A stretch of 64,000 nucleotides of DNA from assembly GCF_900095825.1 (NCBI RefSeq), contig NZ_LT608315.1:1662311-1726310 (forward strand), written 5' to 3'. Made by a program: the position numbers and the translations under genes. Below are positions 1 through 64,000 of this stretch, piece by piece. Each line of letters starts with the position of its first letter. Positions within the stretch are counted from its first letter, which is position 1. The stretch is from Acidaminococcus massiliensis (lineage in GTDB: Bacteria; Bacillota; Negativicutes; Acidaminococcales; Acidaminococcaceae). Below the pieces are notes generated by a model. That model was not told where the DNA came from. It did no database searches and was given only the letters and a program-made list of their open reading frames with translations.

Positions 1-1344
1 AGGAAATTTGTGGAAGAAGGGCTGTTTGATGGAATTGTGCCCATGTACGGGAGCGAACTGAAGAAACACTGGGCCAGGAGTCCGGACGGGAGCCGCTGTT
101 ATTTTCGGCCCCCGGACCCCAATCTGAAAGAAGTTTCCATGCTGGATTTTCAGGACCGGGAACATCAGATCGATTACAGTCGGAACCATCTGATCCTGAC
201 CACCTATGAAACCCTTCGGGAACTGCAGCTTTCTTTTGGACGGGTGGCCTGGAGTGCCATGATCCTGGATGAAGCCCAGAAAATCAAGAACCCGGCCACC
301 CGGACTTCTGTTGCGGCACGGGCCATGAACTGCGATTTTGGGATGGCACTGACAGGGACTCCTGTGGAAAATTCCTGGACGGATCTGTGGACTATCATGG
401 ACTTTGTGGAACCAGGCAAATTGGAATCTCTGAAGGATTTCAACAGTCATTATCAGCATCAGCTGCAGAATGTGGAAAACAAGGGGGAACTGTTGAAAGA
501 ATTGGGAGACCAGCTGCGGAAGAATCTGGATCCCTGTTTTATCCGGCGGCTGAAAGAAGATGTAAATCTGGGGCTGCCTGCCAAAGAAATCCTCCGGTTC
601 AAGGATCCCATGCCGGAAGAACAGCGGAAACTGTATGGGGAAGTAGTCCGGGAAGCACGGAAAGGGCAGGGAGAAAAATCCATCACCATGCTCCAGGCCA
701 TTGCCCGGCTCCGGGATATTTCTCTCTGTCCCAGTCTTGGAGCCGGCGGGAATGTAAAGAAATATACTTTGGGTGATCTGGAGCATTTCTTTGGCTCCTC
801 TGCCAGACTGATGCGGACAAGGAAAATCCTGGATGAAGTGAGAGAGAAAGGGGAAAAAGCCCTGATCTTTGTGGAAAGCCGGAAAATTCAGCTGCTGCTC
901 CGGATTTTTCTGGAACAAATCTACAAAATCCAGGTGCAGCCTCCCATTAACGGGACCACACAGGCTGTGGCCCGGCAGAAAATGGTGGATCAGTTCAATC
1001 AGGCACCAGGGTTCCAGGTGCTGCTGCTGTCTCCGGAGGCTGCCGGTGTGGGGCTGAACATCACCGGGGCCAATCATGTGATCCATCTCAGCCGCTGCTG
1101 GAACCCGGCCAAAGAAGACCAGGCCACGGACCGGGCTTACCGGATCGGCCAGAAAAAAGCGGTGACCGTCTATCTTCCCATGGCTGTGGATACGGACTTT
1201 CCGGAAGACGCATCCTTTGATCTTAACCTGGATGCTCTGCTCCAGTACAAGCGGGATTTGAGCCGAAGCGCACTGTATCCTACAGAGGCCAGTGAAGAAA
1301 ACGCTGTGACTATGCTGAAACGGATCGAAGAAGCAGCAGGATAA
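1..1344 (+). CDS. SNF2-family DEAD/DEAH-type helicase, C-terminal part
   Basis: The gene is truncated by the window edge: the frame is open from base 1 and the start lies upstream. The visible part holds the second half of the SNF2 N-terminal ATPase lobe, with a DEAQ box (LDEAQKIKNP) followed by the GTPVENSWTDLW motif, and then a full helicase C-terminal lobe with LLSPEAAGVGLNITGANHV and QATDRAYRIGQ. These are the hallmark motifs of SNF2/Rad54-like ATPases that move along double-stranded DNA and remodel protein-DNA complexes. Bacterial members of this type often carry an N-terminal SWIM zinc-binding domain, which would lie outside the window. A strong hairpin at 1400-1426 follows the stop codon. 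The family call is firm; the cellular role is not known. Confidence 0.93.
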   Translation, partial: RKFVEEGLFDGIVPMYGSELKKHWARSPDGSRCYFRPPDPNLKEVSMLDFQDREHQIDYSRNHLILTTYETLRELQLSFGRVAWSAMILDEAQKIKNPATRTSVAARAMNCDFGMALTGTPVENSWTDLWTIMDFVEPGKLESLKDFNSHYQHQLQNVENKGELLKELGDQLRKNLDPCFIRRLKEDVNLGLPAKEILRFKDPMPEEQRKLYGEVVREARKGQGEKSITMLQAIARLRDISLCPSLGAGGNVKKYTLGDLEHFFGSSARLMRTRKILDEVREKGEKALIFVESRKIQLLLRIFLEQIYKIQVQPPINGTTQAVARQKMVDQFNQAPGFQVLLLSPEAAGVGLNITGANHVIHLSRCWNPAKEDQATDRAYRIGQKKAVTVYLPMAVDTDFPEDASFDLNLDALLQYKRDLSRSALYPTEASEENAVTMLKRIEEAAG

Positions 1345-1362
1345 AAAATCAAGCCACTTTTC

Positions 1363-1394
1363 AGTCTTACGCTCAGCGTCTCACGTCTCACGCC
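1363..1394. repeat. Heptanucleotide array (unit CGTCTCA)
   Basis: Four consecutive 7-base units lie just after the SNF2 stop: AGTCTTA, CGCTCAG, CGTCTCA, CGTCTCA, followed by a partial CGCC. A second short period-7 stretch (GAGTTGA, GGTCGGA, GGTTGGA) lies at 1510-1530. This is one of several heptad arrays found only between genes in this window. Confidence 0.6.
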
Positions 1395-1399
1395 AATGG

Positions 1400-1426
1400 A
1401 AAGCATCTGCCGCAGACAGATGCTTT
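1400..1426 (+). terminator. Intrinsic terminator after the SNF2 gene
   Basis: The stem AAAGCATCTG pairs with CAGATGCTTT around a 7-base loop (CCGCAGA) and runs into TTTT. The short T tract is weak, but the 10-bp perfect stem and its position support a terminator for the helicase gene. Confidence 0.65.
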
Positions 1427-1743
1427 TGAGGGGAAACGCAGCCCGGAGCTGCTAACCCACCACCAGCCTTGCTGCTGGTCCCCCGCCCTTGAAAAGGGCG
1501 GATATAACGGAGTTGAGGTCGGAGGTTGGATTGTGCAGCGGTCCGAAAACGGAATCTTCGACAATTTCGTTTCTGTGATTCCCTCATTGCATCTCTGACT
1601 CCAACGTGGTGGGGGCTGCCCGCAGGGGAGCCCATCCCGGTCCATTCTGCTCATCGCCAACAAGCTTTCATCTGATTTCTGAAAGGCCCGCCAGGGTCGT
1701 TCTGTCAGCTTCTCTTTCTGTCCCCAATTTTCCCCACCTCTTT

Positions 1744-1752
1744 TGGTATACT
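1744..1752 (+). promoter_or_regulatory. Extended -10 promoter
   Basis: TGGTATACT is an extended -10 element (TGn followed by TATACT at 1747-1752), 31 bases upstream of the ATG at 1784. No good -35 is visible, which is common for extended -10 promoters. The TGGTA signature recurs at several other promoters in this window. Confidence 0.5.
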
Positions 1753-1783
1753 GGAACCAGGAAAACAAAAGGAGGTATGGATT

Positions 1784-2227
1784 ATGAGCTTTGTGCTTGC
1801 AGAAGATATGGATTTTGGTACGGTGGAGACGGCGGTCTATGGGTATGTGAATTTCTGTCAGGGGCCGGATTTCTATGAATTCCGGATGAGTCCGGAGGCG
1901 GCGCGGCCTTTTATGGACAAAATCGATGGGGCCATTGCCGGGCTCAACAAGGTCTTGAAAAAACTGGATCCCCAGGCGGAGCCTTTGGACCAGGTCATTT
2001 ACCAGGAAGGGGACGAGGACAACAAGGGGACCATTGTGTTCACGGCCTGTCTCCTGGGGCCGGTGGCCATCGATGGGGAATGGATGAGCGAAGGGGATGC
2101 CCTGAAGTTCATCGATGAGATGGATCCGGAAGGGAAGCAGAACGTGACCTGCGACCTGGTAGCCGACCAATGCGATTTCGGCAATATCGTCACCCTGCAG
2201 CTGAAGCGGATCGATGGGAGGGAGTAG
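1784..2227 (+). CDS. Conserved-looking acidic hypothetical protein
   Basis: I do not recognise this 147-residue protein. It is soluble and strongly acidic, with no signal peptide or membrane segment. The start is secure: an AAAGGAGG-type ribosome binding site sits eight bases before the ATG, and an extended -10 promoter lies upstream. The N-terminal half (VYGYVNFCQGPDFYEFRMSPEAARPF) and the C-terminal half read as a compact alpha/beta fold without catalytic motifs I can name. It appears to be monocistronic, ending at the hairpin at 2266-2286. Codon use matches its neighbours. Confidence 0.75.
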   Translation: MSFVLAEDMDFGTVETAVYGYVNFCQGPDFYEFRMSPEAARPFMDKIDGAIAGLNKVLKKLDPQAEPLDQVIYQEGDEDNKGTIVFTACLLGPVAIDGEWMSEGDALKFIDEMDPEGKQNVTCDLVADQCDFGNIVTLQLKRIDGRE

Positions 2228-2265
2228 CCCCTGCGGGGCAGGCACTGGTCTCTAGCCGACGGAGG

Positions 2266-2288
2266 GAACCCGTCAGGCGGGTTCCTTA
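2266..2288 (+). terminator. Hairpin terminator
   Basis: GGAACCCG pairs with CGGGTTCC around the loop TCAGG, directly after the 1784-2227 gene. It is followed only by TTAAT, so termination may be moderate. Confidence 0.6.
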
Positions 2289-2290
2289 AT

Positions 2291-2318
2291 GATGAACGAC
2301 CAACGATGAACGATGAAC
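2291..2318. repeat. Heptanucleotide array (unit GATGAAC)
   Basis: Four head-to-tail 7-base units: GATGAAC, GACCAAC, GATGAAC, GATGAAC. The array lies between a terminator and the ribosome binding site of the next gene. It overlaps an upstream in-frame ATG (2306) that I reject as the start of that gene. Confidence 0.7.
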
Positions 2319-2341
2319 CACATTCCAGGAAGTGTTTGATC

Positions 2342-2929
2342 ATGGTGCTGAAAAACCGGCGGCTCAGCCGGGGACTGCTGGCCGGCTGTCTGCTGCTTTC
2401 TCTGGCGGCTGGGGGGAAGGCCCTGGCCCGGGAACCGGAGATCATGTCCAATCTGGGGGCCGTCACCATCAGCTGCTCCATTTATAAAAACCAGGCCGGG
2501 GTGGCGGGGGTGACTGCCGGGATCTCCCAGAGCCAGGTGGAGGAAGCATTGGGGGCGCCCCGATCGGTGAAATACGGACGGGGGACCATGGAATATTCCT
2601 ATCCCTCTCGGACCCTGCTGCTGGTCCATTTCAGTCCAGAAATGCCCTATGTGCTCATGGACATCAAGACCACCAACAGGGAGGATGCCACTCCGGACGG
2701 GGTCCAGGTGGGTATGGCTGAAACAGTGCTGAACGATGTGTACGGTGAGGCGGATGCGGTCTGGACCAAAAGGTATGAATCCCCCAAGATCCCCGAAGAA
2801 GACAACGCAAAGAACCACGCCAAACTGGACGAAACCATCTATGAATACCACGCCAATAAAACCACCACCCTGGCTTTTACCGTGAGGCAGGGCGTGATCC
2901 GGGAGATCCACGTGCATCAGGCGGAGTGA
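2342..2929 (+). CDS. Exported hypothetical protein with signal peptide
   Basis: The chosen start gives a 195-residue protein beginning with a classical signal peptide: basic MVLKNRRLSRG, a hydrophobic core GLLAGCLLLSLAAGG, and a probable cleavage after KALA. An AGGAAGTG ribosome binding site precedes this ATG, while the earlier in-frame ATG at 2306 falls inside a heptad repeat array. The mature part contains two similar half-repeats, around GVTAGISQSQVEEALGAPR and GVQVGMAETVLNDVYGEAD. This pattern resembles SmpA/OmlA-like 'BamE-type' envelope domains, in which a G(M/I)(S/T)...V...lG.P motif recurs. That likeness is an inference. The protein probably acts in the periplasm; its function is unknown. 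Confidence 0.75.
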   Translation: MVLKNRRLSRGLLAGCLLLSLAAGGKALAREPEIMSNLGAVTISCSIYKNQAGVAGVTAGISQSQVEEALGAPRSVKYGRGTMEYSYPSRTLLLVHFSPEMPYVLMDIKTTNREDATPDGVQVGMAETVLNDVYGEADAVWTKRYESPKIPEEDNAKNHAKLDETIYEYHANKTTTLAFTVRQGVIREIHVHQAE

Positions 2930-2936
2930 GGAAGAG

Positions 2937-3076
2937 AAGAAGTCAGACATGGCCCTGACGGGCCTTGGGATGTCAGACGTCAGATTTGTTCGGCTTAGCA
3001 GCAGGTCCGGACTATTTATCGCAGACAAGCTGACACCTGACGTCTGAAAGGCCTGTAAAGGCCGGTCTGACTTCTT
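2937..3076. repeat. Miniature inverted-repeat element, copy 1 (~140 bp)
   Basis: The ends are a perfect 12-bp inverted repeat, AAGAAGTCAGAC at 2937-2948 and GTCTGACTTCTT at 3065-3076. Inside are a left hairpin (GGCCC-tgac-GGGCC), heptads (GTCAGAC, GTCAGAT), a central spacer, the complementary arm (CTGACGTCTGA) and a right hairpin (GGCCT-gtaa-AGGCC). It carries no gene. A second copy with the same plan lies at 4335-4474. It could fold into one long nested hairpin. Confidence 0.7.
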
Positions 3077-3086
3077 TCGTATCCCA

Positions 3087-3115
3087 TTGACTCCCTCCTC
3101 TTCCGGGAGTATACT
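3087..3115 (+). promoter_or_regulatory. Sigma-70 type promoter of the aminotransferase gene
   Basis: TTGACT at 3087-3092 and TATACT at 3110-3115 are separated by exactly 17 bases. The spacer contains a small dyad (CTCCC...GGGAG). The promoter lies just outside the right end of miniature element copy 1 and 52 bases upstream of the ATG at 3167. Confidence 0.75.
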
Positions 3116-3166
3116 GTTAATTACTATTTTACAAGTAGGAATTAACACCAGGAAGGGACGAGATAC

Positions 3167-4336
3167 ATGGCTGATTTATCTTCGCGAACGGCGTCTTTTA
3201 CGGATTCGGTGATCCGGCGGATGACCCGGATTTCTTTACAGTATGATGCGGTGAACCTGAGCCAGGGGTTCCCGGATTGGGATCCTCCCAAAGAGATGGA
3301 GGAACGGCTGAGCCAGGTGGCCTTTACCGGGCCTCACCAGTACGCCGTCACCTGGGGCGCTCCCAATTTCCGTCAGGCCCTGGCGGCCAAGCAGAAGCAT
3401 TTCACTGGGCTGGACATCGATCCGGAAACGGAAATCGTCACCACCTGTGGCAGCACGGAAGCCATGATGGTGGCGGTGATGACGGTGACGGACCCAGGGG
3501 ATAAGGTCATCGTGTTTTCTCCCTTCTATGAAAATTACGGAGCCGATGCCATCCTCTGCGGGGCAGAGCCCATCTACGTACCTCTGGTGCCCCCAGATTA
3601 CCGGTTCGACCCGGAAGTGCTGGAAGCTGCCTTCCGGCAGCATCCCAAGGCCCTGATCCTGTGCAATCCTTCCAACCCCTGCGGCAAGGTATTCACCCGG
3701 CAGGAACTCCAGATCATTGCAGATCTGGCGGAGAAATACGATGTGTGGGTGATCACCGATGAGGTGTACGAGCACATTGTGTACAAGCCCTACCAGCACA
3801 TCTACTTTGCCACTCTGCCTCGGATGCGGGAGCGGACCCTTTCCTGCAGTTCCCTGTCCAAGACCTATTCCATCACCGGCTGGCGGCTGGGATACATCAT
3901 CGCCCCGCCGAAGGTGATCGATGAAGCCCGGAAAGTCCATGATTACTTGACCGTGGGGGCGGCGTCCCCTCTCCAGGAAGCAGCGGTCACCGGGCTCCGG
4001 TTCGGGGATGAGTATTATACCTGGCTCCGGGACCTGTACACCGACCGGCGGAATCTGATGCTGAAGGGGCTCCGGGATATTGGCCTGAAGCACACGGAAC
4101 CCCAGGGAGCCTATTACATCATGGTGGATATCTCCGATTTCGGCTATGCCAGCGATACGGAATTCTGTGAGGATCTGGCCAAGTACGTTGGCGTGGGGGC
4201 CGTCCCTGGGTCGGCCTTCTTCCACGAAAACATCACCAGCTACATGCGGCTCCATTTCGCCAAGAACCGGGAAACCCTGGAAGAAGCCCTGGAACGGCTC
4301 AGGGGGATCTACAAGAAGATGCCGGTGAGGAAATAA
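3167..4336 (+). CDS. PLP-dependent class I/II aminotransferase
   Basis: This 389-residue protein has the full fold-type I aminotransferase pattern. It shows the N-terminal VNLSQGFPDWDPP substrate loop, the TCGSTEAMM cofactor-binding loop, NPSNPCGK (Asn contact to the pyridine ring), ITDEVYEH (Asp to the ring nitrogen), SLSKTYSITGWRLGY with the Schiff-base lysine, and a C-terminal Arg (MRLHFAK) that binds the substrate carboxylate. Such enzymes swap an amino group between an amino acid and a 2-oxo acid in the cytoplasm. The opening sequence resembles the aspartate/kynurenine-type (PatA/YbdL-like) branch, but substrate preference cannot be read from sequence alone. It has its own promoter at 3087-3115 and is flanked on both sides by miniature repeat elements. 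Confidence 0.9.
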   Translation: MADLSSRTASFTDSVIRRMTRISLQYDAVNLSQGFPDWDPPKEMEERLSQVAFTGPHQYAVTWGAPNFRQALAAKQKHFTGLDIDPETEIVTTCGSTEAMMVAVMTVTDPGDKVIVFSPFYENYGADAILCGAEPIYVPLVPPDYRFDPEVLEAAFRQHPKALILCNPSNPCGKVFTRQELQIIADLAEKYDVWVITDEVYEHIVYKPYQHIYFATLPRMRERTLSCSSLSKTYSITGWRLGYIIAPPKVIDEARKVHDYLTVGAASPLQEAAVTGLRFGDEYYTWLRDLYTDRRNLMLKGLRDIGLKHTEPQGAYYIMVDISDFGYASDTEFCEDLAKYVGVGAVPGSAFFHENITSYMRLHFAKNRETLEEALERLRGIYKKMPVRK

Positions 4337-4474
4337 GAAGTCAGATCGGCCCTTCGGGCCTTTCAGGACTTCAGACGTCAGCTTGTTTGTGATAAGCAGT
4401 CCGGACCTGCTGCGCAGCCGGACAAACCTGACGTCTGACGTCTCAAGGCCCGTCAGGGCCGTGTCTGACTTCTT
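4335..4474. repeat. Miniature inverted-repeat element, copy 2 (140 bp)
   Basis: An 11-bp perfect terminal repeat, AAGAAGTCAGA at 4335-4345 and TCTGACTTCTT at 4464-4474, encloses hairpins (GGCCC-ttc-GGGCC and GGCCC-gtca-GGGCC) and two opposing heptad arms (CAGACGTCAG and CTGACGTCTGACGTCT). The element begins inside the stop codon of the aminotransferase gene. Middle sequences differ from copy 1, while ends and plan agree. Confidence 0.7.
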
Positions 4475-4556
4475 TCTTTTTCAAAAAGTTTAACTTTCCC
4501 CGCCTTCCCTTGCTGTATACTATAGAAGCACTATTACAGCACTGGGGGGCGGTTTT

Positions 4557-6314
4557 ATGTTTGAAGGCAGCATCCGGGAGGTGGTCCGGCCGGACCGGAT
4601 CCTTTCCTATTTTGAGCAGGAGAAGGCTGTCCTTTTGGTGGTGACGGCAACCGGCATCCTGTACAACCTGGGTATGGGAGCGGGGCCTTATTTCGAAGGC
4701 CAGCTGGCTCAGTGCCTGTATGACATTTTCCAGGGGAAGGCTGCGGCCGGGGACATGGTCCGTCTGGCGGCCCTCTATGTGGGGGTGATCTTCTTAGTCC
4801 AGCTGTCCCGGGCCGGGAAACGCTACAGCGTCCGGCTGTTCTCCAACCGGGTGAGCCGGACCATGCGCCATACCCTGTACCACAGCCTGGTGCGGCTGGA
4901 TGTCCGGGAACTCCAGCAGGAGAACCTGGGGAATTTGATGACCAAGGCCATGGGGGACGTGGACGCCTGTGCAGAAGGGATGCGGAAATTCACTACGGAA
5001 GTCTTCGACACCGGGGTGGTGATGGTGGTGTATCTGGGGCTGCTGCTGGCTTATGACTGGCGGCTGACCCTTTTGGCCTGCAGCTTCACCCCTCTGGCCT
5101 ATTGGATCGCCAACCGGCTGAAAAAACAGGTGGCCCAGGCCAACGGGGTCTACAAGGCCACGGAAGCCCGGCTGAACACCCTGACCCTGGACCGGGTGAG
5201 CCATGCTTTGACGTACCGGATCTACGGCCAGGAAAGCTGCCGGGATGCCGCCTATGAAACCCAGCTCACTGCTTACGAAAAGGCCAGTGCCCGGGCCAAT
5301 ATCTTCGAAGGGGCCCTGGGGCCTTTATACGATGCCATCGCCATGGCTGGGACCGTGGTGATTTTCTATTTCGGGGCCCGGAATGTCCAGGGCATCGGCT
5401 GGGAAGCCTGGAACATCGCCAGTTTCACCACTTTCCTGGCCTGCTTCACCAAACTTGCGGTGAAGACCAGCCATGCAGCCAAACTGTTCAATGCAGTCCA
5501 GAAAGCCCAGGTTTCCTGGCAGCGGATCAAGCCGCTCCTCCAGGCAGCCGCTCCGGAAGGAAAAAACCGTCTCCTGGGGCCGGTGGTACCGGTGACCTTG
5601 GAAGTCCGGGACCTGGCCTGCCATTATCCGGGCCAGCAGGAAGGCCTTGCCGGGATCTCCTTTACCGCCCGTCCCGGAGACATCATCGGCATCACAGGGC
5701 CGGTGGCCTGCGGCAAAAGCCTGTTGGGAAAGGTTTTCCTGGAGGAAGTCCCCTGGACTGGATCGATCCTCTGCAATGGAACGGATTTCCGTACCCTGGA
5801 CCGGGAACAGCGCCGGAGCCTGGTTTCCTACCTGGGCCATGATCCGGAGCTGCTCAGCACTTCCATTGGGGAAAACATCGCCTTGGGGGACCCGGTGGAC
5901 GTGGAAAAATTCCTCACGATGACCAACCTGAAGGAGGAAGTGGCAGCCATGCCCCAGGGAGCGGATACTCCGGTGGGCAGTGAAGGCACCCGGCTTTCCG
6001 GAGGACAGCAGGCTCGGATCGCCCTGGCCCGGACCCTGGCCCATGCCCGGTCGGTGCTGGTGCTGGATGATCCTTTTGCGGCTGTGGACCGGAAAGGGGA
6101 GACGAAGATCCTGGAACAGATGCGGCAGGCCTTTCCGGACCGGGTGATCCTGCTGATCTCCCACCGGCTCACCCATTTCCCGGAATTCACCGGAGTGCTG
6201 TTCTTGGATCAGGGATGGGGAAGCTTCGGGACCCATGAGGAACTGATGCAGCAGGAGCCCGGCTATGCCCGGCTGGTGAAGCTCCAGCAGGAAGGGGTGG
6301 ATCTGGATGAATAG
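4557..6314 (+). CDS. ABC exporter half-transporter, subunit 1 (degenerate catalytic site)
   Basis: The 585-residue protein has an N-terminal six-helix exporter membrane domain (about residues 25-310) and a C-terminal ATPase domain. The ATPase domain shows a Walker A GPVACGKS, a canonical signature LSGGQQ, Walker B VLVLDDPFA and an H-loop ISHRLTH. The residue after the Walker B Asp is Asp instead of the catalytic Glu, which marks a non-hydrolysing site. The gene overlaps the next ABC gene by 8 bases, so the two are translationally coupled and probably form a heterodimer like BmrCD or TM287/288. The substrate cannot be told from the sequence; drugs, lipids or peptides are all possible. Confidence 0.9.
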   Translation: MFEGSIREVVRPDRILSYFEQEKAVLLVVTATGILYNLGMGAGPYFEGQLAQCLYDIFQGKAAAGDMVRLAALYVGVIFLVQLSRAGKRYSVRLFSNRVSRTMRHTLYHSLVRLDVRELQQENLGNLMTKAMGDVDACAEGMRKFTTEVFDTGVVMVVYLGLLLAYDWRLTLLACSFTPLAYWIANRLKKQVAQANGVYKATEARLNTLTLDRVSHALTYRIYGQESCRDAAYETQLTAYEKASARANIFEGALGPLYDAIAMAGTVVIFYFGARNVQGIGWEAWNIASFTTFLACFTKLAVKTSHAAKLFNAVQKAQVSWQRIKPLLQAAAPEGKNRLLGPVVPVTLEVRDLACHYPGQQEGLAGISFTARPGDIIGITGPVACGKSLLGKVFLEEVPWTGSILCNGTDFRTLDREQRRSLVSYLGHDPELLSTSIGENIALGDPVDVEKFLTMTNLKEEVAAMPQGADTPVGSEGTRLSGGQQARIALARTLAHARSVLVLDDPFAAVDRKGETKILEQMRQAFPDRVILLISHRLTHFPEFTGVLFLDQGWGSFGTHEELMQQEPGYARLVKLQQEGVDLDE

Positions 6315-7947
6315 GAAGAATCCTGTGTGGGAAAGCGTCAAAGGGACTCTCCGGACACATCCTCGTTCTGGGGCCCTGGTGGCAGTGCTGGTGGTCCTTT
6401 CCGTGGCCACCTCTCTTTTGCCACCGCTGGTCCTGGAACGGGCGGTGGACAGCCTGACGGAAGGCCGGGGGATTCCTTGGCAGCTGGCGGTGCTGTACCT
6501 CGGCCTTACGGTGCTGTCGGACTGTTTCGAAACGGCCCAGAACGGGGCCATCACCGTATTTGGACAAAAGGTGACCCACGGACTCCGGTCCACCCTTTGT
6601 GCCAAGCTGGACCGGCTGCCGGCCGGATATTTTACCGGTCATCCCAGCGGCCAGACCACCTCTGTGTTCGTCAATGACGGGGATACCATCGATACCCTGT
6701 ATTCTGACGGCATCGTAGGGATGCTGGCCGATGCCTGCAAGCTGCTGGGGATCTTGGGGATCCTGTGGAGCCGGAGCCGGGGTCTGTTCCTGATCCTCTG
6801 CTTCCTGCTGCCCCTGCTTTTTGTGCTTACCCGGCATTTCCAGAAGGGGACCCTGGCCGCCCAGCGGGAAAATCGCCGGGCCATCGGCCGGGTGAACAGC
6901 CACGTGCCGGAAACCATCCATAATATCCGGACCATCCATTCCCTGGGGAAGGAACAGTATATGGAAGAACGGTACGATACCCTGATCACTGACAGCTTCC
7001 GGGCCATCAACCGGGCCAATGTGTTCGACGGGGTCTATTCTCCCATCATCCTGGTGACCCAGGCGGCGGTGGTGGCAGTGATCATGGTGGGAGCAGCCTT
7101 GGGTCCTGCCTGGGCGGATCTGTTCGGCCTTTCTGTAGGGTCCGCTGTGGCAGTCATCGCCTACGTGGGAAAGATCTTCGGGCCCCTGGAAAGCATCGGC
7201 ATGGAGATCCAGAGCATCCAGAGCGCCATGGCGGGGATCCAGCACATCGGAGAGTTCTTGGGGGAAGAGGAACGGGAACCGGCCTCTGCGGAACCTTTGC
7301 CGGAAGACTTAGAAGACAAAGCCGTGGCCTTTTCCCATGTGACCTTTGGATACGACCCGGCCCAGCCCATCCTAAAGGATTTTTCCTGCAGCCTGGAGCC
7401 TGGGGAACAGGCCATCCTCATGGGGCCCAGCGGCTGCGGCAAAAGCACCCTGTTCAAGCTGCTCCTGGGGCTTTATGCCCCTCAGCAGGGGACGGCGGCC
7501 CTCATGGGGAAACGGGCTGGGAGCCTTCCGGAAGAAGAAAAACGCAGCCTCTACGGCTGTGTGGAGCAGGAATTTTCCCCGGTACCCGGAACGGTGGCAG
7601 ACCAGGTGACTCTCTTCGATGCTTCTGTTGCCTCAGACCAGGTGGACCGGGCCCTGGAACTGGTGGGCCTGAAGGAAGCTGTGGATCGGCTGCCCCAGGG
7701 GAAGGATACCCTCATGGCCGACGGACTGTTCTCCCAGGGGGAACTCCAGCTGCTAAACATCGCCCGGGCCGTGGCCAAAGAGCCTCGGCTGCTGCTCTTG
7801 GACGAAATCACCGCCAATTTGGACAGCCAGACGGAAGAAAGGGTGCTGAAGGCCCTGGAACGGGCCGCCCAGGGCCGGACCGTCCTGAGCATCTCCCACC
7901 GCTTCTCCCGGATGATGGAGGGGCAGAGGATCATCAGGATGGGGTGA
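6307..7947 (+). CDS. ABC exporter half-transporter, subunit 2 (catalytic Glu, degenerate signature)
   Basis: The partner of the preceding gene, 546 residues, with an exporter-type membrane domain (about residues 18-300) and an ATPase domain. Walker A is GPSGCGKST, Walker B LLLLDEITANLD has the catalytic Glu, and the H-loop is SISHRFSR. Its signature motif is degraded to FSQGE in place of LSGGQ. In a head-to-tail dimer its good Walker motifs meet the good LSGGQ of subunit 1, giving one active site. The other site, formed by the Asp variant and FSQGE, would be inactive. This complementarity supports a genuine heterodimeric exporter in the inner membrane. Confidence 0.9.
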   Translation: MNRKNPVWESVKGTLRTHPRSGALVAVLVVLSVATSLLPPLVLERAVDSLTEGRGIPWQLAVLYLGLTVLSDCFETAQNGAITVFGQKVTHGLRSTLCAKLDRLPAGYFTGHPSGQTTSVFVNDGDTIDTLYSDGIVGMLADACKLLGILGILWSRSRGLFLILCFLLPLLFVLTRHFQKGTLAAQRENRRAIGRVNSHVPETIHNIRTIHSLGKEQYMEERYDTLITDSFRAINRANVFDGVYSPIILVTQAAVVAVIMVGAALGPAWADLFGLSVGSAVAVIAYVGKIFGPLESIGMEIQSIQSAMAGIQHIGEFLGEEEREPASAEPLPEDLEDKAVAFSHVTFGYDPAQPILKDFSCSLEPGEQAILMGPSGCGKSTLFKLLLGLYAPQQGTAALMGKRAGSLPEEEKRSLYGCVEQEFSPVPGTVADQVTLFDASVASDQVDRALELVGLKEAVDRLPQGKDTLMADGLFSQGELQLLNIARAVAKEPRLLLLDEITANLDSQTEERVLKALERAAQGRTVLSISHRFSRMMEGQRIIRMG

Positions 7948-8024
7948 ATTTGCCCCCTCTTCATTTCTTTTTCACCTTCCATGGTGTACAATGATCACTT
8001 GTTAAATGAATTGTAAAGGAGCGG

Positions 8025-9068
8025 ATGGTTTTGCCCAGATATCTTACTTGGAAAATGCTGATGGAGGAATTCAAGAACGGGGGGCCCCATGTGCATATGA
8101 TGGCCTTCATCCTGTTCAACATCGTGGGGATCGTCCTCCTCCATTATGTGTTCAAGGGCCTCATCGCCTTTCTCTCCAAACATACCCGGGGCAGCAAAGA
8201 AGCATGGGAGAGCACCTTCCGGTTCCTGCCGGTGCTTTTGGGGATGATGCTGGGGAGCAGCCTCACCAAGAACATCCTGGATCTGCCTACCTTTGTCCGC
8301 CACGGACTGAATATGCACTTCCACAGCCTGGTGATCTTCACCATCACCTTGTTTACGGCCCATCTCATTGCGGCCTATCTGAAATCCCGGCTGTCCAAAA
8401 GCGAGGAACGGTCTTCCTCCATGTCCATCCTGGCCACGGTGGTGGATATCGGGGTATACATGGTGGGGTTCCTGTTCATCCTGAATTCCTACGGTATTTC
8501 CATTTCGCCCCTTTTGACCGCTCTGGGCGCTGGCGGGTTGGCTTCCGCCCTGGCCCTCCAGGATACCCTGGCCAACCTGTTTTCCGGCATCACCACCATC
8601 TTTTCCAAACAGGTGCGGATGGGGGACTACATCAAACTGTCCAGCGGGGAATCCGGCCGAGTGGTGGACATGAACTGGCGGAACACCACCATCCGGACCG
8701 CCACCGGGAACATGATCATCGTCCCCAACAAGAACATCGCTGCCAGCAACCTGACCAACTACGAGCAGCCTCTGGCGGAATGCACCATCACCATCCCCAT
8801 TACGGTGACCTATGGCAATGACCTCCAGAAGGTGGAAGATGTGACCTTGGGCGTGGCCCAGTACGTGTTGGAAAAGAGCGAATACGGGGTCACCGGCTTC
8901 CAGCCCCTGGTCCGGTATGACCAGCTGGGAGACTACGGCATCCGGTTCCAGGTGGTGCTGCGGATCAAGAACATCCTGGATGAAGCCGCCCTGCGCCACC
9001 AGTTCATCAAAGTGGTGTACCGGAAATACCAGGAAGAAGGGATCACTCTGCTGGTGAGACATGATTGA
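8025..9068 (+). CDS. MscS-family small-conductance mechanosensitive channel
   Basis: The 347-residue protein has several N-terminal membrane helices and then the MscS pore region with the Gly/Ala-rich TM3 (LLTALGAGGLASALALQDTLANLFSGI). The beta domain follows (VRMGDYIKLSSGESGRVVDMNWRNTTIRTATGNMIIVPN, read in two parts). Channels of this family open under membrane tension and release solutes on osmotic downshock. The ATG at 8025 lies only three bases after AAAGGAG; a TTG six bases further on is better spaced, so the true start may be 8031. The gene ends at a strong bidirectional terminator shared with the convergent TPR gene. Confidence 0.9.
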   Translation: MVLPRYLTWKMLMEEFKNGGPHVHMMAFILFNIVGIVLLHYVFKGLIAFLSKHTRGSKEAWESTFRFLPVLLGMMLGSSLTKNILDLPTFVRHGLNMHFHSLVIFTITLFTAHLIAAYLKSRLSKSEERSSSMSILATVVDIGVYMVGFLFILNSYGISISPLLTALGAGGLASALALQDTLANLFSGITTIFSKQVRMGDYIKLSSGESGRVVDMNWRNTTIRTATGNMIIVPNKNIAASNLTNYEQPLAECTITIPITVTYGNDLQKVEDVTLGVAQYVLEKSEYGVTGFQPLVRYDQLGDYGIRFQVVLRIKNILDEAALRHQFIKVVYRKYQEEGITLLVRHD

Positions 9069-9076
9069 TCATTGAC

Positions 9077-9107
9077 ACAAAAAAGGTGCCCGCAGGCACC
9101 TTTTTTT
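9077..9107. terminator. Bidirectional terminator between mscS-like and TPR genes
   Basis: A-tract and GGTGCC, loop CGCA, GGCACC and seven Ts. The stem is flanked by A6 on one side and T7 on the other, so it can stop transcription from both directions. It overlaps the stop codon of the minus-strand TPR gene. Confidence 0.85.
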
Positions 9108-10122
9108 AGTATCCCAGCTTCTTCTTCAACCCTTCCATATCTTTCTCCGATAAGAAAGGCCGGATCACATCCAGGTAATATTCCGCTTCTTTTTCCCGTC
9201 CGGCCTGGTGGCAGGTCTGGGCTCCGCCGGCAGCCAGCCGGAGGATTTCCACATTGGGGCCCAGGGGGATCCCCTGTTTTTCTGCGAACGCCGTCAGTTC
9301 TTCCTGGGAAGCGGGGGCCAGGTCTTTTCCCAGCTTCTGGACCGCCGTTTCCAGCTGGGCTTTCACAGTCTCTGTTTCTCCGTAGTTCAGGCTCAGGAGG
9401 AACGCGTACCGGGCTCCCTGCCAGTCTTCCCGGCGGAGCAGCAGGATTCCTTCATTTTGGTAGCAACGGGCCAGGTCTTTGGGACGGAAGGCCTGCCGGA
9501 AGGCTTCCCGGTTCACCCGTCCGAAGCTTTCCCAATCTTCTTCCTCTTTCAGTACGGCCAGATAGCAGGCCCGTACCGGGGCACTGGCCGGGTCCCATTT
9601 CAATCCTTTTTCCAAGGCTTTCCGGGCTGCCTTCGTCCGGCCTTGGGCCAGTTCCAGTTCTCCCAGGGTGAGGTACAGGAGATGGAAGGGGAAGGGAGCC
9701 TGCTGGATTTTCTTCTTCGGATGGAAGAACTGCCGGTACACCACCATTTCCATCGGCTCTGCAAAGGAGCGGAATTCCACTTCTGAATCAGGCTGGAACA
9801 GGGCCGAATGTTCCGCTTCCTGAAGGTGAGGCTCCAGGACTTTCCGGGCGCCGTCGAAATCCTGGACAGCGGCGCGCTTCCGGGCTTCTTCCAGATCTTT
9901 CCGGAATTTCTCGAAGGCCTTGCTGAACAGATCCGCAAAATGCTGCCGGCTTTCTTCCGGCATCAGTTTGTACAGCAGCTGGCTGCAGGCCCGGCTGATC
10001 TCCCGGTGCAGGGGATGGTCCCGGTACAGTTCGATGCAGCCTTGGAGATATTTGATGTCCTTCTGGGATTCTCCCGTCAGGTTGTCCGTGATCGATTTGA
10101 TGATGGTATCCAATTCTTCCAT
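9106..10122 (-). CDS. TPR-repeat protein of unknown function
   Basis: A 338-residue soluble protein made mostly of helices. Tetratricopeptide-like units can be seen around residues 145-240 (LTLGELELAQGRTKAARKAL, YLAVLKEEEDWESFGRVNREA, ARCYQNEGILLLRREDWQGA), with more degenerate repeats before and after. It has no signal peptide or catalytic motif, so it is probably a cytoplasmic scaffold. The start is supported by GGAGG nine bases or so upstream of the ATG. It is transcribed divergently from the SLC13-type transporter. I do not recognise it further. Confidence 0.8.
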   Translation of the reverse strand: MEELDTIIKSITDNLTGESQKDIKYLQGCIELYRDHPLHREISRACSQLLYKLMPEESRQHFADLFSKAFEKFRKDLEEARKRAAVQDFDGARKVLEPHLQEAEHSALFQPDSEVEFRSFAEPMEMVVYRQFFHPKKKIQQAPFPFHLLYLTLGELELAQGRTKAARKALEKGLKWDPASAPVRACYLAVLKEEEDWESFGRVNREAFRQAFRPKDLARCYQNEGILLLRREDWQGARYAFLLSLNYGETETVKAQLETAVQKLGKDLAPASQEELTAFAEKQGIPLGPNVEILRLAAGGAQTCHQAGREKEAEYYLDVIRPFLSEKDMEGLKKKLGY

Positions 10123-10209
10123 GATGCAAAGCCTCCGATTTCTCCATGCAATATCTTCTTTATTATACAGGATAGCGGGGAAAAAGGCGAGGGCAGTCCT
10201 CCGTTGTGT

Positions 10210-10215
10210 TATAAT
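10210..10215 (+). promoter_or_regulatory. -10 element of the transporter gene
   Basis: A perfect TATAAT lies 33 bases upstream of the chosen start at 10248. No convincing -35 is visible at the expected spacing, so the promoter call rests on the -10 and position alone. Confidence 0.4.
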
Positions 10216-10247
10216 GGTCCTATCTGAGATAGATGGGAGGCAGCGGT

Positions 10248-11636
10248 ATGGTACAGCATGGGAAAGTACCCTTTTTGTTGGGAGGCCCCTGTCTCCTGCT
10301 CCTGGCCCGGTGCTTTTTGGCGGGGATCTTCGGAGTTTACGGCAGCCTGGCCATGGGGATCGCCCTGTGGATGATCTTCTGGTGGATCACCCGGCCGGTA
10401 GCCCTGACGGTCACCGCTCTCCTGCCGGTGGTGGCCAACGCTTTCTTTGCCTTGGCTCCCATGGACCAGATGCTGGCCCAGTATGCCTCCAGCAGCATCG
10501 TGCTGCTGTTTGCTGCCACCCTGTTGACTCTTCCCTGGGAAAGGATCGGGCTGGATCACCGGATCGCCCTGCGCTGCCTGGCTTTCATCGGGCCCACCAT
10601 GAAGAGCCAGATCACAGTATGGTTCTTGGCGGCGGTCCTGTTTTCGGTGGTGCTGCCCAATGCCGTGGTAGTGGCTGTTTTCACTCCCACCGCCCTGGCC
10701 ATGCTGAAGGCCGCCGGCTGTGAAGGGAAGGATCCAGCAGCGGGGCCCATCCTCTGCGCCATCGTGTTCGGGGCCGCGGTGGGAGGCGTGGGGACTCCTG
10801 TGGGAGGAGCCATGGATGTGATCGCGGCCAACCTGTACCAGCAGGCCACCGGTCAAGAATTCCTCTTTACCCAATGGTTCCTGGATTTCCTGCCCTATCT
10901 GCTCCTGTCCGCTGGCTGTACCCTGGGCGTCCAGCTGCTGCTGCCGGAACCGGTCCATCAGCTCCAGGGAACACGGGAATACTTCCTCCAGGAATGCAGG
11001 CGGATGGGTCCCTTGAAGCGGGATGAAAAGATTTGCTTGGGACTTTTTGCCCTGGCCCTGGCCGGATCTTTCCTGCGGCCTCTCTATGCGGTGGCTCTGC
11101 CCGGCCTGCTGCCGGCCTACCTGTACGGAAGCCTGGGCTTTTTGCTGTTCTTTTTGGAGGGAGAAGACGGAAGGCCCCTTCTTTCCTGGGAGTATGCCCA
11201 GCAGCATATGATCTGGGGTGTCCTGATCCTTTTTGCCGGAGGGCTGGCCATGGGGAACCTGCTGGAAGCTTCCGGAGCCAACCGGAGCTTGGCCCAATGG
11301 ACCGCGTCCCAGGCTCCTTCTCCTGGGCTGCCCCTGATTGCCGGGATCGTATGCTTGGCGGCTTTCCTCTCTGAAGTTTCCAGCATCACCATTTCTGCAG
11401 CCCTGACGGTCCCTTTGGTGATTTCTTATACCCAGAATGCAGGGCTGCCCCTGCTGCCCTACTGGATGGCTGCGGTCATGGGCTTCAACGGGGCGTTCCT
11501 GCTGCCCACCGGGATCCGGGCCATCCCCTGCGGCGCCGGCCTCTCTTCCCGGGACCTGTTCCGCCGGGGACTGCCGGTATTTGCGGTGCGGCTTTTGTGT
11601 GCAGTGGGGATGGGCTGGCTTGCTGGACTAGGTTGA
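10248..11636 (+). CDS. SLC13/DASS-type anion permease
   Basis: A 462-residue integral membrane protein with about eleven to twelve hydrophobic segments. Diagnostic features are the two pseudo-repeated re-entrant regions: GVGTPVGGAMDVIAANL in the first half and SEVSSITISAALTVPLV in the second, plus LPTGIRAIPCG near the end. These match sodium:dicarboxylate/sulfate symporters (DASS) and related ArsB/NhaD ion transporters. The likely substrate is a di- or tricarboxylate or sulfate carried with sodium. The ATG at 10248 is preferred over 10233 because GGGAGG at 10235-10240 gives seven-base spacing. It appears to be a single-gene unit. Confidence 0.85.
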   Translation: MVQHGKVPFLLGGPCLLLLARCFLAGIFGVYGSLAMGIALWMIFWWITRPVALTVTALLPVVANAFFALAPMDQMLAQYASSSIVLLFAATLLTLPWERIGLDHRIALRCLAFIGPTMKSQITVWFLAAVLFSVVLPNAVVVAVFTPTALAMLKAAGCEGKDPAAGPILCAIVFGAAVGGVGTPVGGAMDVIAANLYQQATGQEFLFTQWFLDFLPYLLLSAGCTLGVQLLLPEPVHQLQGTREYFLQECRRMGPLKRDEKICLGLFALALAGSFLRPLYAVALPGLLPAYLYGSLGFLLFFLEGEDGRPLLSWEYAQQHMIWGVLILFAGGLAMGNLLEASGANRSLAQWTASQAPSPGLPLIAGIVCLAAFLSEVSSITISAALTVPLVISYTQNAGLPLLPYWMAAVMGFNGAFLLPTGIRAIPCGAGLSSRDLFRRGLPVFAVRLLCAVGMGWLAGLG

Positions 11637-11657
11637 CTCCCGATGCAGAGGGCCCTG

Positions 11658-11686
11658 TTGCCCCTGCCGCAGGCCCATGGTATACT
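11658..11686 (+). promoter_or_regulatory. Sigma-70 type promoter
   Basis: TTGCCC at 11658-11663 and TATACT at 11681-11686 have 17-base spacing, and the -10 is extended by TGG. It drives the membrane-anchored unknown that starts at 11718. Confidence 0.7.
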
Positions 11687-11717
11687 GAATGGAATGAAGC
11701 AAAGGAGGCTGGCTGTT

Positions 11718-12764
11718 TTGCCCATGACGGAGAAGAAAAAGAAAAGATCCTGGCTCCGGTCCAAGATCACGTTCCTGGTACTGACCCTGGTGGTGATCTT
11801 GGGGGTGGTGGGGTACAATTACCGGACGGATATCGAGATGCGCATCATCCACCTGAAGCCCCAGCCGGTGCAGAAAGTGGAACTGGGGAAACTGGGGCTC
11901 CAGCTCCAGCGGTTCAACACGCCGGAAATCACCAGCTACGATGTGGACAAGATCCTGAGCTTCGTGATCCGGGACGATAAATTCTATCTGGCCCTCCGGA
12001 GCCAGGATGGAGACAGCACAGCCGTCCAGGCTTATGAGCGGCAGGAAGGGAGCCTGTTCCCCTTCCGGAATTTCGGGAAAAAAGGCACCTACACCATCTC
12101 GGAAAAGATGGTCCTCAGCGTGAACATCGCCGGCAATGGGGATGTGGTCTATGTGAAAAAAGGGCTCCACACCCTCCGGGACGGGAATGACATCATCAGC
12201 CTGAAGGGGAACACCACCGCCACCCGAGTGGCTTTCCTTCCAGGCTATGAGCAGGCCTATCTCTACGGCAACGATAATTTCACCCTGGCGGATTATCGGG
12301 ATGGGGCCTTTGAAAAGAATCATCCTTCCTTTCTCCACAACCGGGCCAAACCTTTTGCCGGAGGCCTGACCCAGGTACGGATCACCGGGAAGGGTGTCAT
12401 CTTTGGAGGAGGCCGGATCAAACCCAACGGGCTCAATATGGTGGAAGCCTTCACTCCCCAGGGCAAAGCCCTCCAAAGCTATGGCAGCCCCATCCAAACA
12501 GACAAGGATTCCATCTACAATCTGATCGATATGGCGGTACTGGACCATTATCTGGTGGTCATCGATGGGTTCACCTTGAAATTCTGGACCCGGGAAGGGC
12601 AGTATCTGGGGAACCTGAACAGTTCCAAGATGTTGGGGGACAACCTGAACTGTGCCAAACTGGCCCCCATCGACGGGAATACCCTGGGGATCCTGGCTTT
12701 TGTCCGGAATGCCCAGACCCGGCTGGTGGAAATCAAGATCTTCGCACTGACGTTTCCGAGGTAA
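11718..12764 (+). CDS. Membrane-anchored hypothetical protein, possible beta-propeller
   Basis: A TTG start at 11718 is chosen because AAAGGAGG ends nine bases before it; the ATG at 11724 is too far (15 bases). The product (348 residues) opens with a very basic stretch (TEKKKKRSWLRSK), then one hydrophobic helix (ITFLVLTLVVILGVVGY), then a large domain that should lie outside the inner membrane. That domain is rich in short strand-turn-strand units (VVYVKKGLHTL, AYLYGNDNFTLADY, LVVIDGFTLKFWTREGQYLG), which suggests a beta-propeller. I cannot assign a function. It ends at the hairpin at 12768. Confidence 0.7.
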   Translation: MPMTEKKKKRSWLRSKITFLVLTLVVILGVVGYNYRTDIEMRIIHLKPQPVQKVELGKLGLQLQRFNTPEITSYDVDKILSFVIRDDKFYLALRSQDGDSTAVQAYERQEGSLFPFRNFGKKGTYTISEKMVLSVNIAGNGDVVYVKKGLHTLRDGNDIISLKGNTTATRVAFLPGYEQAYLYGNDNFTLADYRDGAFEKNHPSFLHNRAKPFAGGLTQVRITGKGVIFGGGRIKPNGLNMVEAFTPQGKALQSYGSPIQTDKDSIYNLIDMAVLDHYLVVIDGFTLKFWTREGQYLGNLNSSKMLGDNLNCAKLAPIDGNTLGILAFVRNAQTRLVEIKIFALTFPR

Positions 12765-12767
12765 GCC

Positions 12768-12801
12768 GGGGGCTGCTGCTCATGCAGCAGCCCCCCTTTT
12801 C
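12768..12801 (+). terminator. GGGGGCTGCTGC hairpin terminator
   Basis: GGGGGCTGCTG pairs with CAGCAGCCCCC around a short loop and is followed by TTTTC. It separates the membrane-anchored unknown from addB and belongs to the GGGCTGYTGC hairpin family seen across the window. Confidence 0.75.
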
Positions 12802-12818
12802 ACACGAAAGGAGCAACC

Positions 12819-15800
12819 ATGTCCAACATCCTTCACTGCCTCCAGCTGGGGGAATCTATGAGGGACCGGTTCCTGGAAGAGGCCCGGTCCTTTCCCTACG
12901 GTTCCGCCTTGTTCCTGGTGCCCAACCGGTATTTTCAGCAGAAGATCCGGGAAAAGGGCGTGATCCGGGCTGCCACCATCGATTTCCTGCCCCAGGAGAT
13001 CCTCCGCTGGAACGGGGGGACTCCCGGGTTCCGGCCGGTGAATCGGCCTGCTCAGAAAAAGATCCTCCAAGAAGCCCTGGACTATCTGGAACCCCATTTG
13101 GACTATTTTTCCAGTTTGGTTGGGAAAACCGGCTTCCGGGACAATCTCCTAGCCCTGTTCGACGAATTTTCCAGGGACGGCCTGGAACCGGAGACCTTCA
13201 AAGAGGTGCTGCTTTCCTGGAATCGTGAGGAGCCCCTGAAAAACAAGGATATGGACCTGGTCCGGCTCTACACGGCCTACTGCTTTAAACTCCAGGAACT
13301 GGGGCTGGAAGACCTGCCCCGGATCTATACCCGGGCGGCAGAAACCTTGGAAGAAGGAGGGACCATCCCCTGGAAAAAATGCTATTTCAGCGAATTTTAC
13401 CAATTCGATCCGGTCCAGCTCCGTCTGCTCCGGGCCCTGGGACGCTGCTGCGAAGTGGAAGTAGGTCTGTTTTATGACCCTGGCCGGCCGGCACTGAGCC
13501 AAGTGACGGAAAAAATCTACGGAGACTTGGTGGGGGCTGGATTCGCTCCCGTCCAGGAAGAACCGGTGAGGTCGAAACCGGAAGACCTGACGGCACTTAC
13601 CCTGGCTTGGAAGCCAGGAGCCCGGACGGAAACGGGAGCTCCCCATATCCACTTGGGAGAAGGGGTGAGCCAGGAACAGGAAATCCGCCTGGCCCTCACC
13701 TCCATCAAGGGACGGCTCCAGCAGGGCGTGAAACCGGAAGAAATCCTGGTCCTGGTCCGGAAACTGGCAGATTATCAGGGTCTGGTCCGGTCTTTTGCCG
13801 AATACGGCATTCCCTGCCGGCTGCCCCAGGTGGTGGATCTGCGGAGCCAGCCCCTGCCGGATTTTCTCACCAAGCTCATGGCAGCAGCCGGGGAAAAAGG
13901 GAACCTTTCCCTGTGGCAGGCCCTATTCCGGTGTCCCCTTATGGAAGTACTCTATCAGGTAGACCGGGAAAAGCTGGATCTCTCCTATACCCAGCTGTAT
14001 TTTTCCACAGCAGAAGCCTTCCGGCTTTTCCTCCAGCGGAAGGAACTGGTAAGCACCGGGTTCTGGGACCTGGTGGATTTCCTCCAAGACGGCCATACTC
14101 CGGCCGAGTGGCAGGAAGGATTCCTGGACTGTCTGGCCCAGTGGCAGCTTCCCCAGGCCTGGGGAAGGCTCCATCAGGAAGGGAAGGTGGATCTGGATCA
14201 GGTGAAACTGCTGACCCAGACCGAACAGTTTGTCCGGGAAACCTTGGAGGACCTGGTCCGCACCTGGGAACTGTGTGGAAAAAAAGAGGCTGTCCTGTCC
14301 CTGAAAGAGGTCAGGACATTCTGGAAGGATTCTTTGGACAGGGGCCCTTTGACCCTGACGACCGGCGATTCCCAGGGCATCCCTGTGCGGGAGGCGGGAG
14401 AAATCCAGGGGGTCTCTTTTCCCTATGTGTACCTGCTGGGTGTCCGGGAAGGGATGTTCCCTGCGGTGAAACGGGAAAGCTGGCTCTACAACGATCAGGA
14501 ACGGGCAGGACTGAACAGCCTGGGGCTGGAGCTGAATCTGACGGCCCGGGCCCTGGATACGGACCGGTACTTTTTCGGTTCTGCAGCAGCCCTGGCCTCC
14601 AAGGAGCTGTATCTCAGCTGGTACAGCGATGAGGAAGGGGGAGCCAGCCCCTATATCACAGAACTCCAGAATTTTTTCGGAGCAGACAGCCTGCCGGTGA
14701 CCGTGTACCAGAATGATCCGGACCATTGTGCCAGCCGGGCCCAGCTGGTGGATTTCCTGGCCGAACAGCCCCGGTTGGCTCCCCGGGAACAGGCCTTCCT
14801 GGCGGAACAGACAGGCAGTGATTTCCCGGAACGGTCCCGCTCGGAATACCGGCGGTGGGAAGAAACGGATAGCCCTTGGAATGGAACGGTGCCGGGCCTG
14901 GTGAAAAAGCCTCTCCATCTGTCCGCCTCCGCCCTGGATGACTGGCTCCAGTGTCCTTTTGCTTATCTGGCTTCCCGACTGTGGAAAATGGCTCCCTGGC
15001 AGGAACGGACGGCTTTTCCCACCCCGGATAGCGTGGGGGATCTGATCCATCGGACCCTGGCAGCTTTTCTGGGGAAGCACCGCCAAGAAGGGCTGACGGG
15101 CCTTCCCCCAGAGGAGTTGGAAAAGGAACTGGAAAGGACCTATGGAACCATCTTTGCCCAGATGCACCAGGAAGGAAAAATCGTCACCAGCCCCCTTTTG
15201 GACCATCTCCGGGAACGGTATGGCAAATGGCTGCAGAACTGGCTCCGCAAGGAAATCGCCTATGAAGAGAGAGACCAGTTGGGGCTGAAACCGGACCAGG
15301 TGGAATGGAGCTTCGGACGGGAGCACAGCCCCTGGCCGGAGCTGGCGAAAACCATAGATGGGGAAAAAGTGTACTTTTCCGGTCAGATCGACCGGATCGA
15401 CACCAACGGACAGAAATGGGCCCTCCTGGATTATAAAACAGGACAGCCCCCTTCCGGCAAGAAAATCCTCCAGGGCAAAGCGGTGCAGCTGCCCCTTTAC
15501 TTGGAGGCCCTGGAAACCTTGGGGACGATTTCCCAGGAGCAGATCCTGGGGGCCGGCTATGTACAGATGCGCAGCGGGGAACGGATGGGGGGAACCTGGA
15601 ACGAGGACGTGAAGAAGGCCTTCCCTTGGATGCAGAGAGCAAAGCCTCCGGAAAAGGAAAAGGCACTCCAGGCAGCCGCCCAGGCGGTGGAAGAGGCGGT
15701 CCGGGAAATCCGGGCAGGTCATTTCCCCGCCCGACCGGAAGGGAATTGTCCCGACTGGTGTCCGGCCCGGGATCTGTGCCGGATCCGGGAAAATCCCTAC

Positions 15801-15833
15801 GGGACCGCTGACAAAGAGAAAGAAGAGGAGTGA
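12819..15833 (+). CDS. addB: ATP-dependent nuclease AddB-like subunit
   Basis: A 1004-residue protein with AddB organisation: an N-terminal inactive helicase-like region and a C-terminal RecB-type nuclease. The nuclease carries WALLDYKTGQPP with the catalytic Asp and Lys. An iron-sulfur set is visible as one Cys in LDDWLQCPFAYL (near 713) and three at the end (NCPDWCPARDLC, about 977, 981, 987). AddB helps AddA resect double-strand breaks and respond to Chi. The usual N-terminal Walker A of AddB is not visible; the protein begins SNILHCLQLGESMRDRFLEE and goes directly to ALFLVPNR. It is somewhat shorter than the B. subtilis protein. It is followed four bases later by addA. Confidence 0.88.
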   Translation: MSNILHCLQLGESMRDRFLEEARSFPYGSALFLVPNRYFQQKIREKGVIRAATIDFLPQEILRWNGGTPGFRPVNRPAQKKILQEALDYLEPHLDYFSSLVGKTGFRDNLLALFDEFSRDGLEPETFKEVLLSWNREEPLKNKDMDLVRLYTAYCFKLQELGLEDLPRIYTRAAETLEEGGTIPWKKCYFSEFYQFDPVQLRLLRALGRCCEVEVGLFYDPGRPALSQVTEKIYGDLVGAGFAPVQEEPVRSKPEDLTALTLAWKPGARTETGAPHIHLGEGVSQEQEIRLALTSIKGRLQQGVKPEEILVLVRKLADYQGLVRSFAEYGIPCRLPQVVDLRSQPLPDFLTKLMAAAGEKGNLSLWQALFRCPLMEVLYQVDREKLDLSYTQLYFSTAEAFRLFLQRKELVSTGFWDLVDFLQDGHTPAEWQEGFLDCLAQWQLPQAWGRLHQEGKVDLDQVKLLTQTEQFVRETLEDLVRTWELCGKKEAVLSLKEVRTFWKDSLDRGPLTLTTGDSQGIPVREAGEIQGVSFPYVYLLGVREGMFPAVKRESWLYNDQERAGLNSLGLELNLTARALDTDRYFFGSAAALASKELYLSWYSDEEGGASPYITELQNFFGADSLPVTVYQNDPDHCASRAQLVDFLAEQPRLAPREQAFLAEQTGSDFPERSRSEYRRWEETDSPWNGTVPGLVKKPLHLSASALDDWLQCPFAYLASRLWKMAPWQERTAFPTPDSVGDLIHRTLAAFLGKHRQEGLTGLPPEELEKELERTYGTIFAQMHQEGKIVTSPLLDHLRERYGKWLQNWLRKEIAYEERDQLGLKPDQVEWSFGREHSPWPELAKTIDGEKVYFSGQIDRIDTNGQKWALLDYKTGQPPSGKKILQGKAVQLPLYLEALETLGTISQEQILGAGYVQMRSGERMGGTWNEDVKKAFPWMQRAKPPEKEKALQAAAQAVEEAVREIRAGHFPARPEGNCPDWCPARDLCRIRENPYGTADKEKEEE

Positions 15834-15837
15834 AGCC

Positions 15838-18800
15838 ATGGCCAGTTTTACCAATCAGCAGCAGGAAGCCATCTCGACCCTGGACCGGAATGTATCGGTA
15901 TCCGCCGGTGCCGGTTCCGGCAAGACCCGGGTCCTGGTGGAACGGTTCCTGAAGATCTTGGGGGACCGGCAGGCCACCGCCCAGGAGATCCTGGCCATTA
16001 CCTTTACCCGGAAAGCTGCCCGGGAAATGCGGGAACGGGTCCAACAAGGAATCTTGGACCGGCTGGGGGCTGCAGAAGCTACGGATGACAAAACCTACTG
16101 GCAGGAACAGCTCCGGCTGGCAGACCAGGCACCCATCACCACCATCGACAGCTTCTGCTCCCAGGTGCTTCGGGAAAATCCGGTGGAGGCAGGACTGGAT
16201 CCCAATTTCACCGTACAGGAAGAATACCAGATCCGGGCATTCCGGGAAGAAACGGCCAGTGCCTTCCTCCAGCAGGGGATCCAGCAGCAGAATCCGGATC
16301 TTACAGCACTTTTGGAGCAGTATCCAGCAGACCAGCTGGCTAGGATCCTGACGGCCCTCATCGACCGGCTGCCGGAAATCCTGGCCCTGCCTGGGGGACT
16401 GGCGGCTGCTTATGAAACCAGCCTGGGCCGGGAAGAAGAATACAAAATCGCCGCAGAGGCCGCCCTGGATGCCCTGCTGGCCGCCCGGGACCAGGCATCC
16501 CCCAAAAACCGGGAAAAACTGGAAGACCTGTTTGGCCAGCGGGCCGCCTTCCACCAGTGGATCGCTGGGGGAGACGGGGACGCTGCCCTGGCAGCCCTGA
16601 AACCGGTTACGGCAGCGGGAAAGGTGAAAGACCAGGTGAAGGAAGTCCGGGCCGCCTTGGAACAGCTGGCTGCCCTTTCTTTGGATGCCCAGGGGGCGGA
16701 CCAGGCACGGCACTGGGAAAAGGTCCTCACCTGTTTCCGCAAGGCCCTGCTGGATGCGGCGGAAACCCGGGAAATCTACAGTTTCGGCTATCTTTCCGCC
16801 AAGGCGGTGGACTTGCTGGAGCAGCGGCCCAATGTGCTCAACCGGTATAAGAAACGGTTCAAGTTCCTCATGGTGGACGAATTCCAGGATACCAATGAAG
16901 AACAGAAAAAAATGGTGTATCTCCTCAGCGGAGGCAGCAGCCGGAGTCTCCAGGGCCGGAACCTGTTCGTGGTGGGGGATGCCAAGCAGTCCATCTACCG
17001 GTTCCGGGGGGCGGATGTGAGCGTGTTCAAGCAGGTCCGGGACGCCATCGAGGCCACCGGAGGACGGAACATCGTCATGGATGACAACTTCCGTTCCGCT
17101 CCGGAAATCATCCGCGCCTGCAATACCCTATTCGACGATCTTTTGGGTACGGACTCCAATGCCGATGTGACGGCCCAGCCCCTCCACGCCCATCAGCCTC
17201 CTTCCCGGAAGCCGGTGTTCGCCGTCCTGAAAAAAGGAGAGTGCAGCCCCAAAGAATGTCAGCAGGCAGAAGGCCGGTACGTGGCCCAGGCTATCCGGCA
17301 GCTGGGGGAAGAGGAACATCTGCCTTACGGCCAGATGGCCATCCTGCTGCCGGCCATCCATCTTTCCCGGCAGTATGAAGAAGCTCTGACGGCACTGGGC
17401 ATCAAGAGCCAGGTCAGCGACGGCAAAGGCTTCTATGACCGGCAGGAAATCGTGGACTGGATCAACTTGCTGACTTTCCTCCTGAATCCTCGGAAGGACT
17501 GGGCCCTGGCCGGTTTCCTCCGGTCTCCTTTTGCTGGGCTCAGCGACCGGCAGCTGACGGATCTCCTGAAGCCTTGGCCGGAACTGAGCCTGTGGGAAAG
17601 CCTCCAACAGAGTTTGGAGGAGCCCTATAGCACCTTGGCCCAGAAATTGGAAAAACTGCGGCAGATTGCCCAGTTCCAGTCCCTGCCGGAACTTTTGGAC
17701 CGCTTCCAGGAAAGCTTCGCTGTGGAACCCACCCTGCTGGTCCAGCGGGGTGGACGGGAAAAACTGGCCAATTTCCGGAAACTCCGGGCCCTGGGCGTCC
17801 AGGCAGCCATGGAGGAGGGCAGCACCGCCCGGGATTTCCTGGACCGGCTGAACCTGATGCGCCAGCTTTCGGCCCGGGAAAGTGCAGCCAATCAGGAAGC
17901 AGATCCCGATGCGGTGAAGATCATGACCATCCATAAGTCCAAAGGATTGGAATTCCCGGCGGTGTTCCTGCCGGATCTGTCCAAAAAAGATCCTCCTGAC
18001 AGATTGGGGATCCAGTTCCTGCCGGAAGAAGGCTTTGGGGTAAAAGTGCTGGATCGGGAAGGGAACGACCGGGAAACATCGGTCTATGCCCGGCTGAAGG
18101 AAGAAGGGAGCCGTCTGGAAAAGGCGGAAAAGCACAGACAGCTGTATGTGGCCATGACCCGGGCGGAAAGATTCCTGTATCTGGTGAACGTGGACGAAAG
18201 CAAAGAAGGGAAGCAAAAGGACAGCGACCCGGAAAAGGAAAAATGGGGCCAGGCCCTCCAGCGGGTATTCGCTCCGGAAGGGCCCAACGGAGACCAGATG
18301 GACTGGGAAGAACTGTCTGTGGCGGAAATTTTGGCAGACACAGAGGAAAGACAGGAAGGGGAGGCGGATACCTTTGCCCTGGATCCGGCAGTCTATGATC
18401 GGATCCAGCCGGTGACCGTGCCTCGGAACTTGGAACTGTCCGCCAGTGCCCTTTTGGAATACGATACCTGTCCCCGGAGTTTTTACTACCATTATTTCCG
18501 GCATATGCCCGGCCTCGATCCGGAAACGTTCGGTACGGGGAACCATCGGATCTCGGCCATCGAACTGGGGACCTACGTGCACAAAGTGCTGGAACGGCTC
18601 CAGGAAGTGCCGGAGGAAACGGCTTTAGAGGAAGCCCTGGAGGTGCTGGACCATCCGGATGCTGAAAAACAGGTGTTCCGCCGGGAAGGAAAGAAACTGG
18701 TGGAACGGTATTGTGCCAGCCCCTTGTACCAGGAACTGAAAGACCTGCCTGCCCAGGCAGAGCGGGATTTCGAACTGCCCCTTTTTGTCTTTGGGGACAG

Positions 18801-19161
18801 TCAGGTGGTGTTCCAGGGGAGCATGGACAAATTGGTGACTTTGGAAGACGGGAGGCTGGGGATCGTGGATTACAAGACCGGCCACCCCCCGGCGGACGGA
18901 GAAGAGAAGCAGGGCTATACCCGGCAGCTGGCCATCTATGCCCTGGCAGCGGAAAAACTGTATCCCGGGAAGGAAGTGGCTTGGGCCAGGCTCCATTTTC
19001 TCCAGGACTGCAGCAGCTGGGAGCTGAAGGACCGGAAGGCGGAAGAAAAGAAGCTGGGAACACTCCTGGAAAACCTCCTTGCCTGGGACCGGGAAGACCA
19101 GTTCCCAGTACGGAAAGAGGGCTGCCAGTGGTGTCCCTACCGGTATTTCTGTACCTTTTAA
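15838..19161 (+). CDS. addA: ATP-dependent helicase/nuclease subunit AddA
   Basis: A 1107-residue UvrD-superfamily helicase fused to a RecB nuclease. Walker A is AGAGSGKT (residues 23-30), followed by AITFTRKAAREMRERV (motif Ia), MVDEFQDTN (Walker B), GDAKQSIYRFRGAD (motif III), MTIHKSKGLEFPAVF (motif V), VAMTRAE (motif VI) and the nuclease motif IVDYKTGHPP near residue 1007. With AddB it forms the end-resection machine for recombinational repair. Unusually, the nuclease region also carries Cys residues arranged like an iron-sulfur site: DTCPRSF near 877 and CQWCPYRYFC at 1096-1105. The start follows addB directly, so the two are co-translated. Confidence 0.93.
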   Translation: MASFTNQQQEAISTLDRNVSVSAGAGSGKTRVLVERFLKILGDRQATAQEILAITFTRKAAREMRERVQQGILDRLGAAEATDDKTYWQEQLRLADQAPITTIDSFCSQVLRENPVEAGLDPNFTVQEEYQIRAFREETASAFLQQGIQQQNPDLTALLEQYPADQLARILTALIDRLPEILALPGGLAAAYETSLGREEEYKIAAEAALDALLAARDQASPKNREKLEDLFGQRAAFHQWIAGGDGDAALAALKPVTAAGKVKDQVKEVRAALEQLAALSLDAQGADQARHWEKVLTCFRKALLDAAETREIYSFGYLSAKAVDLLEQRPNVLNRYKKRFKFLMVDEFQDTNEEQKKMVYLLSGGSSRSLQGRNLFVVGDAKQSIYRFRGADVSVFKQVRDAIEATGGRNIVMDDNFRSAPEIIRACNTLFDDLLGTDSNADVTAQPLHAHQPPSRKPVFAVLKKGECSPKECQQAEGRYVAQAIRQLGEEEHLPYGQMAILLPAIHLSRQYEEALTALGIKSQVSDGKGFYDRQEIVDWINLLTFLLNPRKDWALAGFLRSPFAGLSDRQLTDLLKPWPELSLWESLQQSLEEPYSTLAQKLEKLRQIAQFQSLPELLDRFQESFAVEPTLLVQRGGREKLANFRKLRALGVQAAMEEGSTARDFLDRLNLMRQLSARESAANQEADPDAVKIMTIHKSKGLEFPAVFLPDLSKKDPPDRLGIQFLPEEGFGVKVLDREGNDRETSVYARLKEEGSRLEKAEKHRQLYVAMTRAERFLYLVNVDESKEGKQKDSDPEKEKWGQALQRVFAPEGPNGDQMDWEELSVAEILADTEERQEGEADTFALDPAVYDRIQPVTVPRNLELSASALLEYDTCPRSFYYHYFRHMPGLDPETFGTGNHRISAIELGTYVHKVLERLQEVPEETALEEALEVLDHPDAEKQVFRREGKKLVERYCASPLYQELKDLPAQAERDFELPLFVFGDSQVVFQGSMDKLVTLEDGRLGIVDYKTGHPPADGEEKQGYTRQLAIYALAAEKLYPGKEVAWARLHFLQDCSSWELKDRKAEEKKLGTLLENLLAWDREDQFPVRKEGCQWCPYRYFCTF

Positions 19162-19166
19162 AATCC

Positions 19167-19195
19167 TTTAATTTTCTGTCCATTCATGGTAAAAT
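19167..19195 (+). promoter_or_regulatory. Extended -10 promoter for the salvage operon
   Basis: TTTAAT at 19167-19172, 17 bases, then TAAAAT at 19190-19195 with TGG directly before it. It drives the HAD phosphatase, phosphorylase and deaminase genes. Confidence 0.55.
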
Positions 19196-19227
19196 GACCG
19201 ATGTAGTATGTGCGAAGGAGGCCTTTT

Positions 19228-19899
19228 GTGGCAATACGCGGTATCTTATTCGACTTTGACGGGACGCTGGCCAACACCACGCCCCTGATCTTGGCCACCT
19301 TCCACCAGACCCTGGATCATTTCGTCCCGGGGAATCAGGTGGATGACCAGACCATCATCAACACCTTTGGCCTGCCCCTCCGGGACGGCCTGGCTGGGAT
19401 TACCGGCTGCACGGATCCGGAAGAGATGGACCGGATGGTGGCCTATTACCGCCAGTACAATACAGCCTGGCATGATTCCTTGATCCGTCCTTTTCCCGGT
19501 GTGAAGGAAGGCTTGGAGCAGCTCCGTGCTGCCGGGGTGCCCATGGCCATTGTCACCAGCAAGTTCAAAGCCAGCTGCCAGCGGGGGCTCCGTTGCCTGG
19601 GACTGGAGCAGTATCTGGACGGCATCATCGGCTGCCAGGAATGTACCGCCCACAAACCGGATCCGGAACCCATGGAAAAGGGCTTGGAACTTTTGGGCCT
19701 CCGGGGAGAAGAATGCCTATGCGTGGGGGACAGTCCCTATGACCTGGTCAGCGGAAGGGATGCCGGATGCAGGACCGTAAAGGTGGGTTGGACGTCCTTC
19801 CGGCAGGAATTCTTCGACCGGTTCATCCAGCCGGATCATACCATCCAGGACCTGGGAGACTTGCTTTCGCTGCTTGATGAAACAAATCCAAAGAGGTGA
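19228..19899 (+). CDS. HAD-family phosphatase (PpaX/Gph-like)
   Basis: A 223-residue HAD subfamily IA hydrolase. Motif I is LFDFDGTLANT with the nucleophile and acid Asp, motif II is IVTSK, and motif III/IV is CVGDSPYDLVSG. Such enzymes hydrolyse phosphoglycolate, pyrophosphate or nucleotides. The GTG at 19228 is chosen because GAAGGAGG lies just upstream; the longer frame from 19210 would contain the ribosome binding site itself. The stop overlaps the region of the next gene's ribosome binding site, so it is coupled to the phosphorylase. The substrate is not settled. In this operon a sugar phosphate from methylthioadenosine salvage is possible (inference). Confidence 0.85.
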   Translation: MAIRGILFDFDGTLANTTPLILATFHQTLDHFVPGNQVDDQTIINTFGLPLRDGLAGITGCTDPEEMDRMVAYYRQYNTAWHDSLIRPFPGVKEGLEQLRAAGVPMAIVTSKFKASCQRGLRCLGLEQYLDGIIGCQECTAHKPDPEPMEKGLELLGLRGEECLCVGDSPYDLVSGRDAGCRTVKVGWTSFRQEFFDRFIQPDHTIQDLGDLLSLLDETNPKR

Positions 19900-19904
19900 T
19901 AGCT

Positions 19905-20732
19905 TTGCGCAAAATCGGGATCATCGGCGGCACCGGTGTAGAGGATGCGTCCTGTTTCGGACAGCTCACTCCCCTTACCGTCGCCACGCCTTTTGGCAGT
20001 GCCCACTGCTTGAAAGGGACGGCCGCCGGCCATGAAATCTACTTCCTGGCCCGGCACGGACTGGACCACAGTGTCCCGCCCCATAAGATCAACTATCGGG
20101 CCAATATCTTTGCCCTGAAGAAGCTGGGGGTCACAGAGATCCTTTCCTTTACGGCGGTAGGGTCCCTGAACCGGGGACTGCCTCCTGGGACTTTCGTGGT
20201 CACCAGCCAGCTGCTGGATTTCACCAAGAGCCGGGTGAACACCTTCTTTAACGGGGAGAACGGCCAGGTGGCCCATGTGGATTTTGCCCAGCCCTATTGT
20301 CCGGCTCTCCGGGAACGGCTGATCCGCTGCCTCCTGAAACTGAGGCTCCGGCACAGCAAGCAGGGGACCTATGTGGTGACGGAGGGACCTCGGTACGAAA
20401 CGGCGGCGGAAGTGAAGATGTACGCCTGTCTGGGCGGGGATGTGGCCGGCATGACCAATATGCCGGAAGCGGTCCTGGCCCGGGAAGCGGAAATCTGCTA
20501 TGCCAACTGTTCGGTGGTGACCAATATGGGGTCAGGGCTGTCGGTCCGGGCCCTGTCCCACGAAGAAGTGACGGAAGCCATGGAACGGCTGGAAAAACAG
20601 ATCCTGTCCATCATCGAAGCTTATGTGCAGGAGGATGGTCCTCTGACCCAGACCTGCCATTGCCACGAAGCCCTGAAGGAATACGGGGGCTTCCGGCTGG
20701 AGGCTTTCGGCAGGGACGAAAAGGAGGAATGA
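19905..20732 (+). CDS. 5'-methylthioadenosine/methylthioinosine phosphorylase
   Basis: A 275-residue member of the PNP/MTAP family, with IGIIGGTGV, the phosphate-binding RHGLDHSVPPHKINYRAN, TEGPRYETAAE, and MTNMPEAVLAREAEICY. It cleaves the N-glycosidic bond with phosphate, giving a purine and a 5-methylthioribose phosphate. Human MTAP reads the 6-amino group of adenine with Asp residues in a TDYD motif; here the equivalent stretch is TNMG (Asn at about residue 207), which favours a 6-oxopurine. Since the next gene is an MTA deaminase, the substrate may be methylthioinosine. A TTG at 19905 is taken as start because AAGAGG sits eight bases before it; a GTG at 19896 is the alternative. Confidence 0.85.
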   Translation: MRKIGIIGGTGVEDASCFGQLTPLTVATPFGSAHCLKGTAAGHEIYFLARHGLDHSVPPHKINYRANIFALKKLGVTEILSFTAVGSLNRGLPPGTFVVTSQLLDFTKSRVNTFFNGENGQVAHVDFAQPYCPALRERLIRCLLKLRLRHSKQGTYVVTEGPRYETAAEVKMYACLGGDVAGMTNMPEAVLAREAEICYANCSVVTNMGSGLSVRALSHEEVTEAMERLEKQILSIIEAYVQEDGPLTQTCHCHEALKEYGGFRLEAFGRDEKEE

Positions 20733-20741
20733 CAGGGCACT

Positions 20742-22019
20742 ATGAGCTATGACATTGTACTGAAAGATGTGGAACTGACGGAGCCCGGGGAGGGGAAGCG
20801 GTTCTCCATTGGGATCAGCGGCAGCACCATCGCCTACATAGGCACCGATCCCATTACCGGCCGGGAAGTGTTGGACGGCCGGGATCATCTGGCTGTCCCT
20901 GGATGGGTCAATGCCCATACCCATGTGGCCATGACCCTGTTCCGCAGCTATGCCGATGACATGGTGCTGATGGATTGGCTCCAGAACCGGATCTGGCCCC
21001 TGGAAGCCAAACTGGACGGCCGGGCGGTGTACTGGGGCAGTCTCTTGGGCATCGCAGAGATGATCCGGACCGGCACCACCTGTTTTGCGGATATGTATTT
21101 CTTTATGGAAGAAACTGCCAAGGCTGCAGCGGACAGCGGCATCCGGGCGGTGCTTTCCCGAGGGCTCACCGGCAGCAGCGCAGCGGACGGGGCGGCCCGT
21201 CTGGAGGAGAACACAGAACTGTACAAGACCTGGAACGGGGCCCAGAACGGCCGGATCTCGGTGATGTTCGGTCCCCATGCTCCCTACACCTGCAGCCCGG
21301 ATTATCTGGAATCCGTCATCGCCCGGGCCCGGGAACTGGGGGCAGAGATCCACATGCATCTTTCGGAAACGGCCGGGGAAGTGGCAGACTGCCGGAAAAA
21401 GTACGGCAAAAGCCCCATCGCCTTGATGGAAAGCCTGGGAATGTTCGAAGGGGGGACCCTGGCGGCCCACTGCGTCCATGTGGATGAAGAAGATATGGAC
21501 ATCATGGCCCGGCATGGAGTCCGGGTGGCCCACAACCCCCAGAGCAATCTGAAACTGGCCAGCGGCATCGCTCCTGTGGCCCGGATGCTGGAAAAAGGCA
21601 TCACCGTAGGCCTGGGCACCGATGGGGCCAGCAGCAACAACAACCTGGACATGCTGGAAGAAGTGCGGCTGGCGGCCATGCTGGCCAAGACCCAGTCCGG
21701 GGATCCCAAGGCGGTGCCGGCTTCCCAGGCCCTTGCCATGGGCACCTGGATGGGGGCTGAAGCCGTGGGGCTGAAGAATGTCGGAAAGCTGGAAGTGGGC
21801 CAGAAGGCGGATATCGTGTTATACAATATGGCCTCCCCGGCCTGGTACCCCCGGCACGATCGGACTTCTCTGTTGGTGTACGCTGGGTCTTCCGCGGATG
21901 TGGATACGGTGCTGGTGGACGGAAATCTCCTGCTGCGCAAAGGGGAACTGACCACCATCGACCTGGAAAAAGTCACCGCGGAAGTGGGACAGTGTCTGAA
22001 GGAAATGATAGGGAAATAG
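20742..22019 (+). CDS. mtaD: 5-methylthioadenosine/S-adenosylhomocysteine deaminase
   Basis: A 425-residue amidohydrolase of the MtaD/TrzN group. Metal ligands are visible in VNAHTHVAMTLFRSYADD (HxH), HMHLSETAGEV, AHCVHVDEEDM and LGTDGASSNNNLDML (Asp and the SSNN substrate loop). It deaminates methylthioadenosine and S-adenosylhomocysteine to the inosyl forms in the cytoplasm. The gene follows the phosphorylase by nine bases, with AAGGAGG upstream, so the two probably act in sequence. The hairpin at 22028-22040 and a heptad array follow the stop. Confidence 0.92.
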   Translation: MSYDIVLKDVELTEPGEGKRFSIGISGSTIAYIGTDPITGREVLDGRDHLAVPGWVNAHTHVAMTLFRSYADDMVLMDWLQNRIWPLEAKLDGRAVYWGSLLGIAEMIRTGTTCFADMYFFMEETAKAAADSGIRAVLSRGLTGSSAADGAARLEENTELYKTWNGAQNGRISVMFGPHAPYTCSPDYLESVIARARELGAEIHMHLSETAGEVADCRKKYGKSPIALMESLGMFEGGTLAAHCVHVDEEDMDIMARHGVRVAHNPQSNLKLASGIAPVARMLEKGITVGLGTDGASSNNNLDMLEEVRLAAMLAKTQSGDPKAVPASQALAMGTWMGAEAVGLKNVGKLEVGQKADIVLYNMASPAWYPRHDRTSLLVYAGSSADVDTVLVDGNLLLRKGELTTIDLEKVTAEVGQCLKEMIGK

Positions 22020-22043
22020 AACGGGCAGCCGCATAGCGGCTTA

Positions 22044-22071
22044 AGTCCGGAGTCTGAAGTCTGGAGCCTGA
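22044..22071. repeat. Heptanucleotide array, left arm (unit AGTCTGA)
   Basis: Four consecutive units: AGTCCGG, AGTCTGA, AGTCTGG, AGCCTGA. It is preceded by a hairpin (GCCGC-ata-GCGGC, 22028-22040). An array in inverted orientation lies at 22203-22230, so the pair brackets about 190 bases. Confidence 0.7.
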
Positions 22072-22202
22072 TGATAAATTTGCAGGCAAATTTTTGAATA
22101 TGTAAAACCTCTGGACGAAATGGATTCTACGATAAGATCATTTCAATACTGGTCTTGTATAATCAAAAGAATCCGACTGACCAGGCGGATTCTATCCTGG
22201 GG
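22072..22202. other. Spacer between inverted heptad arms, with promoter-like sequence
   Basis: This stretch is AT-richer than its surroundings. It contains TATAAT at about 22156-22161 and a hairpin GAATCCG-N10-CGGATTC at about 22170-22193. It probably carries the promoter of nfnAB; no gene is visible. Confidence 0.4.
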
Positions 22203-22230
22203 CTTCCGACTACAGACTTCCGACTCCCGA
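22203..22230. repeat. Heptanucleotide array, right arm (unit CTTCCGA)
   Basis: Four consecutive units: CTTCCGA, CTACAGA, CTTCCGA, CTCCCGA. On the other strand these read as AGTC-type heptads, matching the left arm at 22044-22071. A GGGGGCTG...CAGCCCCC hairpin (22233-22260) follows directly. Confidence 0.7.
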
Positions 22231-22232
22231 CT

Positions 22233-22260
22233 GGGGGCTGGTGCTCCTGCAGCAGCCCCC
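22233..22260 (+). terminator. GGGGGCTG hairpin upstream of nfnA
   Basis: GGGGGCTG pairs with CAGCCCCC around a loop that includes CTGCAG. It lies within the leader of the nfnA gene and has no T tract, so it may be an attenuator, a processing site or simply part of the repeat unit rather than a terminator. Confidence 0.4.
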
Positions 22261-22291
22261 AGCAACAATCGACAATAAAGGAGTGTTTGGT

Positions 22292-23134
22292 GTGGCAAAG
22301 ATCTTGAAGAAACTGCAGCTGGCTCCTGCAGTCTGGGAATTTGAAGTGGATGCGCCTCTCATTGCGCACAAATGCAAACCGGGACAGTTCGTCATGGTGC
22401 TGGTGGATGAGACCAGCGAACGGATCCCTCTGACCATCGGTGATTTCGACCGGGAAAAAGGCTCTATCACCCTGATGGTCCAGGCCGTGGGGAACACCAC
22501 CCGCCATCTCTGTGAAGATTTTGCTCAGGGAGACGAAATCCAGCACATCCTGGGGCCTCTGGGCCAGCCCTCTGAAATGGGCAGATTCGGCACCGTGGTC
22601 ATGGTCTGCGGGGGCATCGGTGTGGCGCCGGTCCATCCCATCGCCCGGGCCTACCATGAACTGGGCAACAAGGTGATCACCATCATCGGGGGCCGCCATA
22701 AGGATTTGATCCTGTGGCGGGACCGGATGGAAAAGATCAGCGATGAAGTGATCATCACCACCGATGACGGGTCCGAAGGCATCAAGGGCTTTGTCACCGA
22801 TCCTCTCCGGAAGATGCTGGAAGAGGGGAACCATCCGGATCTTGTGGTCGCCATCGGCCCCATCATCATGATGATGAACGTGGCCAAGGTCACCCAGCCC
22901 TTCAACGTGAAGACCACCGCCAGCCTCAGCTGCCTCATGGTGGACGGCACGGGCATGTGCGGCGGCTGCCGGGTACAGGTGGGCGGAGAAAGCAAGTTCA
23001 CCTGCTGTGACGGGCCGGAATTCGACGCCCACCAGGTGGATTTCAAGAACCTGATGCAGCGGTCCAAGATGTATAAAGACCAGGAAGCAGTAGAATACAG
23101 TTGCGGGGGGCATTGCAGATGCGTGGAGGAATGA
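22292..23134 (+). CDS. nfnA: NADH-dependent ferredoxin:NADP+ oxidoreductase small subunit (NfnA)
   Basis: A 280-residue protein of the dihydroorotate dehydrogenase electron-transfer/SudB type. It has an FAD-binding barrel (IPLTIGDFDREKGSITLMVQ region), an NAD-binding domain beginning VMVCGGIGVAPVHPIA, and a C-terminal 2Fe-2S motif MCGGCRVQVGG...FTCCDGPEFD. With NfnB it forms the electron-bifurcating transhydrogenase that couples NADH and reduced ferredoxin to NADPH formation. The GTG at 22292 is chosen because AAAGGAG lies eight bases upstream; longer versions would translate through the upstream hairpin. It overlaps nfnB by an ATGA-type junction. Confidence 0.88.
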   Translation: MAKILKKLQLAPAVWEFEVDAPLIAHKCKPGQFVMVLVDETSERIPLTIGDFDREKGSITLMVQAVGNTTRHLCEDFAQGDEIQHILGPLGQPSEMGRFGTVVMVCGGIGVAPVHPIARAYHELGNKVITIIGGRHKDLILWRDRMEKISDEVIITTDDGSEGIKGFVTDPLRKMLEEGNHPDLVVAIGPIIMMMNVAKVTQPFNVKTTASLSCLMVDGTGMCGGCRVQVGGESKFTCCDGPEFDAHQVDFKNLMQRSKMYKDQEAVEYSCGGHCRCVEE

Positions 23135-24519
23135 GAAATCCCATGCCGGAACAGCCGGCAGATGTACGGAACCATAATTTCGAGGAAGTGGCCCTGGGCT
23201 ATCCGGAAGACACAGCGGTGGATGAAGCCCAGCGCTGCCTGAACTGCAAGAATCCCCAGTGCGTCAAAGGGTGCCCGGTGAACGTGGACATCCCTCAGTT
23301 CATCCATGCCCTGACGGAACGGGATTTTGACGGCGCCATCCACATCCTGAAGAACAAGAATTCCCTGCCTGCCGTGTGCGGCCGAGTATGCCCCCAGGAA
23401 AACCAGTGTGAAAAACACTGCATCCTGGGCATCAAGGGAGAACCGGTGGCCATCGGCCGTCTGGAACGGTTCGTGGCGGACCGGGCCCGGGAAAACGGGA
23501 CGGATATGGTGAAAGAAGGCCTGGCACCCAAGAACGGCATCAAAGTTGCCGTGGTGGGGGGCGGCCCTTCCTGCCTCACCGCTGCCGGCGACCTGGCCAA
23601 GATGGGCTATGATGTGACCTTGTTCGAAGCCCTCCACAAGGTGGGCGGGGTGCTCATGTACGGGATCCCTGAATTCCGTCTGCCCAAATCCATCGTCCAG
23701 CACGAAATCGAACAGCTGAAGGTATTGGGCGTGAAGATCATGACCGACGTGGTGATCGGACGCACCTTCACCCTCCACGAGCTCCTGGGCGAAGAGGGCT
23801 TCCAGGCGGTGTACGTAGGTACCGGTGCCGGGCTGCCCCACTTCATGCGGATCCCTGGGGAAGCCCTCAACGGGGTCTATGCCGCCAACGAATTCCTCAC
23901 CCGGGTGAACCTGATGGGGGCTTGGAAGTTCCCGAAGATGGCCACCCCCGTGTATGTGGGGAAGAACGTGGCCGTAGTGGGGGCCGGCAACGTGGCCATG
24001 GATGCTGCCCGGACCGCCAAACGACTGGGGGCGGAAAACGTCTATGTGGTGTACCGCCGCAGTGAAGCAGAAATGCCCGCCCGGAAAGAAGAAATCGAAC
24101 ATGCCAAGGCAGAAGGCATCGAACTCCATATGCTGAACAACCCGGTACAGATCCTGGGGAATGAAGAGGGCTGGGTGACGGGTATCGAATGTGTCCGCAC
24201 GGAACTGGGCGAACCGGATGCTTCCGGACGCCGGAGCCCGGTGGAGATCCCTGGCTCCAACCATGTGTTCGACGTGGATATGGTGGTGATGGCCATCGGC
24301 CAGGGCCCCAACCCGCTGCTGAAACACACCACTCCGGATCTGGTGACCAACCGGAAGGGCCTCATCACCGTGGATGAAAAGGAAGAAACCTCCATTCCCG
24401 GAGTCTTTGCCGGCGGGGATATCGTCACCGGGGCGGCTACGGTGATTTCCGCCATGGGGGCCGGCAAGAAGGCGGCTCTGGAAATCGACGCCTACCTGAA
24501 AGAAAAACTAGGGAAGTAA
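23131..24519 (+). CDS. nfnB: NfnB / glutamate synthase small subunit-like flavoprotein
   Basis: A 462-residue flavoprotein with an N-terminal double 4Fe-4S region (RCLNCKNPQCVKGCPVN and CGRVCPQENQCEKHC). Two nucleotide-binding folds follow: VAVVGGGPSCLTAAGDLAKMG for FAD and VAVVGAGNVAMDAARTAKRLG region for NADP. The C-terminal FAGGDIVTGAATVISAMGAGK closes the FAD site. This architecture is shared by GltD and NfnB; the tight pairing with NfnA points to NfnB, and no large glutamate synthase subunit lies nearby. The exact start is uncertain: 23119, 23131 and 23143 are all in frame. Confidence 0.88.
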   Translation: MRNPMPEQPADVRNHNFEEVALGYPEDTAVDEAQRCLNCKNPQCVKGCPVNVDIPQFIHALTERDFDGAIHILKNKNSLPAVCGRVCPQENQCEKHCILGIKGEPVAIGRLERFVADRARENGTDMVKEGLAPKNGIKVAVVGGGPSCLTAAGDLAKMGYDVTLFEALHKVGGVLMYGIPEFRLPKSIVQHEIEQLKVLGVKIMTDVVIGRTFTLHELLGEEGFQAVYVGTGAGLPHFMRIPGEALNGVYAANEFLTRVNLMGAWKFPKMATPVYVGKNVAVVGAGNVAMDAARTAKRLGAENVYVVYRRSEAEMPARKEEIEHAKAEGIELHMLNNPVQILGNEEGWVTGIECVRTELGEPDASGRRSPVEIPGSNHVFDVDMVVMAIGQGPNPLLKHTTPDLVTNRKGLITVDEKEETSIPGVFAGGDIVTGAATVISAMGAGKKAALEIDAYLKEKLGK

Positions 24520-24526
24520 CACAGGA

Positions 24527-25696
24527 ATGAAGAAACTGAAACGCTGGGGGCTGGCAGCGGCGCTCCTGTGCCTGGGGATATTCCAGGCCCGGGGGACAGC
24601 GGCTGCAGCACCCAAAAACACCTATAAACCTGCCAGCGGAGGCTATACCCTGACGGTGCCTCCCGGCAGCAAAGAGATTTACCATACCTCTACCGGAATC
24701 CGTTTCACGGTGGGAAAGGACTTCCTGGTCAGTGCGGATCTGTACACCCTGCCCAGCTTCGTTTCCGTCCCCATGAAGCAGTATTCCGCTGAACAGCAGA
24801 AGGAATTCAAGAAGTTCCTGGGTAAGATCCAGGATCAGGAAAACGATACCATCCAGGAAGAAGGCGGTTCCCAGGCTCTGGGCAGCCAATCCTCTCTGAA
24901 TGGGATCCTGGGGGAAAAGCTCCGGAAGTACCGGGCCACGGCAGGAAGGACCGAAACCGTCAAGCCGGAGAAAAGGGAAGCTTCCGACACCTATACCTAT
25001 GTAGCGGTGCCGGAAGACAAGCTGCGGACCCACCGGCCCTTTTTGATCGGCCGGGCGTACCAGCCGGAACGGAATGTACTCCTGGTGGTGAACGTAAGCG
25101 CTCCGGAAAACTTGGAAGCCGCGGCTCGTTCTGCCCTCCAGTCCTTGTGTTCCGATCTGGCCCTTTCCCGGGTGAAGTATACGGACGTGAACCTTTTGAC
25201 GGTGCCTGGCATGGGTTATGAGATGGAGATCCCCAGCGGCTGGCGGATGTACACTCTCCGGGCAGACAATGTACTGTTCGGCCGGTCTCTCAGCAGCGTC
25301 CATACCGATGGGCTCATGATTCGGGAATTTTCCGACGACACCTTTGCGGAACTGGGGAATTCCACTCCGGAAGGACTGAAGGAAGCGGAAAATGCCTTTA
25401 TCCAGAAGGTGACCCGCTACACCCCCAACATCACCGTGCTGCACCATGAACCCATCTCCGTAGGTACTCTCAACGGGAGCATGGCAGAATGCACCGATAC
25501 CGGGGATCTGAAGAAGGTGTTCGTAGTAAATACCTATTTGATGAATCCCCAGGGGAACGGCTATCAGATCCGGTACCAGACCGACGATACCATCAACTAC
25601 GATCTGAAACTGAAAGCCTTCAAACAGTCCGTAGAAAGCTTTAGCCTGCTCCAGGACAACGACGGAAGCGGCCTGAAGCCGGGGAAGGATATATAA
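24527..25696 (+). CDS. Exported hypothetical protein
   Basis: A 389-residue protein beginning eight bases after nfnB. The N-terminus is a signal peptide (MKKLKRWG, then LAAALLCLGIFQARGTAAA with likely cleavage near residue 26). The mature part has a repeated pattern in which a 'VPPGSKEIYHTSTGIRF' type segment near residue 45 is echoed by 'VPGMGYEMEIPSGWRMY' near residue 230, hinting at two related domains of the PsbP/Mog1 or 'lipoprotein-like' fold (weak inference). No catalytic residues are obvious. The location should be periplasm or outer membrane. The function is unknown, and the link to nfnAB may only be shared transcription. Confidence 0.7.
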   Translation: MKKLKRWGLAAALLCLGIFQARGTAAAAPKNTYKPASGGYTLTVPPGSKEIYHTSTGIRFTVGKDFLVSADLYTLPSFVSVPMKQYSAEQQKEFKKFLGKIQDQENDTIQEEGGSQALGSQSSLNGILGEKLRKYRATAGRTETVKPEKREASDTYTYVAVPEDKLRTHRPFLIGRAYQPERNVLLVVNVSAPENLEAAARSALQSLCSDLALSRVKYTDVNLLTVPGMGYEMEIPSGWRMYTLRADNVLFGRSLSSVHTDGLMIREFSDDTFAELGNSTPEGLKEAENAFIQKVTRYTPNITVLHHEPISVGTLNGSMAECTDTGDLKKVFVVNTYLMNPQGNGYQIRYQTDDTINYDLKLKAFKQSVESFSLLQDNDGSGLKPGKDI

Positions 25697-25704
25697 AGAG
25701 GGCG

Positions 25705-25718
25705 GCGACCCGCGACCG
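25705..25718. repeat. Short heptanucleotide array (unit GCGACCC)
   Basis: Two units, GCGACCC and GCGACCG, sit directly before a GGGGGTGTG terminator hairpin. The unit is related to the array at 48600-48627 and its partner at 48725-48738. Confidence 0.5.
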
Positions 25719-25752
25719 GGGGTGTGAATTCTTCCACACCCCCATTTTTTCA
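25718..25752 (+). terminator. Intrinsic terminator
   Basis: GGGGGTGTG pairs with CACACCCCC around AATTCTTC and is followed by ATTTTTTC. This is a strong terminator for the nfnAB-exported protein unit. Confidence 0.85.
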
Positions 25753-25770
25753 CACTTATATCACAAATCA

Positions 25771-25803
25771 TTCATAATCTATTCATCCAGAAAGGTATAC
25801 AAT
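25771..25803 (+). promoter_or_regulatory. Probable promoter of the porin gene
   Basis: An AT-rich region with TTCATA at 25771-25776 and TATACA/TACAAT around 25796-25803, preceded by GG (AAAGGTATACAAT). Spacing is 19 bases or more depending on the -10 chosen. The position, 75 bases before the start codon, leaves a long leader, as is common for abundant outer membrane proteins. Confidence 0.45.
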
Positions 25804-25877
25804 AAAAGACATAAAGTGACTGGTCAGTCCAGTGCTTTTTTGTATGTATAAAAATGAACGGGAAGAAGGAATCTGCA

Positions 25878-26939
25878 ATGAAAAAGAAAGTATTTGCAGT
25901 CACGCTGGCAGTTTTGGCCACGGCTGCCTCCATCGGGTGCGCTGCACCGCAAACCAGCTGGGATCAAGGTGAATGGCAGCTGGATCTGGGTGCCTGGGAT
26001 CCCAAAGCCAAATTCGATGGCAATGAATCCGACACCAAATGGAACTTCGACGGCGGCCTGGGCTATGGGCTTTCCGACAAATGGGCACTGGAATACAAAT
26101 ACCGGGGCCTGAAGACCAAAGCCGGGGATTTCAAGACCGACGGAGACCAGAATGAAGTGAACTTGGTGTACAGCCTGGGCAAGAACTGGGCTTTGTTTGG
26201 CGGCTGGAACCGGATCAACAATGATTTTGATGGCAGCTACCATGGGATCCATACCGGTTCTGCAGACAGCGTGATCAACAACGTAGCCCAATTCGGGGTA
26301 CGGGCAAAATACGATCTGGCCAAGAACCTGGCTTTCTATGCAGAAGGCGCTCTGGGCACCAAGAAGACCAGCCAGTGGGATGCAGGCCTGGCTTACACCT
26401 TCGCCGACAACTGGGATCTGAACGCCGGCTACCGGTATGTGGATACCAAGCTGGATGACGACAACAACATCAAATACCGTGGCTTCCTGGTAGGCCTGTC
26501 CTATCGGTTCGGCGGCCACAAGAAGGCTGCTCCGGCCCCTGTAGTGGAAGAACCCGTGGCTCCGACGGTGGCTGAACCTGTAGCTCCGGCTCATGTGTAC
26601 AACGACTACTATCTGGACAGCATCCACTTCGATTCCGACGTGGATACCCCGAAAGCTTCCGAAGCCGGCAAACTGGCCAACTTCGTAGCCGTAGCTAAGG
26701 CTCATCCGGATTCTACCTTCAAACTGGTAGGGAACACCGACTCCGATGCTTCCAACGCCTACAACGAAGACCTGTCCAAACGCCGGGTACTGAACGTGGC
26801 CAAATATGCCAACGACAACGGTGTGGACGCTTCCCGTATGAAACTGAACTACAAGGGTGAAACCAATCCTGCTTCCTCCAACGCCACCGAAGCCGGCAAA
26901 GCCGACAACCGCCGTGTGGATATCTGGGAACATAAATAA
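25878..26939 (+). CDS. OmpA-family outer membrane protein
   Basis: A 353-residue protein. A signal peptide (MKKKVFAVTLAVLATAASIGCA) leads into an N-terminal beta-barrel of alternating strands ending in aromatic residues (WQLDLGAW, WALEYKYRGL, VNLVYSLGKNWALFGGWNRI, LSYRF near 215). A Pro/Ala/Val-rich linker (APAPVVEEPVAPTVAEPVAP) follows, then an OmpA C-terminal domain. That domain shows IHFDSDVDTP, GNTDSDASNAYNEDLSKRR and ADNRRVDI, which bind diaminopimelate in peptidoglycan. The protein anchors the outer membrane to the wall and implies a diderm cell. The ATG at 25878 has AGAAGGA upstream. Its terminator has been split by an insertion sequence. Confidence 0.92.
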   Translation: MKKKVFAVTLAVLATAASIGCAAPQTSWDQGEWQLDLGAWDPKAKFDGNESDTKWNFDGGLGYGLSDKWALEYKYRGLKTKAGDFKTDGDQNEVNLVYSLGKNWALFGGWNRINNDFDGSYHGIHTGSADSVINNVAQFGVRAKYDLAKNLAFYAEGALGTKKTSQWDAGLAYTFADNWDLNAGYRYVDTKLDDDNNIKYRGFLVGLSYRFGGHKKAAPAPVVEEPVAPTVAEPVAPAHVYNDYYLDSIHFDSDVDTPKASEAGKLANFVAVAKAHPDSTFKLVGNTDSDASNAYNEDLSKRRVLNVAKYANDNGVDASRMKLNYKGETNPASSNATEAGKADNRRVDIWEHK

Positions 26940-26950
26940 TTGAAAAAGCA

Positions 26951-26969
26951 AAAGGGCTGTTGCACGGGC
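26951..26969 (+). terminator. Left half of the interrupted porin terminator
   Basis: AAAGGGCTGTTGCACGGGC is the left half of a hairpin. Joining it to 28511 onward, with one copy of the GGC duplication, restores a GGGCTGTTGC / GCAACAGCCC stem with loop ACGG followed by TTTCTTTTTT. The insertion sequence now separates the two halves by about 1.5 kb. Confidence 0.8.
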
Positions 26970-26996
26970 TGATGTGACTCCAAAAAGTTAGACCTT

Positions 26997-27033
26997 AGTA
27001 ACGAGATGGTTTTTACTGTCTCGTTACTTTTTT
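26997..27033 (+). terminator. IS-borne terminator facing the porin gene
   Basis: AGTAACGAGA pairs with TCTCGTTACT around a 12-base loop and is followed by TTTTTT on the plus strand. It lies just inside the left end of the insertion sequence, about 60 bases after the porin stop codon, and should terminate porin transcripts now that the native terminator is split. Confidence 0.8.
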
Positions 27034-27877
27034 ATGCTGCCAGCAAAGAAAGCCTGTATTGAACAGGACTTTTCCAGCCCAGTTTTTCCTTGATCCTTTG
27101 TTCGTTATAGTATTTGATGTATCGTTCGATAGCGGCTTTTAGTTCTTCGTAGCTGTAGTAGATCACTCCATAATACATTTCCTGTTTCATTAAGCCGAAA
27201 AAGTTTTCCATTACAGCGTTATCATGACAGTTACCCTTTCGAGACATGCTCTGAAAAATTCGTTCTTTTTTTAGTTTCCTGGTATAGGCCTTCATTTGGT
27301 ATGCCCAGCCCTGATCGGAGTGAAACGTTCTTCGATATGGACAATCAGCAGTAATTTCGATTGCTTCAGCTTGAGCTTCCAGTATGCTTTCAGCCGAAGG
27401 ACGTTTGGCTATTCCATAGCTGATGATTTCATCATCGAACATGTCCAGGAAAGGATCCAGATAAAGCTTGTGCAGGGTCAGATGTCCCTGTGTATCTACT
27501 TCATAATATTTGAATTCTGAAGTATCGGTCGTAATCTTCTGATGTGGGATATTCGTCTCAAAACGACGATGTATTCTATTCGGAGCAATGGTCCCTACCT
27601 TACCCTTATAGGAACTGTATTTACGGCTTTTCCGGGTAAAGGATGTTACCTGAAGGCTCAGTTTCTGCATGATACGTTGAACTTTCTTCTTGTTCACGCA
27701 AATCCCTTGATTCTTCAGCTCACCGGTCATGCGCCGATATCCATAATCTTTATGCTGGCTGCGGATTTCCTGTATTTTGTCCTCTACTTCCTGGTCTGGA
27801 TTCACGCGGTCAAACCGTTTCTGCCAGTACATATAGGTCGCTTTGGGCATTTGAGTATAGGAGAGAAGGTCTTTCAA
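27032..27877 (-). CDS. IS3-family transposase, OrfB (DDE catalytic domain)
   Basis: A 281-residue retroviral-type integrase core. An HTH_21-like N-terminal region (QEIRSQHKDYGYRRMTGEL) precedes the DDE triad: TTDTSEFKYY, FHSDQGWAYQ, and the Glu in NCHDNAVMENFFGLMKQE. The C-terminal YNEQRIKEKLGWKSPVQYR is typical of IS150/IS3 OrfB. The frame opens with TTG overlapping the TGA of orfA (TTGA). It may be made by coupled initiation there, or as an OrfAB fusion by -1 frameshifting, as known for this family; no classic A6G slippery site is obvious in the overlap. Confidence 0.93.
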   Translation of the reverse strand: MKDLLSYTQMPKATYMYWQKRFDRVNPDQEVEDKIQEIRSQHKDYGYRRMTGELKNQGICVNKKKVQRIMQKLSLQVTSFTRKSRKYSSYKGKVGTIAPNRIHRRFETNIPHQKITTDTSEFKYYEVDTQGHLTLHKLYLDPFLDMFDDEIISYGIAKRPSAESILEAQAEAIEITADCPYRRTFHSDQGWAYQMKAYTRKLKKERIFQSMSRKGNCHDNAVMENFFGLMKQEMYYGVIYYSYEELKAAIERYIKYYNEQRIKEKLGWKSPVQYRLSLLAA

Positions 27878-28452
27878 TTTGAATGATCTTCGGAGACTGG
27901 AGATGATTTTCGCAACTCTCTCATTTTTGCTTCGTCCTCTAAACGCAGTCTCCTCAGTTCTTTTAAAAAAGCATTCTCTATACGGAGTTTAAGATTTTCA
28001 TCCTCTAACTCCTTGACATGTTCCACACTGATGTCGACCATCGGCTGCTGAACCTGGGTATCTGTTTTTTTTGTTTGAGATTTGTTCAAAGTTCTCTTCC
28101 TGCCTTTTTTATGTGACCGTAAAGCATCTGGTCCCGCAATTCTAAATTCATTGACCCATCTGGCAATCATTGATGGGTTGTTGATCCCTACTTGAATTGC
28201 TAGTTCCTGATATGAGATTTCATTTGTTAAGTAAGACTCTACCACAGAAAGTTTTTCTTTGAAAGAGTATATTTTTTGAGAGCGGGATCTTTTCAGTCCA
28301 TCATCACCAAATGCCTTGTAAGCAGCAACCCACTTTAGCAGCTGGCTGCTACTTGCCATCCCATATTTACGTGAAATAGAAATACACCCTTCGTCACTGT
28401 TCAAATATTCCAGTACTATTTTTTTCTTAAATTCATAGCTGTGTTTTGCCAT
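27874..28452 (-). CDS. IS3-family transposase, OrfA (helix-turn-helix)
   Basis: A 192-residue protein with two helix-turn-helix units of the InsE/IS150 type: SRKYGMASSSQLLKWVAAYK near residue 30 and AIQVGINNPSMIARWVNEFR near residue 90. A basic linker and a leucine-zipper-like coiled coil (VKELEDENLKLRIENAFLKEL) follow and would mediate multimer formation. It binds the terminal repeats. Its start lies next to a large hairpin in the right end of the element. Confidence 0.9.
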   Translation of the reverse strand: MAKHSYEFKKKIVLEYLNSDEGCISISRKYGMASSSQLLKWVAAYKAFGDDGLKRSRSQKIYSFKEKLSVVESYLTNEISYQELAIQVGINNPSMIARWVNEFRIAGPDALRSHKKGRKRTLNKSQTKKTDTQVQQPMVDISVEHVKELEDENLKLRIENAFLKELRRLRLEDEAKMRELRKSSPVSEDHSN

Positions 28453-28469
28453 AAAAAACTGACCCCCAA

Positions 28470-28503
28470 TTGTTAGATTTTTGGTCTAACAATTGGGGGT
28501 CAG
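28470..28503. repeat. Hairpin at the right end of the insertion sequence
   Basis: GACCCCCAATTGTTAGA is followed, after a short loop, by its exact complement TCTAACAATTGGGGGTC. The right-hand arm is part of the terminal inverted repeat, so the left-hand arm is a second, inverted copy of that end sequence. The structure would form in any transcript that enters from outside on the minus strand and could hide the orfA start. Confidence 0.75.
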
Positions 28504-28507
28504 CTCA

Positions 28508-28530
28508 GGCAACAGCCCTTTCTTTTTTCC
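28508..28530 (+). terminator. Right half of the interrupted porin terminator
   Basis: GGCAACAGCCCTTTCTTTTTT completes the hairpin begun at 26951. The first three bases are the target duplication. Alone it cannot form the stem. Confidence 0.8.
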
Positions 28531-28541
28531 CTTTCTTCCCC

Positions 28542-28547
28542 TATAAT
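28542..28547 (+). promoter_or_regulatory. -10 element of the HD-domain gene
   Basis: A perfect TATAAT 35 bases before the ATG at 28577. The expected -35 region falls inside the T-rich tail of the split terminator and is poor. Confidence 0.45.
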
Positions 28548-28576
28548 ATCCCTATCAGAAAGGTCGTGATTCTACC

Positions 28577-29094
28577 ATGGAAACTTTGGAAAAATTGCCC
28601 AGGCAGCCATTGCCTATGATAAGGGAGATCCGAAACGGATCCACCATTTGCTGAAAGTCCATGCTTTTGCCCGGCTCATCGGGCTGGGGGAGGGACTGGA
28701 TCCCCGGACCTTGTTCCGGCTGGAAGCCGCCGCCTATCTCCATGATATCGGCATCCACGAAGGAGAACGCCGGTTTGGCCGGAATGACGGGAAAATCCAG
28801 GAAGAACTGGGGCCGGATGTGGCCCGTCCCATGCTGGAAGAAGCCGGCATCACCGGGGAGGAGGCAGAACGGATCCTCTGGCTCATCGGCCATCACCACA
28901 CCTACACCAGCATCGACGGTCCCGACGCCCAGATCCTGGCGGAAGCGGATATGCTGGTGAATCCTTACGAAGACGGTACCAGCCGGCAGCAGAATGAAGC
29001 CCTGTATCAGCGGCTGTACAAGACGGAGACCGGGAAGCAGCTGTTTGAGGAACTGTATTTGAAGGAATGGAGTCCGGTCAGACAAGGATGCTGA
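28577..29094 (+). CDS. HD-domain phosphohydrolase-like protein with apparent 5' frameshift
   Basis: The main frame encodes KIAQAAIAYDKGDPKRIHH, LLKVHAFARLIG, YLHDIGIHEGE (the HD pair) and LIGHHHTYTSIDG. This is a compact HD-domain metal phosphohydrolase of unknown substrate. This frame has no ATG, GTG or TTG until 28648, and starting there would delete the first metal-binding His (IHHLLKV). The only ATG with a ribosome binding site (AGAAAGG, ATG 28577) is in another frame: ATGGAAACTTTGG followed by five As. One extra A in that run would join it perfectly to the HD frame (METLEKIAQAAIAYDKGD). So the gene has a 1-base deletion, uses slippage on the A tract, or reflects a sequencing error. Confidence 0.75.
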
Positions 29095-29119
29095 AAGATT
29101 CTCTAAGGAGCAGAAAAAC

Positions 29120-30244
29120 ATGACAGAACAGCAGACAGACGAGAATCCTTCCTCAGATTTCCAGCAAACAGAACAGTCGCAGGCACAGGCCAGGCACCGG
29201 AAGAAGAAACGGATCGCCTTGGGGGCAGTCCTGGCAGTCCTCATCGGGGCCGTTTCCGGCTGGTATTTCCTGTATTATACCCGGACACCCCAATATGCGG
29301 TGAAACAGATCCGGGAAGCGGTGAATAAGCACGACATCGTCACTTTCCAGGACCATACGGACCTGACGAAGGTGGTGGAGAAAGGGTATGATTCCCTCCT
29401 GGCTGCCCAGGGAGAAAACGATGTGGAAGGCGGCTATACGGAAGGGGAGAAGGACGAGATCACCCGTCACCTGGAGGAAGTGATCCACAATGGGGTGCTT
29501 ACTGGGGACTGGTCCGATCCCTACCGGAAGACCCACCCGGACAAGGTGCTGCCGGTGGACTGGACAGCCCTGAAGGTGAAGGACATCCAGCCCGGGGCCA
29601 GCTATCCCCAGGACGCCCTGGTGAATGTCCAGCTGGAAAACCCCAGCGTGGGGACCGATACTTTGGTGCTCCACATGCAGAAAAACGCAAAAGGGAACTG
29701 GCAGCTGGTGGAGATCACCAACTTAAAGGGATATTACGGGAAGATCCTCCAGAAAGGCGCCCAGACCAAACAGAAGAAACAGGCGGCGGGGGTGGCCAAT
29801 GCCGTGCTCCAGGCGGCCCAGGGACTGGAAGAGACACCTCTGGCTCCGGTGTATGAGGTAATCCGGGATAAGGTCCAGGAAGCTGCCGGCAGCGGGGATG
29901 GAGAGGAAAACGGTGGGAACTCGACTGGCACCCGGCAAAAGAAAAAAAGCAGCCCTGGAACGGTGCTGCCTCCCGCCGTCCAGGGGCCCGGTGCTGCCAG
30001 TCCGGAAACCCTGGAACAGCAGCGCCAGGCCCTCCAAAAAGTGCTGAACAGCCCCGTTGTGGGCAAATTGGTGGAAAAGCTGGTGGACCACCAAGACGAG
30101 ATCCTATCCAAACTGGACCAATTGGCCCAGGCTGCACAGAACGGCCAAGGAGATGCCGCCCTCCAGCAGGAAATCAGCAAATACCAGGGCCAGCTGGAGA
30201 CCATCGGGAAACTGCTGAACCTGGCGGCGAGATATCTGCAATAA
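29120..30244 (+). CDS. DUF2939-like membrane-anchored protein
   Basis: A 374-residue protein. A charged cytoplasmic N-terminus (QARHRKKKR) is followed by one membrane helix (IALGAVLAVLIGAVSGWYFLYY) and then a domain starting TPQYAVKQIREAVNKHDIVTFQDHTDLTKVVEKGYDSL in two halves, the pattern of DUF2939 domains. A Gly/Ser/Pro-rich segment near residues 255-300 leads to a helical C-terminus (ILSKLDQLAQAAQNGQGDAAL). It lies 26 bases after the HD gene and ends at a strong hairpin. The role is unknown; the main domain should be outside the inner membrane. Confidence 0.75.
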   Translation: MTEQQTDENPSSDFQQTEQSQAQARHRKKKRIALGAVLAVLIGAVSGWYFLYYTRTPQYAVKQIREAVNKHDIVTFQDHTDLTKVVEKGYDSLLAAQGENDVEGGYTEGEKDEITRHLEEVIHNGVLTGDWSDPYRKTHPDKVLPVDWTALKVKDIQPGASYPQDALVNVQLENPSVGTDTLVLHMQKNAKGNWQLVEITNLKGYYGKILQKGAQTKQKKQAAGVANAVLQAAQGLEETPLAPVYEVIRDKVQEAAGSGDGEENGGNSTGTRQKKKSSPGTVLPPAVQGPGAASPETLEQQRQALQKVLNSPVVGKLVEKLVDHQDEILSKLDQLAQAAQNGQGDAALQQEISKYQGQLETIGKLLNLAARYLQ

Positions 30245-30246
30245 AA

Positions 30247-30279
30247 AGGGGTTGTTGCACAGAACGTGCAACAACCTCT
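30247..30279. terminator. Bidirectional GTTGTTGCAC hairpin terminator
   Basis: GGTTGTTGCAC pairs with GTGCAACAACC around AGAAC, flanked by AAAAA on the left and CTCTTTCT on the right. It lies between the DUF2939-like gene and convergent hydF and belongs to the window's GTTGC hairpin family. Confidence 0.8.
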
Positions 30280-30282
30280 TTC

Positions 30283-31503
30283 TCACCCTTTCACCTTTTT
30301 CAGCAGCTCTGGGAACGGGGCCAGGACACGGGGCAGGATCCCGTTCATGCAGGCGATGGCGATGCCATAGTTGGTCATGGGCACCTGCTGGTTTTCCGCG
30401 GCGCTCTGGCGGTACGCCACTTCCTGGGCGTTGAGCATGCAGGCCCCGCAGTGGACGACCAGCTTAAAGGGAGACAGATCATCGGGGAAACCTTTGCCGC
30501 TGCTGTAATGGAATTCCGGTTCCGCTCCCGAGTAGTTCCGGATCCAGTTGGGCAGCTTTACGGTACCGATGTCGTTGCACTGCCGGTGGTGGGTACATCC
30601 TTCGGAAATCAGCACAGGATCTCCATCCTTCAGTTTTTTCAGCTGGAGGGCTCCATCGATGAAGGAAGAAAGCTGGCCTTTGTACCGGGCGAAGAGGATG
30701 GAGAAACTGGTGAGCCGGATCTCTGGAGGGACCATTTGGTCCACAATATGGAAGGCCTGGCTGTCGGTGACCACCAGGCTGATCTTTTTGCCCAAGAGAT
30801 CGATCACTCCAGGCAGTTCCTGTGGCTGGACCACCACCGCACTGCAGTGGCCGTCCAAAAGTTCCCGGATGGCCTGCTGCTGGGGCAGGATCAGCCGGCC
30901 CTTAGGGGCGGATTCATCGCAGGGGACCACCAGTACCACCAGGGCATGGGGTTCCAACAGATCCAAGAGCAGGGGCTTCTTCTTTTCTTCCTTGCCCAAA
31001 GCTTGGGAAATCCGTTCCTTCAGTTCCCAGATCCGTGTACCGGCACTGGCACTGACCAGCATGCTGTGGTCCTTCAGCTCTTCCGGAAGGGTAAAGGCAG
31101 GGACCAGGTCGCATTTGTTGAACACCACCAGATAGGGGATCTTCCGGGCCTGGATCTCCTGGAGCAGTTTCCTGTCAAAAGCATTCAGTCCGCTGGCGGC
31201 ATCCACCACCAGGAGAGCGATATCCGTGCTGCGGAGTACCAGGCGGGCTTTTTCGATCCGGGACTGGCCCAGATCGCTGTCGTCATCCATCCCTGGGGTA
31301 TCTGTCAGCAGGACGGGGCCCAGGGGCAGGATCTCCATGGCTTTGGAGACCGGATCGGTGGTGGTCCCTTTGAAATCTGAGACGATGGCCAGGTCCTGGC
31401 CGGTGATGGCGTTGATCAGGGATGATTTCCCTGCGTTCCGGCAGCCGAACAGACCGATGTGGATCCGTTCGCTGGAAGGGGTGGCATTGAGAGAAGCAGG
31501 CAT
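30283..31503 (-). CDS. hydF: [FeFe]-hydrogenase H-cluster maturation GTPase HydF
   Basis: A 406-residue protein with the three HydF domains. The GTPase domain shows G1 GCRNAGKS (residues 20-27), GTTTDP (G2), DTPGMDD (G3) and NKCD (G4). A dimerisation domain follows, then the iron-sulfur domain with C303-T-H305 and H351-C352-x2-C355, which fits the CxH(n)HCxxC signature of HydF. HydF is the scaffold on which the di-iron subcluster is assembled before delivery to the hydrogenase, so the organism should make H2 through an [FeFe] hydrogenase. hydE, hydG and the hydrogenase itself are not in the window. AAAGGAGG precedes the ATG. Confidence 0.95.
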   Translation of the reverse strand: MPASLNATPSSERIHIGLFGCRNAGKSSLINAITGQDLAIVSDFKGTTTDPVSKAMEILPLGPVLLTDTPGMDDDSDLGQSRIEKARLVLRSTDIALLVVDAASGLNAFDRKLLQEIQARKIPYLVVFNKCDLVPAFTLPEELKDHSMLVSASAGTRIWELKERISQALGKEEKKKPLLLDLLEPHALVVLVVPCDESAPKGRLILPQQQAIRELLDGHCSAVVVQPQELPGVIDLLGKKISLVVTDSQAFHIVDQMVPPEIRLTSFSILFARYKGQLSSFIDGALQLKKLKDGDPVLISEGCTHHRQCNDIGTVKLPNWIRNYSGAEPEFHYSSGKGFPDDLSPFKLVVHCGACMLNAQEVAYRQSAAENQQVPMTNYGIAIACMNGILPRVLAPFPELLKKVKG

Positions 31504-31790
31504 GGAAAGTTCCTCCTTTGGAAAGCAAAAAATAAATACCGAACAATCGGCAGAATGTATTTGGAAATTGTTTCAATTTATCATACAATAATCTTTCGTC
31601 CGGTGCAAGTCTTTGCCCCCTTGATTTTTCAGACAGTTTCCATGTATACTTATTAGCGTTTGTAGGCGGACTTTTTTCTTCATTAATTTCTTTCCGGTCC
31701 GTCTGGAAATCTTTGTCTTTCATGGCATCTTCTTTTTTATCAAATATAATTTTCATCAGCATGGACTGCAGCAAGGGATGTGAAAGAGAC

Positions 31791-32897
31791 ATGGAACAGA
31801 TCTATTGTGCCGCATTGACATCGCTCCTCAATTATGACGCCCCTCTCTGGGTGCCCCGGTTCCGGGAGACTTTCGGTTCCTGCCGGGCTGCTTGGGAAGC
31901 CAGGCGGAAGGATCTGGCCGGCGCCGGCCTCCTTTCCCGGGAACTTTCCCAAGTTTGGGATTCCGCCCGGAAGGAAGCCCTGCCGGAGCGAATCTATGAC
32001 TACTGCCAAAAGCATCAGGTACGCCTCTTGGGCCGCTGGAGCCCGGGCTATCCTCCTCTTCTGGCACAGCTTTCCGCGCCTCCTCCGGTGCTCTACTGCA
32101 AAGGGGAGCTGCCGGAAGAGAAAAGTGCCCTGGCCATCGTAGGGTCCCGGAAAGCCACAGACTACGGACTGGGAGCGGCCGGGAAGTTTGCCCGGGCGGC
32201 AGCGGCAGAAGGGGTGCCTGTAATCAGCGGCGGCGCCTACGGCATCGATGCGGCGGCCCATCGGGCGGCCCTGGATGCAGGGGGCAAGACGGTGGCCGTC
32301 CTGGGAGGCGGCCTGGAAGAACTGTATCCCCGCCGGCACCTGCGGCTTTTCGACCGGATCTGCCAAGAGGGGGCCCTGGTGACGGAATATGATCCCTGGA
32401 CACCGCCCCTGCCCCAGAATTTCCCTCTGCGGAACCGGATCATCGTGGGCCTTTCCAAGGCCGTCCTGGTGGTGGAGGCCGCCATCCGCAGCGGAGCCAT
32501 GAGTACGGCCCATGCGGCCGTCGATGAGAACCGGGAGCTCTTTGCCGTCCCCGGTCCCATTTCTTCCGAGACCAGCCAGGGGACCCACCGACTGTTGAAG
32601 CAGGGCGCCAGGCTGGCCGATGACCCGGAAGAGATCCTGGAGTTCCTGCTGGGCCCCCGGGCAGAGCGGATCCCTCCCCAGGCGGCAGAGACCGATCTGT
32701 TCCGGGACCTGTCCCCGTCCGAACAGAAAAAAGCCAGGGCCCTCTGCACCTGGCTCCAGAAACACCAGGGCGCATCCCTGGAAGAAATTGCCGACCATTT
32801 CCCCTGGCCGCTGCCCGTCCTCAGTACCCTCCTCCTGGAGCTGGAACTGATGGGCCGGGTCCAGCGGAACAGCCGGAATCGCTATAATGCAGTATAG
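31791..32897 (+). CDS. dprA: DNA-processing protein DprA
   Basis: A 368-residue DprA/Smf protein with a short N-terminal helical region, then the Rossmann core: LAIVGSRKATDYG, ISGGAYGIDAAAHRAALDAGG, VLGGGLEELYPRRH, PLRNRIIVGLSKAVLVVEA, and RSGAMSTAHAAVDENRELFAVPGP. A C-terminal winged-helix domain follows (LEEIADHFPWPLPVLSTLLLELEL). DprA loads RecA onto incoming single-stranded DNA in transformation. The ATG at 31791 fits the family start (EQIYCAALTSLL); the longer frame has no support. It precedes topA, as in Bacillus. Confidence 0.93.
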   Translation: MEQIYCAALTSLLNYDAPLWVPRFRETFGSCRAAWEARRKDLAGAGLLSRELSQVWDSARKEALPERIYDYCQKHQVRLLGRWSPGYPPLLAQLSAPPPVLYCKGELPEEKSALAIVGSRKATDYGLGAAGKFARAAAAEGVPVISGGAYGIDAAAHRAALDAGGKTVAVLGGGLEELYPRRHLRLFDRICQEGALVTEYDPWTPPLPQNFPLRNRIIVGLSKAVLVVEAAIRSGAMSTAHAAVDENRELFAVPGPISSETSQGTHRLLKQGARLADDPEEILEFLLGPRAERIPPQAAETDLFRDLSPSEQKKARALCTWLQKHQGASLEEIADHFPWPLPVLSTLLLELELMGRVQRNSRNRYNAV

Positions 32898-32909
32898 GAG
32901 GAGAAAATC

Positions 32910-34985
32910 GTGACAAACAAACTGGTCATTGTGGAATCCCCTACGAAAGCCAAAACCATTGAAAAGTTCCTGGGTAAAACCTTTACAGTCCGCGCCTCCA
33001 TGGGGCATCTGCGGGACCTGCCCAAGAGCCAGTTCGGTGTCGACGTAGAGCATGATTTCACTCCCAAATACATCAACATCCGGGGCAAGGGCCCTTTGAT
33101 CAAGGAACTGAAGACCCTGGCCAAGAAAGCCGACAAAATCTATCTGGCAACGGACCCGGACCGGGAAGGGGAGGCCATCGCCTGGCACCTGAGCTATATC
33201 CTGGGAGTGGACCCGGCGGCACCTTGCCGGATTTCTTTCCACGAAATCACCCAGACGGCCATCAAGGGGGCTCTGAAAGATCCTCATTCCATCGATATGG
33301 ATAAAGTGGATGCCCAGCAGGCCCGCCGGATCTTGGACCGGATCGTAGGGTACCAGCTGAGCCCCCTGCTCTGGCGGAAGGTCCGGAAAGGCCTCAGCGC
33401 CGGCCGTGTCCAGAGTGTGGCGGTGAAGATCATCTGTGACCGGCAGAAAGCCATCGATGATTTCGAACCGGAGGAATACTGGACGGTTTCCGTAGTCCTG
33501 GCTCCTGGGAAGACCCCCAAGATCACGGCGGATGTGACCAAGAAAGACGGGAAGAAACTGGAGATCCATAACCAGGCAGAAGCCCAACAGGTCACAGAAG
33601 ATCTGAAAAAGGCCCATTACCAGGTCACGGACTGCTCCGTACGGGACCGGCTGCGGAAGCCGGCGCCCCCCTTCACCACCAGCAGCCTCCAGCAGGAAGC
33701 CAACAAGCGGCTGAATTTTTCCACCAAGAAAGTCATGATGCTGGCCCAGCAGCTGTATGAAGGGGTCACCCTGGGCCGGAAGGGCTCCATCGGCCTCATC
33801 ACCTACATGCGTACGGACTCGGTCCATCTGGCCGAGGCTGCCGTGGCAGAGATCCGGGGCTATGTCGGAGAAAATTATGGGGATGCCTACCTGCCCAAGA
33901 AGCCCAATGTATACAGCAGCCGGAAAAATGCCCAGGAAGCCCATGAAGCCATCCGTCCCACCAGTGTGGAACGGACCCCGGAAGAGATGAGCAAATATCT
34001 GGACCGGGATCAGCTGCGGCTCTATACCTTGATCTGGAAGCGGACCGTGGCCAGCCAGATGGCCAGCAGCGTCAGCACCCTGACCACCCTCACCATCAGC
34101 GGGGACAAGTACGAACTGAAAGCCACCGGTTCGGTGGTGAAGTTCGATGGATTCTTGAAACTGGCGGACCGGAAAGATGAAGAAAAGGACAAGAAAGTCC
34201 CGGCCCTGGAGAAGGGGACGGCCCTGGATCTGATCCGGCTCAACGAAGCGGTACAGCATTTCACAGAACCCCCAGCCAACTTCACAGAAGCCACTTTGGT
34301 CAAAGAACTGGAAGAAAAAGGCATCGGCCGGCCCAGCACCTATTCTCCCATCATCCAGACCATCCTGGCCAGAGGGTATGTGGCCAAGGAAGGGAAGAAA
34401 CTCCTGCCCACGGAGCTGGGGAAACTGACCATCGACATGCTGACCCAGTATTTCTCTCCCTTCATCGATGTGCCCTTCAGTGCCCATATGGAAAACGAAC
34501 TGGATGCCATCAGTGAACACAAGACCGATAAAGAGACGGTGCTCCGGGAATTCTACGGGCCTTTCGAGAAAGCCCTGAAAGTGGCGGACGAAAACATCCC
34601 CGTGGTGGAACAGCCGGTAATCGTCAGCGATGTGAAATGCGAGAAATGCGGCCGTTTCATGGTGGTGAAGGAAGGGCGCCACGGCAAATTCCTGGCCTGC
34701 CCTGGGTTCCCGGAATGCCGGAATACCAAACCCATCTTGGTAAAGGTGGGGGTGAAGTGCCCCCAGTGCGGCGGAGACCTGATTGAACGGCACAGCAAGA
34801 CGGGACGCCTGTTCTACGGCTGTTCCAATTACCCCACCTGCCGGTTCACGTCCTGGGACAAGCCTACTACAGAAACCTGCCCCCAGTGCGGCAGCATGAT
34901 GGTGGAACACCGGGAGCGGAACGGGAAGACCGTGCTCCACTGCAGCAACGAGAAATGTCCCAATGCTTCTTTGAAGAAAAAATAG
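32910..34985 (+). CDS. topA: DNA topoisomerase I
   Basis: A 691-residue type IA topoisomerase. The TOPRIM domain begins [18 protein letters not shown] and carries [15 protein letters not shown]. The active-site Tyr is residue 299 in LITYMRTDS. Three C-terminal zinc fingers follow, each with four Cys (CEKCGRF...CPGFPEC, CPQCGGD...CSNYPTC, CPQCGSM...CSNEKC). It relaxes negative supercoils. The GTG start has AGGAGGAG seven bases upstream and lies 13 bases after dprA. The gene order dprA-topA-trmFO is conserved in Firmicutes. Confidence 0.97.
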
Positions 34986-34998
34986 AAAGGAAATTTCC

Positions 34999-36315
34999 AT
35001 GGCTATCCATATCATCGGGGCGGGGCTGGCCGGCTGCGAGGCAGCCTGGCAGCTGACCCGGCGGGGGATCCCGGTGATCCTCCACGAGATGCGTCCGGGG
35101 AAAAGCGACCCGGCCCATCACACCCCCTATTACAGCGAACTGGTCTGCAGCAACTCTCTGCGGGCCAACAATATCGAAAATGCCGTCGGTCTCCTGAAAG
35201 AAGAGATGCGTCGGCTGGATTCCCTCATCATCGCAGCTGCCGATGCCCATCAGGTGCCGGCGGGAGGCGCCCTGGCCGTGGACCGGGAAGGGTTCGCCCA
35301 GGCAGTGACCCGGGCCATCCGGGAAAATCCCCTGATCACCGTGGTGGAAGAGGAAGTCACCGACTACAGCCGGTTCACGCCGGAAGACTATGTGATCACC
35401 GCCTCCGGTCCCCTGACCAGCGGTGCCTTGGCAGAAGCCATCCAGCAGCTGGTCCAGAAGGATTACTTCCATTTCTTCGATGCGGCCGCTCCCATCGTCA
35501 CCCTGGAATCCCTGGACCAGGAGAAGGTGTATAAGGCATCCCGGTATGACAAAGGGGAAGCAGCCTATTACAACTGCCCCTTTACCCGGGAGGAATACCT
35601 CCGGTTCTGGAACGAGCTCTGCCAGGCGGAAACTGCACCGGTGAAAGATTTCGAACATAATGTGTTTGAAGCTTGCATGCCCATCGAGGAAATGGCCCTG
35701 CGGGGAGAGGATACCATGCGGTTCGGTCCTCTGAAACCGGTGGGGCTGCCCGATCCCCGGACCGGGGAGGATCCCTATGCGGTGGTCCAGCTGCGCCAGG
35801 ACAACGGCGCCGGGACCTTATACAACATTGTGGGGTTCCAGACCCATCTGAAGTGGCCGGAACAGAAGCGGGTGTTCCGTCTGATCCCTGGTTTGGAAAA
35901 TGCGGAGTTCGTCCGCTATGGGGTGATGCATAAAAATTCCTACCTGAACAGCCCCCTGCTGCTGGCCCCGGACTATTCCCTCCGGGAGCGTCCCCATTTT
36001 TATTTCGCCGGCCAGATGACTGGGGTGGAAGGGTATGTGGAAAGTGCCGCCTCTGGGCTGGCCGCAGGCATCTATGCGGCCCGGGCCATGGCAGGGAACC
36101 CGCGGGTGCTCTTCCCCCGGGAAACGGCCATAGGGGCTTTGAGCTGCTATATCAGCAATCCGGAGGTGAAGCATTTCCAGCCCATGAACATCAATTTCGG
36201 GTTGATCGCACCTTGGGACGGTCCCAGGATTCGGGGCAAAAAAGAAAAAAATGCGGCCATTGCAGCCCGAAGTCTAAACTTTCTTGAAAGTGTAAAAAAT
36301 GACTTGCATGATTAG
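34999..36315 (+). CDS. trmFO: tRNA (uracil-54-C5)-methyltransferase, folate-dependent (TrmFO)
   Basis: A 438-residue flavoprotein. It begins [21 protein letters not shown] (FAD dinucleotide fold) and contains the family motifs [45 protein letters not shown] and [17 protein letters not shown]. It makes ribothymidine at position 54 of tRNA using methylenetetrahydrofolate and FAD, the route typical of Gram-positive-type bacteria. The length is normal. It follows topA by 13 bases with AAAGGAAA upstream. Confidence 0.96.
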
Positions 36316-36332
36316 TCTGAATATGGTAGTAT
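36304..36332 (+). promoter_or_regulatory. Promoter of xerC-codY
   Basis: TTGCAT at 36304-36309 and TAGTAT at 36327-36332 with 17-base spacing; the -10 is extended (TGG). The -35 lies inside the last codons of trmFO, so xerC and codY have their own promoter within the cluster. Confidence 0.65.
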
Positions 36333-36333
36333 G

Positions 36334-36348
36334 AATTGTCGGGAATTC
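36334..36348. promoter_or_regulatory. Palindrome downstream of the xerC-codY -10 (possible operator)
   Basis: GAATT-N6-AATTC (dyad from 36333) starts directly after the -10. As AATTGTCGGGAATTC it matches the known CodY box AATTTTCWGAAAATT at 10 of 15 positions. This is a weak match, but the position suits a repressor site and the operon encodes CodY. Autoregulation is an inference only. Confidence 0.3.
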
Positions 36349-36377
36349 AATACAATTCGTACAATTTGAGGTGTGCC

Positions 36378-37313
36378 ATGGAACGGAAGAGAAACATGGA
36401 ACCGAAATTGAACAATGGACAGCTGGTGGAGGCTTTTGCTTCTTATCTGGAAGTGGAAAAAGATGATTCACCCTTGACCATTGCCAATTATGAGGCGGAT
36501 ATCCGGCATTTCACGGACTTTATGGCAACCCGGTCCGAAGATGCCAGCTGGCCTGCCATCACGGTCCTGGATATCCGTTCCTACCTGGCACTGATGCATG
36601 ATGCGAAACTTGCGCGGCGGACCATCGCCCGGCGGATTTCTTCGCTCCGTTCCTTCTACCGATATCTGCGCCGGGAGGGGATCGTCCGGACCAATCCGTT
36701 TGCCAAGGTACGGACCCCGAAACTGGAAAAGAAGCTGCCTGTATTTTTGGAAGAGTTCGAAATCAATCTGCTGCTGCGGATGCCGGATGTGCAAACCATC
36801 CTGGGCCGCCGGGACAGGGCGATCCTGGAATTCCTCTATTCCACAGGCTGCCGGGTTTCAGAACTGGTGGGACTTACTATGACCCGCGTGGATCTGGGCA
36901 ATCGGTATGCGGTACTCATGGGGAAAGGCCATAAGGAACGGCTGGTGCCTTTGGGCCATCCCTGCGTCCGGGCCCTGGAAGCCTATCTCACCGGGAGCCG
37001 GGGCGTAGTGATGCGGAAGTACCATGTGCCGCCTCATGCCTTTGTGTTCGTGAACAGCCGGGGGACTCCCCTGAGTGCACGGAGTGTACGGAGAATCCTG
37101 GATAAATATGTGGAAATGACGGCCATGCAGAAGCATGTGAGCCCCCATACCATCCGGCATACCTTTGCCACCCATCTGCTGGATCATGGGGCGGATCTGC
37201 GGGCTGTACAAGAACTATTGGGACATGTGAGTTTATCCACGACACAGATTTACACTCATGTGACGGCGGAACGTCTCACTGCCGTCTATGAGAAACATCA
37301 TCCAAGGGCCTAG
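36378..37313 (+). CDS. xerC: Tyrosine recombinase XerC
   Basis: A 311-residue tyrosine recombinase. The N-terminal SAM-like core-binding domain spans about residues 10-100. The catalytic domain has the first Arg in STGCRVSELVGL, the Lys in GKGHKERLVPLG, HTIRHTFATHLLDHGADLRAVQELLGH (HxxR...H), and the nucleophilic Tyr in TTQIYTHV. Xer enzymes resolve chromosome dimers at dif. The position before codY matches B. subtilis codV, supporting XerC over a phage integrase. The ATG at 36378 has TTTGAGGTG five bases upstream; an ATG at 36396 is also possible. Confidence 0.94.
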   Translation: MERKRNMEPKLNNGQLVEAFASYLEVEKDDSPLTIANYEADIRHFTDFMATRSEDASWPAITVLDIRSYLALMHDAKLARRTIARRISSLRSFYRYLRREGIVRTNPFAKVRTPKLEKKLPVFLEEFEINLLLRMPDVQTILGRRDRAILEFLYSTGCRVSELVGLTMTRVDLGNRYAVLMGKGHKERLVPLGHPCVRALEAYLTGSRGVVMRKYHVPPHAFVFVNSRGTPLSARSVRRILDKYVEMTAMQKHVSPHTIRHTFATHLLDHGADLRAVQELLGHVSLSTTQIYTHVTAERLTAVYEKHHPRA

Positions 37314-37325
37314 GGAGGGACTTTT

Positions 37326-38102
37326 ATGTTAGCTTTATTGGAAAAAACGCGTATGATCAACAAACTGCTGCAGAACACGGAAACGGTCAGCTACAAAAAA
37401 ATGGCTGAAGTACTGAAAGACGTGATCAAGGCGAACATCTACATCGTATCCTGCGATGGGGAACTGCTGGGGTATTCCATCCTGGACGGTTTCGAATGTG
37501 AGCTGATGATCAAAAAAGTGCTGGATGTGGGCCGTTTCCCTGCTGAATATGTGAAATGGCTGGAAGGGATCCGGGAGACTTCTTCCAACTACCGCCTGGT
37601 GAAGAACATGTGCGCTTTCAGCGAAGGCACCAAATGTCTCTTTGAAAGCAAATATACTACGGTTGTGCCCATTTTCGGGAATGGCGTCCGTCTGGGGACC
37701 CTGATCCTGGGTAAATTCAAGAAGGAATTCGTGGATTCCGACCTGCTGCTGTCCGAATATGCTGCAACGGTCATCGGGATGCAGCTGCTCCATGACAAAG
37801 CCATGCACATCGAGGAAGCCAGCCGGAAGAAAGCCATGGTCCAGATTGCTTTCTCCAATTTGAGCTACAGCGAACTGGAAGCCATTTCTGAGATCCTCAA
37901 GGCACTGCCTGGGGATGAAGGACTGCTGGTGGCCAGCAAGATTGCCGACCAGGCTGGGATCACCCGCAGCGTGATCGTCAACGCCCTGCGGAAATTCGAA
38001 AGTGCCGGGGTGCTGGAAACCGAATCCCTGGGGATGAAGGGGACCTATGTGCGGATCCTCAACGAATACCTGCGGGATGGGCTGAAGGAACACAAGAAAT
38101 AA
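37326..38102 (+). CDS. codY: GTP-sensing global repressor CodY
   Basis: A 258-residue protein with the GAF-like sensor domain (about residues 1-155) and C-terminal winged helix, where VASKIADQAGITRSVIVNAL and LRKFESAGVLETESLGMKGT are nearly family consensus. CodY binds branched-chain amino acids and GTP and represses nutrient-scavenging genes in rich conditions. In B. subtilis it lies in codV-clpQ-clpY-codY; here clpQ/clpY (hslVU) are absent and codY follows xerC by 12 bases. A terminator hairpin follows. Confidence 0.96.
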   Translation: MLALLEKTRMINKLLQNTETVSYKKMAEVLKDVIKANIYIVSCDGELLGYSILDGFECELMIKKVLDVGRFPAEYVKWLEGIRETSSNYRLVKNMCAFSEGTKCLFESKYTTVVPIFGNGVRLGTLILGKFKKEFVDSDLLLSEYAATVIGMQLLHDKAMHIEEASRKKAMVQIAFSNLSYSELEAISEILKALPGDEGLLVASKIADQAGITRSVIVNALRKFESAGVLETESLGMKGTYVRILNEYLRDGLKEHKK

Positions 38103-38118
38103 ACAAGGATTTTCCTGG

Positions 38119-38157
38119 AAAGGGCCGAACTGCCAGATGCAGTTTGACCCTTTTTCT
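38119..38157 (+). terminator. Terminator of codY
   Basis: AAAGGG...GAACTG pairs imperfectly with CAGTT...CCCTTT and is followed by TTCT. The -35 of the next promoter overlaps its right arm. Confidence 0.6.
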
Positions 38158-38172
38158 GCTTTATGGTAGTAT
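38145..38172 (+). promoter_or_regulatory. Promoter of the M50-scp-rluB housekeeping run
   Basis: TTGACC at 38145-38150, 16 bases, TAGTAT at 38167-38172 with TGG before it. It lies upstream of a hairpin and a heptad array that form the leader of the transcript. Confidence 0.6.
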
Positions 38173-38183
38173 GATAGGAATAT

Positions 38184-38209
38184 GGGGCTGTTGTCTGTGC
38201 AACAGCCCC
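38184..38209. repeat. GGGGCTGTTG hairpin in the leader
   Basis: A perfect 10-bp stem GGGGCTGTTG / CAACAGCCCC with loop TCTGTG. It lies downstream of the promoter and has no T tract, so it is more likely a leader structure or repeat than a terminator. Confidence 0.65.
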
Positions 38210-38237
38210 GTCAGCGGTCAGCTGTCAACGGTCAGCA
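38210..38237. repeat. Heptanucleotide array (unit GTCAGCG)
   Basis: Four units directly after the hairpin: GTCAGCG, GTCAGCT, GTCAACG, GTCAGCA. It lies 68 bases before the start codon at 38305. Confidence 0.7.
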
Positions 38238-38304
38238 GCCGAATGCGGCCAGCTGCGCTGGCTTTGACTTTAAGGAATCTACACTGAAGGAAAGGATTTT
38301 TTCC

Positions 38305-38931
38305 ATGCTCAATCTGGATGCGTCTCTGATCTACCGGATCCCGGCTCTCCTTTTTACCATCACGGTCCATGAATATGCCCATGGGGCCATGTCCTCCAGC
38401 CTGGGGGACCCTACCCCGGAAGCGGACGGCCGGCTGACTATGAACCCTCTGGCCCATCTGGATCTGATCGGGTCCCTGATGCTGCTTTTGGTGGGCTTCG
38501 GCTGGGCCAAACCGGTCCGGGTGGATCCTCGGTATTATCCCGATATGCGGAAAGGGATGCTGCAGGTGGCCTTTGCCGGACCGGGCAGCAACCTGTTCGT
38601 GACTTTTCTGGCCATGCTGCTCCAATTGGTCTTTGCCCGGTATTTCAATGCAGGGCGCGGGGTCCTGCTGTTTTTGAACTGGCTGATGCTCTACAATGTG
38701 TGGTTCGCCTTTTTCAATTTGCTCCCCATCCCGCCTATGGACGGCTACAATGTGCTCCGGACCCTGCTTCCCTATGATAAGGCAGCTGCCTACGAACGGC
38801 TGGTGGGGCCTTATGTCAACCTGATCCTCATCGTCCTGTGCTTCACCGGCGTCGTGAGCGTGGTGATCACGCCTCTTTCCACCCTGTATCTCCGGCTGTG
38901 CCGGGCAATCCTGTCCCTGGTGCTGTTCTAA
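38305..38931 (+). CDS. Site-2 protease family (M50) membrane metalloprotease
   Basis: A 208-residue membrane protein. The zinc motif HEYAHG lies in the first membrane helix (FTITVHEYAHGAMSSSLGD), and the third ligand is in NLLPIPPMDGYNVL, the M50B pattern. Members cleave substrates within the membrane, for example anti-sigma factors; the substrate here is unknown. The ATG at 38305 is taken because AAGGAAAGG lies just upstream and because the longer frame would translate through the heptad array. It leads into scpA 24 bases later, an order common in Firmicutes. Confidence 0.88.
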   Translation: MLNLDASLIYRIPALLFTITVHEYAHGAMSSSLGDPTPEADGRLTMNPLAHLDLIGSLMLLLVGFGWAKPVRVDPRYYPDMRKGMLQVAFAGPGSNLFVTFLAMLLQLVFARYFNAGRGVLLFLNWLMLYNVWFAFFNLLPIPPMDGYNVLRTLLPYDKAAAYERLVGPYVNLILIVLCFTGVVSVVITPLSTLYLRLCRAILSLVLF

Positions 38932-38955
38932 CGAAAGAGGGAAGAAGGCGGCAGC

Positions 38956-39684
38956 GTGTACCAAGTGAAACTGGCGGATTTCGAAGGGCCCCTGGACCTT
39001 CTGATCCATCTCATCGAAAAAGACAAAATCGATATCTATGATATCCCCATCGTATCTGTGACGGAGCAGTACATTGCCTACATCAATGCCATGCAGGAAT
39101 ACAGCCTGGAAGTGGCCAGCGAATTCCTGCTGATGGCAGCCATGCTGCTCCAGATCAAATCCCGGATGCTCCTGCCCAAAGATCCGGAAGAAGAGGGTGA
39201 GGAGGAAGCGGATCCCCGGCAGATGCTGGTTTCCATGCTGGTGGAATACCGGAAGACAAAAAAGCAGGCCCAGGCCCTGCGGGAATGCCTCCAGCGGGCC
39301 AGCCTCCAGGCGGCCCGGCCGCCCCTTCCCTTGGGGAAGGCTCTCCAGAAGGTGAAACGGTACGGACTGGCGGATCTGCTCCGGGCCTTGGCGGGGCTGC
39401 TGCCCCGGCACGAAGAGGAAGATGCGGTGATCCCCCGGCAGGAATTCCCGGTCCAGGAACGGATGGAGGCCATCCGCATGGCTTTGGAGAAAACCGGGAA
39501 AGGACTGGATTTCCGGCAGCTGCTGGGGGACCGGAAAAACCATAGTGAAATCATTTCTACTTTCCTGGCGGTGCTGGAACTGCTGCGCCTGAAGGAAATC
39601 GATTTGATCCAGGAGGAACCTTTTGGACCCATGGTCCTGGAGCCCCGGAAGGAGGGAACCTATGAAACTGAAGAAAACCGCTGA
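38956..39684 (+). CDS. scpA: Segregation and condensation protein ScpA
   Basis: A 242-residue kleisin. The N-terminus YQVKLADFEGPLDLLIHLIEKDKIDIYDIPI (in two parts) is the ScpA consensus, and the C-terminal winged-helix segment KNHSEIISTFLAVLELLRLKEI binds SMC. With ScpB and SMC it forms the bacterial condensin. The GTG start is preceded by GAAGAAGG. The 3' end overlaps scpB by 23 bases. Confidence 0.94.
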   Translation: MYQVKLADFEGPLDLLIHLIEKDKIDIYDIPIVSVTEQYIAYINAMQEYSLEVASEFLLMAAMLLQIKSRMLLPKDPEEEGEEEADPRQMLVSMLVEYRKTKKQAQALRECLQRASLQAARPPLPLGKALQKVKRYGLADLLRALAGLLPRHEEEDAVIPRQEFPVQERMEAIRMALEKTGKGLDFRQLLGDRKNHSEIISTFLAVLELLRLKEIDLIQEEPFGPMVLEPRKEGTYETEENR

Positions 39685-40210
39685 ATTGGAAGCCCTGCTC
39701 TTTGCCAGCGGCGACCCTCTGACCCTGGAACGAGCGGCCGGCGCCCTGCTTTGCACCACAGGGGAAGCGGCGGACCTCCTGGAACAGCTCCAGCAGGAGT
39801 ACCGGAAGGAAAACCGGGGCATCGAACTGCGGAAAGCAGCAGGCGGCTGGCAGCTAGTGACCAAAAAAGAAACAGCTGGACTGATCCGCCGTCTCCAGGA
39901 AAAACAAGAGGTCAAGCTCTCCAACGCGGCTATGGAAACCCTGGCCATCGTGGCTTTCCGGCAGCCGGTGACCAAAAGCGAAATGGAAGCCATCCGGGGC
40001 GTGAAAGTGGACGGAGTCCTGGGGAATCTGGTAGAACTGGGACTGATCGCTGAAGTAGGACGGAAGGAAGCCCTGGGGCGCCCGATCCTCTACGGGACCA
40101 CGGAAATCTTCCTCCGGACTTTCGGCCTGGATTCCCTGGAGGATCTGCCCCAGCTTCCGGAAGAAGTCCTGGACGGCAGGGGAGAAGACCCAGAACCCTT
40201 ATTCGACTGA
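39662..40210 (+). CDS. scpB: Segregation and condensation protein ScpB
   Basis: A 182-residue protein with two winged-helix domains. LEALLFASGDPLTLERAAGAL and LSNAAMETLAIVAFRQPVTKSEMEAIRGVKVD (in two parts) are family hallmarks, followed by GRPILYGTTEIFLRTFGLDSL. The ATG at 39662 is chosen because AAGGAGG lies eight bases upstream, within scpA. A dimer of ScpB clamps ScpA in the condensin complex. Confidence 0.94.
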   Translation: MKLKKTAELEALLFASGDPLTLERAAGALLCTTGEAADLLEQLQQEYRKENRGIELRKAAGGWQLVTKKETAGLIRRLQEKQEVKLSNAAMETLAIVAFRQPVTKSEMEAIRGVKVDGVLGNLVELGLIAEVGRKEALGRPILYGTTEIFLRTFGLDSLEDLPQLPEEVLDGRGEDPEPLFD

Positions 40211-40234
40211 CAGAAAGGAATCATAAAAAACAGT

Positions 40235-40966
40235 ATGGAACAAGTGAAAGAACGGCTGCAGAAAGTCATGGCAGCGGCCGGTGTGGCATCACGCCGGGAA
40301 TGTGAAAAGATCATCCTGGCCGGAAGGGTCCAGGTGAACGGCGCAGCGGTGACGGAACTGGGGACCCGGGTGGGCCCAAGAGACCGGGTGATGGTGGATG
40401 GGAAACCTCTCCATCGGAAAACCCTCCGGAAAACTTATCTATTGTACAAGCCCCGGGGTGTGGTGACCACTATGAAGGATCCCCAGGGACGGAGGACGGT
40501 GGCGGATCTCATGGCGGGTCTCCGCCAGCGGCTGTATCCTGTGGGACGGCTGGATTACCAGACAGAAGGGCTGCTGCTCATGACCAACGACGGGGAACTG
40601 GCTCAGCACTTGACCCATCCCAGCCACCATGTGGACAAAACCTATGAGGTGGAAGTCAAGGGCCGGGTCCCGGAGGAAAAACTGGATGTGCTGCGGCTGG
40701 GGGTGCCCCTGGAAGACGGACTCACCTCTCCGGCGGTGGTCTATGTGAAGAAATGGGATCCGGAACGGAACCTGACCCGGTTTACGGTGACCATCCATGA
40801 GGGGCGGAACCGGCAGGTCCGCCGGATGTGCGATTTCATCGGCTTCCCGGTGAAATCCCTGAAGCGGATCCAGGTGGGGTCCCTGACCCTGGAGGGGATG
40901 AAAAAAGGAGAATTCCGGGAACTGACCCCGGAAGAGATCGCTTCTCTGGAAGCGCAGGTGGAATGA
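40235..40966 (+). CDS. rluB: 23S rRNA pseudouridine synthase RluB-like
   Basis: A 243-residue RsuA/RluB-family enzyme. An N-terminal S4 domain (RLQKVMAAAGVASRRECEKII) is followed by the catalytic domain with the Asp in PVGRLDYQTEGLLLMTNDGELA and the C-terminal HEGRNRQVRRMCDFIGFPV. It isomerises a uridine in rRNA to pseudouridine. The location after scpB is typical for RluB in Firmicutes. Confidence 0.92.
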   Translation: MEQVKERLQKVMAAAGVASRRECEKIILAGRVQVNGAAVTELGTRVGPRDRVMVDGKPLHRKTLRKTYLLYKPRGVVTTMKDPQGRRTVADLMAGLRQRLYPVGRLDYQTEGLLLMTNDGELAQHLTHPSHHVDKTYEVEVKGRVPEEKLDVLRLGVPLEDGLTSPAVVYVKKWDPERNLTRFTVTIHEGRNRQVRRMCDFIGFPVKSLKRIQVGSLTLEGMKKGEFRELTPEEIASLEAQVE

Positions 40967-40967
40967 A

Positions 40968-42230
40968 ATGAAGCGTGTAGTGATTGTGGGAGCCGGAGCC
41001 GCCGGCTTCCTGGCGGCCATCGGAGCAGCCGGGAACGGGGCTCAGGTGACCCTCCTGGAAAAAATGGCCATGCCTGGACGAAAACTGATGATCACCGGCA
41101 AAGGCCGCTGCAACATCACCAATGCCTGTGCCATGGAAGACATGATCCCCATGCTGCCGGGCAACGGAAAATTTTTATTTGGGGCTTTCCATTCTTTCAC
41201 CAATCGGGATATAATGGAATTGTTGGAACGGCACGGACTCTCGGTGAAAGTGGAACGGGGCGGCCGTGTGTTCCCCCAGAGCGACCGGGCCTTGGACGTA
41301 GTGGAGACTTTGGAAAAGATCCTCCGGGAGCTGGGGGTCCGGCTCCTTCTGGAAAAACGGGTCCGGCGGCTGGAAATGGCCCAGGGCAGGATCACGGCAG
41401 TGATCACTGGGGACGGGGGACGCTATCCGGCAGATGCGGTGATCCTCACCACCGGGGGCGCTTCCTATCCCCGCACCGGTTCCACTGGGGACGGCTATGC
41501 CCTGGCCCAGGAAGCTGGCCACACCATCATTCCCCCCAAACCAGCCTTGGTGCCCCTGGAAAGCGATGATGAGGAGATCCGCTCCCTCCAGGGCCTGAGC
41601 CTCCGGAACGTGCGAGGGACCCTGCTCCAAGGAGAACGGGTCCTGGGACAGGAATTCGGAGAAATGCTCTTTACCCATTTCGGTGTCAGCGGTCCCATTA
41701 TCCTGACCCTTTCCCGGGCGGCTTCGGCAGCCTGGCAGAAAGATCCCCAGGCGGTGCTGGATCTTTTCATCGACTTGAAGCCGGCCCTGACGCCGGAACA
41801 GCTGGATGCCCGGGTGCAGCGGGATTTTGCCAAATACAGCCGGAAGCAGCTGAAAAGCGGCCTCCACGACCTGCTGCCCCAGAGCCTGATCCCGGTGATC
41901 ATCGACGCTGCCTGCCTGAAGCCGGAGCAGGAAGTGAACCAGATTACCCGGAAGGAACGCCAGCGCCTGGTCCGGACCCTGAAAGCTTTTACGGTCCCTC
42001 TCACTGGGACCCGCCCCCTGGCAGAAGCCATTGTGACGGCCGGGGGCGTCAGCACCAAAGAAATCAACCCTTCTACCTTTGCTTCCAAAATAGTGCCCAA
42101 CCTGTACTTTGCGGGAGAAATCATGGATGTGGATGGATATACCGGCGGCTACAACCTCCAGGCAGCCTTTTCATCGGGCTTCGTGGCAGGGACCCATGCC
42201 GCCTTGGACGGAAAAGAGGAATCTGTGTGA
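40968..42230 (+). CDS. HI0933/YhiN/BaiN-family FAD-dependent oxidoreductase
   Basis: A 420-residue flavoprotein. It has a dinucleotide-binding start VVIVGAGAAGFLAAIGAAGNGAQVTLLEK (in two parts), then PGRKLMITGKGRCNITNA, VILTTGGASYPRTGSTGDGYALAQEAGH (in two parts), FTHFGVSGP and GGVSTKEINPSTFASK. The C-terminal GEIMDVDGYTGGYNLQAAFSSG closes the FAD site. Homologues are annotated as aminoacetone oxidase-like or bile-acid reductases, but the physiological substrate of the family is mostly unknown. It starts two bases after rluB and overlaps cmk by four bases. Confidence 0.9.
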   Translation: MKRVVIVGAGAAGFLAAIGAAGNGAQVTLLEKMAMPGRKLMITGKGRCNITNACAMEDMIPMLPGNGKFLFGAFHSFTNRDIMELLERHGLSVKVERGGRVFPQSDRALDVVETLEKILRELGVRLLLEKRVRRLEMAQGRITAVITGDGGRYPADAVILTTGGASYPRTGSTGDGYALAQEAGHTIIPPKPALVPLESDDEEIRSLQGLSLRNVRGTLLQGERVLGQEFGEMLFTHFGVSGPIILTLSRAASAAWQKDPQAVLDLFIDLKPALTPEQLDARVQRDFAKYSRKQLKSGLHDLLPQSLIPVIIDAACLKPEQEVNQITRKERQRLVRTLKAFTVPLTGTRPLAEAIVTAGGVSTKEINPSTFASKIVPNLYFAGEIMDVDGYTGGYNLQAAFSSGFVAGTHAALDGKEESV

Positions 42231-42892
42231 AAAAGATCATCATTGCCATCGATGGCCCTGCCGGTGCCGGGAAAAGCACCATTGCCAAGAAAGTGGCCGC
42301 CCTCTTGGGCTATGCCTATATCGATACGGGAGCCATGTACCGGGCGGTGACCCTGCGCTTTTTGGAAAGCGGAGCACCCTTCAGTGAAAAAACGGTGACG
42401 GATATCGCCAACCAGATCCAGATCACCTTCCAGTACCGGGAGGGGATCAACCGTGTGTTTGCAGATGGGGAAGAAGTCACAGAAGCCATCCGCAGCCTGG
42501 AAGTCTCCCAGAATGTGTCCCGGGTATCGGCCGTGGGCGGCGTGCGGACGGCCATGGTGGCGGCCCAGCGGAAGATCGGCGCCCAGGGCGGTGTGGTCAT
42601 GGACGGCCGGGACATCGGTACAGTGGTGTTCCCCCAGGCGGAACTGAAGGTATTCCTGACGGCTTCCGTGGAAGAACGGGCCCGGCGGCGGTATCTGGAG
42701 CTGAAGGAAAAAGGCACGGAAGTATCCCTGGAGGAATTGGAGAAACGGATCGCCCAGCGGGATGCCCTGGACGAGAACCGGGAAATCTCTCCCCTCCGGT
42801 GTGCAGAAGACGCCCGGTATCTGGATTCCACGGCCCTTTCCATCGATCAGGTGACGGAACGGATCGCGGCCATGGCCAAAGAGGTGCTGTAA
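42227..42892 (+). CDS. cmk: Cytidylate kinase
   Basis: A 221-residue kinase. The P-loop is IDGPAGAGKSTIAKKVA, followed by the family motifs YIDTGAMYRAVTLRFL and VVMDGRDIGTVVFPQAELK. It phosphorylates CMP and dCMP for nucleotide recycling. The GTG start overlaps the previous stop (GTGA), so it is translationally coupled. Confidence 0.95.
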   Translation: MKKIIIAIDGPAGAGKSTIAKKVAALLGYAYIDTGAMYRAVTLRFLESGAPFSEKTVTDIANQIQITFQYREGINRVFADGEEVTEAIRSLEVSQNVSRVSAVGGVRTAMVAAQRKIGAQGGVVMDGRDIGTVVFPQAELKVFLTASVEERARRRYLELKEKGTEVSLEELEKRIAQRDALDENREISPLRCAEDARYLDSTALSIDQVTERIAAMAKEVL

Positions 42893-42893
42893 G

Positions 42894-43490
42894 ATGTGGT
42901 ACCGTTTTGTCCAGCTGCTGTTTTCTATCCTTTTCCGGATCATCTACCGGCTCCGGGTCATCGGGCAGGAGAATATCCCGAAACAGGGACCCGTGGTGAT
43001 CGCCTGCAACCATGTGAGCCTGTTGGACCCGCCCATGGTGGGGACGGCTTCTTCCCGGCCCGTCCATTTCATGGCCAAAAGCGAACTGTTCGTTCCCATC
43101 CTGGGGACGCTGTATAAAAGCCTGGGGGCTTTTCCCGTCCATCGAGGAGCCGCCGATGCCCATGCCATCCGGACAGCCCTCACCATCCTGAAGCAGCAGG
43201 AAGTGCTGGGGATCTTCCCGGAAGGCCACCGGAGCCGGGACGGGAAACTGGGGAAAGCCCAGCCCGGCGCCCTGGCCATTGCCCTCAAAGGCAAAGCGGA
43301 AGTGGTGCCTGCCTGCATCCTGGGCAGCGATCTGAAGCACCGGAAAAGCTTCTGGCCCCAGATCACTGTAGTGTTCGGAAAGCCCATGAAGCTAGAGAAC
43401 GAACAGGGAAATAAATTGAAAGTGGAGGAGCTGAGCGAAGAGCTGATGAAGGAAATCCAGTCTCTCATGGACGCTCACAGGGAAAAATAG
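42894..43490 (+). CDS. plsC: 1-acyl-sn-glycerol-3-phosphate acyltransferase PlsC
   Basis: A 198-residue acyltransferase with an N-terminal membrane helix, the catalytic NHVSLLDPP (HX4D) and the FPEGHRSRDGKLGKAQPGA phosphate-binding region. It makes phosphatidic acid at the inner membrane. The cmk-plsC-ispH/rpsA order is typical of Clostridia and Negativicutes. Confidence 0.94.
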   Translation: MWYRFVQLLFSILFRIIYRLRVIGQENIPKQGPVVIACNHVSLLDPPMVGTASSRPVHFMAKSELFVPILGTLYKSLGAFPVHRGAADAHAIRTALTILKQQEVLGIFPEGHRSRDGKLGKAQPGALAIALKGKAEVVPACILGSDLKHRKSFWPQITVVFGKPMKLENEQGNKLKVEELSEELMKEIQSLMDAHREK

Positions 43491-43493
43491 CAG

Positions 43494-45536
43494 ATGAAAA
43501 TCTATGTTGCAGACCCTTGCGGCTTTTGTTATGGAGTAAAAAGAGCGATACACGTTGCAGAACTGCAAGCAAAAGGGTATAATGATAGTATTGCCACTCT
43601 GGGTGAATTGGTTCATAATCCCCGTGTTGTAGAAAAACTGAAACAGCAAGGTGTAGAATGTAAGGAGAAGCTGGCGCAATTCGCGGCTGGCGATACAGTC
43701 ATATTCCGATCCCATGGGGTGGGCCCTGCTCTTTATGAGGAGGCTGCCCAGCGGGAACTGAAAGTCATCGATGCCACTTGTCCTCATGTGCGGAAAGCAC
43801 AGAAAACGGCTGCTGAACTGGCAGAAGAAGGCCGTTTCGTCATCATTATTGGGGAAAAGCGTCATCCTGAGGTGCAAAGTATCAAGGCTTGGGCAGGCAG
43901 CGATTCTGTGGTCATCGAAACACCCGATGATCTTGGATCTCTTCCTGAAAAAGATAAGTTTGGGGTAGTCAGTCAGACGACTTTTGAAGCTGAGAAGTTT
44001 AACCTTCTGCTTCGAATGGCTCAGGAGAAACGTCCGGGCGACTATAAAGTCGTGCGAACCATTTGCACTGCCACCGCAGAACGACAGGCTGCCGCACGGC
44101 AGCTGGCAGGGAAAACAGATGCTTTCTTCGTGTTTGGCGGCAAGAACAGCGCGAACACGAGACACCTGTGGGAACTGGCCAGGGAAATCAACCCCCGTTC
44201 CTATCTTTTGCAGGACGCCAGCGAGATCACTGGACCGATGCTGGCCGGAGCACACAAAATTGGCATCACTGCTGGCGCATCGACGCCGCAGGAAATTATT
44301 GAGGAGGCTATTGGAACTATGGAAACGATGGAAAGTTTGTTGGGCGAACAGGAATGCATGAAATTGCACATTGGCATGATTGTGGAGGCTACTGTAGTAG
44401 AAGTGACCGATGATGAGGTCGTAGTAGACTTCGGGTATCAGAGTGAAGGTTCTGTGGCCTTCGACCAATGGACTTTGGGTGGGACCAAGGACACCGTAGC
44501 CCCCACTGTAAACCCTGGAGACAAGGTAACCCTGAAAGTCATCGCCAGCGAAAACCAGGATGGCCTGGTGGTCCTGAGCAAGATCAAAGCGGAAGCAGAC
44601 CAGGCTTGGCTGAAGCTGCCGGAAGAACTGGCTGATAAGAAAACTGTCCAGGTCAAAGGCCTGCGGGCTGTCAAAGGCGGCCTGACGGTTTCCTATGATG
44701 GACTGACTGGCTTCATCCCTGCTTCTCATCTGGACCTGAAGCATGTGGATGATGTGAAGGAATATGAAGGCAAGGAACTGGAAGTTTCTCTCCTGGAAAT
44801 CAATCCGGAAAAGAAACGCCTGGTATTCTCCCGGAGAAATGTCCTGCGGGAAGAACGGGCTGCCAAGAATGCCGCTTATAAAGAAGAAAGAGCCAAACGG
44901 GAAGAAGAACGGAAAGAAGCCCTGGAAAATGCGTTCCATACTTTCCATGAAGGAGAAACTGTGGAAGGGACCATCAAGAGCATCGTGGACTTCGGGATGT
45001 TCGTGGAAATTGCTCCTCTGGTCCAAGGCCTGGTGCATATTTCTGAAGTATCCTGGGACCGCAGCGTAAAACCGGCTGACCTGTACAAAGTGGGCGAAAA
45101 GATCAACGTCTACATCAAAGGCCTGGATGAAGAAAAGGGCCGCATCAGCCTGTCCGTCAAGGCTCTCCAGGAAGATCCCTGGGTCACTGCTGCCAAGGAA
45201 TTCCGGGTGGGTGACATTGTGACCGGTACCGTTGTCCGGTTCCTGCCTTTCGGTGCCATTGTGAAACTGAACGACAAGAACGAAGGCATGATCCACATTT
45301 CTGAAATCGCTGAACAGCGGATCGAAAAACCGGAAGATGTCCTGGAAATCGGCCAGGAGGTGAAAGTCAAAGTCCTGCGTGTGGATACCGAACACAAGAA
45401 GATCGCCCTGAGCATCACCAAAGCCAAGGAAGATGCTGAAAAAGCAGAAATGCGTCAGTACCTGGGCAAAAAAGGTGCTCTGTCCCAGGATCTGGGCGAA
45501 AAACTGGCCGAAGCTGAAGCAGAAGCCCATAAATAA
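43494..45536 (+). CDS. ispH-rpsA: Fused HMBPP reductase IspH and ribosomal protein S1
   Basis: A 680-residue fusion. Residues 1-280 are IspH, which reduces HMBPP to IPP and DMAPP with a 4Fe-4S cluster; the three cluster Cys are visible in PCGFCYG (C12), ATCPHV (near 97) and TICTATAERQ (near 191), plus the ELVHNP His. Residues from about 285 hold four S1 domains, e.g. VEGTIKSIVDFGMFVEIAPL and VTGTVVRFLPFGAIVKLN, which recruit mRNA to the ribosome. Such fusions are established in Clostridia-type bacteria. The first ~850 bases are noticeably less GC-rich than both neighbours and the S1 part. Confidence 0.95.
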   Translation: MKIYVADPCGFCYGVKRAIHVAELQAKGYNDSIATLGELVHNPRVVEKLKQQGVECKEKLAQFAAGDTVIFRSHGVGPALYEEAAQRELKVIDATCPHVRKAQKTAAELAEEGRFVIIIGEKRHPEVQSIKAWAGSDSVVIETPDDLGSLPEKDKFGVVSQTTFEAEKFNLLLRMAQEKRPGDYKVVRTICTATAERQAAARQLAGKTDAFFVFGGKNSANTRHLWELAREINPRSYLLQDASEITGPMLAGAHKIGITAGASTPQEIIEEAIGTMETMESLLGEQECMKLHIGMIVEATVVEVTDDEVVVDFGYQSEGSVAFDQWTLGGTKDTVAPTVNPGDKVTLKVIASENQDGLVVLSKIKAEADQAWLKLPEELADKKTVQVKGLRAVKGGLTVSYDGLTGFIPASHLDLKHVDDVKEYEGKELEVSLLEINPEKKRLVFSRRNVLREERAAKNAAYKEERAKREEERKEALENAFHTFHEGETVEGTIKSIVDFGMFVEIAPLVQGLVHISEVSWDRSVKPADLYKVGEKINVYIKGLDEEKGRISLSVKALQEDPWVTAAKEFRVGDIVTGTVVRFLPFGAIVKLNDKNEGMIHISEIAEQRIEKPEDVLEIGQEVKVKVLRVDTEHKKIALSITKAKEDAEKAEMRQYLGKKGALSQDLGEKLAEAEAEAHK

Positions 45537-45556
45537 GTAAGAGAGGTTTGTCATAG

Positions 45557-46609
45557 ATGAAAAGCCGGGAGAGCCGTAAAATCGATCATATCAAGTATGC
45601 CCTGCACCTTGAGGATGGTCCTTGCGCCACCGGCTTTTCTGATATACAGGTGTTCCACCGCGCTTTGCCCCAGGCAGACCGGCGGGACATCGACCTTTCC
45701 ACCGCTCTGCCTGGAATCGGGACCCTTGCCCAGCCGCTGGTGATCAATGCCATCACCGGAGGGGCGGAAGCGGTGAAAGCCATCAACGGGGAACTGGCCG
45801 CAGTGGCCCGGGAGACCGGCTGCGCCATGGCGGTAGGTTCCCAGTACGGGGCTGTCCGGAAGGGCATGTATGAAGATACCTTTGCCATTGCCCGGCAGGT
45901 GAACCCCAGGGGGATGCTCTTCGCCAATGTCAGCGCTCTGGCATCCTCCGATGAGGCACGGCGGGCAGTGGACATGATCCAGGCCCAGGCCCTCCAGATC
46001 CATCTGAACAGTGCCCAGGAACTGGCCATGGAAGAAGGGGACCGGGATTTTTCCCACTGGCTGGAACAGATCGAAGCCGTCTGTGCCCGCTCAGAAGTCC
46101 CTGTGATCGTGAAAGAAACAGGCTGCGGAATGGCCCGGGAAGATGCCAGACGCCTCCTGGACTGCGGGGTATCCATCTTGGATACCGGCGGTGCTGGAGG
46201 GACCAATTTCCCGGCCATCGAAGGCTGCCGCTATCCGGAAGGGAACCGGGAGCTCTCCCAATGGGGGATCCCTTCGGCCCTTTCTCTTCTGGAAGTGGTG
46301 GAAGCCAGAGGCTGGCAAAAAGGAATCATCGCTTCCGGCGGGATCCGGACGGCCTTGGATGTGTTCAAGGCCCGGATGCTGGGAGCCAATGCAGTGGGGA
46401 TGGCAGGCAATATCCTGCGGCTGGTCCAGGCCGGCGGGACCCAAGAAGCCATCGACTGGATCCGGAAACTGCTGGAGGCAGTAAAAGATTTCTACACCCT
46501 GACGGGGTGTACCCGAGAGGATGAGCTGCGCCAGGTCCGGTATTATTTCACCGGGGACCTGGCGGCAGCGGTCCGCTCCTTTCCCTACGGGGAAAATGAA
46601 TTTAACTGA
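45557..46609 (+). CDS. fni: Type 2 isopentenyl-diphosphate isomerase
   Basis: A 350-residue FMN enzyme. The N-terminus SRKIDHIKYAL is the type 2 hallmark, followed by LVINAITGGAEAV, MAVGSQYGA, IVKETGCGMAREDA, SILDTGGAGGTNFPAIE and IIASGGIRTALDV (phosphate/FMN). It interconverts IPP and DMAPP using reduced FMN. The position right after ispH links the last steps of isoprenoid precursor synthesis. Confidence 0.93.
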   Translation: MKSRESRKIDHIKYALHLEDGPCATGFSDIQVFHRALPQADRRDIDLSTALPGIGTLAQPLVINAITGGAEAVKAINGELAAVARETGCAMAVGSQYGAVRKGMYEDTFAIARQVNPRGMLFANVSALASSDEARRAVDMIQAQALQIHLNSAQELAMEEGDRDFSHWLEQIEAVCARSEVPVIVKETGCGMAREDARRLLDCGVSILDTGGAGGTNFPAIEGCRYPEGNRELSQWGIPSALSLLEVVEARGWQKGIIASGGIRTALDVFKARMLGANAVGMAGNILRLVQAGGTQEAIDWIRKLLEAVKDFYTLTGCTREDELRQVRYYFTGDLAAAVRSFPYGENEFN

Positions 46610-46624
46610 AAGAGGTTCATTTCC

Positions 46625-47956
46625 ATGAGCAAACCCATAGTTGCAATTGTCGGCAGACCCAACGTCGGCAAATCAACACTATTTAACATATTTGCCGACA
46701 GCCGGATCTCCATTGTGGAAGATACCCCCGGTGTCACCCGGGACCGTCTGTACGCAGATGCGGAATGGCTGGACCGGAAGTTCACCATGGTGGATACCGG
46801 CGGGATCGAGATGCAGAACACTGATTCCATCGCCGTTTCCATCCGGCAGCAGGCGGAAGTGGCCATCCGGGAAGCTGATGTGATCCTGTTTGTGTGCGAT
46901 GCCCGGACCGGGATCACCAACGATGACCTGGAAGTGGCCAAGATGCTCCGCCAGTCCCGGAAACCCGTGGTACTGGCCGTGAACAAGGCAGACACCCCCA
47001 AGCAGGAAGCAGAAGCCTATGAGTTCTATAACCTGGGGATCGGGGAGCCCTACCTGATTTCCGCTTCCAACCGGCTGAACCTGGGAGATTTGCTGGATGC
47101 GGTGGTGGAAAAATTCCCTCCTGAAGGGGAAGACGAAGATGACAGCGAAGATGTGATCAAGGTGGCCATCATCGGCCGGCCCAATGTGGGCAAATCCTCC
47201 ATCTTCAATGACATCATCGGCCAGACCCGTTCCATCGTCAGCGATGTGGCTGGCACCACCCGTGACGCCATCGACGTGCCGGTGGAAAAGGACGGCCAGA
47301 CCTTCCTTTTCATCGATACGGCAGGGATGCGCCGGAAAGGAAGAATCGACGAACCTATCGAAAAATACAGCATCATCCGGACGCTTCGGGCAGTGGACCG
47401 GAGTGACGTAGTGCTCCTGGTGCTCAACGCCGTGGAAGGGATCACGGATCAGGATAAGAAAATCGCCGGCTACGCCCATGAAGCGGGCAAAGGGATCGTG
47501 ATCGTGGTGAACAAGTGGGACCTGTATCCTGACAAGACGGTGATGTCCACGGAAGAATTCACCAAGAATATCCGCCACGAACTGATCTTCATGCCCTATG
47601 CCAATGTGGTGTACGTGTCGGCTCTGACCCAGCAGCGGATCAGCCGGCTGCCGGAAATGATCAAAGATGCGGCAGAAGCCAATGCCATGCGGATCGCTAC
47701 CAGTGTGCTGAACCAGGTGGTGACCGACGCAGTGGCCATGAACCAGCCTCCTATGGAAAAGGGTAAGCGGCTGAAGATCCTCTACACCACCCAAGTAAAG
47801 GTGAAGCCTCCGACTTTCGTGATTTTCTGCAACGAACCGGAAATCATGCATTTCTCCTATCAGAGGTATCTGGAAAACCAGCTCCGGGAAGCTTTTGGCT
47901 TCAAGGGGACCCCCATCAACATCATCGTCCGGGGCAAGAATGAGGACGAGGCATAA
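46625..47956 (+). CDS. der: Ribosome-assembly GTPase Der (EngA)
   Basis: A 443-residue protein with two G domains in tandem: VGRPNVGKSTLFN and DTPGVTRDR in the first, IGRPNVGKSSIFN and VAGTTRDAIDVPV in the second, with NKAD and NKWD motifs. A KH-like C-terminal domain follows (KVKPPTFVIFCNEPEIMHFS). It is essential for 50S subunit maturation. Confidence 0.97.
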   Translation: MSKPIVAIVGRPNVGKSTLFNIFADSRISIVEDTPGVTRDRLYADAEWLDRKFTMVDTGGIEMQNTDSIAVSIRQQAEVAIREADVILFVCDARTGITNDDLEVAKMLRQSRKPVVLAVNKADTPKQEAEAYEFYNLGIGEPYLISASNRLNLGDLLDAVVEKFPPEGEDEDDSEDVIKVAIIGRPNVGKSSIFNDIIGQTRSIVSDVAGTTRDAIDVPVEKDGQTFLFIDTAGMRRKGRIDEPIEKYSIIRTLRAVDRSDVVLLVLNAVEGITDQDKKIAGYAHEAGKGIVIVVNKWDLYPDKTVMSTEEFTKNIRHELIFMPYANVVYVSALTQQRISRLPEMIKDAAEANAMRIATSVLNQVVTDAVAMNQPPMEKGKRLKILYTTQVKVKPPTFVIFCNEPEIMHFSYQRYLENQLREAFGFKGTPINIIVRGKNEDEA

Positions 47957-47971
47957 GGACGGTCAAAGATT

Positions 47972-48574
47972 ATGGACTATGTATTGAGTGCAGTGATCGG
48001 ATATCTCCTGGGCTCCATCTCCTGCGGGCTCCTTTTGGTGAAGCTGGTCTGCGGGATCGATATCCGGGATTATGGCAGTCACAATATCGGAGCCACCAAT
48101 GTGTTCCGGACCGTGGGAGCACGGATGGCCTCTTTCGTCCTCTTGGGGGATCTGCTGAAGGGGGTACTGGCACTCTACTTGGTCAATCATTTTGTTTCCT
48201 CTGATCTGGGCGTGCTGTTGGCCTGTGCCGCCTGCGCCATCCTGGGACACAGTTTTTCCTGGATGTGCGGATTCCGGGGCGGCAAGGGAGTGGCTACGGG
48301 GCTGGGGATCCTGCTGTACTTCATGCCGGAAGTGGCGGTGTTTGCCCTGACCATTTGGCTGGCCACGGTGTTCGTCACCCGTTATGTCTCCCTGGGGTCC
48401 ATCCTGGCAGCTCTGGCAGCACCTTTTTCCGCCTGGTATCTGGGCTATGACTGGCGGCTGGTGGCTTTTGTAGGGCTCTGCGCCGCCGTAGTGGTGGCCC
48501 GGCATTACCAGAACATGATCCGCCTGAAGAACGGCACGGAAAGCAAGATCCGGGAAGGACATTGGAAGAAATGA
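47972..48574 (+). CDS. plsY: Acyl-phosphate glycerol-3-phosphate acyltransferase PlsY
   Basis: A 200-residue membrane protein with five or so helices and the three PlsY motifs: GSISCGLLLVKL near the start, DYGSHNIGATNVFRTVG, and GHSFSWMCGFRGGKGVATGLG. It starts phospholipid synthesis from acyl phosphate. The der-plsY-gpsA order couples glycerol phosphate supply and use. A hairpin follows the stop. Confidence 0.95.
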   Translation: MDYVLSAVIGYLLGSISCGLLLVKLVCGIDIRDYGSHNIGATNVFRTVGARMASFVLLGDLLKGVLALYLVNHFVSSDLGVLLACAACAILGHSFSWMCGFRGGKGVATGLGILLYFMPEVAVFALTIWLATVFVTRYVSLGSILAALAAPFSAWYLGYDWRLVAFVGLCAAVVVARHYQNMIRLKNGTESKIREGHWKK

Positions 48575-48576
48575 TA

Positions 48577-48600
48577 GGGGTGTGAAGGGATTCACACCCC
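48577..48600 (+). terminator. Hairpin after plsY
   Basis: GGGGTGTGAA pairs with TTCACACCCC around GGGA. It is similar to the terminator at 25718 but lacks a T tract, and a heptad array follows at once. Confidence 0.6.
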
Positions 48601-48627
48601 GGTCGCGGGTCACGGGCCATGGGTCGC
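48600..48627. repeat. Heptanucleotide array, left arm (unit GGGTCRC)
   Basis: Four units: CGGTCGC, GGGTCAC, GGGCCAT, GGGTCGC. A partner in inverted orientation (CCGCGAC, TCGCGAC) lies at 48725-48738, and promoter-like sequence (TATAGTATGAT near 48661-48671) lies between them. Confidence 0.7.
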
Positions 48628-48724
48628 CAGCCTGGACGCTGAAGCCGGTTGTCCTTTTTCTATAGTATGATAAGGTAACATCGGTTGGAATCAAAAAACG
48701 GGTCTTCGGTTTGAACCAACAAGC

Positions 48725-48738
48725 CCGCGACTCGCGAC
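48725..48738. repeat. Heptanucleotide array, right arm (unit CCGCGAC)
   Basis: Two units, CCGCGAC and TCGCGAC, complementary in type to the array at 48600. The hairpin AAGGGCTG...CAGCCCTT (48741-48768) with a following CTATTTTTC comes directly after. The arrangement array-spacer-inverted array-hairpin-gene is the same as upstream of nfnA. Confidence 0.6.
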
Positions 48739-48740
48739 CA

Positions 48741-48776
48741 AAGGGCTGTTGCACCTGCAGCAGCCCTTCTATTTTT
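48741..48776 (+). terminator. AAGGGCTG hairpin with T tract upstream of gpsA
   Basis: AAGGGCTG pairs with CAGCCCTT; the loop includes TTGCACCTGCAG; CTATTTTTC follows. It looks like an intrinsic terminator yet sits only about 17 bases before the gpsA start, so it could attenuate gpsA or end upstream transcripts while gpsA starts elsewhere. Confidence 0.55.
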
Positions 48777-48792
48777 CAAAGGAGTTGAAATC

Positions 48793-49785
48793 ATGAAAGC
48801 AGCAGTCATAGGGGCCGGCAGCTGGGGGACAGTCCTGGCTCAGATCCTGGCGGAAAACGGCCATGCCACCGTACTCTGGGCCCGGAATCCGGGGAAGGCG
48901 GAAAAAATCCGGGAGACCCGGTGCAATGCTGATTATCTGCCCGATTTCCAGCTGTCTCCCGCCCTTACGATCACTTCCAGCCTCCAGGAAGCGGTGGAAG
49001 GGGCGGAAGTCCTGGTCTTTGTGGTCCCTTCCAAAGGAATGGGCGCTATCGCCCAGCAGGCTGCCGCATTTACGGACTGCCATGACCAGCTAATCCTTAC
49101 CTGTACCAAAGGATTCGACCTGGCCAGCCATAAGCTGATGACGGAGATCCTGGAGGAGACCTTCCCCCGGGCCCGGGCCATCGCTGCCCTCAGCGGCCCC
49201 AACCTGGCTCGGGAAATCGCCCAGCAGCAGCCGGCAGCTACGGTGATTGCCTGCCGGGAGATGAAAGAGGCCCGGTTCCTCCAGAAATGCTTCCTGAATG
49301 GGTATTTCCGTCCCTACACTTCCACCGATGTGATCGGGGTGGAGCTGTGCGGCTGCGTCAAGAACTGCATCGCCTTGGTGGGCGGGATGCTTTCCGGACT
49401 GGGCTACGGGGAAAATGCCCAGGCGGGGCTGATCACCCGGGGACTGGCGGAAATCACCCGGCTGGGGGTGAAGATGGGAGCTCGGCGGGCCACCTTTTTC
49501 GGCCTGGCCGGGGTGGGGGACCTGATCGCCACCTGCACCAGCCCCTTGAGCCGGAACCGTTCTGCCGGCTATGCCCTGGCCCAAGGGAAATCTCTGGAGG
49601 AGATCACCAGCGGGACCCGGATGGTCATCGAAGGGATCAATGCCACGCCGGTGGTCCGGGAACTAGCGGCCCGCCATCAGGTGGAAATGCCCATCATCGA
49701 ACAGCTGTACCAAGTCCTGTTCCAGGAAAAACAGGTCCAGCAGGCCATTGCAGATTTGATGAAAAGAACTGCAAAGAAAGAGTAG
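48793..49785 (+). CDS. gpsA: NAD(P)-dependent glycerol-3-phosphate dehydrogenase
   Basis: A 330-residue enzyme with the N-terminal nucleotide fold AAVIGAGSWGTVLAQILAENG (in two parts), the family motifs CTKGFDL, ALSGPNLAREIA, GCVKNCIALVGGMLSGLGYGENAQAGLI (catalytic Lys, in two parts) and GVGDLIATCTSPLSRNR. It makes glycerol-3-phosphate for PlsY. AAAGGAG lies eight bases before the ATG. Confidence 0.96.
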   Translation: MKAAVIGAGSWGTVLAQILAENGHATVLWARNPGKAEKIRETRCNADYLPDFQLSPALTITSSLQEAVEGAEVLVFVVPSKGMGAIAQQAAAFTDCHDQLILTCTKGFDLASHKLMTEILEETFPRARAIAALSGPNLAREIAQQQPAATVIACREMKEARFLQKCFLNGYFRPYTSTDVIGVELCGCVKNCIALVGGMLSGLGYGENAQAGLITRGLAEITRLGVKMGARRATFFGLAGVGDLIATCTSPLSRNRSAGYALAQGKSLEEITSGTRMVIEGINATPVVRELAARHQVEMPIIEQLYQVLFQEKQVQQAIADLMKRTAKKE

Positions 49786-49802
49786 AATTCTAGGGAGCGG
49801 TA

Positions 49803-49811
49803 TGATATAAT
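49803..49811 (+). promoter_or_regulatory. Extended -10 promoter of the ACT gene
   Basis: TGATATAAT: TGn followed by a perfect TATAAT at 49806-49811, 48 bases before the start. No clear -35. Confidence 0.5.
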
Positions 49812-49858
49812 GTCTTTCTAGGAAGGATTAAGATTCTCATGGAAAGGATAGATGACAC

Positions 49859-50311
49859 ATGGCCAATGAGAAAAAATCCGAATTTTATTTAGTCAGAGAA
49901 GAAATTCTCCCCGAAGCAATCAAAAAGACAATCCTGGTCAAAGAAATCCTGAAACGAGGGAAGATGAAGACGGTCAATGAAGCGGTGAGCAAGGTGGGTC
50001 TGAGCCGCAGCGCCTATTACAAATACAAGGATTATGTATTCCCGTTTTATGATGCCAGCAAGGAAAAGGTCATTACCATTTCCCTTTTACTGGAACACAA
50101 ACCCGGCGTCCTTTCCAGCGTGCTCAATACCATTGCAGGAGATGGAGGCAGCGTGATCACCATCAACCAGGGGGTTCCCCTCCAGGGTGTGGCCAATACC
50201 ACCATCTCGGTGGAGACCAAATATCTGAACATCGATATGGAAGCCCTGCTGGACAAGCTCCGGCTGATCGACGGGGTGAAGCGCCTGGACGTTTTGGGAC
50301 AGGTGGATTGA
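49859..50311 (+). CDS. UPF0735 ACT-domain protein (PheB-like)
   Basis: A 150-residue protein. The N-terminal half resembles a helix-turn-helix (TVNEAVSKVGLSRSAYYKYKDYVFPF), and the C-terminal half is an ACT domain (ITISLLLEHKPGVLSSVLNTIAG). ACT domains bind amino acids. In Gram-positive bacteria this family lies next to hom or pheA, as here next to homoserine dehydrogenase, so an amino-acid-responsive regulatory role in threonine/methionine or aromatic synthesis is plausible. The function is not proven. Confidence 0.88.
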   Translation: MANEKKSEFYLVREEILPEAIKKTILVKEILKRGKMKTVNEAVSKVGLSRSAYYKYKDYVFPFYDASKEKVITISLLLEHKPGVLSSVLNTIAGDGGSVITINQGVPLQGVANTTISVETKYLNIDMEALLDKLRLIDGVKRLDVLGQVD

Positions 50312-50378
50312 TCTTTCCGGCACCGGTAGGGAGGGACCTTCTCCAGGGTTCCTGGACAATTGAAATGGGCAATACTTT

Positions 50379-50402
50379 GTGGGCTGTCGGATCTCGGCAG
50401 CC
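50379..50402 (+). promoter_or_regulatory. Hairpin in the leader of hom
   Basis: GGGCTGTCG pairs with CGGCAGCCC (one G-T pair) around GATCT, then CTTTAC. It lies 27 bases before the hom start. It could be an attenuator or just a spacer hairpin; the T run is poor and no leader peptide or T-box motif is visible. Confidence 0.35.
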
Positions 50403-50428
50403 CCTTTACAACTAGGAGGATGAGGGGA

Positions 50429-51739
50429 ATGGCTAAGGCAAAACAGAAACAGATCAAAATCGGGCTGCTGGGAGCCGGCACGGTAGGGGGCGGCGTGATC
50501 TTGGTACTGAACCAGAATCGGCAGCTGATCACGGAACGGGTGGGCGCAGAGATCTGCATCCAGAAAGTGCTGGCCCGCCATCCGGAAAAGGTCCGGGCCC
50601 TGGATGCCAGCCTGGCCACCACGGACAAAATCGAAGACATCGTGAATGATCCGGAGATCGACATCGTGGTGGAACTGATGGGACGGGAACATCCGGCCCT
50701 GGAATACATGGAGGCGGCCCTCCGGGCTGGGAAGAACGTGGTCACGGCCAACAAGGATGTAGTGGCCACCCATGGGAAGGAACTCTTTGAACTGGCGGCG
50801 GCCAACCATGTGGACTTCCTCTTTGAGGCGGCAGTTGCTGGGGGCATCCCCATCATCCGCCCTCTGAAAGAGAGCCTGGCAGCCAATAAAATCAATAAGA
50901 TCATGGGGATCATCAACGGAACCACCAACTATATGCTCACCAAGATGACCCAGGACCATATGGATTTTGCCGAAGTACTGAAAGAGGCCCAGGAAAAGGG
51001 CTATGCGGAAAGCGACCCCACTGCCGACGTAGGGGGCTTCGATGCAGCCCGGAAGATTGCCATCCTGGCCTCCATCGCCTTCAATAGCCGGGTCAGCCTG
51101 GAGGATGTGTACGTGGAGGGCATCGATAAGATTTCCTCCCGGGATATCGAATATGCCGATGAACTGGGGTATGTGATCAAACTGCTGGGCATCGCCAAGC
51201 AGAAGGACGGCAAAGGCGTCAGTGCCCGGGTCCATCCCACCATGCTCCGGAAAGACCATCCCCTGGCCACCGTCAACGATGTGTTCAACGCAGTGTATGT
51301 GGAAGGCCAGCCGGTGGGCGAAGCCATGTTCTTCGGCCGGGGAGCCGGACGGATGCCCACGGCCAGTGCTGTTTGCGGGGATATCATCGAAAGCACCCGG
51401 AACATCTTGGCCGGCTGTACCGGCCGGGTGGGCTGCACTTGCTATGAGACGAAACCCATGCTGCCTCCGGAAGAGATCATCTCTCCCTGCTATATCCGGA
51501 TGCTGGTGGAAGACCGGCCTGGGGTGTGGGCCACTATTGCCTCTGCCTTCGGGGAAAACAAGGTCAGCCTGAAGACCGTCGTCCAGAAACGTTCCCTGGG
51601 CAATCTGGCTGAAATCGTGGTCATTACCTATGGAGTCTCTGAATTTGCCCTGCGGAAAGCAGCTGATTCCCTGTCCAAACTGGCTGTGGTGGCACGGATC
51701 TGCAATATCATCCGTGTGGAAGACAGCAGCCTGGACTGA
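50429..51739 (+). CDS. hom: Homoserine dehydrogenase with C-terminal ACT domain
   Basis: A 436-residue enzyme. The nucleotide fold begins IGLLGAGTVGGGVILVL. The catalytic region has VTANKDVVATHG, FEAAVAGGIPIIRPLKESLAANKINKIMGIINGTTNY (in parts) and AESDPTADVGGFDAARKIAILA (in parts). The C-terminal ACT domain starts PCYIRMLVEDRPGVWATIA and allows feedback by threonine. It reduces aspartate semialdehyde to homoserine. The ATG at 50429 is preferred because AGGAGG lies nine bases upstream. Confidence 0.96.
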   Translation: MAKAKQKQIKIGLLGAGTVGGGVILVLNQNRQLITERVGAEICIQKVLARHPEKVRALDASLATTDKIEDIVNDPEIDIVVELMGREHPALEYMEAALRAGKNVVTANKDVVATHGKELFELAAANHVDFLFEAAVAGGIPIIRPLKESLAANKINKIMGIINGTTNYMLTKMTQDHMDFAEVLKEAQEKGYAESDPTADVGGFDAARKIAILASIAFNSRVSLEDVYVEGIDKISSRDIEYADELGYVIKLLGIAKQKDGKGVSARVHPTMLRKDHPLATVNDVFNAVYVEGQPVGEAMFFGRGAGRMPTASAVCGDIIESTRNILAGCTGRVGCTCYETKPMLPPEEIISPCYIRMLVEDRPGVWATIASAFGENKVSLKTVVQKRSLGNLAEIVVITYGVSEFALRKAADSLSKLAVVARICNIIRVEDSSLD

Positions 51740-51756
51740 GAAAAGAGGCACGGAAT

Positions 51757-52683
51757 ATGGCTGAACTACGGAAAAAAGTAACGGTGCAGGTGCCGGCCAC
51801 TTCTGCCAACTGCGGCCCCGGCTTCGACTGCCTGGGGCTGGCCTGTACCCTGTACAACACTTTTACCTATGAACTGGTCCCTGAAGCAGAAGGGGTCCAG
51901 GTCCGGACCGAAGGACAGGGAAATGCGTCCCTGCCCCAGGGCCGGAACAACCTGGCGGCTCAATCTTTTTACACCTTATGGGAGAAACTCCAGCAGCCGG
52001 CCACTGGCCTGAAGATCGCCTGCCGGATCCAAGTCCCTGTATCCCGGGGTCTGGGCAGCAGTTCCACCGCCATTGTGGCCGGTTTGACAGCTGCCAATGC
52101 CCTGGCTGGGGATCCCCTTTCCAAAGAAGAGCTGGTGACGGAAGCAGCTCGGATCGAAGGCCATCCGGACAATGTGGCTCCGGCCATCTTGGGGGGGCTG
52201 ACAGTGAACGTGATGGAGAAGGGAAAAGTGGAGAGCCTGAAACTGGCCCTGGCCAAGCCCCTGAAACTGGTGGTTCTGGTACCGGCCCTGCCGCTGCCCA
52301 CCTCCAAAGCCCGGGCGGCTCTGCCGGAAATGGTCCCTCACAAAGATGCCGTGTACAATGTGAGCCGGGCAGCTCTTTTGGTAGGGTCCCTGATGAGCGG
52401 AGATTATCATTTCCTCACAACGGCTCTGGAAGACCGGCTCCACCAGCCCTACCGGCTGCCCTTGATCCCCGGGGCGGAAGAGGCCCTGGCAGCGGCCCGG
52501 CAGGCTGGTGCCTACAACGGGATCATTTCCGGCGCCGGTTCCACCCTGCTGGCTTATGTGCCGGCGGACGGGGATGCGGTAAAAATCGGGGAAGCCATGC
52601 GGAAACCTTTTGCAAAACGGCATATGGACACGGCCCTGCACTTCCTGGAAATCGATCCGGAAGGCGCCAAGGTGATTGGCTGA
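51757..52683 (+). CDS. thrB: Homoserine kinase
   Basis: A 308-residue GHMP kinase. VPATSANCGPGFDCLGLA and VSRGLGSSSTAIVAGLTAAN (ATP loop) are diagnostic, with EGHPDNVAPAILGGL and the C-terminal GIISGAGSTLLAYV. It phosphorylates homoserine for threonine synthesis. It lies 17 bases after hom. No threonine synthase is found in the window. Confidence 0.95.
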   Translation: MAELRKKVTVQVPATSANCGPGFDCLGLACTLYNTFTYELVPEAEGVQVRTEGQGNASLPQGRNNLAAQSFYTLWEKLQQPATGLKIACRIQVPVSRGLGSSSTAIVAGLTAANALAGDPLSKEELVTEAARIEGHPDNVAPAILGGLTVNVMEKGKVESLKLALAKPLKLVVLVPALPLPTSKARAALPEMVPHKDAVYNVSRAALLVGSLMSGDYHFLTTALEDRLHQPYRLPLIPGAEEALAAARQAGAYNGIISGAGSTLLAYVPADGDAVKIGEAMRKPFAKRHMDTALHFLEIDPEGAKVIG

Positions 52684-52701
52684 AGAAAAGGAGGAAAATC
52701 C

Positions 52702-53367
52702 ATGCTGCAGTTCCATTACATCCATCATTCCTGTTTTACTTTGAACGACGGGAAGACCACATTGCTGTTCGACCCTTATCTGGATGGGAACCCGGAAGGA
52801 CTGGGACCGGAAGATATCAAGGCCGATGTGATTTTCGTCTCTCATTATCACGGGGACCATCTGGGGTCCGCCTACGCCATTGCCAAAGCCAATGATGCTC
52901 TGCTCGTTTCCACGGCGGAAATCGCTAACGACGCAGCCTCCCACAGCCTTCGGTCCTATGCCATGCACCTGGGAGGGACCCACCGGTTCCCCTTCGGCCG
53001 GGTGCGGATCACCCCGGCTTTCCACGGCAGCGGCATTGCCGGCGGCCATGCCTGCGGATTCATCGTGGAATTTGGCGGGAAGACCGTGTATTTCGCCGGG
53101 GATACCAGCGTGTTCGGGGATATGGCCCTCCTGTCCCGGCTGGAAAAGATCGATGTGGCCCTGCTGCCCATCGGGGACAACTTCACCATGGGACCCAAGG
53201 ATGCCCGGCTGGCAGCGGAACTTTTGGCCGCACCCCTGGTGATCCCCATCCACTACAACACTTGGCCTGTGATCGCCCAGGATCCGGCAGCTTTCAAACG
53301 GGATGTGGAAGCCACCACCCACAGCAAAGTGGAAGTTGTGGAGGCGGGGAGCACCCTTGACCTGTGA
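52702..53367 (+). CDS. UPF0173 metal-dependent hydrolase
   Basis: A 221-residue metallo-beta-lactamase fold protein. HHSCFTL near the start and FVSHYHGDHLGSA (metal ligands) are typical, with YFAGDTSVFGDM, LLPIGDNFTMGPKDA and VIPIHYNTWP later. The family has no settled substrate. It follows thrB by 18 bases and probably shares its transcript. Confidence 0.9.
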   Translation: MLQFHYIHHSCFTLNDGKTTLLFDPYLDGNPEGLGPEDIKADVIFVSHYHGDHLGSAYAIAKANDALLVSTAEIANDAASHSLRSYAMHLGGTHRFPFGRVRITPAFHGSGIAGGHACGFIVEFGGKTVYFAGDTSVFGDMALLSRLEKIDVALLPIGDNFTMGPKDARLAAELLAAPLVIPIHYNTWPVIAQDPAAFKRDVEATTHSKVEVVEAGSTLDL

Positions 53368-53452
53368 GGGTAGACGGAGGCCGCTTACAGGTGGGCTTCC
53401 ACGCGGCTCTGCAGCGCTTCTCTTTAACCCTTTCCCTCTTTTCATGAATTTA

Positions 53453-53461
53453 TGCTATAAT
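53453..53461 (+). promoter_or_regulatory. Extended -10 promoter of the two-component system
   Basis: TGCTATAAT: TGn followed by TATAAT at 53456-53461. It starts a leader of about 100 bases before the response regulator gene. Confidence 0.55.
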
Positions 53462-53568
53462 GGATAGAACGGAACGCTGGATCTATGCGCTCTGGTACCT
53501 GGAATCTTTTTCCGGAGAAAAGATTCCCCAAGCCGGCAGATTTCCTGCCAGAAGAGTGAGGGCTGTCT

Positions 53569-54267
53569 ATGAACAAACAACAGACTGTATTGATCGCGGA
53601 TGATGAACCGCAAATCCGTGAAATCTTAAGCATTTACTTCAAAAAAGAGGGCTTCAAGGTCATCGAAGCAGCAGACGGGGCGGAAGCCCTGGTCCAGGTC
53701 CAGGCCGGGAAACCGGATATCATCCTGCTGGACATCATGATGTCGGTGCTGGATGGACTGGAAGTCTGCAAGCAGGTCCGGAAGATTTCTGACATTCCCA
53801 TCATCATGCTGACGGCCAAAGATTCTGACGATGACCGGATCCTGGGCCTGGAAATCGGAGCCGATGACTATATTTCCAAACCGTTCAATACCCGGGAAGT
53901 GGTGGCAAGGGTCAAAGCGGTGCTCCGCCGGACCAATGCGTCCATGAGCGGGCAGAACAAGCAAGTGCTGGAATATCCCAACCTGATGATCAACTTGAGC
54001 GAATACCGGGTGGTGGCCTTTGGACGGGAAATCACCTTTACCGCCAAGGAAATGGAACTGCTCTGGGGCCTGGCTTCCAATCCAGGGATCGTGTTCAGCC
54101 GGAACCAGCTCTTGGAAAAGATCTGGGGCTATACCTATTACGGAGATACCCGGACAGTGGATACCCATATCAAGCGGGTCCGGCACAAATTGGACATTCC
54201 GCCGGATTCCACCTGGGACATCATGACCGTATGGGGTGTCGGGTATAAATTCGAGGTCAAAAAGTGA
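53569..54267 (+). CDS. OmpR/PhoB-family response regulator
   Basis: A 232-residue regulator. The receiver has acidic residues DDE near the start, the phospho-acceptor Asp in IILLDIMM (near 53), TAKDSDDD and the Lys in YISKPFNTREVVARV. A winged-helix DNA-binding domain follows (FTAKEMELLWGLASNPGIVFSR, DTRTVDTHIKRVRHKLD, VWGVGYKFEV). It overlaps its sensor kinase by 4 bases (GTGA). Confidence 0.95.
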   Translation: MNKQQTVLIADDEPQIREILSIYFKKEGFKVIEAADGAEALVQVQAGKPDIILLDIMMSVLDGLEVCKQVRKISDIPIIMLTAKDSDDDRILGLEIGADDYISKPFNTREVVARVKAVLRRTNASMSGQNKQVLEYPNLMINLSEYRVVAFGREITFTAKEMELLWGLASNPGIVFSRNQLLEKIWGYTYYGDTRTVDTHIKRVRHKLDIPPDSTWDIMTVWGVGYKFEVKK

Positions 54268-55913
54268 AAAAGTCTTTAAGCACCAGGCTCATGTACAGTT
54301 ACATGGGCCTGATTCTGGCTATTATCGTCGGGATCTCCATGGGGCTCAGCTATTTGATCACCGATTACTTTTTCCGGACCAAGGAACTGGAACTCAATGA
54401 TAAGGGCGGCCAGGTGGCCATGATGATCCGGTATTTCGACGCCATGAACATGGATAAGACCATCCTCCGGGAATATCTCACCTCCATGGATCAGCTGGTG
54501 GGCGCCAGGATCTGGGTGTTCAATGACCAGTTCGACCTGATCGGAGCCTCGGAGACTGGGACCGAATATGAGCAGGCCCACGAAGGGAACACCTCCAAAC
54601 AGGAACGGGAAGCCCGGCGGCGGGAAAAATGGATGAAGAGCGTGGCCGCCATCGACCAGCAGATCCGGGAAGGGGGCCCCAATAGCGAACGGTTCCAGAA
54701 GATCCTTACCAAGGTGTACGCAGGGGAACGGGTCAACGAACGGATCTACCATCCCTATTACAAGGAGCAGGTCCTGATGGTGGGGATCCCATTGAAAGAC
54801 AACCATGGTTCTGTATCCGGCGCCATGCTCCTGGCTTCACCTCTGGGAGGCCTGAACAAGGTCCTGAAGGATATTTATATCTATACCATCATCGTGGGGA
54901 TCATCGCCCTGTGCATCAGCGTGATCATCGTCAGCGGGCTCACCCGCCGGATGGTCAAGCCCCTGATCTCCATGAAGAATTCTGCCAAGGCCATCGCCCT
55001 GGGAGATTATTCCCTGAAAGTGGCTGTGGACGGGGACGATGAAGTAGCTGACCTGGGCCGGAGCTTGAATTCCCTGGGCCGGGATCTGGAACAGTTTGTC
55101 CGGAAGACCCGGAAAATGGAAAAGATGCGCCGGGATTTTGTGGCCAATGTGTCCCATGAACTCCGGACCCCCATCACCATCATCCAGGGCTATAACGAGG
55201 CGCTGTCTGACGGGACCATCACGGACCCGGAAGATGTGAAAAAATACCGGAAGCTGATCAACGATGAGACCCAGCGCCTGGAACGGCTGATCAACGAACT
55301 GCTGGACATCAGCCGCCTCCAGCGGGGAGAAGGGGAGGAAATGGAACCGGTCCCCCTGGGCAAAGTGGTGGAAAGCGTGGTGAACATGCTGGAAGGCCGG
55401 GCCGGGAAACGGGATATCCGGCTGGAGCAGTATGTGGATGACAGCCTCCTGGTCTGCGGCAATGGGGACCGGCTGTATCAGTTGGTGATGATCCTGGGGG
55501 ACAATGCCATCAAATATTCTCCGGACAGTTCTGTGATCCGCTTCCAGGTCATGAAGAACCGGCAGGGTGGGGCTGTCCTCACCGTGGTGGACCAGGGATA
55601 CGGGATCCCGGAAGAGGACATCCCCTATATCTGGGAACGGTTCTACAAGGCGGACAAATCCCATTCCCGCCACATCCCCGGTACGGGCCTGGGCCTGGCC
55701 ATCGGGAAGGAAATCATCCGGATGCACAAGGCTAAGGTCCAGGTGAAGAGCAAGGTGGGCAAAGGGACGGCCTTTGTCATCACATTCCCTCCCTGCTCAG
55801 AAAAATCCAATGTGACCCGGGATGGAGCCCATGAGGCGGAAGTGGTGGAAAATATCCAGCCCCTGGGGGAAGATGACACCATCCAGCAGGAAGGAGACGA
55901 CAGCGATGTATAA
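54264..55913 (+). CDS. Membrane sensor histidine kinase
   Basis: A 549-residue kinase with a first membrane helix (residues ~10-30), a sensor region of about 170 residues outside the membrane, a second helix (IYTIIVGIIALCISVIIVSG) and a HAMP segment. The dimerisation helix has the phospho-His in VSHELRTPITIIQGY (near 298). The ATPase domain shows LGDNAIKYS, VVDQGYGIPEED and GTGLGLAIGKEII. A charged tail of about 30 residues follows. The 3' end overlaps the dipeptidase gene by 8 bases, which ties the signal to cell-wall metabolism. Confidence 0.94.
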   Translation: MKKSLSTRLMYSYMGLILAIIVGISMGLSYLITDYFFRTKELELNDKGGQVAMMIRYFDAMNMDKTILREYLTSMDQLVGARIWVFNDQFDLIGASETGTEYEQAHEGNTSKQEREARRREKWMKSVAAIDQQIREGGPNSERFQKILTKVYAGERVNERIYHPYYKEQVLMVGIPLKDNHGSVSGAMLLASPLGGLNKVLKDIYIYTIIVGIIALCISVIIVSGLTRRMVKPLISMKNSAKAIALGDYSLKVAVDGDDEVADLGRSLNSLGRDLEQFVRKTRKMEKMRRDFVANVSHELRTPITIIQGYNEALSDGTITDPEDVKKYRKLINDETQRLERLINELLDISRLQRGEGEEMEPVPLGKVVESVVNMLEGRAGKRDIRLEQYVDDSLLVCGNGDRLYQLVMILGDNAIKYSPDSSVIRFQVMKNRQGGAVLTVVDQGYGIPEEDIPYIWERFYKADKSHSRHIPGTGLGLAIGKEIIRMHKAKVQVKSKVGKGTAFVITFPPCSEKSNVTRDGAHEAEVVENIQPLGEDDTIQQEGDDSDV

Positions 55914-56934
55914 GAAAACAGGAATCCTGGCCCTCTGCCTGGCCTGGGGGCTTTCCCTGACGCTGACGGCCTGGGCCGGTGCCTGGGAGCCGGAAGAGCT
56001 CAACCGGGAGGAAGCGGCCCTGGTGGGATTTTATCAGGGCAATGGAGAACAGGTGGCGGTCCGGGAAAACAAGGGAAAGCTCCAGCTGCTGTACCGTTTC
56101 CTGCCCAATGACAGGGATTATACTGGCAGCAATGTGTATACTCTGGTGAAGAACCATTACGACAATTATGATCTGCGGGAAGTGGGTCCCAATACAGATG
56201 CAGGCAGCACCATCCGCTTCGACCGGGACAAGGACGGCCTGGGGATCAGCCTGAATCTGGGGCAGAAAAGCTATACCCGGAAATTCACTGGCGGAGAGAA
56301 CGGGAAACCCATCCGGGTGACTCCGGCCCAGCCTCTGGAAGAGCTGCGGAAAGAAGCGGCCGCGGCTGCGCCTCCCAGCCTCCCCTATGACAGGACAGCG
56401 GACTTGGTGGATCTTTCCCAGACCGTGCCGGGACTCCAGCTGGATCTCCGGTATACCACGGAGAATAACTTGTTCGGCGTGCCTTTGGTGCTGAGCCGGA
56501 AAGCCCTTTTGGACAGGAATGCGGCCCAGGCCCTGGCCCGGGTCCAAGCGGGACTGAAGCCCTATGGATACGGCCTGGTGGTGTGGGAGGCTTACCGCTC
56601 CTGGCAGGATTTCAAATTGGCCACCCTGGCTTTGGGCAAGGACCATGCTGCTATGCTGCCCAAAGCGGAAGAAGGGTATTCCCACAATTCCGGACGGAGC
56701 ATCGATGTGAGCCTGTATGATCTGGAAACCGGGGAACCGGCGGCTATGATCTCTGACTTCGACGAGCCTTCTCCGGCCCAGTACGCCCAGTTTGCCGGGG
56801 GCACCCAGAAACAGCGGTACCTGCGGGACCTGCTGCGCCAGCAGATGACACTCCAGGGCTTTACAGCCAGCGATATGGAATGGTGGCATTTTGATTATGA
56901 TGCAGGAAACCGGTACCAGGTGTTGAACCAGTGA
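55906..56934 (+). CDS. Exported VanX/DdpX-like D-alanyl-D-alanine dipeptidase (M15D)
   Basis: A 342-residue protein with a signal peptide (MYKKTGILALCLAWGLSL, cleavage near AWA-GAW). Residues ~30-150 form an extra N-terminal domain of unknown type. The C-terminal part is peptidase M15D: LVDLSQTVPGLQLDLRYTT, LVVWEAYRSWQDF, YSHNSGRSIDVSLYD (zinc His and Asp) and MEWWHFDYD (catalytic Glu and zinc His). It should cut D-Ala-D-Ala-type dipeptides outside the inner membrane. The ATG at 55906 has AAGGAG nine bases upstream and overlaps the kinase stop. The set resembles a van-type regulator-dipeptidase pair but lacks vanH and vanA. Confidence 0.88.
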   Translation: MYKKTGILALCLAWGLSLTLTAWAGAWEPEELNREEAALVGFYQGNGEQVAVRENKGKLQLLYRFLPNDRDYTGSNVYTLVKNHYDNYDLREVGPNTDAGSTIRFDRDKDGLGISLNLGQKSYTRKFTGGENGKPIRVTPAQPLEELRKEAAAAAPPSLPYDRTADLVDLSQTVPGLQLDLRYTTENNLFGVPLVLSRKALLDRNAAQALARVQAGLKPYGYGLVVWEAYRSWQDFKLATLALGKDHAAMLPKAEEGYSHNSGRSIDVSLYDLETGEPAAMISDFDEPSPAQYAQFAGGTQKQRYLRDLLRQQMTLQGFTASDMEWWHFDYDAGNRYQVLNQ

Positions 56935-56992
56935 AAAGGAAGCCAGCTGATTGATGCTGGCCTTGAAGCAGAGCCGCAGCTGCGTTTCCTTT
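56935..56992 (+). terminator. Long imperfect hairpin after the dipeptidase gene
   Basis: AAAAGGAAGC at the left pairs with GCGTTTCCTTT at the right, with inner complementary stretches (CCAGC...GCTGG). There is a modest T run. Probably a terminator. Confidence 0.45.
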
Positions 56993-57024
56993 GGAAAATT
57001 TTATCTGCAAATTTTATCCTTTTA

Positions 57025-57033
57025 TGGTAAAAT
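57025..57033 (+). promoter_or_regulatory. Extended -10 promoter of ylbF-murB
   Basis: TGGTAAAAT, an extended -10, with CTGCAA 17 bases upstream as a weak -35. It lies 38 bases before the start at 57071. Confidence 0.5.
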
Positions 57034-57070
57034 TATGAAGATATGAATCTATTTTTAGGAGGTTCAGACC

Positions 57071-57406
57071 ATGAACGTTTATGATGAAATGAACAATCTT
57101 TGCAAAGCCATCAAAGAATCCCATGAATATAAAATGCTGGCAGAAGCCAAAGGCAAACTGTCTGGAGATGCTTCGGCAGAATCCATGGTAAAGGATTTCC
57201 TGAAACAAAAACAGGAAATCGAACTCCAGCAGTACCAGGGTCAGAAACCCGATGATGCCAAGGTGAAAAAGATGCAGGACCTGTACAATGTGCTGCAGCT
57301 GAACCCGGTGGCCGCAGACTACATCCAGGCCTACATCCGGTTCCAGATGATGATCGGCGACCTGTCCAAGACACTGGGAGATACTCTGAAGGAAGCAATG
57401 GAATAA
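57071..57406 (+). CDS. YlbF/YmcA-family protein
   Basis: A 111-residue all-helical protein. NLCKAIKESHEYKMLAEAK, FLKQKQEIELQQYQGQ and QAYIRFQMMIGDLSKTLGD match the YlbF/YmcA family. In Bacillus these proteins form the complex with YaaT that directs RNase Y processing and affects competence, sporulation and biofilms. Which family member this is cannot be told. AGGAGG lies upstream of the ATG, and the stop overlaps the murB start by one base. Confidence 0.88.
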   Translation: MNVYDEMNNLCKAIKESHEYKMLAEAKGKLSGDASAESMVKDFLKQKQEIELQQYQGQKPDDAKVKKMQDLYNVLQLNPVAADYIQAYIRFQMMIGDLSKTLGDTLKEAME

Positions 57407-58317
57407 TGGGTATATCCGCACTGCTTTCTTTCCTGGAAGAAGAGCTTCCGGGAAAATACCAGATCAATGCTCCCATGGATCGGTACACCACCTTCCGGGT
57501 GGGAGGGCCCGCCGATCTTCTGGCGGTCCCCGAGACCCAGGAAGAGGTATGCTGCCTGCTCCGGGAAGTCCACCGGCAGAGTGTCCCTCTTACAGTCATC
57601 GGCAACGGTTCCAATCTGCTGGTGCTGGATAAGGGGGTCCGGGGAATTGTCCTGAAACTGGGCAATGCCCTGAAGGGCCTTACTGTGGACGGCTGCACCA
57701 TCAAGGTGGAAGCCGGGGTCCTGCTTTCTCGCCTGGCTTCGGCTGCCGCAGAAGGAGGACTGGCCGGACTGGAATTTGCTTCCGGCATCCCCGGCAGCCT
57801 GGGTGGGGCTGTACTCATGAATGCGGGAGCCTATGGGGGAGAAATCGGCAATCTGGTCCGTCAGGTCAAAGTGGTCAGCCGAGAAGGCAATGTCCGGCTG
57901 CTGGACCGGGAAGCTATGGATTTCCGGTACCGCCACTCGGCCGTGATGGACAGCGGCGACATCATCCTTGCGGCGGACCTGGAACTGACCCGGGATGACC
58001 CGGATGCCATCCGAGAACGCATCACTGAACTGACCCGGAAACGGGTAGAGAAACAACCGTTGAATTTCCCCAGCGCGGGAAGCACTTTCAAGAGACCTCC
58101 AGGATATTTTGCAGCGGCGCTCATCGACCAGGCTGGCCTTCGGGGCTATCGGGTCGGGGATGCTCAGGTATCGGAAAAACACACGGGTTTCGTGGTGAAC
58201 CGGGGCCATGCCACAGCTGCAGAAATCTTACAGCTGATGGAAGATGTGAAGGAACGGGTCCATGTGGCCAGCGGGGTCTGGCTGGAACCGGAAGTCCGGA
58301 TCATCGGAGAAGAATAA
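57406..58317 (+). CDS. murB: UDP-N-acetylenolpyruvoylglucosamine reductase MurB
   Basis: A 303-residue FAD enzyme of MurB type II. It shows YTTFRVGGPADLLAVP, VIGNGSNLLVLDKG, GLEFASGIPGSLGGAVLMNAGAYGGEI (in two parts), YRHSAVMD, FPSAGSTFKRPPGYFAAALI (catalytic Ser) and the C-terminal LEPEVRIIGE with the catalytic Glu. It makes UDP-N-acetylmuramate for peptidoglycan. The start overlaps the ylbF stop (TAATG). Confidence 0.96.
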   Translation: MGISALLSFLEEELPGKYQINAPMDRYTTFRVGGPADLLAVPETQEEVCCLLREVHRQSVPLTVIGNGSNLLVLDKGVRGIVLKLGNALKGLTVDGCTIKVEAGVLLSRLASAAAEGGLAGLEFASGIPGSLGGAVLMNAGAYGGEIGNLVRQVKVVSREGNVRLLDREAMDFRYRHSAVMDSGDIILAADLELTRDDPDAIRERITELTRKRVEKQPLNFPSAGSTFKRPPGYFAAALIDQAGLRGYRVGDAQVSEKHTGFVVNRGHATAAEILQLMEDVKERVHVASGVWLEPEVRIIGEE

Positions 58318-58352
58318 GAGGATCTTATCCTGGAAGGAGTCTGTTGGATCAT

Positions 58353-59282
58353 ATGAATAAGGGATATATATTCGTCCTTGTGACGGCTTTTCTGTTTGGG
58401 ACTATGGAAACGGCCCTGAAGTTTTTCGGGAATATGTTCCATCCCATCCAGATCACGTTCCTTCGGTTTTTGATCGGGGGTTTGGTGCTGATGCCCATGG
58501 CCTTCAGTGCCCTGAAGAAGAAAAATGTGAAGCTGAATGGCCAGGACCTGAAGTTCTTCCTGTTCTCTGGGTTCCTGGGGGTGGTGGTCAGCATGATCCT
58601 CTACCAGATGGCCATTGTCTACGGGAAAGCTTCCGTGAACGGGGTCATCTTCAGCTGCAACCCGGTCTTTGTGGTCCTGTTTGCCTATTTCCTCTTGGGT
58701 GAACCCATTGACAAACTGACCATCTTTTCCCTGATGGCCAGTTTCGCCGGGATCATCTGCATCGTGGATCCGGCCAATATGACCGGCAGCCAGCTCAGCG
58801 TGATCCTGATCCTGCTCTCTGCCATGACTTTTGCCCTCTATGGGATCGCCGGACGGAAACATGCCCAGCGGTACGGGGGGATTGCCATGACCAGCCTGAG
58901 TTTTGTGTGCGGGTCCCTGGAAATGCTGGTGCTCATCGGCCTTTCCACCCTGGCCCCTGTGCGCAGCTTGATGCTGGACACCGGCCTCAAGGTGTTCACG
59001 GATATCCCCATCCTTGGCGGACTGACAGTGGCTCATATCCCGCCCCTGGCTTACATTGCAGTGGGCGTTACGGGACTGGGCTATGCCAGTTATTTCCTGG
59101 CCATGGAATATACGGATCCAGCTACGGCCTCTCTGGCCTTTTATATCAAACCGATCCTGACGGCCTTCATGGCCTGGCTGGTCATCGATGAACCCATTAC
59201 GGTCAACATGGTGGTGGGGATTGCCCTGATCCTTTTTGGATCCTGCCTTTCCATTATTTCCAAACGGAAGAAGGCATCTTGA
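58353..59282 (+). CDS. EamA/DMT-family transporter
   Basis: A membrane protein of about 309 residues with ten predicted helices and the two EamA halves. The first begins GYIFVLVTAFLFGTMETALKF and has the typical PIQITFLRFLIGGLVLMP; the second has SLAFYIKPILTAFMAWLVIDEPI near the end. Such carriers export or import amino acids, nucleosides or other small metabolites; the substrate is unknown. The start is uncertain: a TTG at 58344 is very close to AAGGAG and the ATG at 58353 is rather far. Confidence 0.88.
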   Translation: MNKGYIFVLVTAFLFGTMETALKFFGNMFHPIQITFLRFLIGGLVLMPMAFSALKKKNVKLNGQDLKFFLFSGFLGVVVSMILYQMAIVYGKASVNGVIFSCNPVFVVLFAYFLLGEPIDKLTIFSLMASFAGIICIVDPANMTGSQLSVILILLSAMTFALYGIAGRKHAQRYGGIAMTSLSFVCGSLEMLVLIGLSTLAPVRSLMLDTGLKVFTDIPILGGLTVAHIPPLAYIAVGVTGLGYASYFLAMEYTDPATASLAFYIKPILTAFMAWLVIDEPITVNMVVGIALILFGSCLSIISKRKKAS

Positions 59283-59301
59283 CAGAGAAAGGAAACCTGT
59301 A

Positions 59302-59670
59302 ATGCAATTCAAATTCGTCCACAACAATTTCAATGTGCTGGACCTCCAGAGATCCCTGGCTTTCTATAAAGAAGCCCTGGGCCTGGAAGAAACCCGGCGG
59401 ATCGAAAACCCGGATTTCACCATCGTGTATCTGGGAGACCATCAGACCAGCCATCTGCTGGAGCTGACCTGGCTGAAAGATCGGAAGGAGCCCTACAATC
59501 TGGGAGACAACGAATTCCATCTGGCTTTTGAGACCGATGATTTTGCTGCAGCCCATGAGAAACACCAGAAGATGGGCTGCATCTGCTTCGAAAATCCGGC
59601 AATGGGGATTTATTTCATTACGGATCCTGACAACTACTGGCTGGAAATCCTGCCATCGAAAAAGAGATAA
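59302..59670 (+). CDS. VOC-family (glyoxalase-like) protein
   Basis: A 122-residue single-domain vicinal oxygen chelate protein. [24 protein letters not shown] carries the first metal His, HLLELTWL and [17 protein letters not shown] further ligands, and [17 protein letters not shown] the final Glu. This is the GloA/lactoylglutathione lyase pattern, though related enzymes use other substrates. AGAAAGGAAA precedes the ATG; a longer frame from 59236 overlaps the transporter and is not supported. Confidence 0.88.
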
Positions 59671-59681
59671 GGAGAGACAAC

Positions 59682-60122
59682 ATGGGAAGCTTTTTCAAGG
59701 AATTCAAGGACTTTGCTCTCCGGGGCAACGTGGTGGATATGGCCGTCGGTGTCATCATCGGGGGTGCTTTTGGAAAGATTGTATCTTCGGCTGTCAATGA
59801 CCTGATCATGCCGCCTTTGGGGATCCTCATCGGCGGGGTAGATTTCACCGACCTGTTCATCAACCTGTCCAGCAAGAAAGTCAGCAGCCTGGCAGAAGCC
59901 AAGGCAGCCAATCTGCCGGTAATCGCTTATGGCAGTTTCATCACCAATGTCATCGATTTCATCATCATGGCTTTTGTGATTTTCTGCCTGATTTCTCTCC
60001 TGAACCGTTTCAAGAAAGAAGAACCCAAAGCAGAACCCACTCTGTGCCCGTTCTGCAAAATGCCAGTGGATCCGGCAGCCACCCGATGCCCCCACTGTAC
60101 TTCGGAAATTCCGAAGAAATGA
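59682..60122 (+). CDS. mscL: Large-conductance mechanosensitive channel MscL with zinc ribbon
   Basis: A 146-residue Msc[39 protein letters not shown] (in two parts) is the family N-terminus with TM1, and [25 protein letters not shown] is TM2. In place of a simple charged tail the C-terminus carries [18 protein letters not shown], a four-Cys zinc-ribbon. The channel opens at near-lytic tension. AGGAGA lies upstream of the ATG, 11 bases after the VOC gene. Confidence 0.95.
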
Positions 60123-60153
60123 CTTGCGTGGAAAAGACAACTGAATGAAGTCA

Positions 60154-60190
60154 GGACAGTGGGGCTGTCGTTTTTGCGGCAGCCCCCTGT
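60154..60190 (+). terminator. GGACAGTGGGGCTG hairpin between mscL and tyrS
   Basis: GGACAGTGGGGCTG pairs with CAGCCCCCTGTCC with a T-rich loop. It has no T tract after the stem. It lies 36 bases before tyrS and could be a leader structure. No T-box motif is visible. Confidence 0.5.
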
Positions 60191-60225
60191 CCATGGCAGA
60201 AATCCAATGAAGTAGGAGGAAGTTC

Positions 60226-61452
60226 ATGAACGTATTGGATGTACTGGAAGAGCGGGGCTACCTGAAACAGATGTCCCACCCAGATGAAATCAGAGAACTG
60301 CTGGGAAAGGAAAAGATCACTTTCTATATCGGCTTCGATCCCACCGCAGACAGCCTCCATGTAGGCCACTTCATCGCCCTCATGGTCATGGCTCATATGC
60401 AGCGGGCCGGCCACCGTCCCATCATCCTCTTGGGCGGCGGCACCGGCATGGTGGGAGATCCCAGCGGCAAGAACGAAATGCGGAAGATGCTCACCCCGGA
60501 ATTCATCAGCCATAATATCGAATGTTTCAAGAAACAGATCGGCCGGTTCATCGACCTGTCTGAAGGAAAGGCCATTGTGGCCAACAACGCCGACTGGCTG
60601 CTGAAGCTGAACTATGTGGACATGCTCCGGAGCGTAGGGGTCCATTTCTCCGTGAACCGGATGCTGGCTGCGGACTGCTACAAGAGCCGTCTGGCCAGCG
60701 ACAATGGGCTCACTTTCTTCGAAATGAACTATATGATCATGCAGGCCTATGACTTCTACACCCTCCATAAGAAATACAACTGTGTCATGGAACTGGGTGG
60801 AGACGACCAGTGGTCCAACATGATTGCCGGTGTGGAACTGATCCGCCGGAAGGATCGGCAGCCGGCTTACTGCATGACCAATACCCTTTTGACCAACAGC
60901 CAGGGCCAGAAAATGGGCAAGACCGTAGGCGGGGCCGTATGGCTGGATCCGGAGAAATTCTCTCCCTACGATTTCTACCAGTACTGGCGGAACATCGATG
61001 ACGCGGACGTGGAAAAATGCTTGGCCCTCCTGACTTTCCTGCCCATGGAAGAAGTACGGCGTCTGGGAGCCCTCCAGGGTGCGGAAATCAACGAAGCCAA
61101 GAAAGTGCTGGCTTACGAAGTGACCAAGATCGTCCACGGAGAAGCAGAAGCGGAAAAGGCCAAGAACGCCACGGAAGCTCTGTTCGGTTCCGGCAGCGAT
61201 ATGGACAATGTGCCCACCATCACCGTCCGGAAGGAGGAATGGGGCTGCCGTCTCCTGGATCTCTTGGCAGAAAACAAGGTCATCGCCACCAAGAGCGAAG
61301 GCCGCCGGCTGATGCAGCAGAACGGCCTGACCCTCGAAGATGCCAAAATCACCGACGTGGATACTCTGGTGGACGACACCCTCTTCGACGGCAAAGAAAG
61401 TCTGCTGCTCCGGAAAGGGAAGAAAAAGTACTATCGGTTGGTAAGGGAATAA
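60226..61452 (+). CDS. tyrS: Tyrosyl-tRNA synthetase
   Basis: A 408-residue class I synthetase. [14 protein letters not shown] is the HIGH region, [16 protein letters not shown] the tyrosine/tRNA region, and [15 protein letters not shown] the KMSKS loop (KMGKT). A C-terminal S4 domain follows ([20 protein letters not shown]). It charges tRNA-Tyr. A strong terminator follows the stop. It belongs to the TyrZ-like KMGKT branch. Confidence 0.96.
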
Positions 61453-61454
61453 TC

Positions 61455-61488
61455 AAAAGGGGCTGTTGCAGCGCAACAGCCCCTTTTT
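61455..61488. terminator. Bidirectional GGGGCTGTTGC terminator
   Basis: AAAAGGGGCTGTTGC, loop AGC, GCAACAGCCCCTTTT then T. It lies between convergent tyrS and the broken acyl-CoA synthetase gene and is the cleanest member of the GGGCTGTTGC hairpin family. Confidence 0.88.
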
Positions 61489-62947
61489 CATCTCAGTTCC
61501 TTTTTTGCGATTTTCCCGGTGGCCAGGTGGGGCATGGTTTCCAGCTGGCGGAACACCCGGGGTACTTTGTAGATGGCCAGGTTCTGCTAGAGGTATTTCT
61601 TCAGGGCTTTGGGGTCTACCGTTTCTCCTTCCCGGACTGTGTAGCAGCAGCATCCGGTCTGACCCCGGAGCTTGTCCGGGATGCCGATCACTGCGGCTTC
61701 CTCGATGCCCGGATAGGCATAGACCAGTTCTTCGATTTCACGGGGATAGATGTTTTCCCCCATGCTGATGATCATTTCCTTCAGCCGGTCCACGATCTGC
61801 AGGTATCCGTCTCGATCTTCCCTGGCTATATCTCCGGTATGGAGCCAGCCGTCCACGATGGTGGCCGCAGTGGCCTCCGGCCGGTGCCAATAGCCCAGCA
61901 TCACATTGTCCCCCTTCACCAGCAGCTCTCCTTGGCCTCCTTGGGGGACGGCCCGGCCATCCGGATTTGCGATTTTCACTTGGATTCCCGGCAGGGGCAG
62001 GCCGATGGAACCTTTTTTCACCCGTTCAGGAGGATTGACCGAAACCACCGGAGAGGCCTCGGAAAGGCCGTATCCTTCGATGATGGGCTGGTGGTACTTG
62101 GCTTCAAAAGCTTCCAGGACGGAAAGGGGCATGGCCGTGCCGCCCAGGATGGTATATCGGACGGCAGCCAGGTCTTCCGGGCTTCCCCGGCGGATCAGCA
62201 GGGAACAGAGGGAAGGGACCAGATACAGGACCGTAAGCCGCTGCTGCCGGATAAAGTGGACGATGTCTTTCAAATTCACACTGTCGTAGAGAAAAATGGA
62301 AGCTCCAGCCAGCAGAGGATTCATCAGGGCGGTGATCAGGCAGAAGCAGTGGTACAGGGGCAGGACTCCCAGGACCCGGTCTTCTGCCGTGATGTGGAGC
62401 ACATCCTGGACCTGACGGGCATTGCAGGTCACATTGCCATGGGAAAGCAGGGCTCCTTTGGGAGCACCGGTGGTGCCGGAAGTATAGATGATCACAAAGG
62501 GTTCCCGGTCTGTAAAGGAGGGGGGCAGGGCCGGAGCCTCGGGCACCTCTTCCTGCAGATATCCATCCATCGGCAGCTGCAGGATTTTTCCGTCCAGGTC
62601 CGCTGTGGCCGGCTGGGCCTTCCAGTCAAAAGACCTTCCAGTCAGCAGGACAGGAGACGGGTGCCGGAATCCCGGAGGATGTATCCCACCTCCCGCTGGC
62701 TCAGCTGGCTGTTCACCGGCACGGCAATGGCCCCCAGGGAAGCAATGGCCAGATAAGCCACAATGTAATGGACGGTTTTCCGGGAAAACAGGGCCACCGG
62801 GGTCTGCTGTCGGACTCCTTGGACATAGAGAGCATTCCGGCAGCGCCGGACCAGGTCCCGGAGTTCCCGGTAGGTATAAGAACGGCCCTGGTCGCAGACG
62901 GCCAGGCGGTCTGGATTTCCAAAAGACAAAAGTTCGTGGACAAGCAT
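61488..62947 (-). pseudogene. Broken acyl-CoA synthetase (AMP-binding enzyme)
   Basis: The reading frame is that of a long-chain fatty-acid/aryl CoA ligase: FIIYTSGTTGAPKGALLSHG (in part), GYGLSEASPVV, LHTGDIAREDRDGYLQIVDR and GENIYPREIEE. Two lesions are visible. A frameshift near 62640-62655 separates the first ~100 residues (ending ILRDSGTRLL) from the continuation (LLTGRSFDWKAQP). A TAG at 61587-61589 cuts off the last 33 residues (QNLAIYKVPRVFRQLETM... TGKIAKKELR), including the C-terminal catalytic Lys. The start at 62947 has AAAGGAGC upstream. The length of the reconstructed protein is normal for a ~490-residue ligase. It is probably non-functional. Confidence 0.85.
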
Positions 62948-63061
62948 GGAAAAAGCTCCTTTGTTAGATTTCACCTTCTATTGTACCGTGAAATGGGGGA
63001 ATAGGGAAGAGTGGAGAGCGAAGAGCAGCCTGTCCATCTCGGCATTCCATTTTGATTTTTT

Positions 63062-63200
63062 ACCAAGGAAGCCTGGTTCGGGGACAACGGCAGCTACACC
63101 GATGTAGTGGCCCGGTACAACCGGGACGACGCCCATGTAAGCACCTACGGAGGCTATCCGGACCGGCTGGGCTGGCATCCATCATCTCACGCCGCAGGAC
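63062..63200 (+). pseudogene. Remnant of an autotransporter beta-barrel gene
   Basis: One plus-strand frame reads TKEAWFGDNGSYTDVVARYN, RDDAHVSTYGGYPDRLGWH before losing sense. The pattern (aromatic W-F-G-D-N-G-x-Y-x-D-V-V-x-x-Y, then GGYPD) resembles strand-turn-strand segments in autotransporter barrel domains. There is no start codon or ribosome binding site. It is probably a leftover of a gene related to the one that follows; the assignment rests on pattern alone. Confidence 0.45.
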
Positions 63201-63340
63201 GTGGAGCCTTTATTGTAAGAAAACGGAACAATATAAACAAAAGTGATGCATCATTCTTTTTCTTTTTTACATCTCGATCCTTTTCCAACGGTAAACTGTC
63301 TTTTCAACATCTGTTTTATATAATGAAAACACAATACAAA

Positions 63341-63359
63341 TAGAATAATAATCATTATA
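63341..63359. promoter_or_regulatory. Fur-box-like operator
   Basis: The 19 bases match the E. coli Fur consensus GATAATGATAATCATTATC at 15 positions; the right half AATCATTAT is perfect. It ends six bases before the -35 of the promoter at 63365, where a bound repressor would block RNA polymerase. The region is AT-rich, so chance similarity is possible. Confidence 0.45.
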
Positions 63360-63364
63360 TTTCG

Positions 63365-63393
63365 TTGCAATATAAATAAAATTGCTTTATAAT
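63365..63393 (+). promoter_or_regulatory. Strong promoter upstream of the autotransporter-like gene
   Basis: TTGCAA at 63365-63370 and a perfect TATAAT at 63388-63393 with 17-base spacing, in AT-rich DNA. It would give a leader of about 150 bases containing the hairpin at 63474. Confidence 0.7.
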
Positions 63394-63473
63394 ATTTTGT
63401 GCAGTAGGACGATATTCTTCCAATGCATCAATCTGTACAAGTAGACTCCCATACTATTTCTTATAGAATCTGC

Positions 63474-63502
63474 AAAAAGAAGCCGCTTTAGGCTTCTTTT
63501 TT
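63474..63502 (+). terminator. Terminator-like hairpin in the leader of the autotransporter-like gene
   Basis: AAAAGAAGCC, loop GCTTTA, GGCTTCTTTT and further Ts. It lies between the promoter at 63365 and the start at 63546, so it may act as an attenuator or end stray transcripts. Confidence 0.6.
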
Positions 63503-63545
63503 GTGCTTGGAGGTTTTGCCGGTAGTGGAGAAAGGAAGTTTTTGC

Positions 63546-64000
63546 ATGAAAAAGAATCTTATGAACCATCATCTGGTGCTGGGGGTGCTTGGGACCCTGC
63601 TGGCCGGAGGAACCCTGTGCCCGTCTGTGTATGGGGCGGAACGGACACTGCCTTTGACGGTCACCGGGAAAAATCAGGCCGTAACGGATGATTTCAATGT
63701 GACGGTAACCGATGGCCTCCATGATGCAGCTCTGGATATCCCGGCATCTGCCAGTGGCACCGGTGGGGTCATCCAGGTGGGATCGGGCCGGATCGTGGGG
63801 GATTTTACCCAACCGGCTGACGAAGAAATCATGGAAGCCAATGGGGTGTACATCCATGGGGATTATACGGGAACGGTGCAGTTTGCCGACGGCCTCCAGG
63901 TATCCACTACGGCAGCTGGCAGGAATTTCAACGCAGATGGCATTTATCTTACCGGGGTGGAGGACTCCTATGACAGCCAGGGAAACATTACCCTGGAAAA
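63546..64000 (+). CDS. Autotransporter-like exported surface protein, N-terminal part
   Basis: The frame is open from the ATG at 63546 to the window end (151 codons visible), so the gene continues beyond. AAAGGAAG lies upstream. The start MKKNLMNHHLVLGVLGTLLA, GGTLCPSVYGAE is a signal peptide with likely cleavage after VYG-A. The mature part is beta-rich with recurring short units (FNVTVTDGLHDAALDIPA, GVYIHGDYTGTVQFADGLQV, GIYLTGVEDSYDSQGNITLE), as in the passenger helix of autotransporters from Negativicutes. A C-terminal barrel is expected outside the window. The type of surface role is unknown. Confidence 0.7.
   Translation, partial: MKKNLMNHHLVLGVLGTLLAGGTLCPSVYGAERTLPLTVTGKNQAVTDDFNVTVTDGLHDAALDIPASASGTGGVIQVGSGRIVGDFTQPADEEIMEANGVYIHGDYTGTVQFADGLQVSTTAAGRNFNADGIYLTGVEDSYDSQGNITLE

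Follow-up and report, generated by a model that had tools for sequence, protein, structure and literature searches.

In the gut bacterium Acidaminococcus massiliensis, a gene for a putative aminotransferase lies between two copies of a repeat of about 140 bp. The arrangement occurs in a window of 64,000 nt (contig NZ_LT608315.1, positions 1,662,311 to 1,726,310), the whole stretch of DNA that we analysed. It raises the question of what the repeat is, and of whether its copies had a part in bringing the gene to this site.

The repeat and the gene it brackets

We refer to the repeat as EL, and searched for it using a covariance model (R1) built from 26 copies in the host genome (G000), with a threshold of E<=0.001. 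Nine genomes of the genus were compared, including three EL-bearing congeners (G001, G004 and G008). The features at the locus are as follows.

1653..1713, + strand: broken right half of an EL, beside a second repeat family (match to the EL right half; repeat families D1 and D3)
2306..2929, + strand: upstream gene, 207 aa, no Pfam match
2937..3076, + strand: EL1, element copy 1 (R1 model, 137.7 bits, E 1.5e-34)
3087..3115, + strand: sigma-70-like promoter match (TTGACT-17-TATACT) in the gap that separates EL1 from the aminotransferase gene (1 found versus 0.8 expected, no evidence alone)
3167..4336, + strand: class I/II aminotransferase gene, 389 aa, bracketed by EL1 and EL2 (PF00155, 225.5 bits)
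4335..4474, - strand (reverse orientation): EL2, element copy 2 (R1 model, 130.1 bits, E 1.6e-32)
4557..6314, + strand: downstream gene, 585 aa, ABC-transporter-like as judged from reading its sequence

EL is composed of outer arms (AAGAAGTCAGA/TCTGACTTCTT), one GGCC hairpin within each arm, and a centre that forms a long hairpin. The arm TCTGACTTCTT occurs without mismatch at 2937-2947 (-), 3066-3076 (+), 4335-4345 (-) and 4464-4474 (+); with at most one mismatch it has five matches in the window versus 1.03 expected, a number reached in 0 of 100 shuffles. EL1 starts 7 bp past the upstream gene's stop codon. EL2 overlaps the end of the aminotransferase gene, its first two bases falling within that gene's TAA stop codon. 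An earlier note on this DNA had described two units of about 140 bp with shared ends and inner GGCC hairpins, and it was exact in the coordinates of the units and correct in the hairpins. It had also taken their centres to differ, which is an effect of orientation: EL2 is the reverse complement of EL1 (83% complementary as inverted repeats, 140 nt each), and once inverted it is 0.829 identical to EL1 over the alignment. The two copies, mutually inverted, are not each other's nearest copies. The partial right arm that the note had placed near 1661-1720 is real, with 1653-1713 matching the right half of EL.

A reading of these repeats as DNA-uptake sequences was rejected. The exact matches of TGACGTCTGA (4 in the window) all fall within EL1 and EL2, and with one mismatch there are 5 matches versus 2.37 expected, a number as high in 8 of 100 shuffles and within chance. 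Repeated GTCTGA words that form terminators are reportedly known from the uptake sequences of Neisseria. Within the window, no Rfam family matches at or above its gathering score. Separately, tandem short words like GATGAACGA(C) lie at about 2288-2320, near the start of the 2306-2929 open reading frame, and similar words lie by other repeats in relatives.

Distribution, fold and position of EL

EL is a genus-restricted family of near-palindromic interspersed elements of about 140 bp. Its ends, which the earlier note had proposed to search for genome-wide, do recur, and R1 identifies 46 distinct places in the host genome (87 matches over both strands), 7 in G001, 6 in G004 and 11 in G008. The remaining five genomes of the genus contain no R1 match at E<=0.001. 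Among 59 genomes of the bacterial family, R1 finds EL in these same four and no others, all of the host genus, under stricter filters that may lose weak matches. The 26 own-genome copies have a mean identity of 79% (range 64-95%). An exact-pattern scan of a contig collection returned nothing; near relatives' records may be missing from that collection, so the scan is silent on the genus. A search of the literature on Acidaminococcus with repeat terms, which relied on partial-term matching and covered few subscription papers, had no account of the repeat among the papers listed. Extra solo arms occur beside ELs, in mosaic clusters. A 36-bp single-hairpin form, consisting of the outer arms and one GGCC hairpin, lies directly 3′ of a DAPG-hydrolase gene in both G000 (L050 788-823) and G004 (L124 5957-5992).

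Like a REPIN, EL is an inverted pair of palindromic arms that make one hairpin. Folded as RNA, EL1 has z-scores of −7.55 (+) and −8.13 (-), EL2 of −11.60 (+) and −9.37 (-), and a third copy of −15.36 (five folds of three copies altogether). A rod and a cloverleaf are both predicted to fit EL, the cloverleaf scoring slightly higher: across 26 copies, 89.7% of cells are paired in the cloverleaf versus 88.9% shuffled (2/500), and 88.4% in the rod versus 87.8% shuffled (14/500). When the set is widened to 43 copies, drawn from four genomes, 85.7% of cells are paired in the cloverleaf versus 84.6% shuffled (0/500), with 38 two-sided changes versus 27.5 shuffled (4/500) and a covariation score of 0.113 versus 0.104 (15/500). 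For the same 43 copies, the number of pairs with a two-sided change (16 versus 13.5; 88/500) and of further pair types (62 versus 59.8; 134/500) are not outstanding, and the consensus that RNAalifold itself derives for EL has a covariation term of +0.79 and so shows no covariation. Covariation support for the predicted fold is moderate, because related copies inflate such counts.

ELs tend to sit directly 3′ of stop codons. Two further partial copies from a DNA search brought the places used in the analysis of position to 48; with crude gene calls of our own, it covered 40 of the 42 places given, two being dropped for having one side without a called gene. An EL lies within 43 bp of a stop codon in 24 of 44 distances, and within 43 bp of a start codon in 4 of 36. 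The neighbouring genes are oriented ++ at 13 places, -- at 13, convergently at 9 and divergently at 5. A terminator scan gives matches at the outer ends of EL1 and EL2, with a total for the region (3 versus 1.7 expected, sd 1.3) that is within chance.

We read the orthologous flanks in detail at five sites, three in L035 and two in L042. At L035 3093, 12538-12723 and 17358, EL is absent from G004, G001 and G008. Likewise, EL is absent from G001 and G008 at L042 14889 (G004 lies outside coverage), and from G004 and G008 at L042 4912, where G001 has a divergent hairpin nearby, unreported by R1. The empty alleles that the earlier note had wished to see in relatives thus exist at all five sites read, indicating that EL is mobile. 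Its proposal of MITE- or REP-like units agrees with a dispersed non-coding family whose sites are occupied in one species and empty in others. Elsewhere the sister species also carry an EL or a piece of one, namely at the window site, L040 1852 and L034 (G004), and at L031 4990 and L049 (G001). L040 7526-7663, compared with the congener locus L119, was rejected as a clean empty site: about 11 left-arm bases remain there, pointing to a deletion or an ambiguous case.

The same flanks bear on the probable role of EL as a terminator. By eye, each of the three L035 sites has, in one relative or more, an ordinary hairpin with a T-run where the host has EL; specifically, a terminator-like hairpin stands in the place of EL in G004 and G008 at 3093, in G004 and G008 at 12538-12723, and in G008 at 17358. 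At both L042 sites (4912 and 14889), EL and an ordinary terminator-like hairpin stand side by side in the host, indicating that EL is an addition there and that replacement is not universal. EL probably acts as a two-way terminator, at times replacing an older one and at times standing beside it.

Genes between EL copies

At the window site, G004 has the upstream gene, a single EL and the downstream gene, and lacks the aminotransferase gene. The single EL, which is interrupted by another repeat, shares its left junction with EL1, and its right junction aligns with that of EL2; matched blocks of the two genomes are 84.5-87.5% identical here. In G001, a stub of EL lies 3′ of the upstream gene, and a stub of an arm lies 5′ of the downstream gene, which is itself located elsewhere. 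The aminotransferase was not found in the eight other genomes of the genus at E<=1e-80. In the family it occurs in 6 of 59 genomes, where, apart from the host, identity does not exceed 64%. The closest protein among the matches found, from a pattern search that returns close relatives only in a collection that may omit the host genus, is from Mitsuokella (78% identity). Mitsuokella is placed in a different order from Acidaminococcus, and an 11-kb Mitsuokella stretch (L051) contains no EL. The comparison fits a gain of the aminotransferase gene along with one extra EL; taken alone, the window site would also allow loss of the gene in G004. The earlier note had suggested that the copies bracket the gene and could mobilise it. 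The first half is borne out, with the bracketed gene missing at the same site in G004; mobilisation itself is something that we infer from this comparison.

EL copies are clustered. Adjacent pairs closer than 2 kb number 15 versus 1.7 expected (0/20000 simulations), and still 9 versus 1.3 (0/20000) with a tandem array and one doublet collapsed, where the null places copies at random along the contig, without regard to gene ends. According to Pfam, other EL-bracketed genes encode an epimerase/dehydratase, a SAICAR synthetase, a beta-eliminating lyase, a DUF542/hemerythrin protein, an AhpC/TSA and YaaA-type pair, an ADP-ribosylglycohydrolase with an exonuclease/phosphatase-type gene, and a helicase-type gene. 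Bracketing alone does not mark acquisition, because some bracketed genes (e.g. purC) look like core genes.

Four of the seven known Rpn-family genes of the host have an EL on either side (L031 twice, L032 and L034). The others have a one-sided EL (1843 kb), a one-sided short EL-like hairpin (2210 kb) and neither (1597 kb). Five of the seven pass PF12784, the paralogues at L032 and L034 scoring below cut-offs; the L031 protein scores 125.5 bits for TIGR01784 (cut-off 52.1). The EL-rpn-EL unit of L031 is a tandem duplication, 97% identical, with homology stopping at the outer EL ends, while the L032 and L034 units, 88.5% alike, make a second unit type, so that the four units represent two independent types. 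The 5′ EL of L034 is truncated. In G001, G004 and G008, the left flank of L032 is followed by neither EL nor rpn, and the right flank is non-syntenic. What looked like an EL-rpn-EL arrangement in G001 (L121), set against a single EL in G000 (L049), gives weak support: its insert consists of a 3′ piece of rpn and other open reading frames, and both ELs are broken or divergent. Among the nine genomes, PF12784 is present in 4 of 4 with EL and 1 of 5 without, a comparison confounded by descent.

The second rpn copy of the L031 array (9175-10014) has a frameshift near its start relative to the first. The C-terminal tails of the Rpn proteins contain short KG/EG/QG-type repeat units whose number varies between copies; C-terminal short-repeat variation of Rpn in other species is described in part of PMC10327210. 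Rpn-type genes in G004 (L090 1170-1482, 2317-2626) and G008 (L083 956-1123, 2498-2667) are flanked by direct repeats that are not EL and are 86% alike.

In G004, a DAPG-hydrolase gene and its TetR-like neighbour (22.0 bits, below the cut-off of 26.1) lie between an EL and EL arms. The module (L124 4492-5997) is 97.5% identical to its counterpart in G000 (L050 783-2288), versus 78.8-95.0% for other blocks longer than 500 bp, which suggests a recent transfer between the species. In another G004 stretch (L125 1-5390), the DUF542/hemerythrin gene and the beta-eliminating lyase gene that are EL-bracketed in G000 (L040) are reordered, with 91% and 95% identity.

We favour, with moderate confidence, the explanation that EL is a REPIN/MITE-like element at terminator positions and that genes are gained by recombination at its copies. 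EL would spread as a non-autonomous element of this kind, settling at transcription-terminator positions, and a gene arriving with its own EL would join a resident EL to give EL-gene-EL, as may have happened with the aminotransferase here and with Rpn-nuclease genes elsewhere. Since the window ELs are inverted and are not mutual nearest copies, a simple circle-by-EL event would not be the sole route. New genes may dock at ELs. With a repeat at terminator positions, an incoming foreign gene could become a transcription unit of its own and leave the genes beside it intact. Moreover, rpn genes may have a vehicle in EL, a testable possibility that is suggested by the EL pairs around them and by sister-species alleles that have a single EL at some sites.

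The alternative that survives best, possible if rather unlikely, is ordinary homologous recombination or tandem duplication between ELs in hotspots of gene turnover, which ELs and rpn would share with no functional link. The tandem duplication at L031, the non-EL repeats around rpn genes in G004 and G008, and the differing gene order around L040 are consistent with it, and it is largely compatible with the recombination part of the explanation that we favour; on its own, it leaves the dispersal of solo ELs unexplained.

Candidate movers and related systems

A second alternative is that EL is a classical MITE of a DDE transposase that inserts independently behind genes, in which case bracketing would be a by-product of density and the aminotransferase gene would have come otherwise. 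The terminal inverted repeats, the many copies, the polymorphic sites and the core-looking bracketed genes, such as purC, accord with such an element. However, the target duplications that the earlier note had asked about are absent from the 24 usable copies of 43 (mean 2.21 versus 2.16 shuffled; 93 of 200 shuffles reach the observed mean), adjacent EL pairs far exceed random placement (on a null that is even along the contig, not at gene ends), and the EL-gene-EL of the host corresponds to a lone EL in G004. The search that the note had proposed for a transposase with matching ends gave none among the bracketed genes examined; genome-wide it covered the Y1 family, whose genes do not track EL. 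We consider a DDE-type MITE unlikely. MITEs and composites bounded by MITEs or TIMEs, as described in parts of PMC13367494, PMC3934969 and PMC10969869, resemble EL in being short and non-coding, with terminal inverted repeats and two copies that bound cargo; unlike them, EL has neither a target duplication nor an end-matching transposase among those found, and tends to lie 3′ of stop codons. Several copies of an IS110-family transposase gene lie within a few hundred bases of ELs (L034 6394-7797, L047 3502-4905, L039 3839-5242).

Less likely still, ELs could be REPINs of a RAYT (Y1 transposase) since lost or decayed in the host genome. The two facing arms, each with its own small hairpin, the extra solo arms and the 36-bp single-hairpin form are in keeping with this, as is a single weak Y1 piece on host contig C3 (25.9 bits). 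Yet EL-bearing G004 has no Y1 gene, and Y1 is present in EL-free G003, G005, G006 and G007; we rejected a RAYT as the mobiliser because Y1 genes do not track EL across the genus. The RAYT-associated repeats covered in part by PMC3733652 carry a GTAG or CGTC tag at one end; of 43 EL copies, 0 have GTAG at an end and 13 have CGTC there. EL nevertheless shares with REPINs and BIMEs (PMC3116915 and PMC2817692, each in part) short extragenic palindromes, paired inverted arms that give a long hairpin, and mosaic clusters with extra arms; it differs in having no RAYT that tracks it, in lacking the GTAG tag, and in its length of 140 bp with a GGCC hairpin in each arm.

That Rpn is what moves EL is a guess. 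A PD-(D/E)XK Rpn would act on EL cruciforms and promote EL-by-EL joining, making ELs capture sites for rpn and for cargo, such as the aminotransferase gene, behind terminators; we regard this as a long shot. If it were true, EL and Rpn would be partners as a RAYT and its repeats are, but with a nuclease instead of a transposase, and the system would serve rpn genes as a vehicle. Rpn/YhgA-like nucleases (PMC5350276 and PMC10327210, each in part) are the family to which these EL-bracketed genes belong. The portion of PMC10327210 used here describes the rpn defence genes as moving widely, probably by hitchhiking, their coding regions having no identifiable flanking terminal inverted repeats or target duplications, unlike the host genes here, four of whose seven known members lie between ELs.

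That ELs are plain terminators that arose in place, immobile and alike by convergence, would suit their location 3′ of stop codons but is scarcely credible, as 26 copies are 79% identical on average, and up to 95%, over their full length, and EL is absent from sister species at five sites.

Integron gene cassettes are also similar in outline, being single-gene units with a palindromic site (attC) 3′ of each gene. The core sites of attC are RYYYAAC ... GTTRRRY, and none of 43 EL copies has these motifs in the order expected, so that an attC identity was rejected. In Streptococcus pneumoniae, SPRITE resembles a rho-independent terminator, and SPRITE, RUP and BOX cluster together (PMC10969869, in part); EL is likened to them by description, not sequence, and they belong to a different phylum branch.

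The second repeat family beside the broken EL of the window (about 1440-1652) recurs at L031 8836-9014 and at L034 4506-4721 and 6140-6355. Parts of it match window positions ~1384-1506 and ~1507-1640; matches to it are numerous in G004 and occur in G000, G001 and G008 too. At L034, the EL-rpn-EL unit lies between two copies of this family that are 99% identical.
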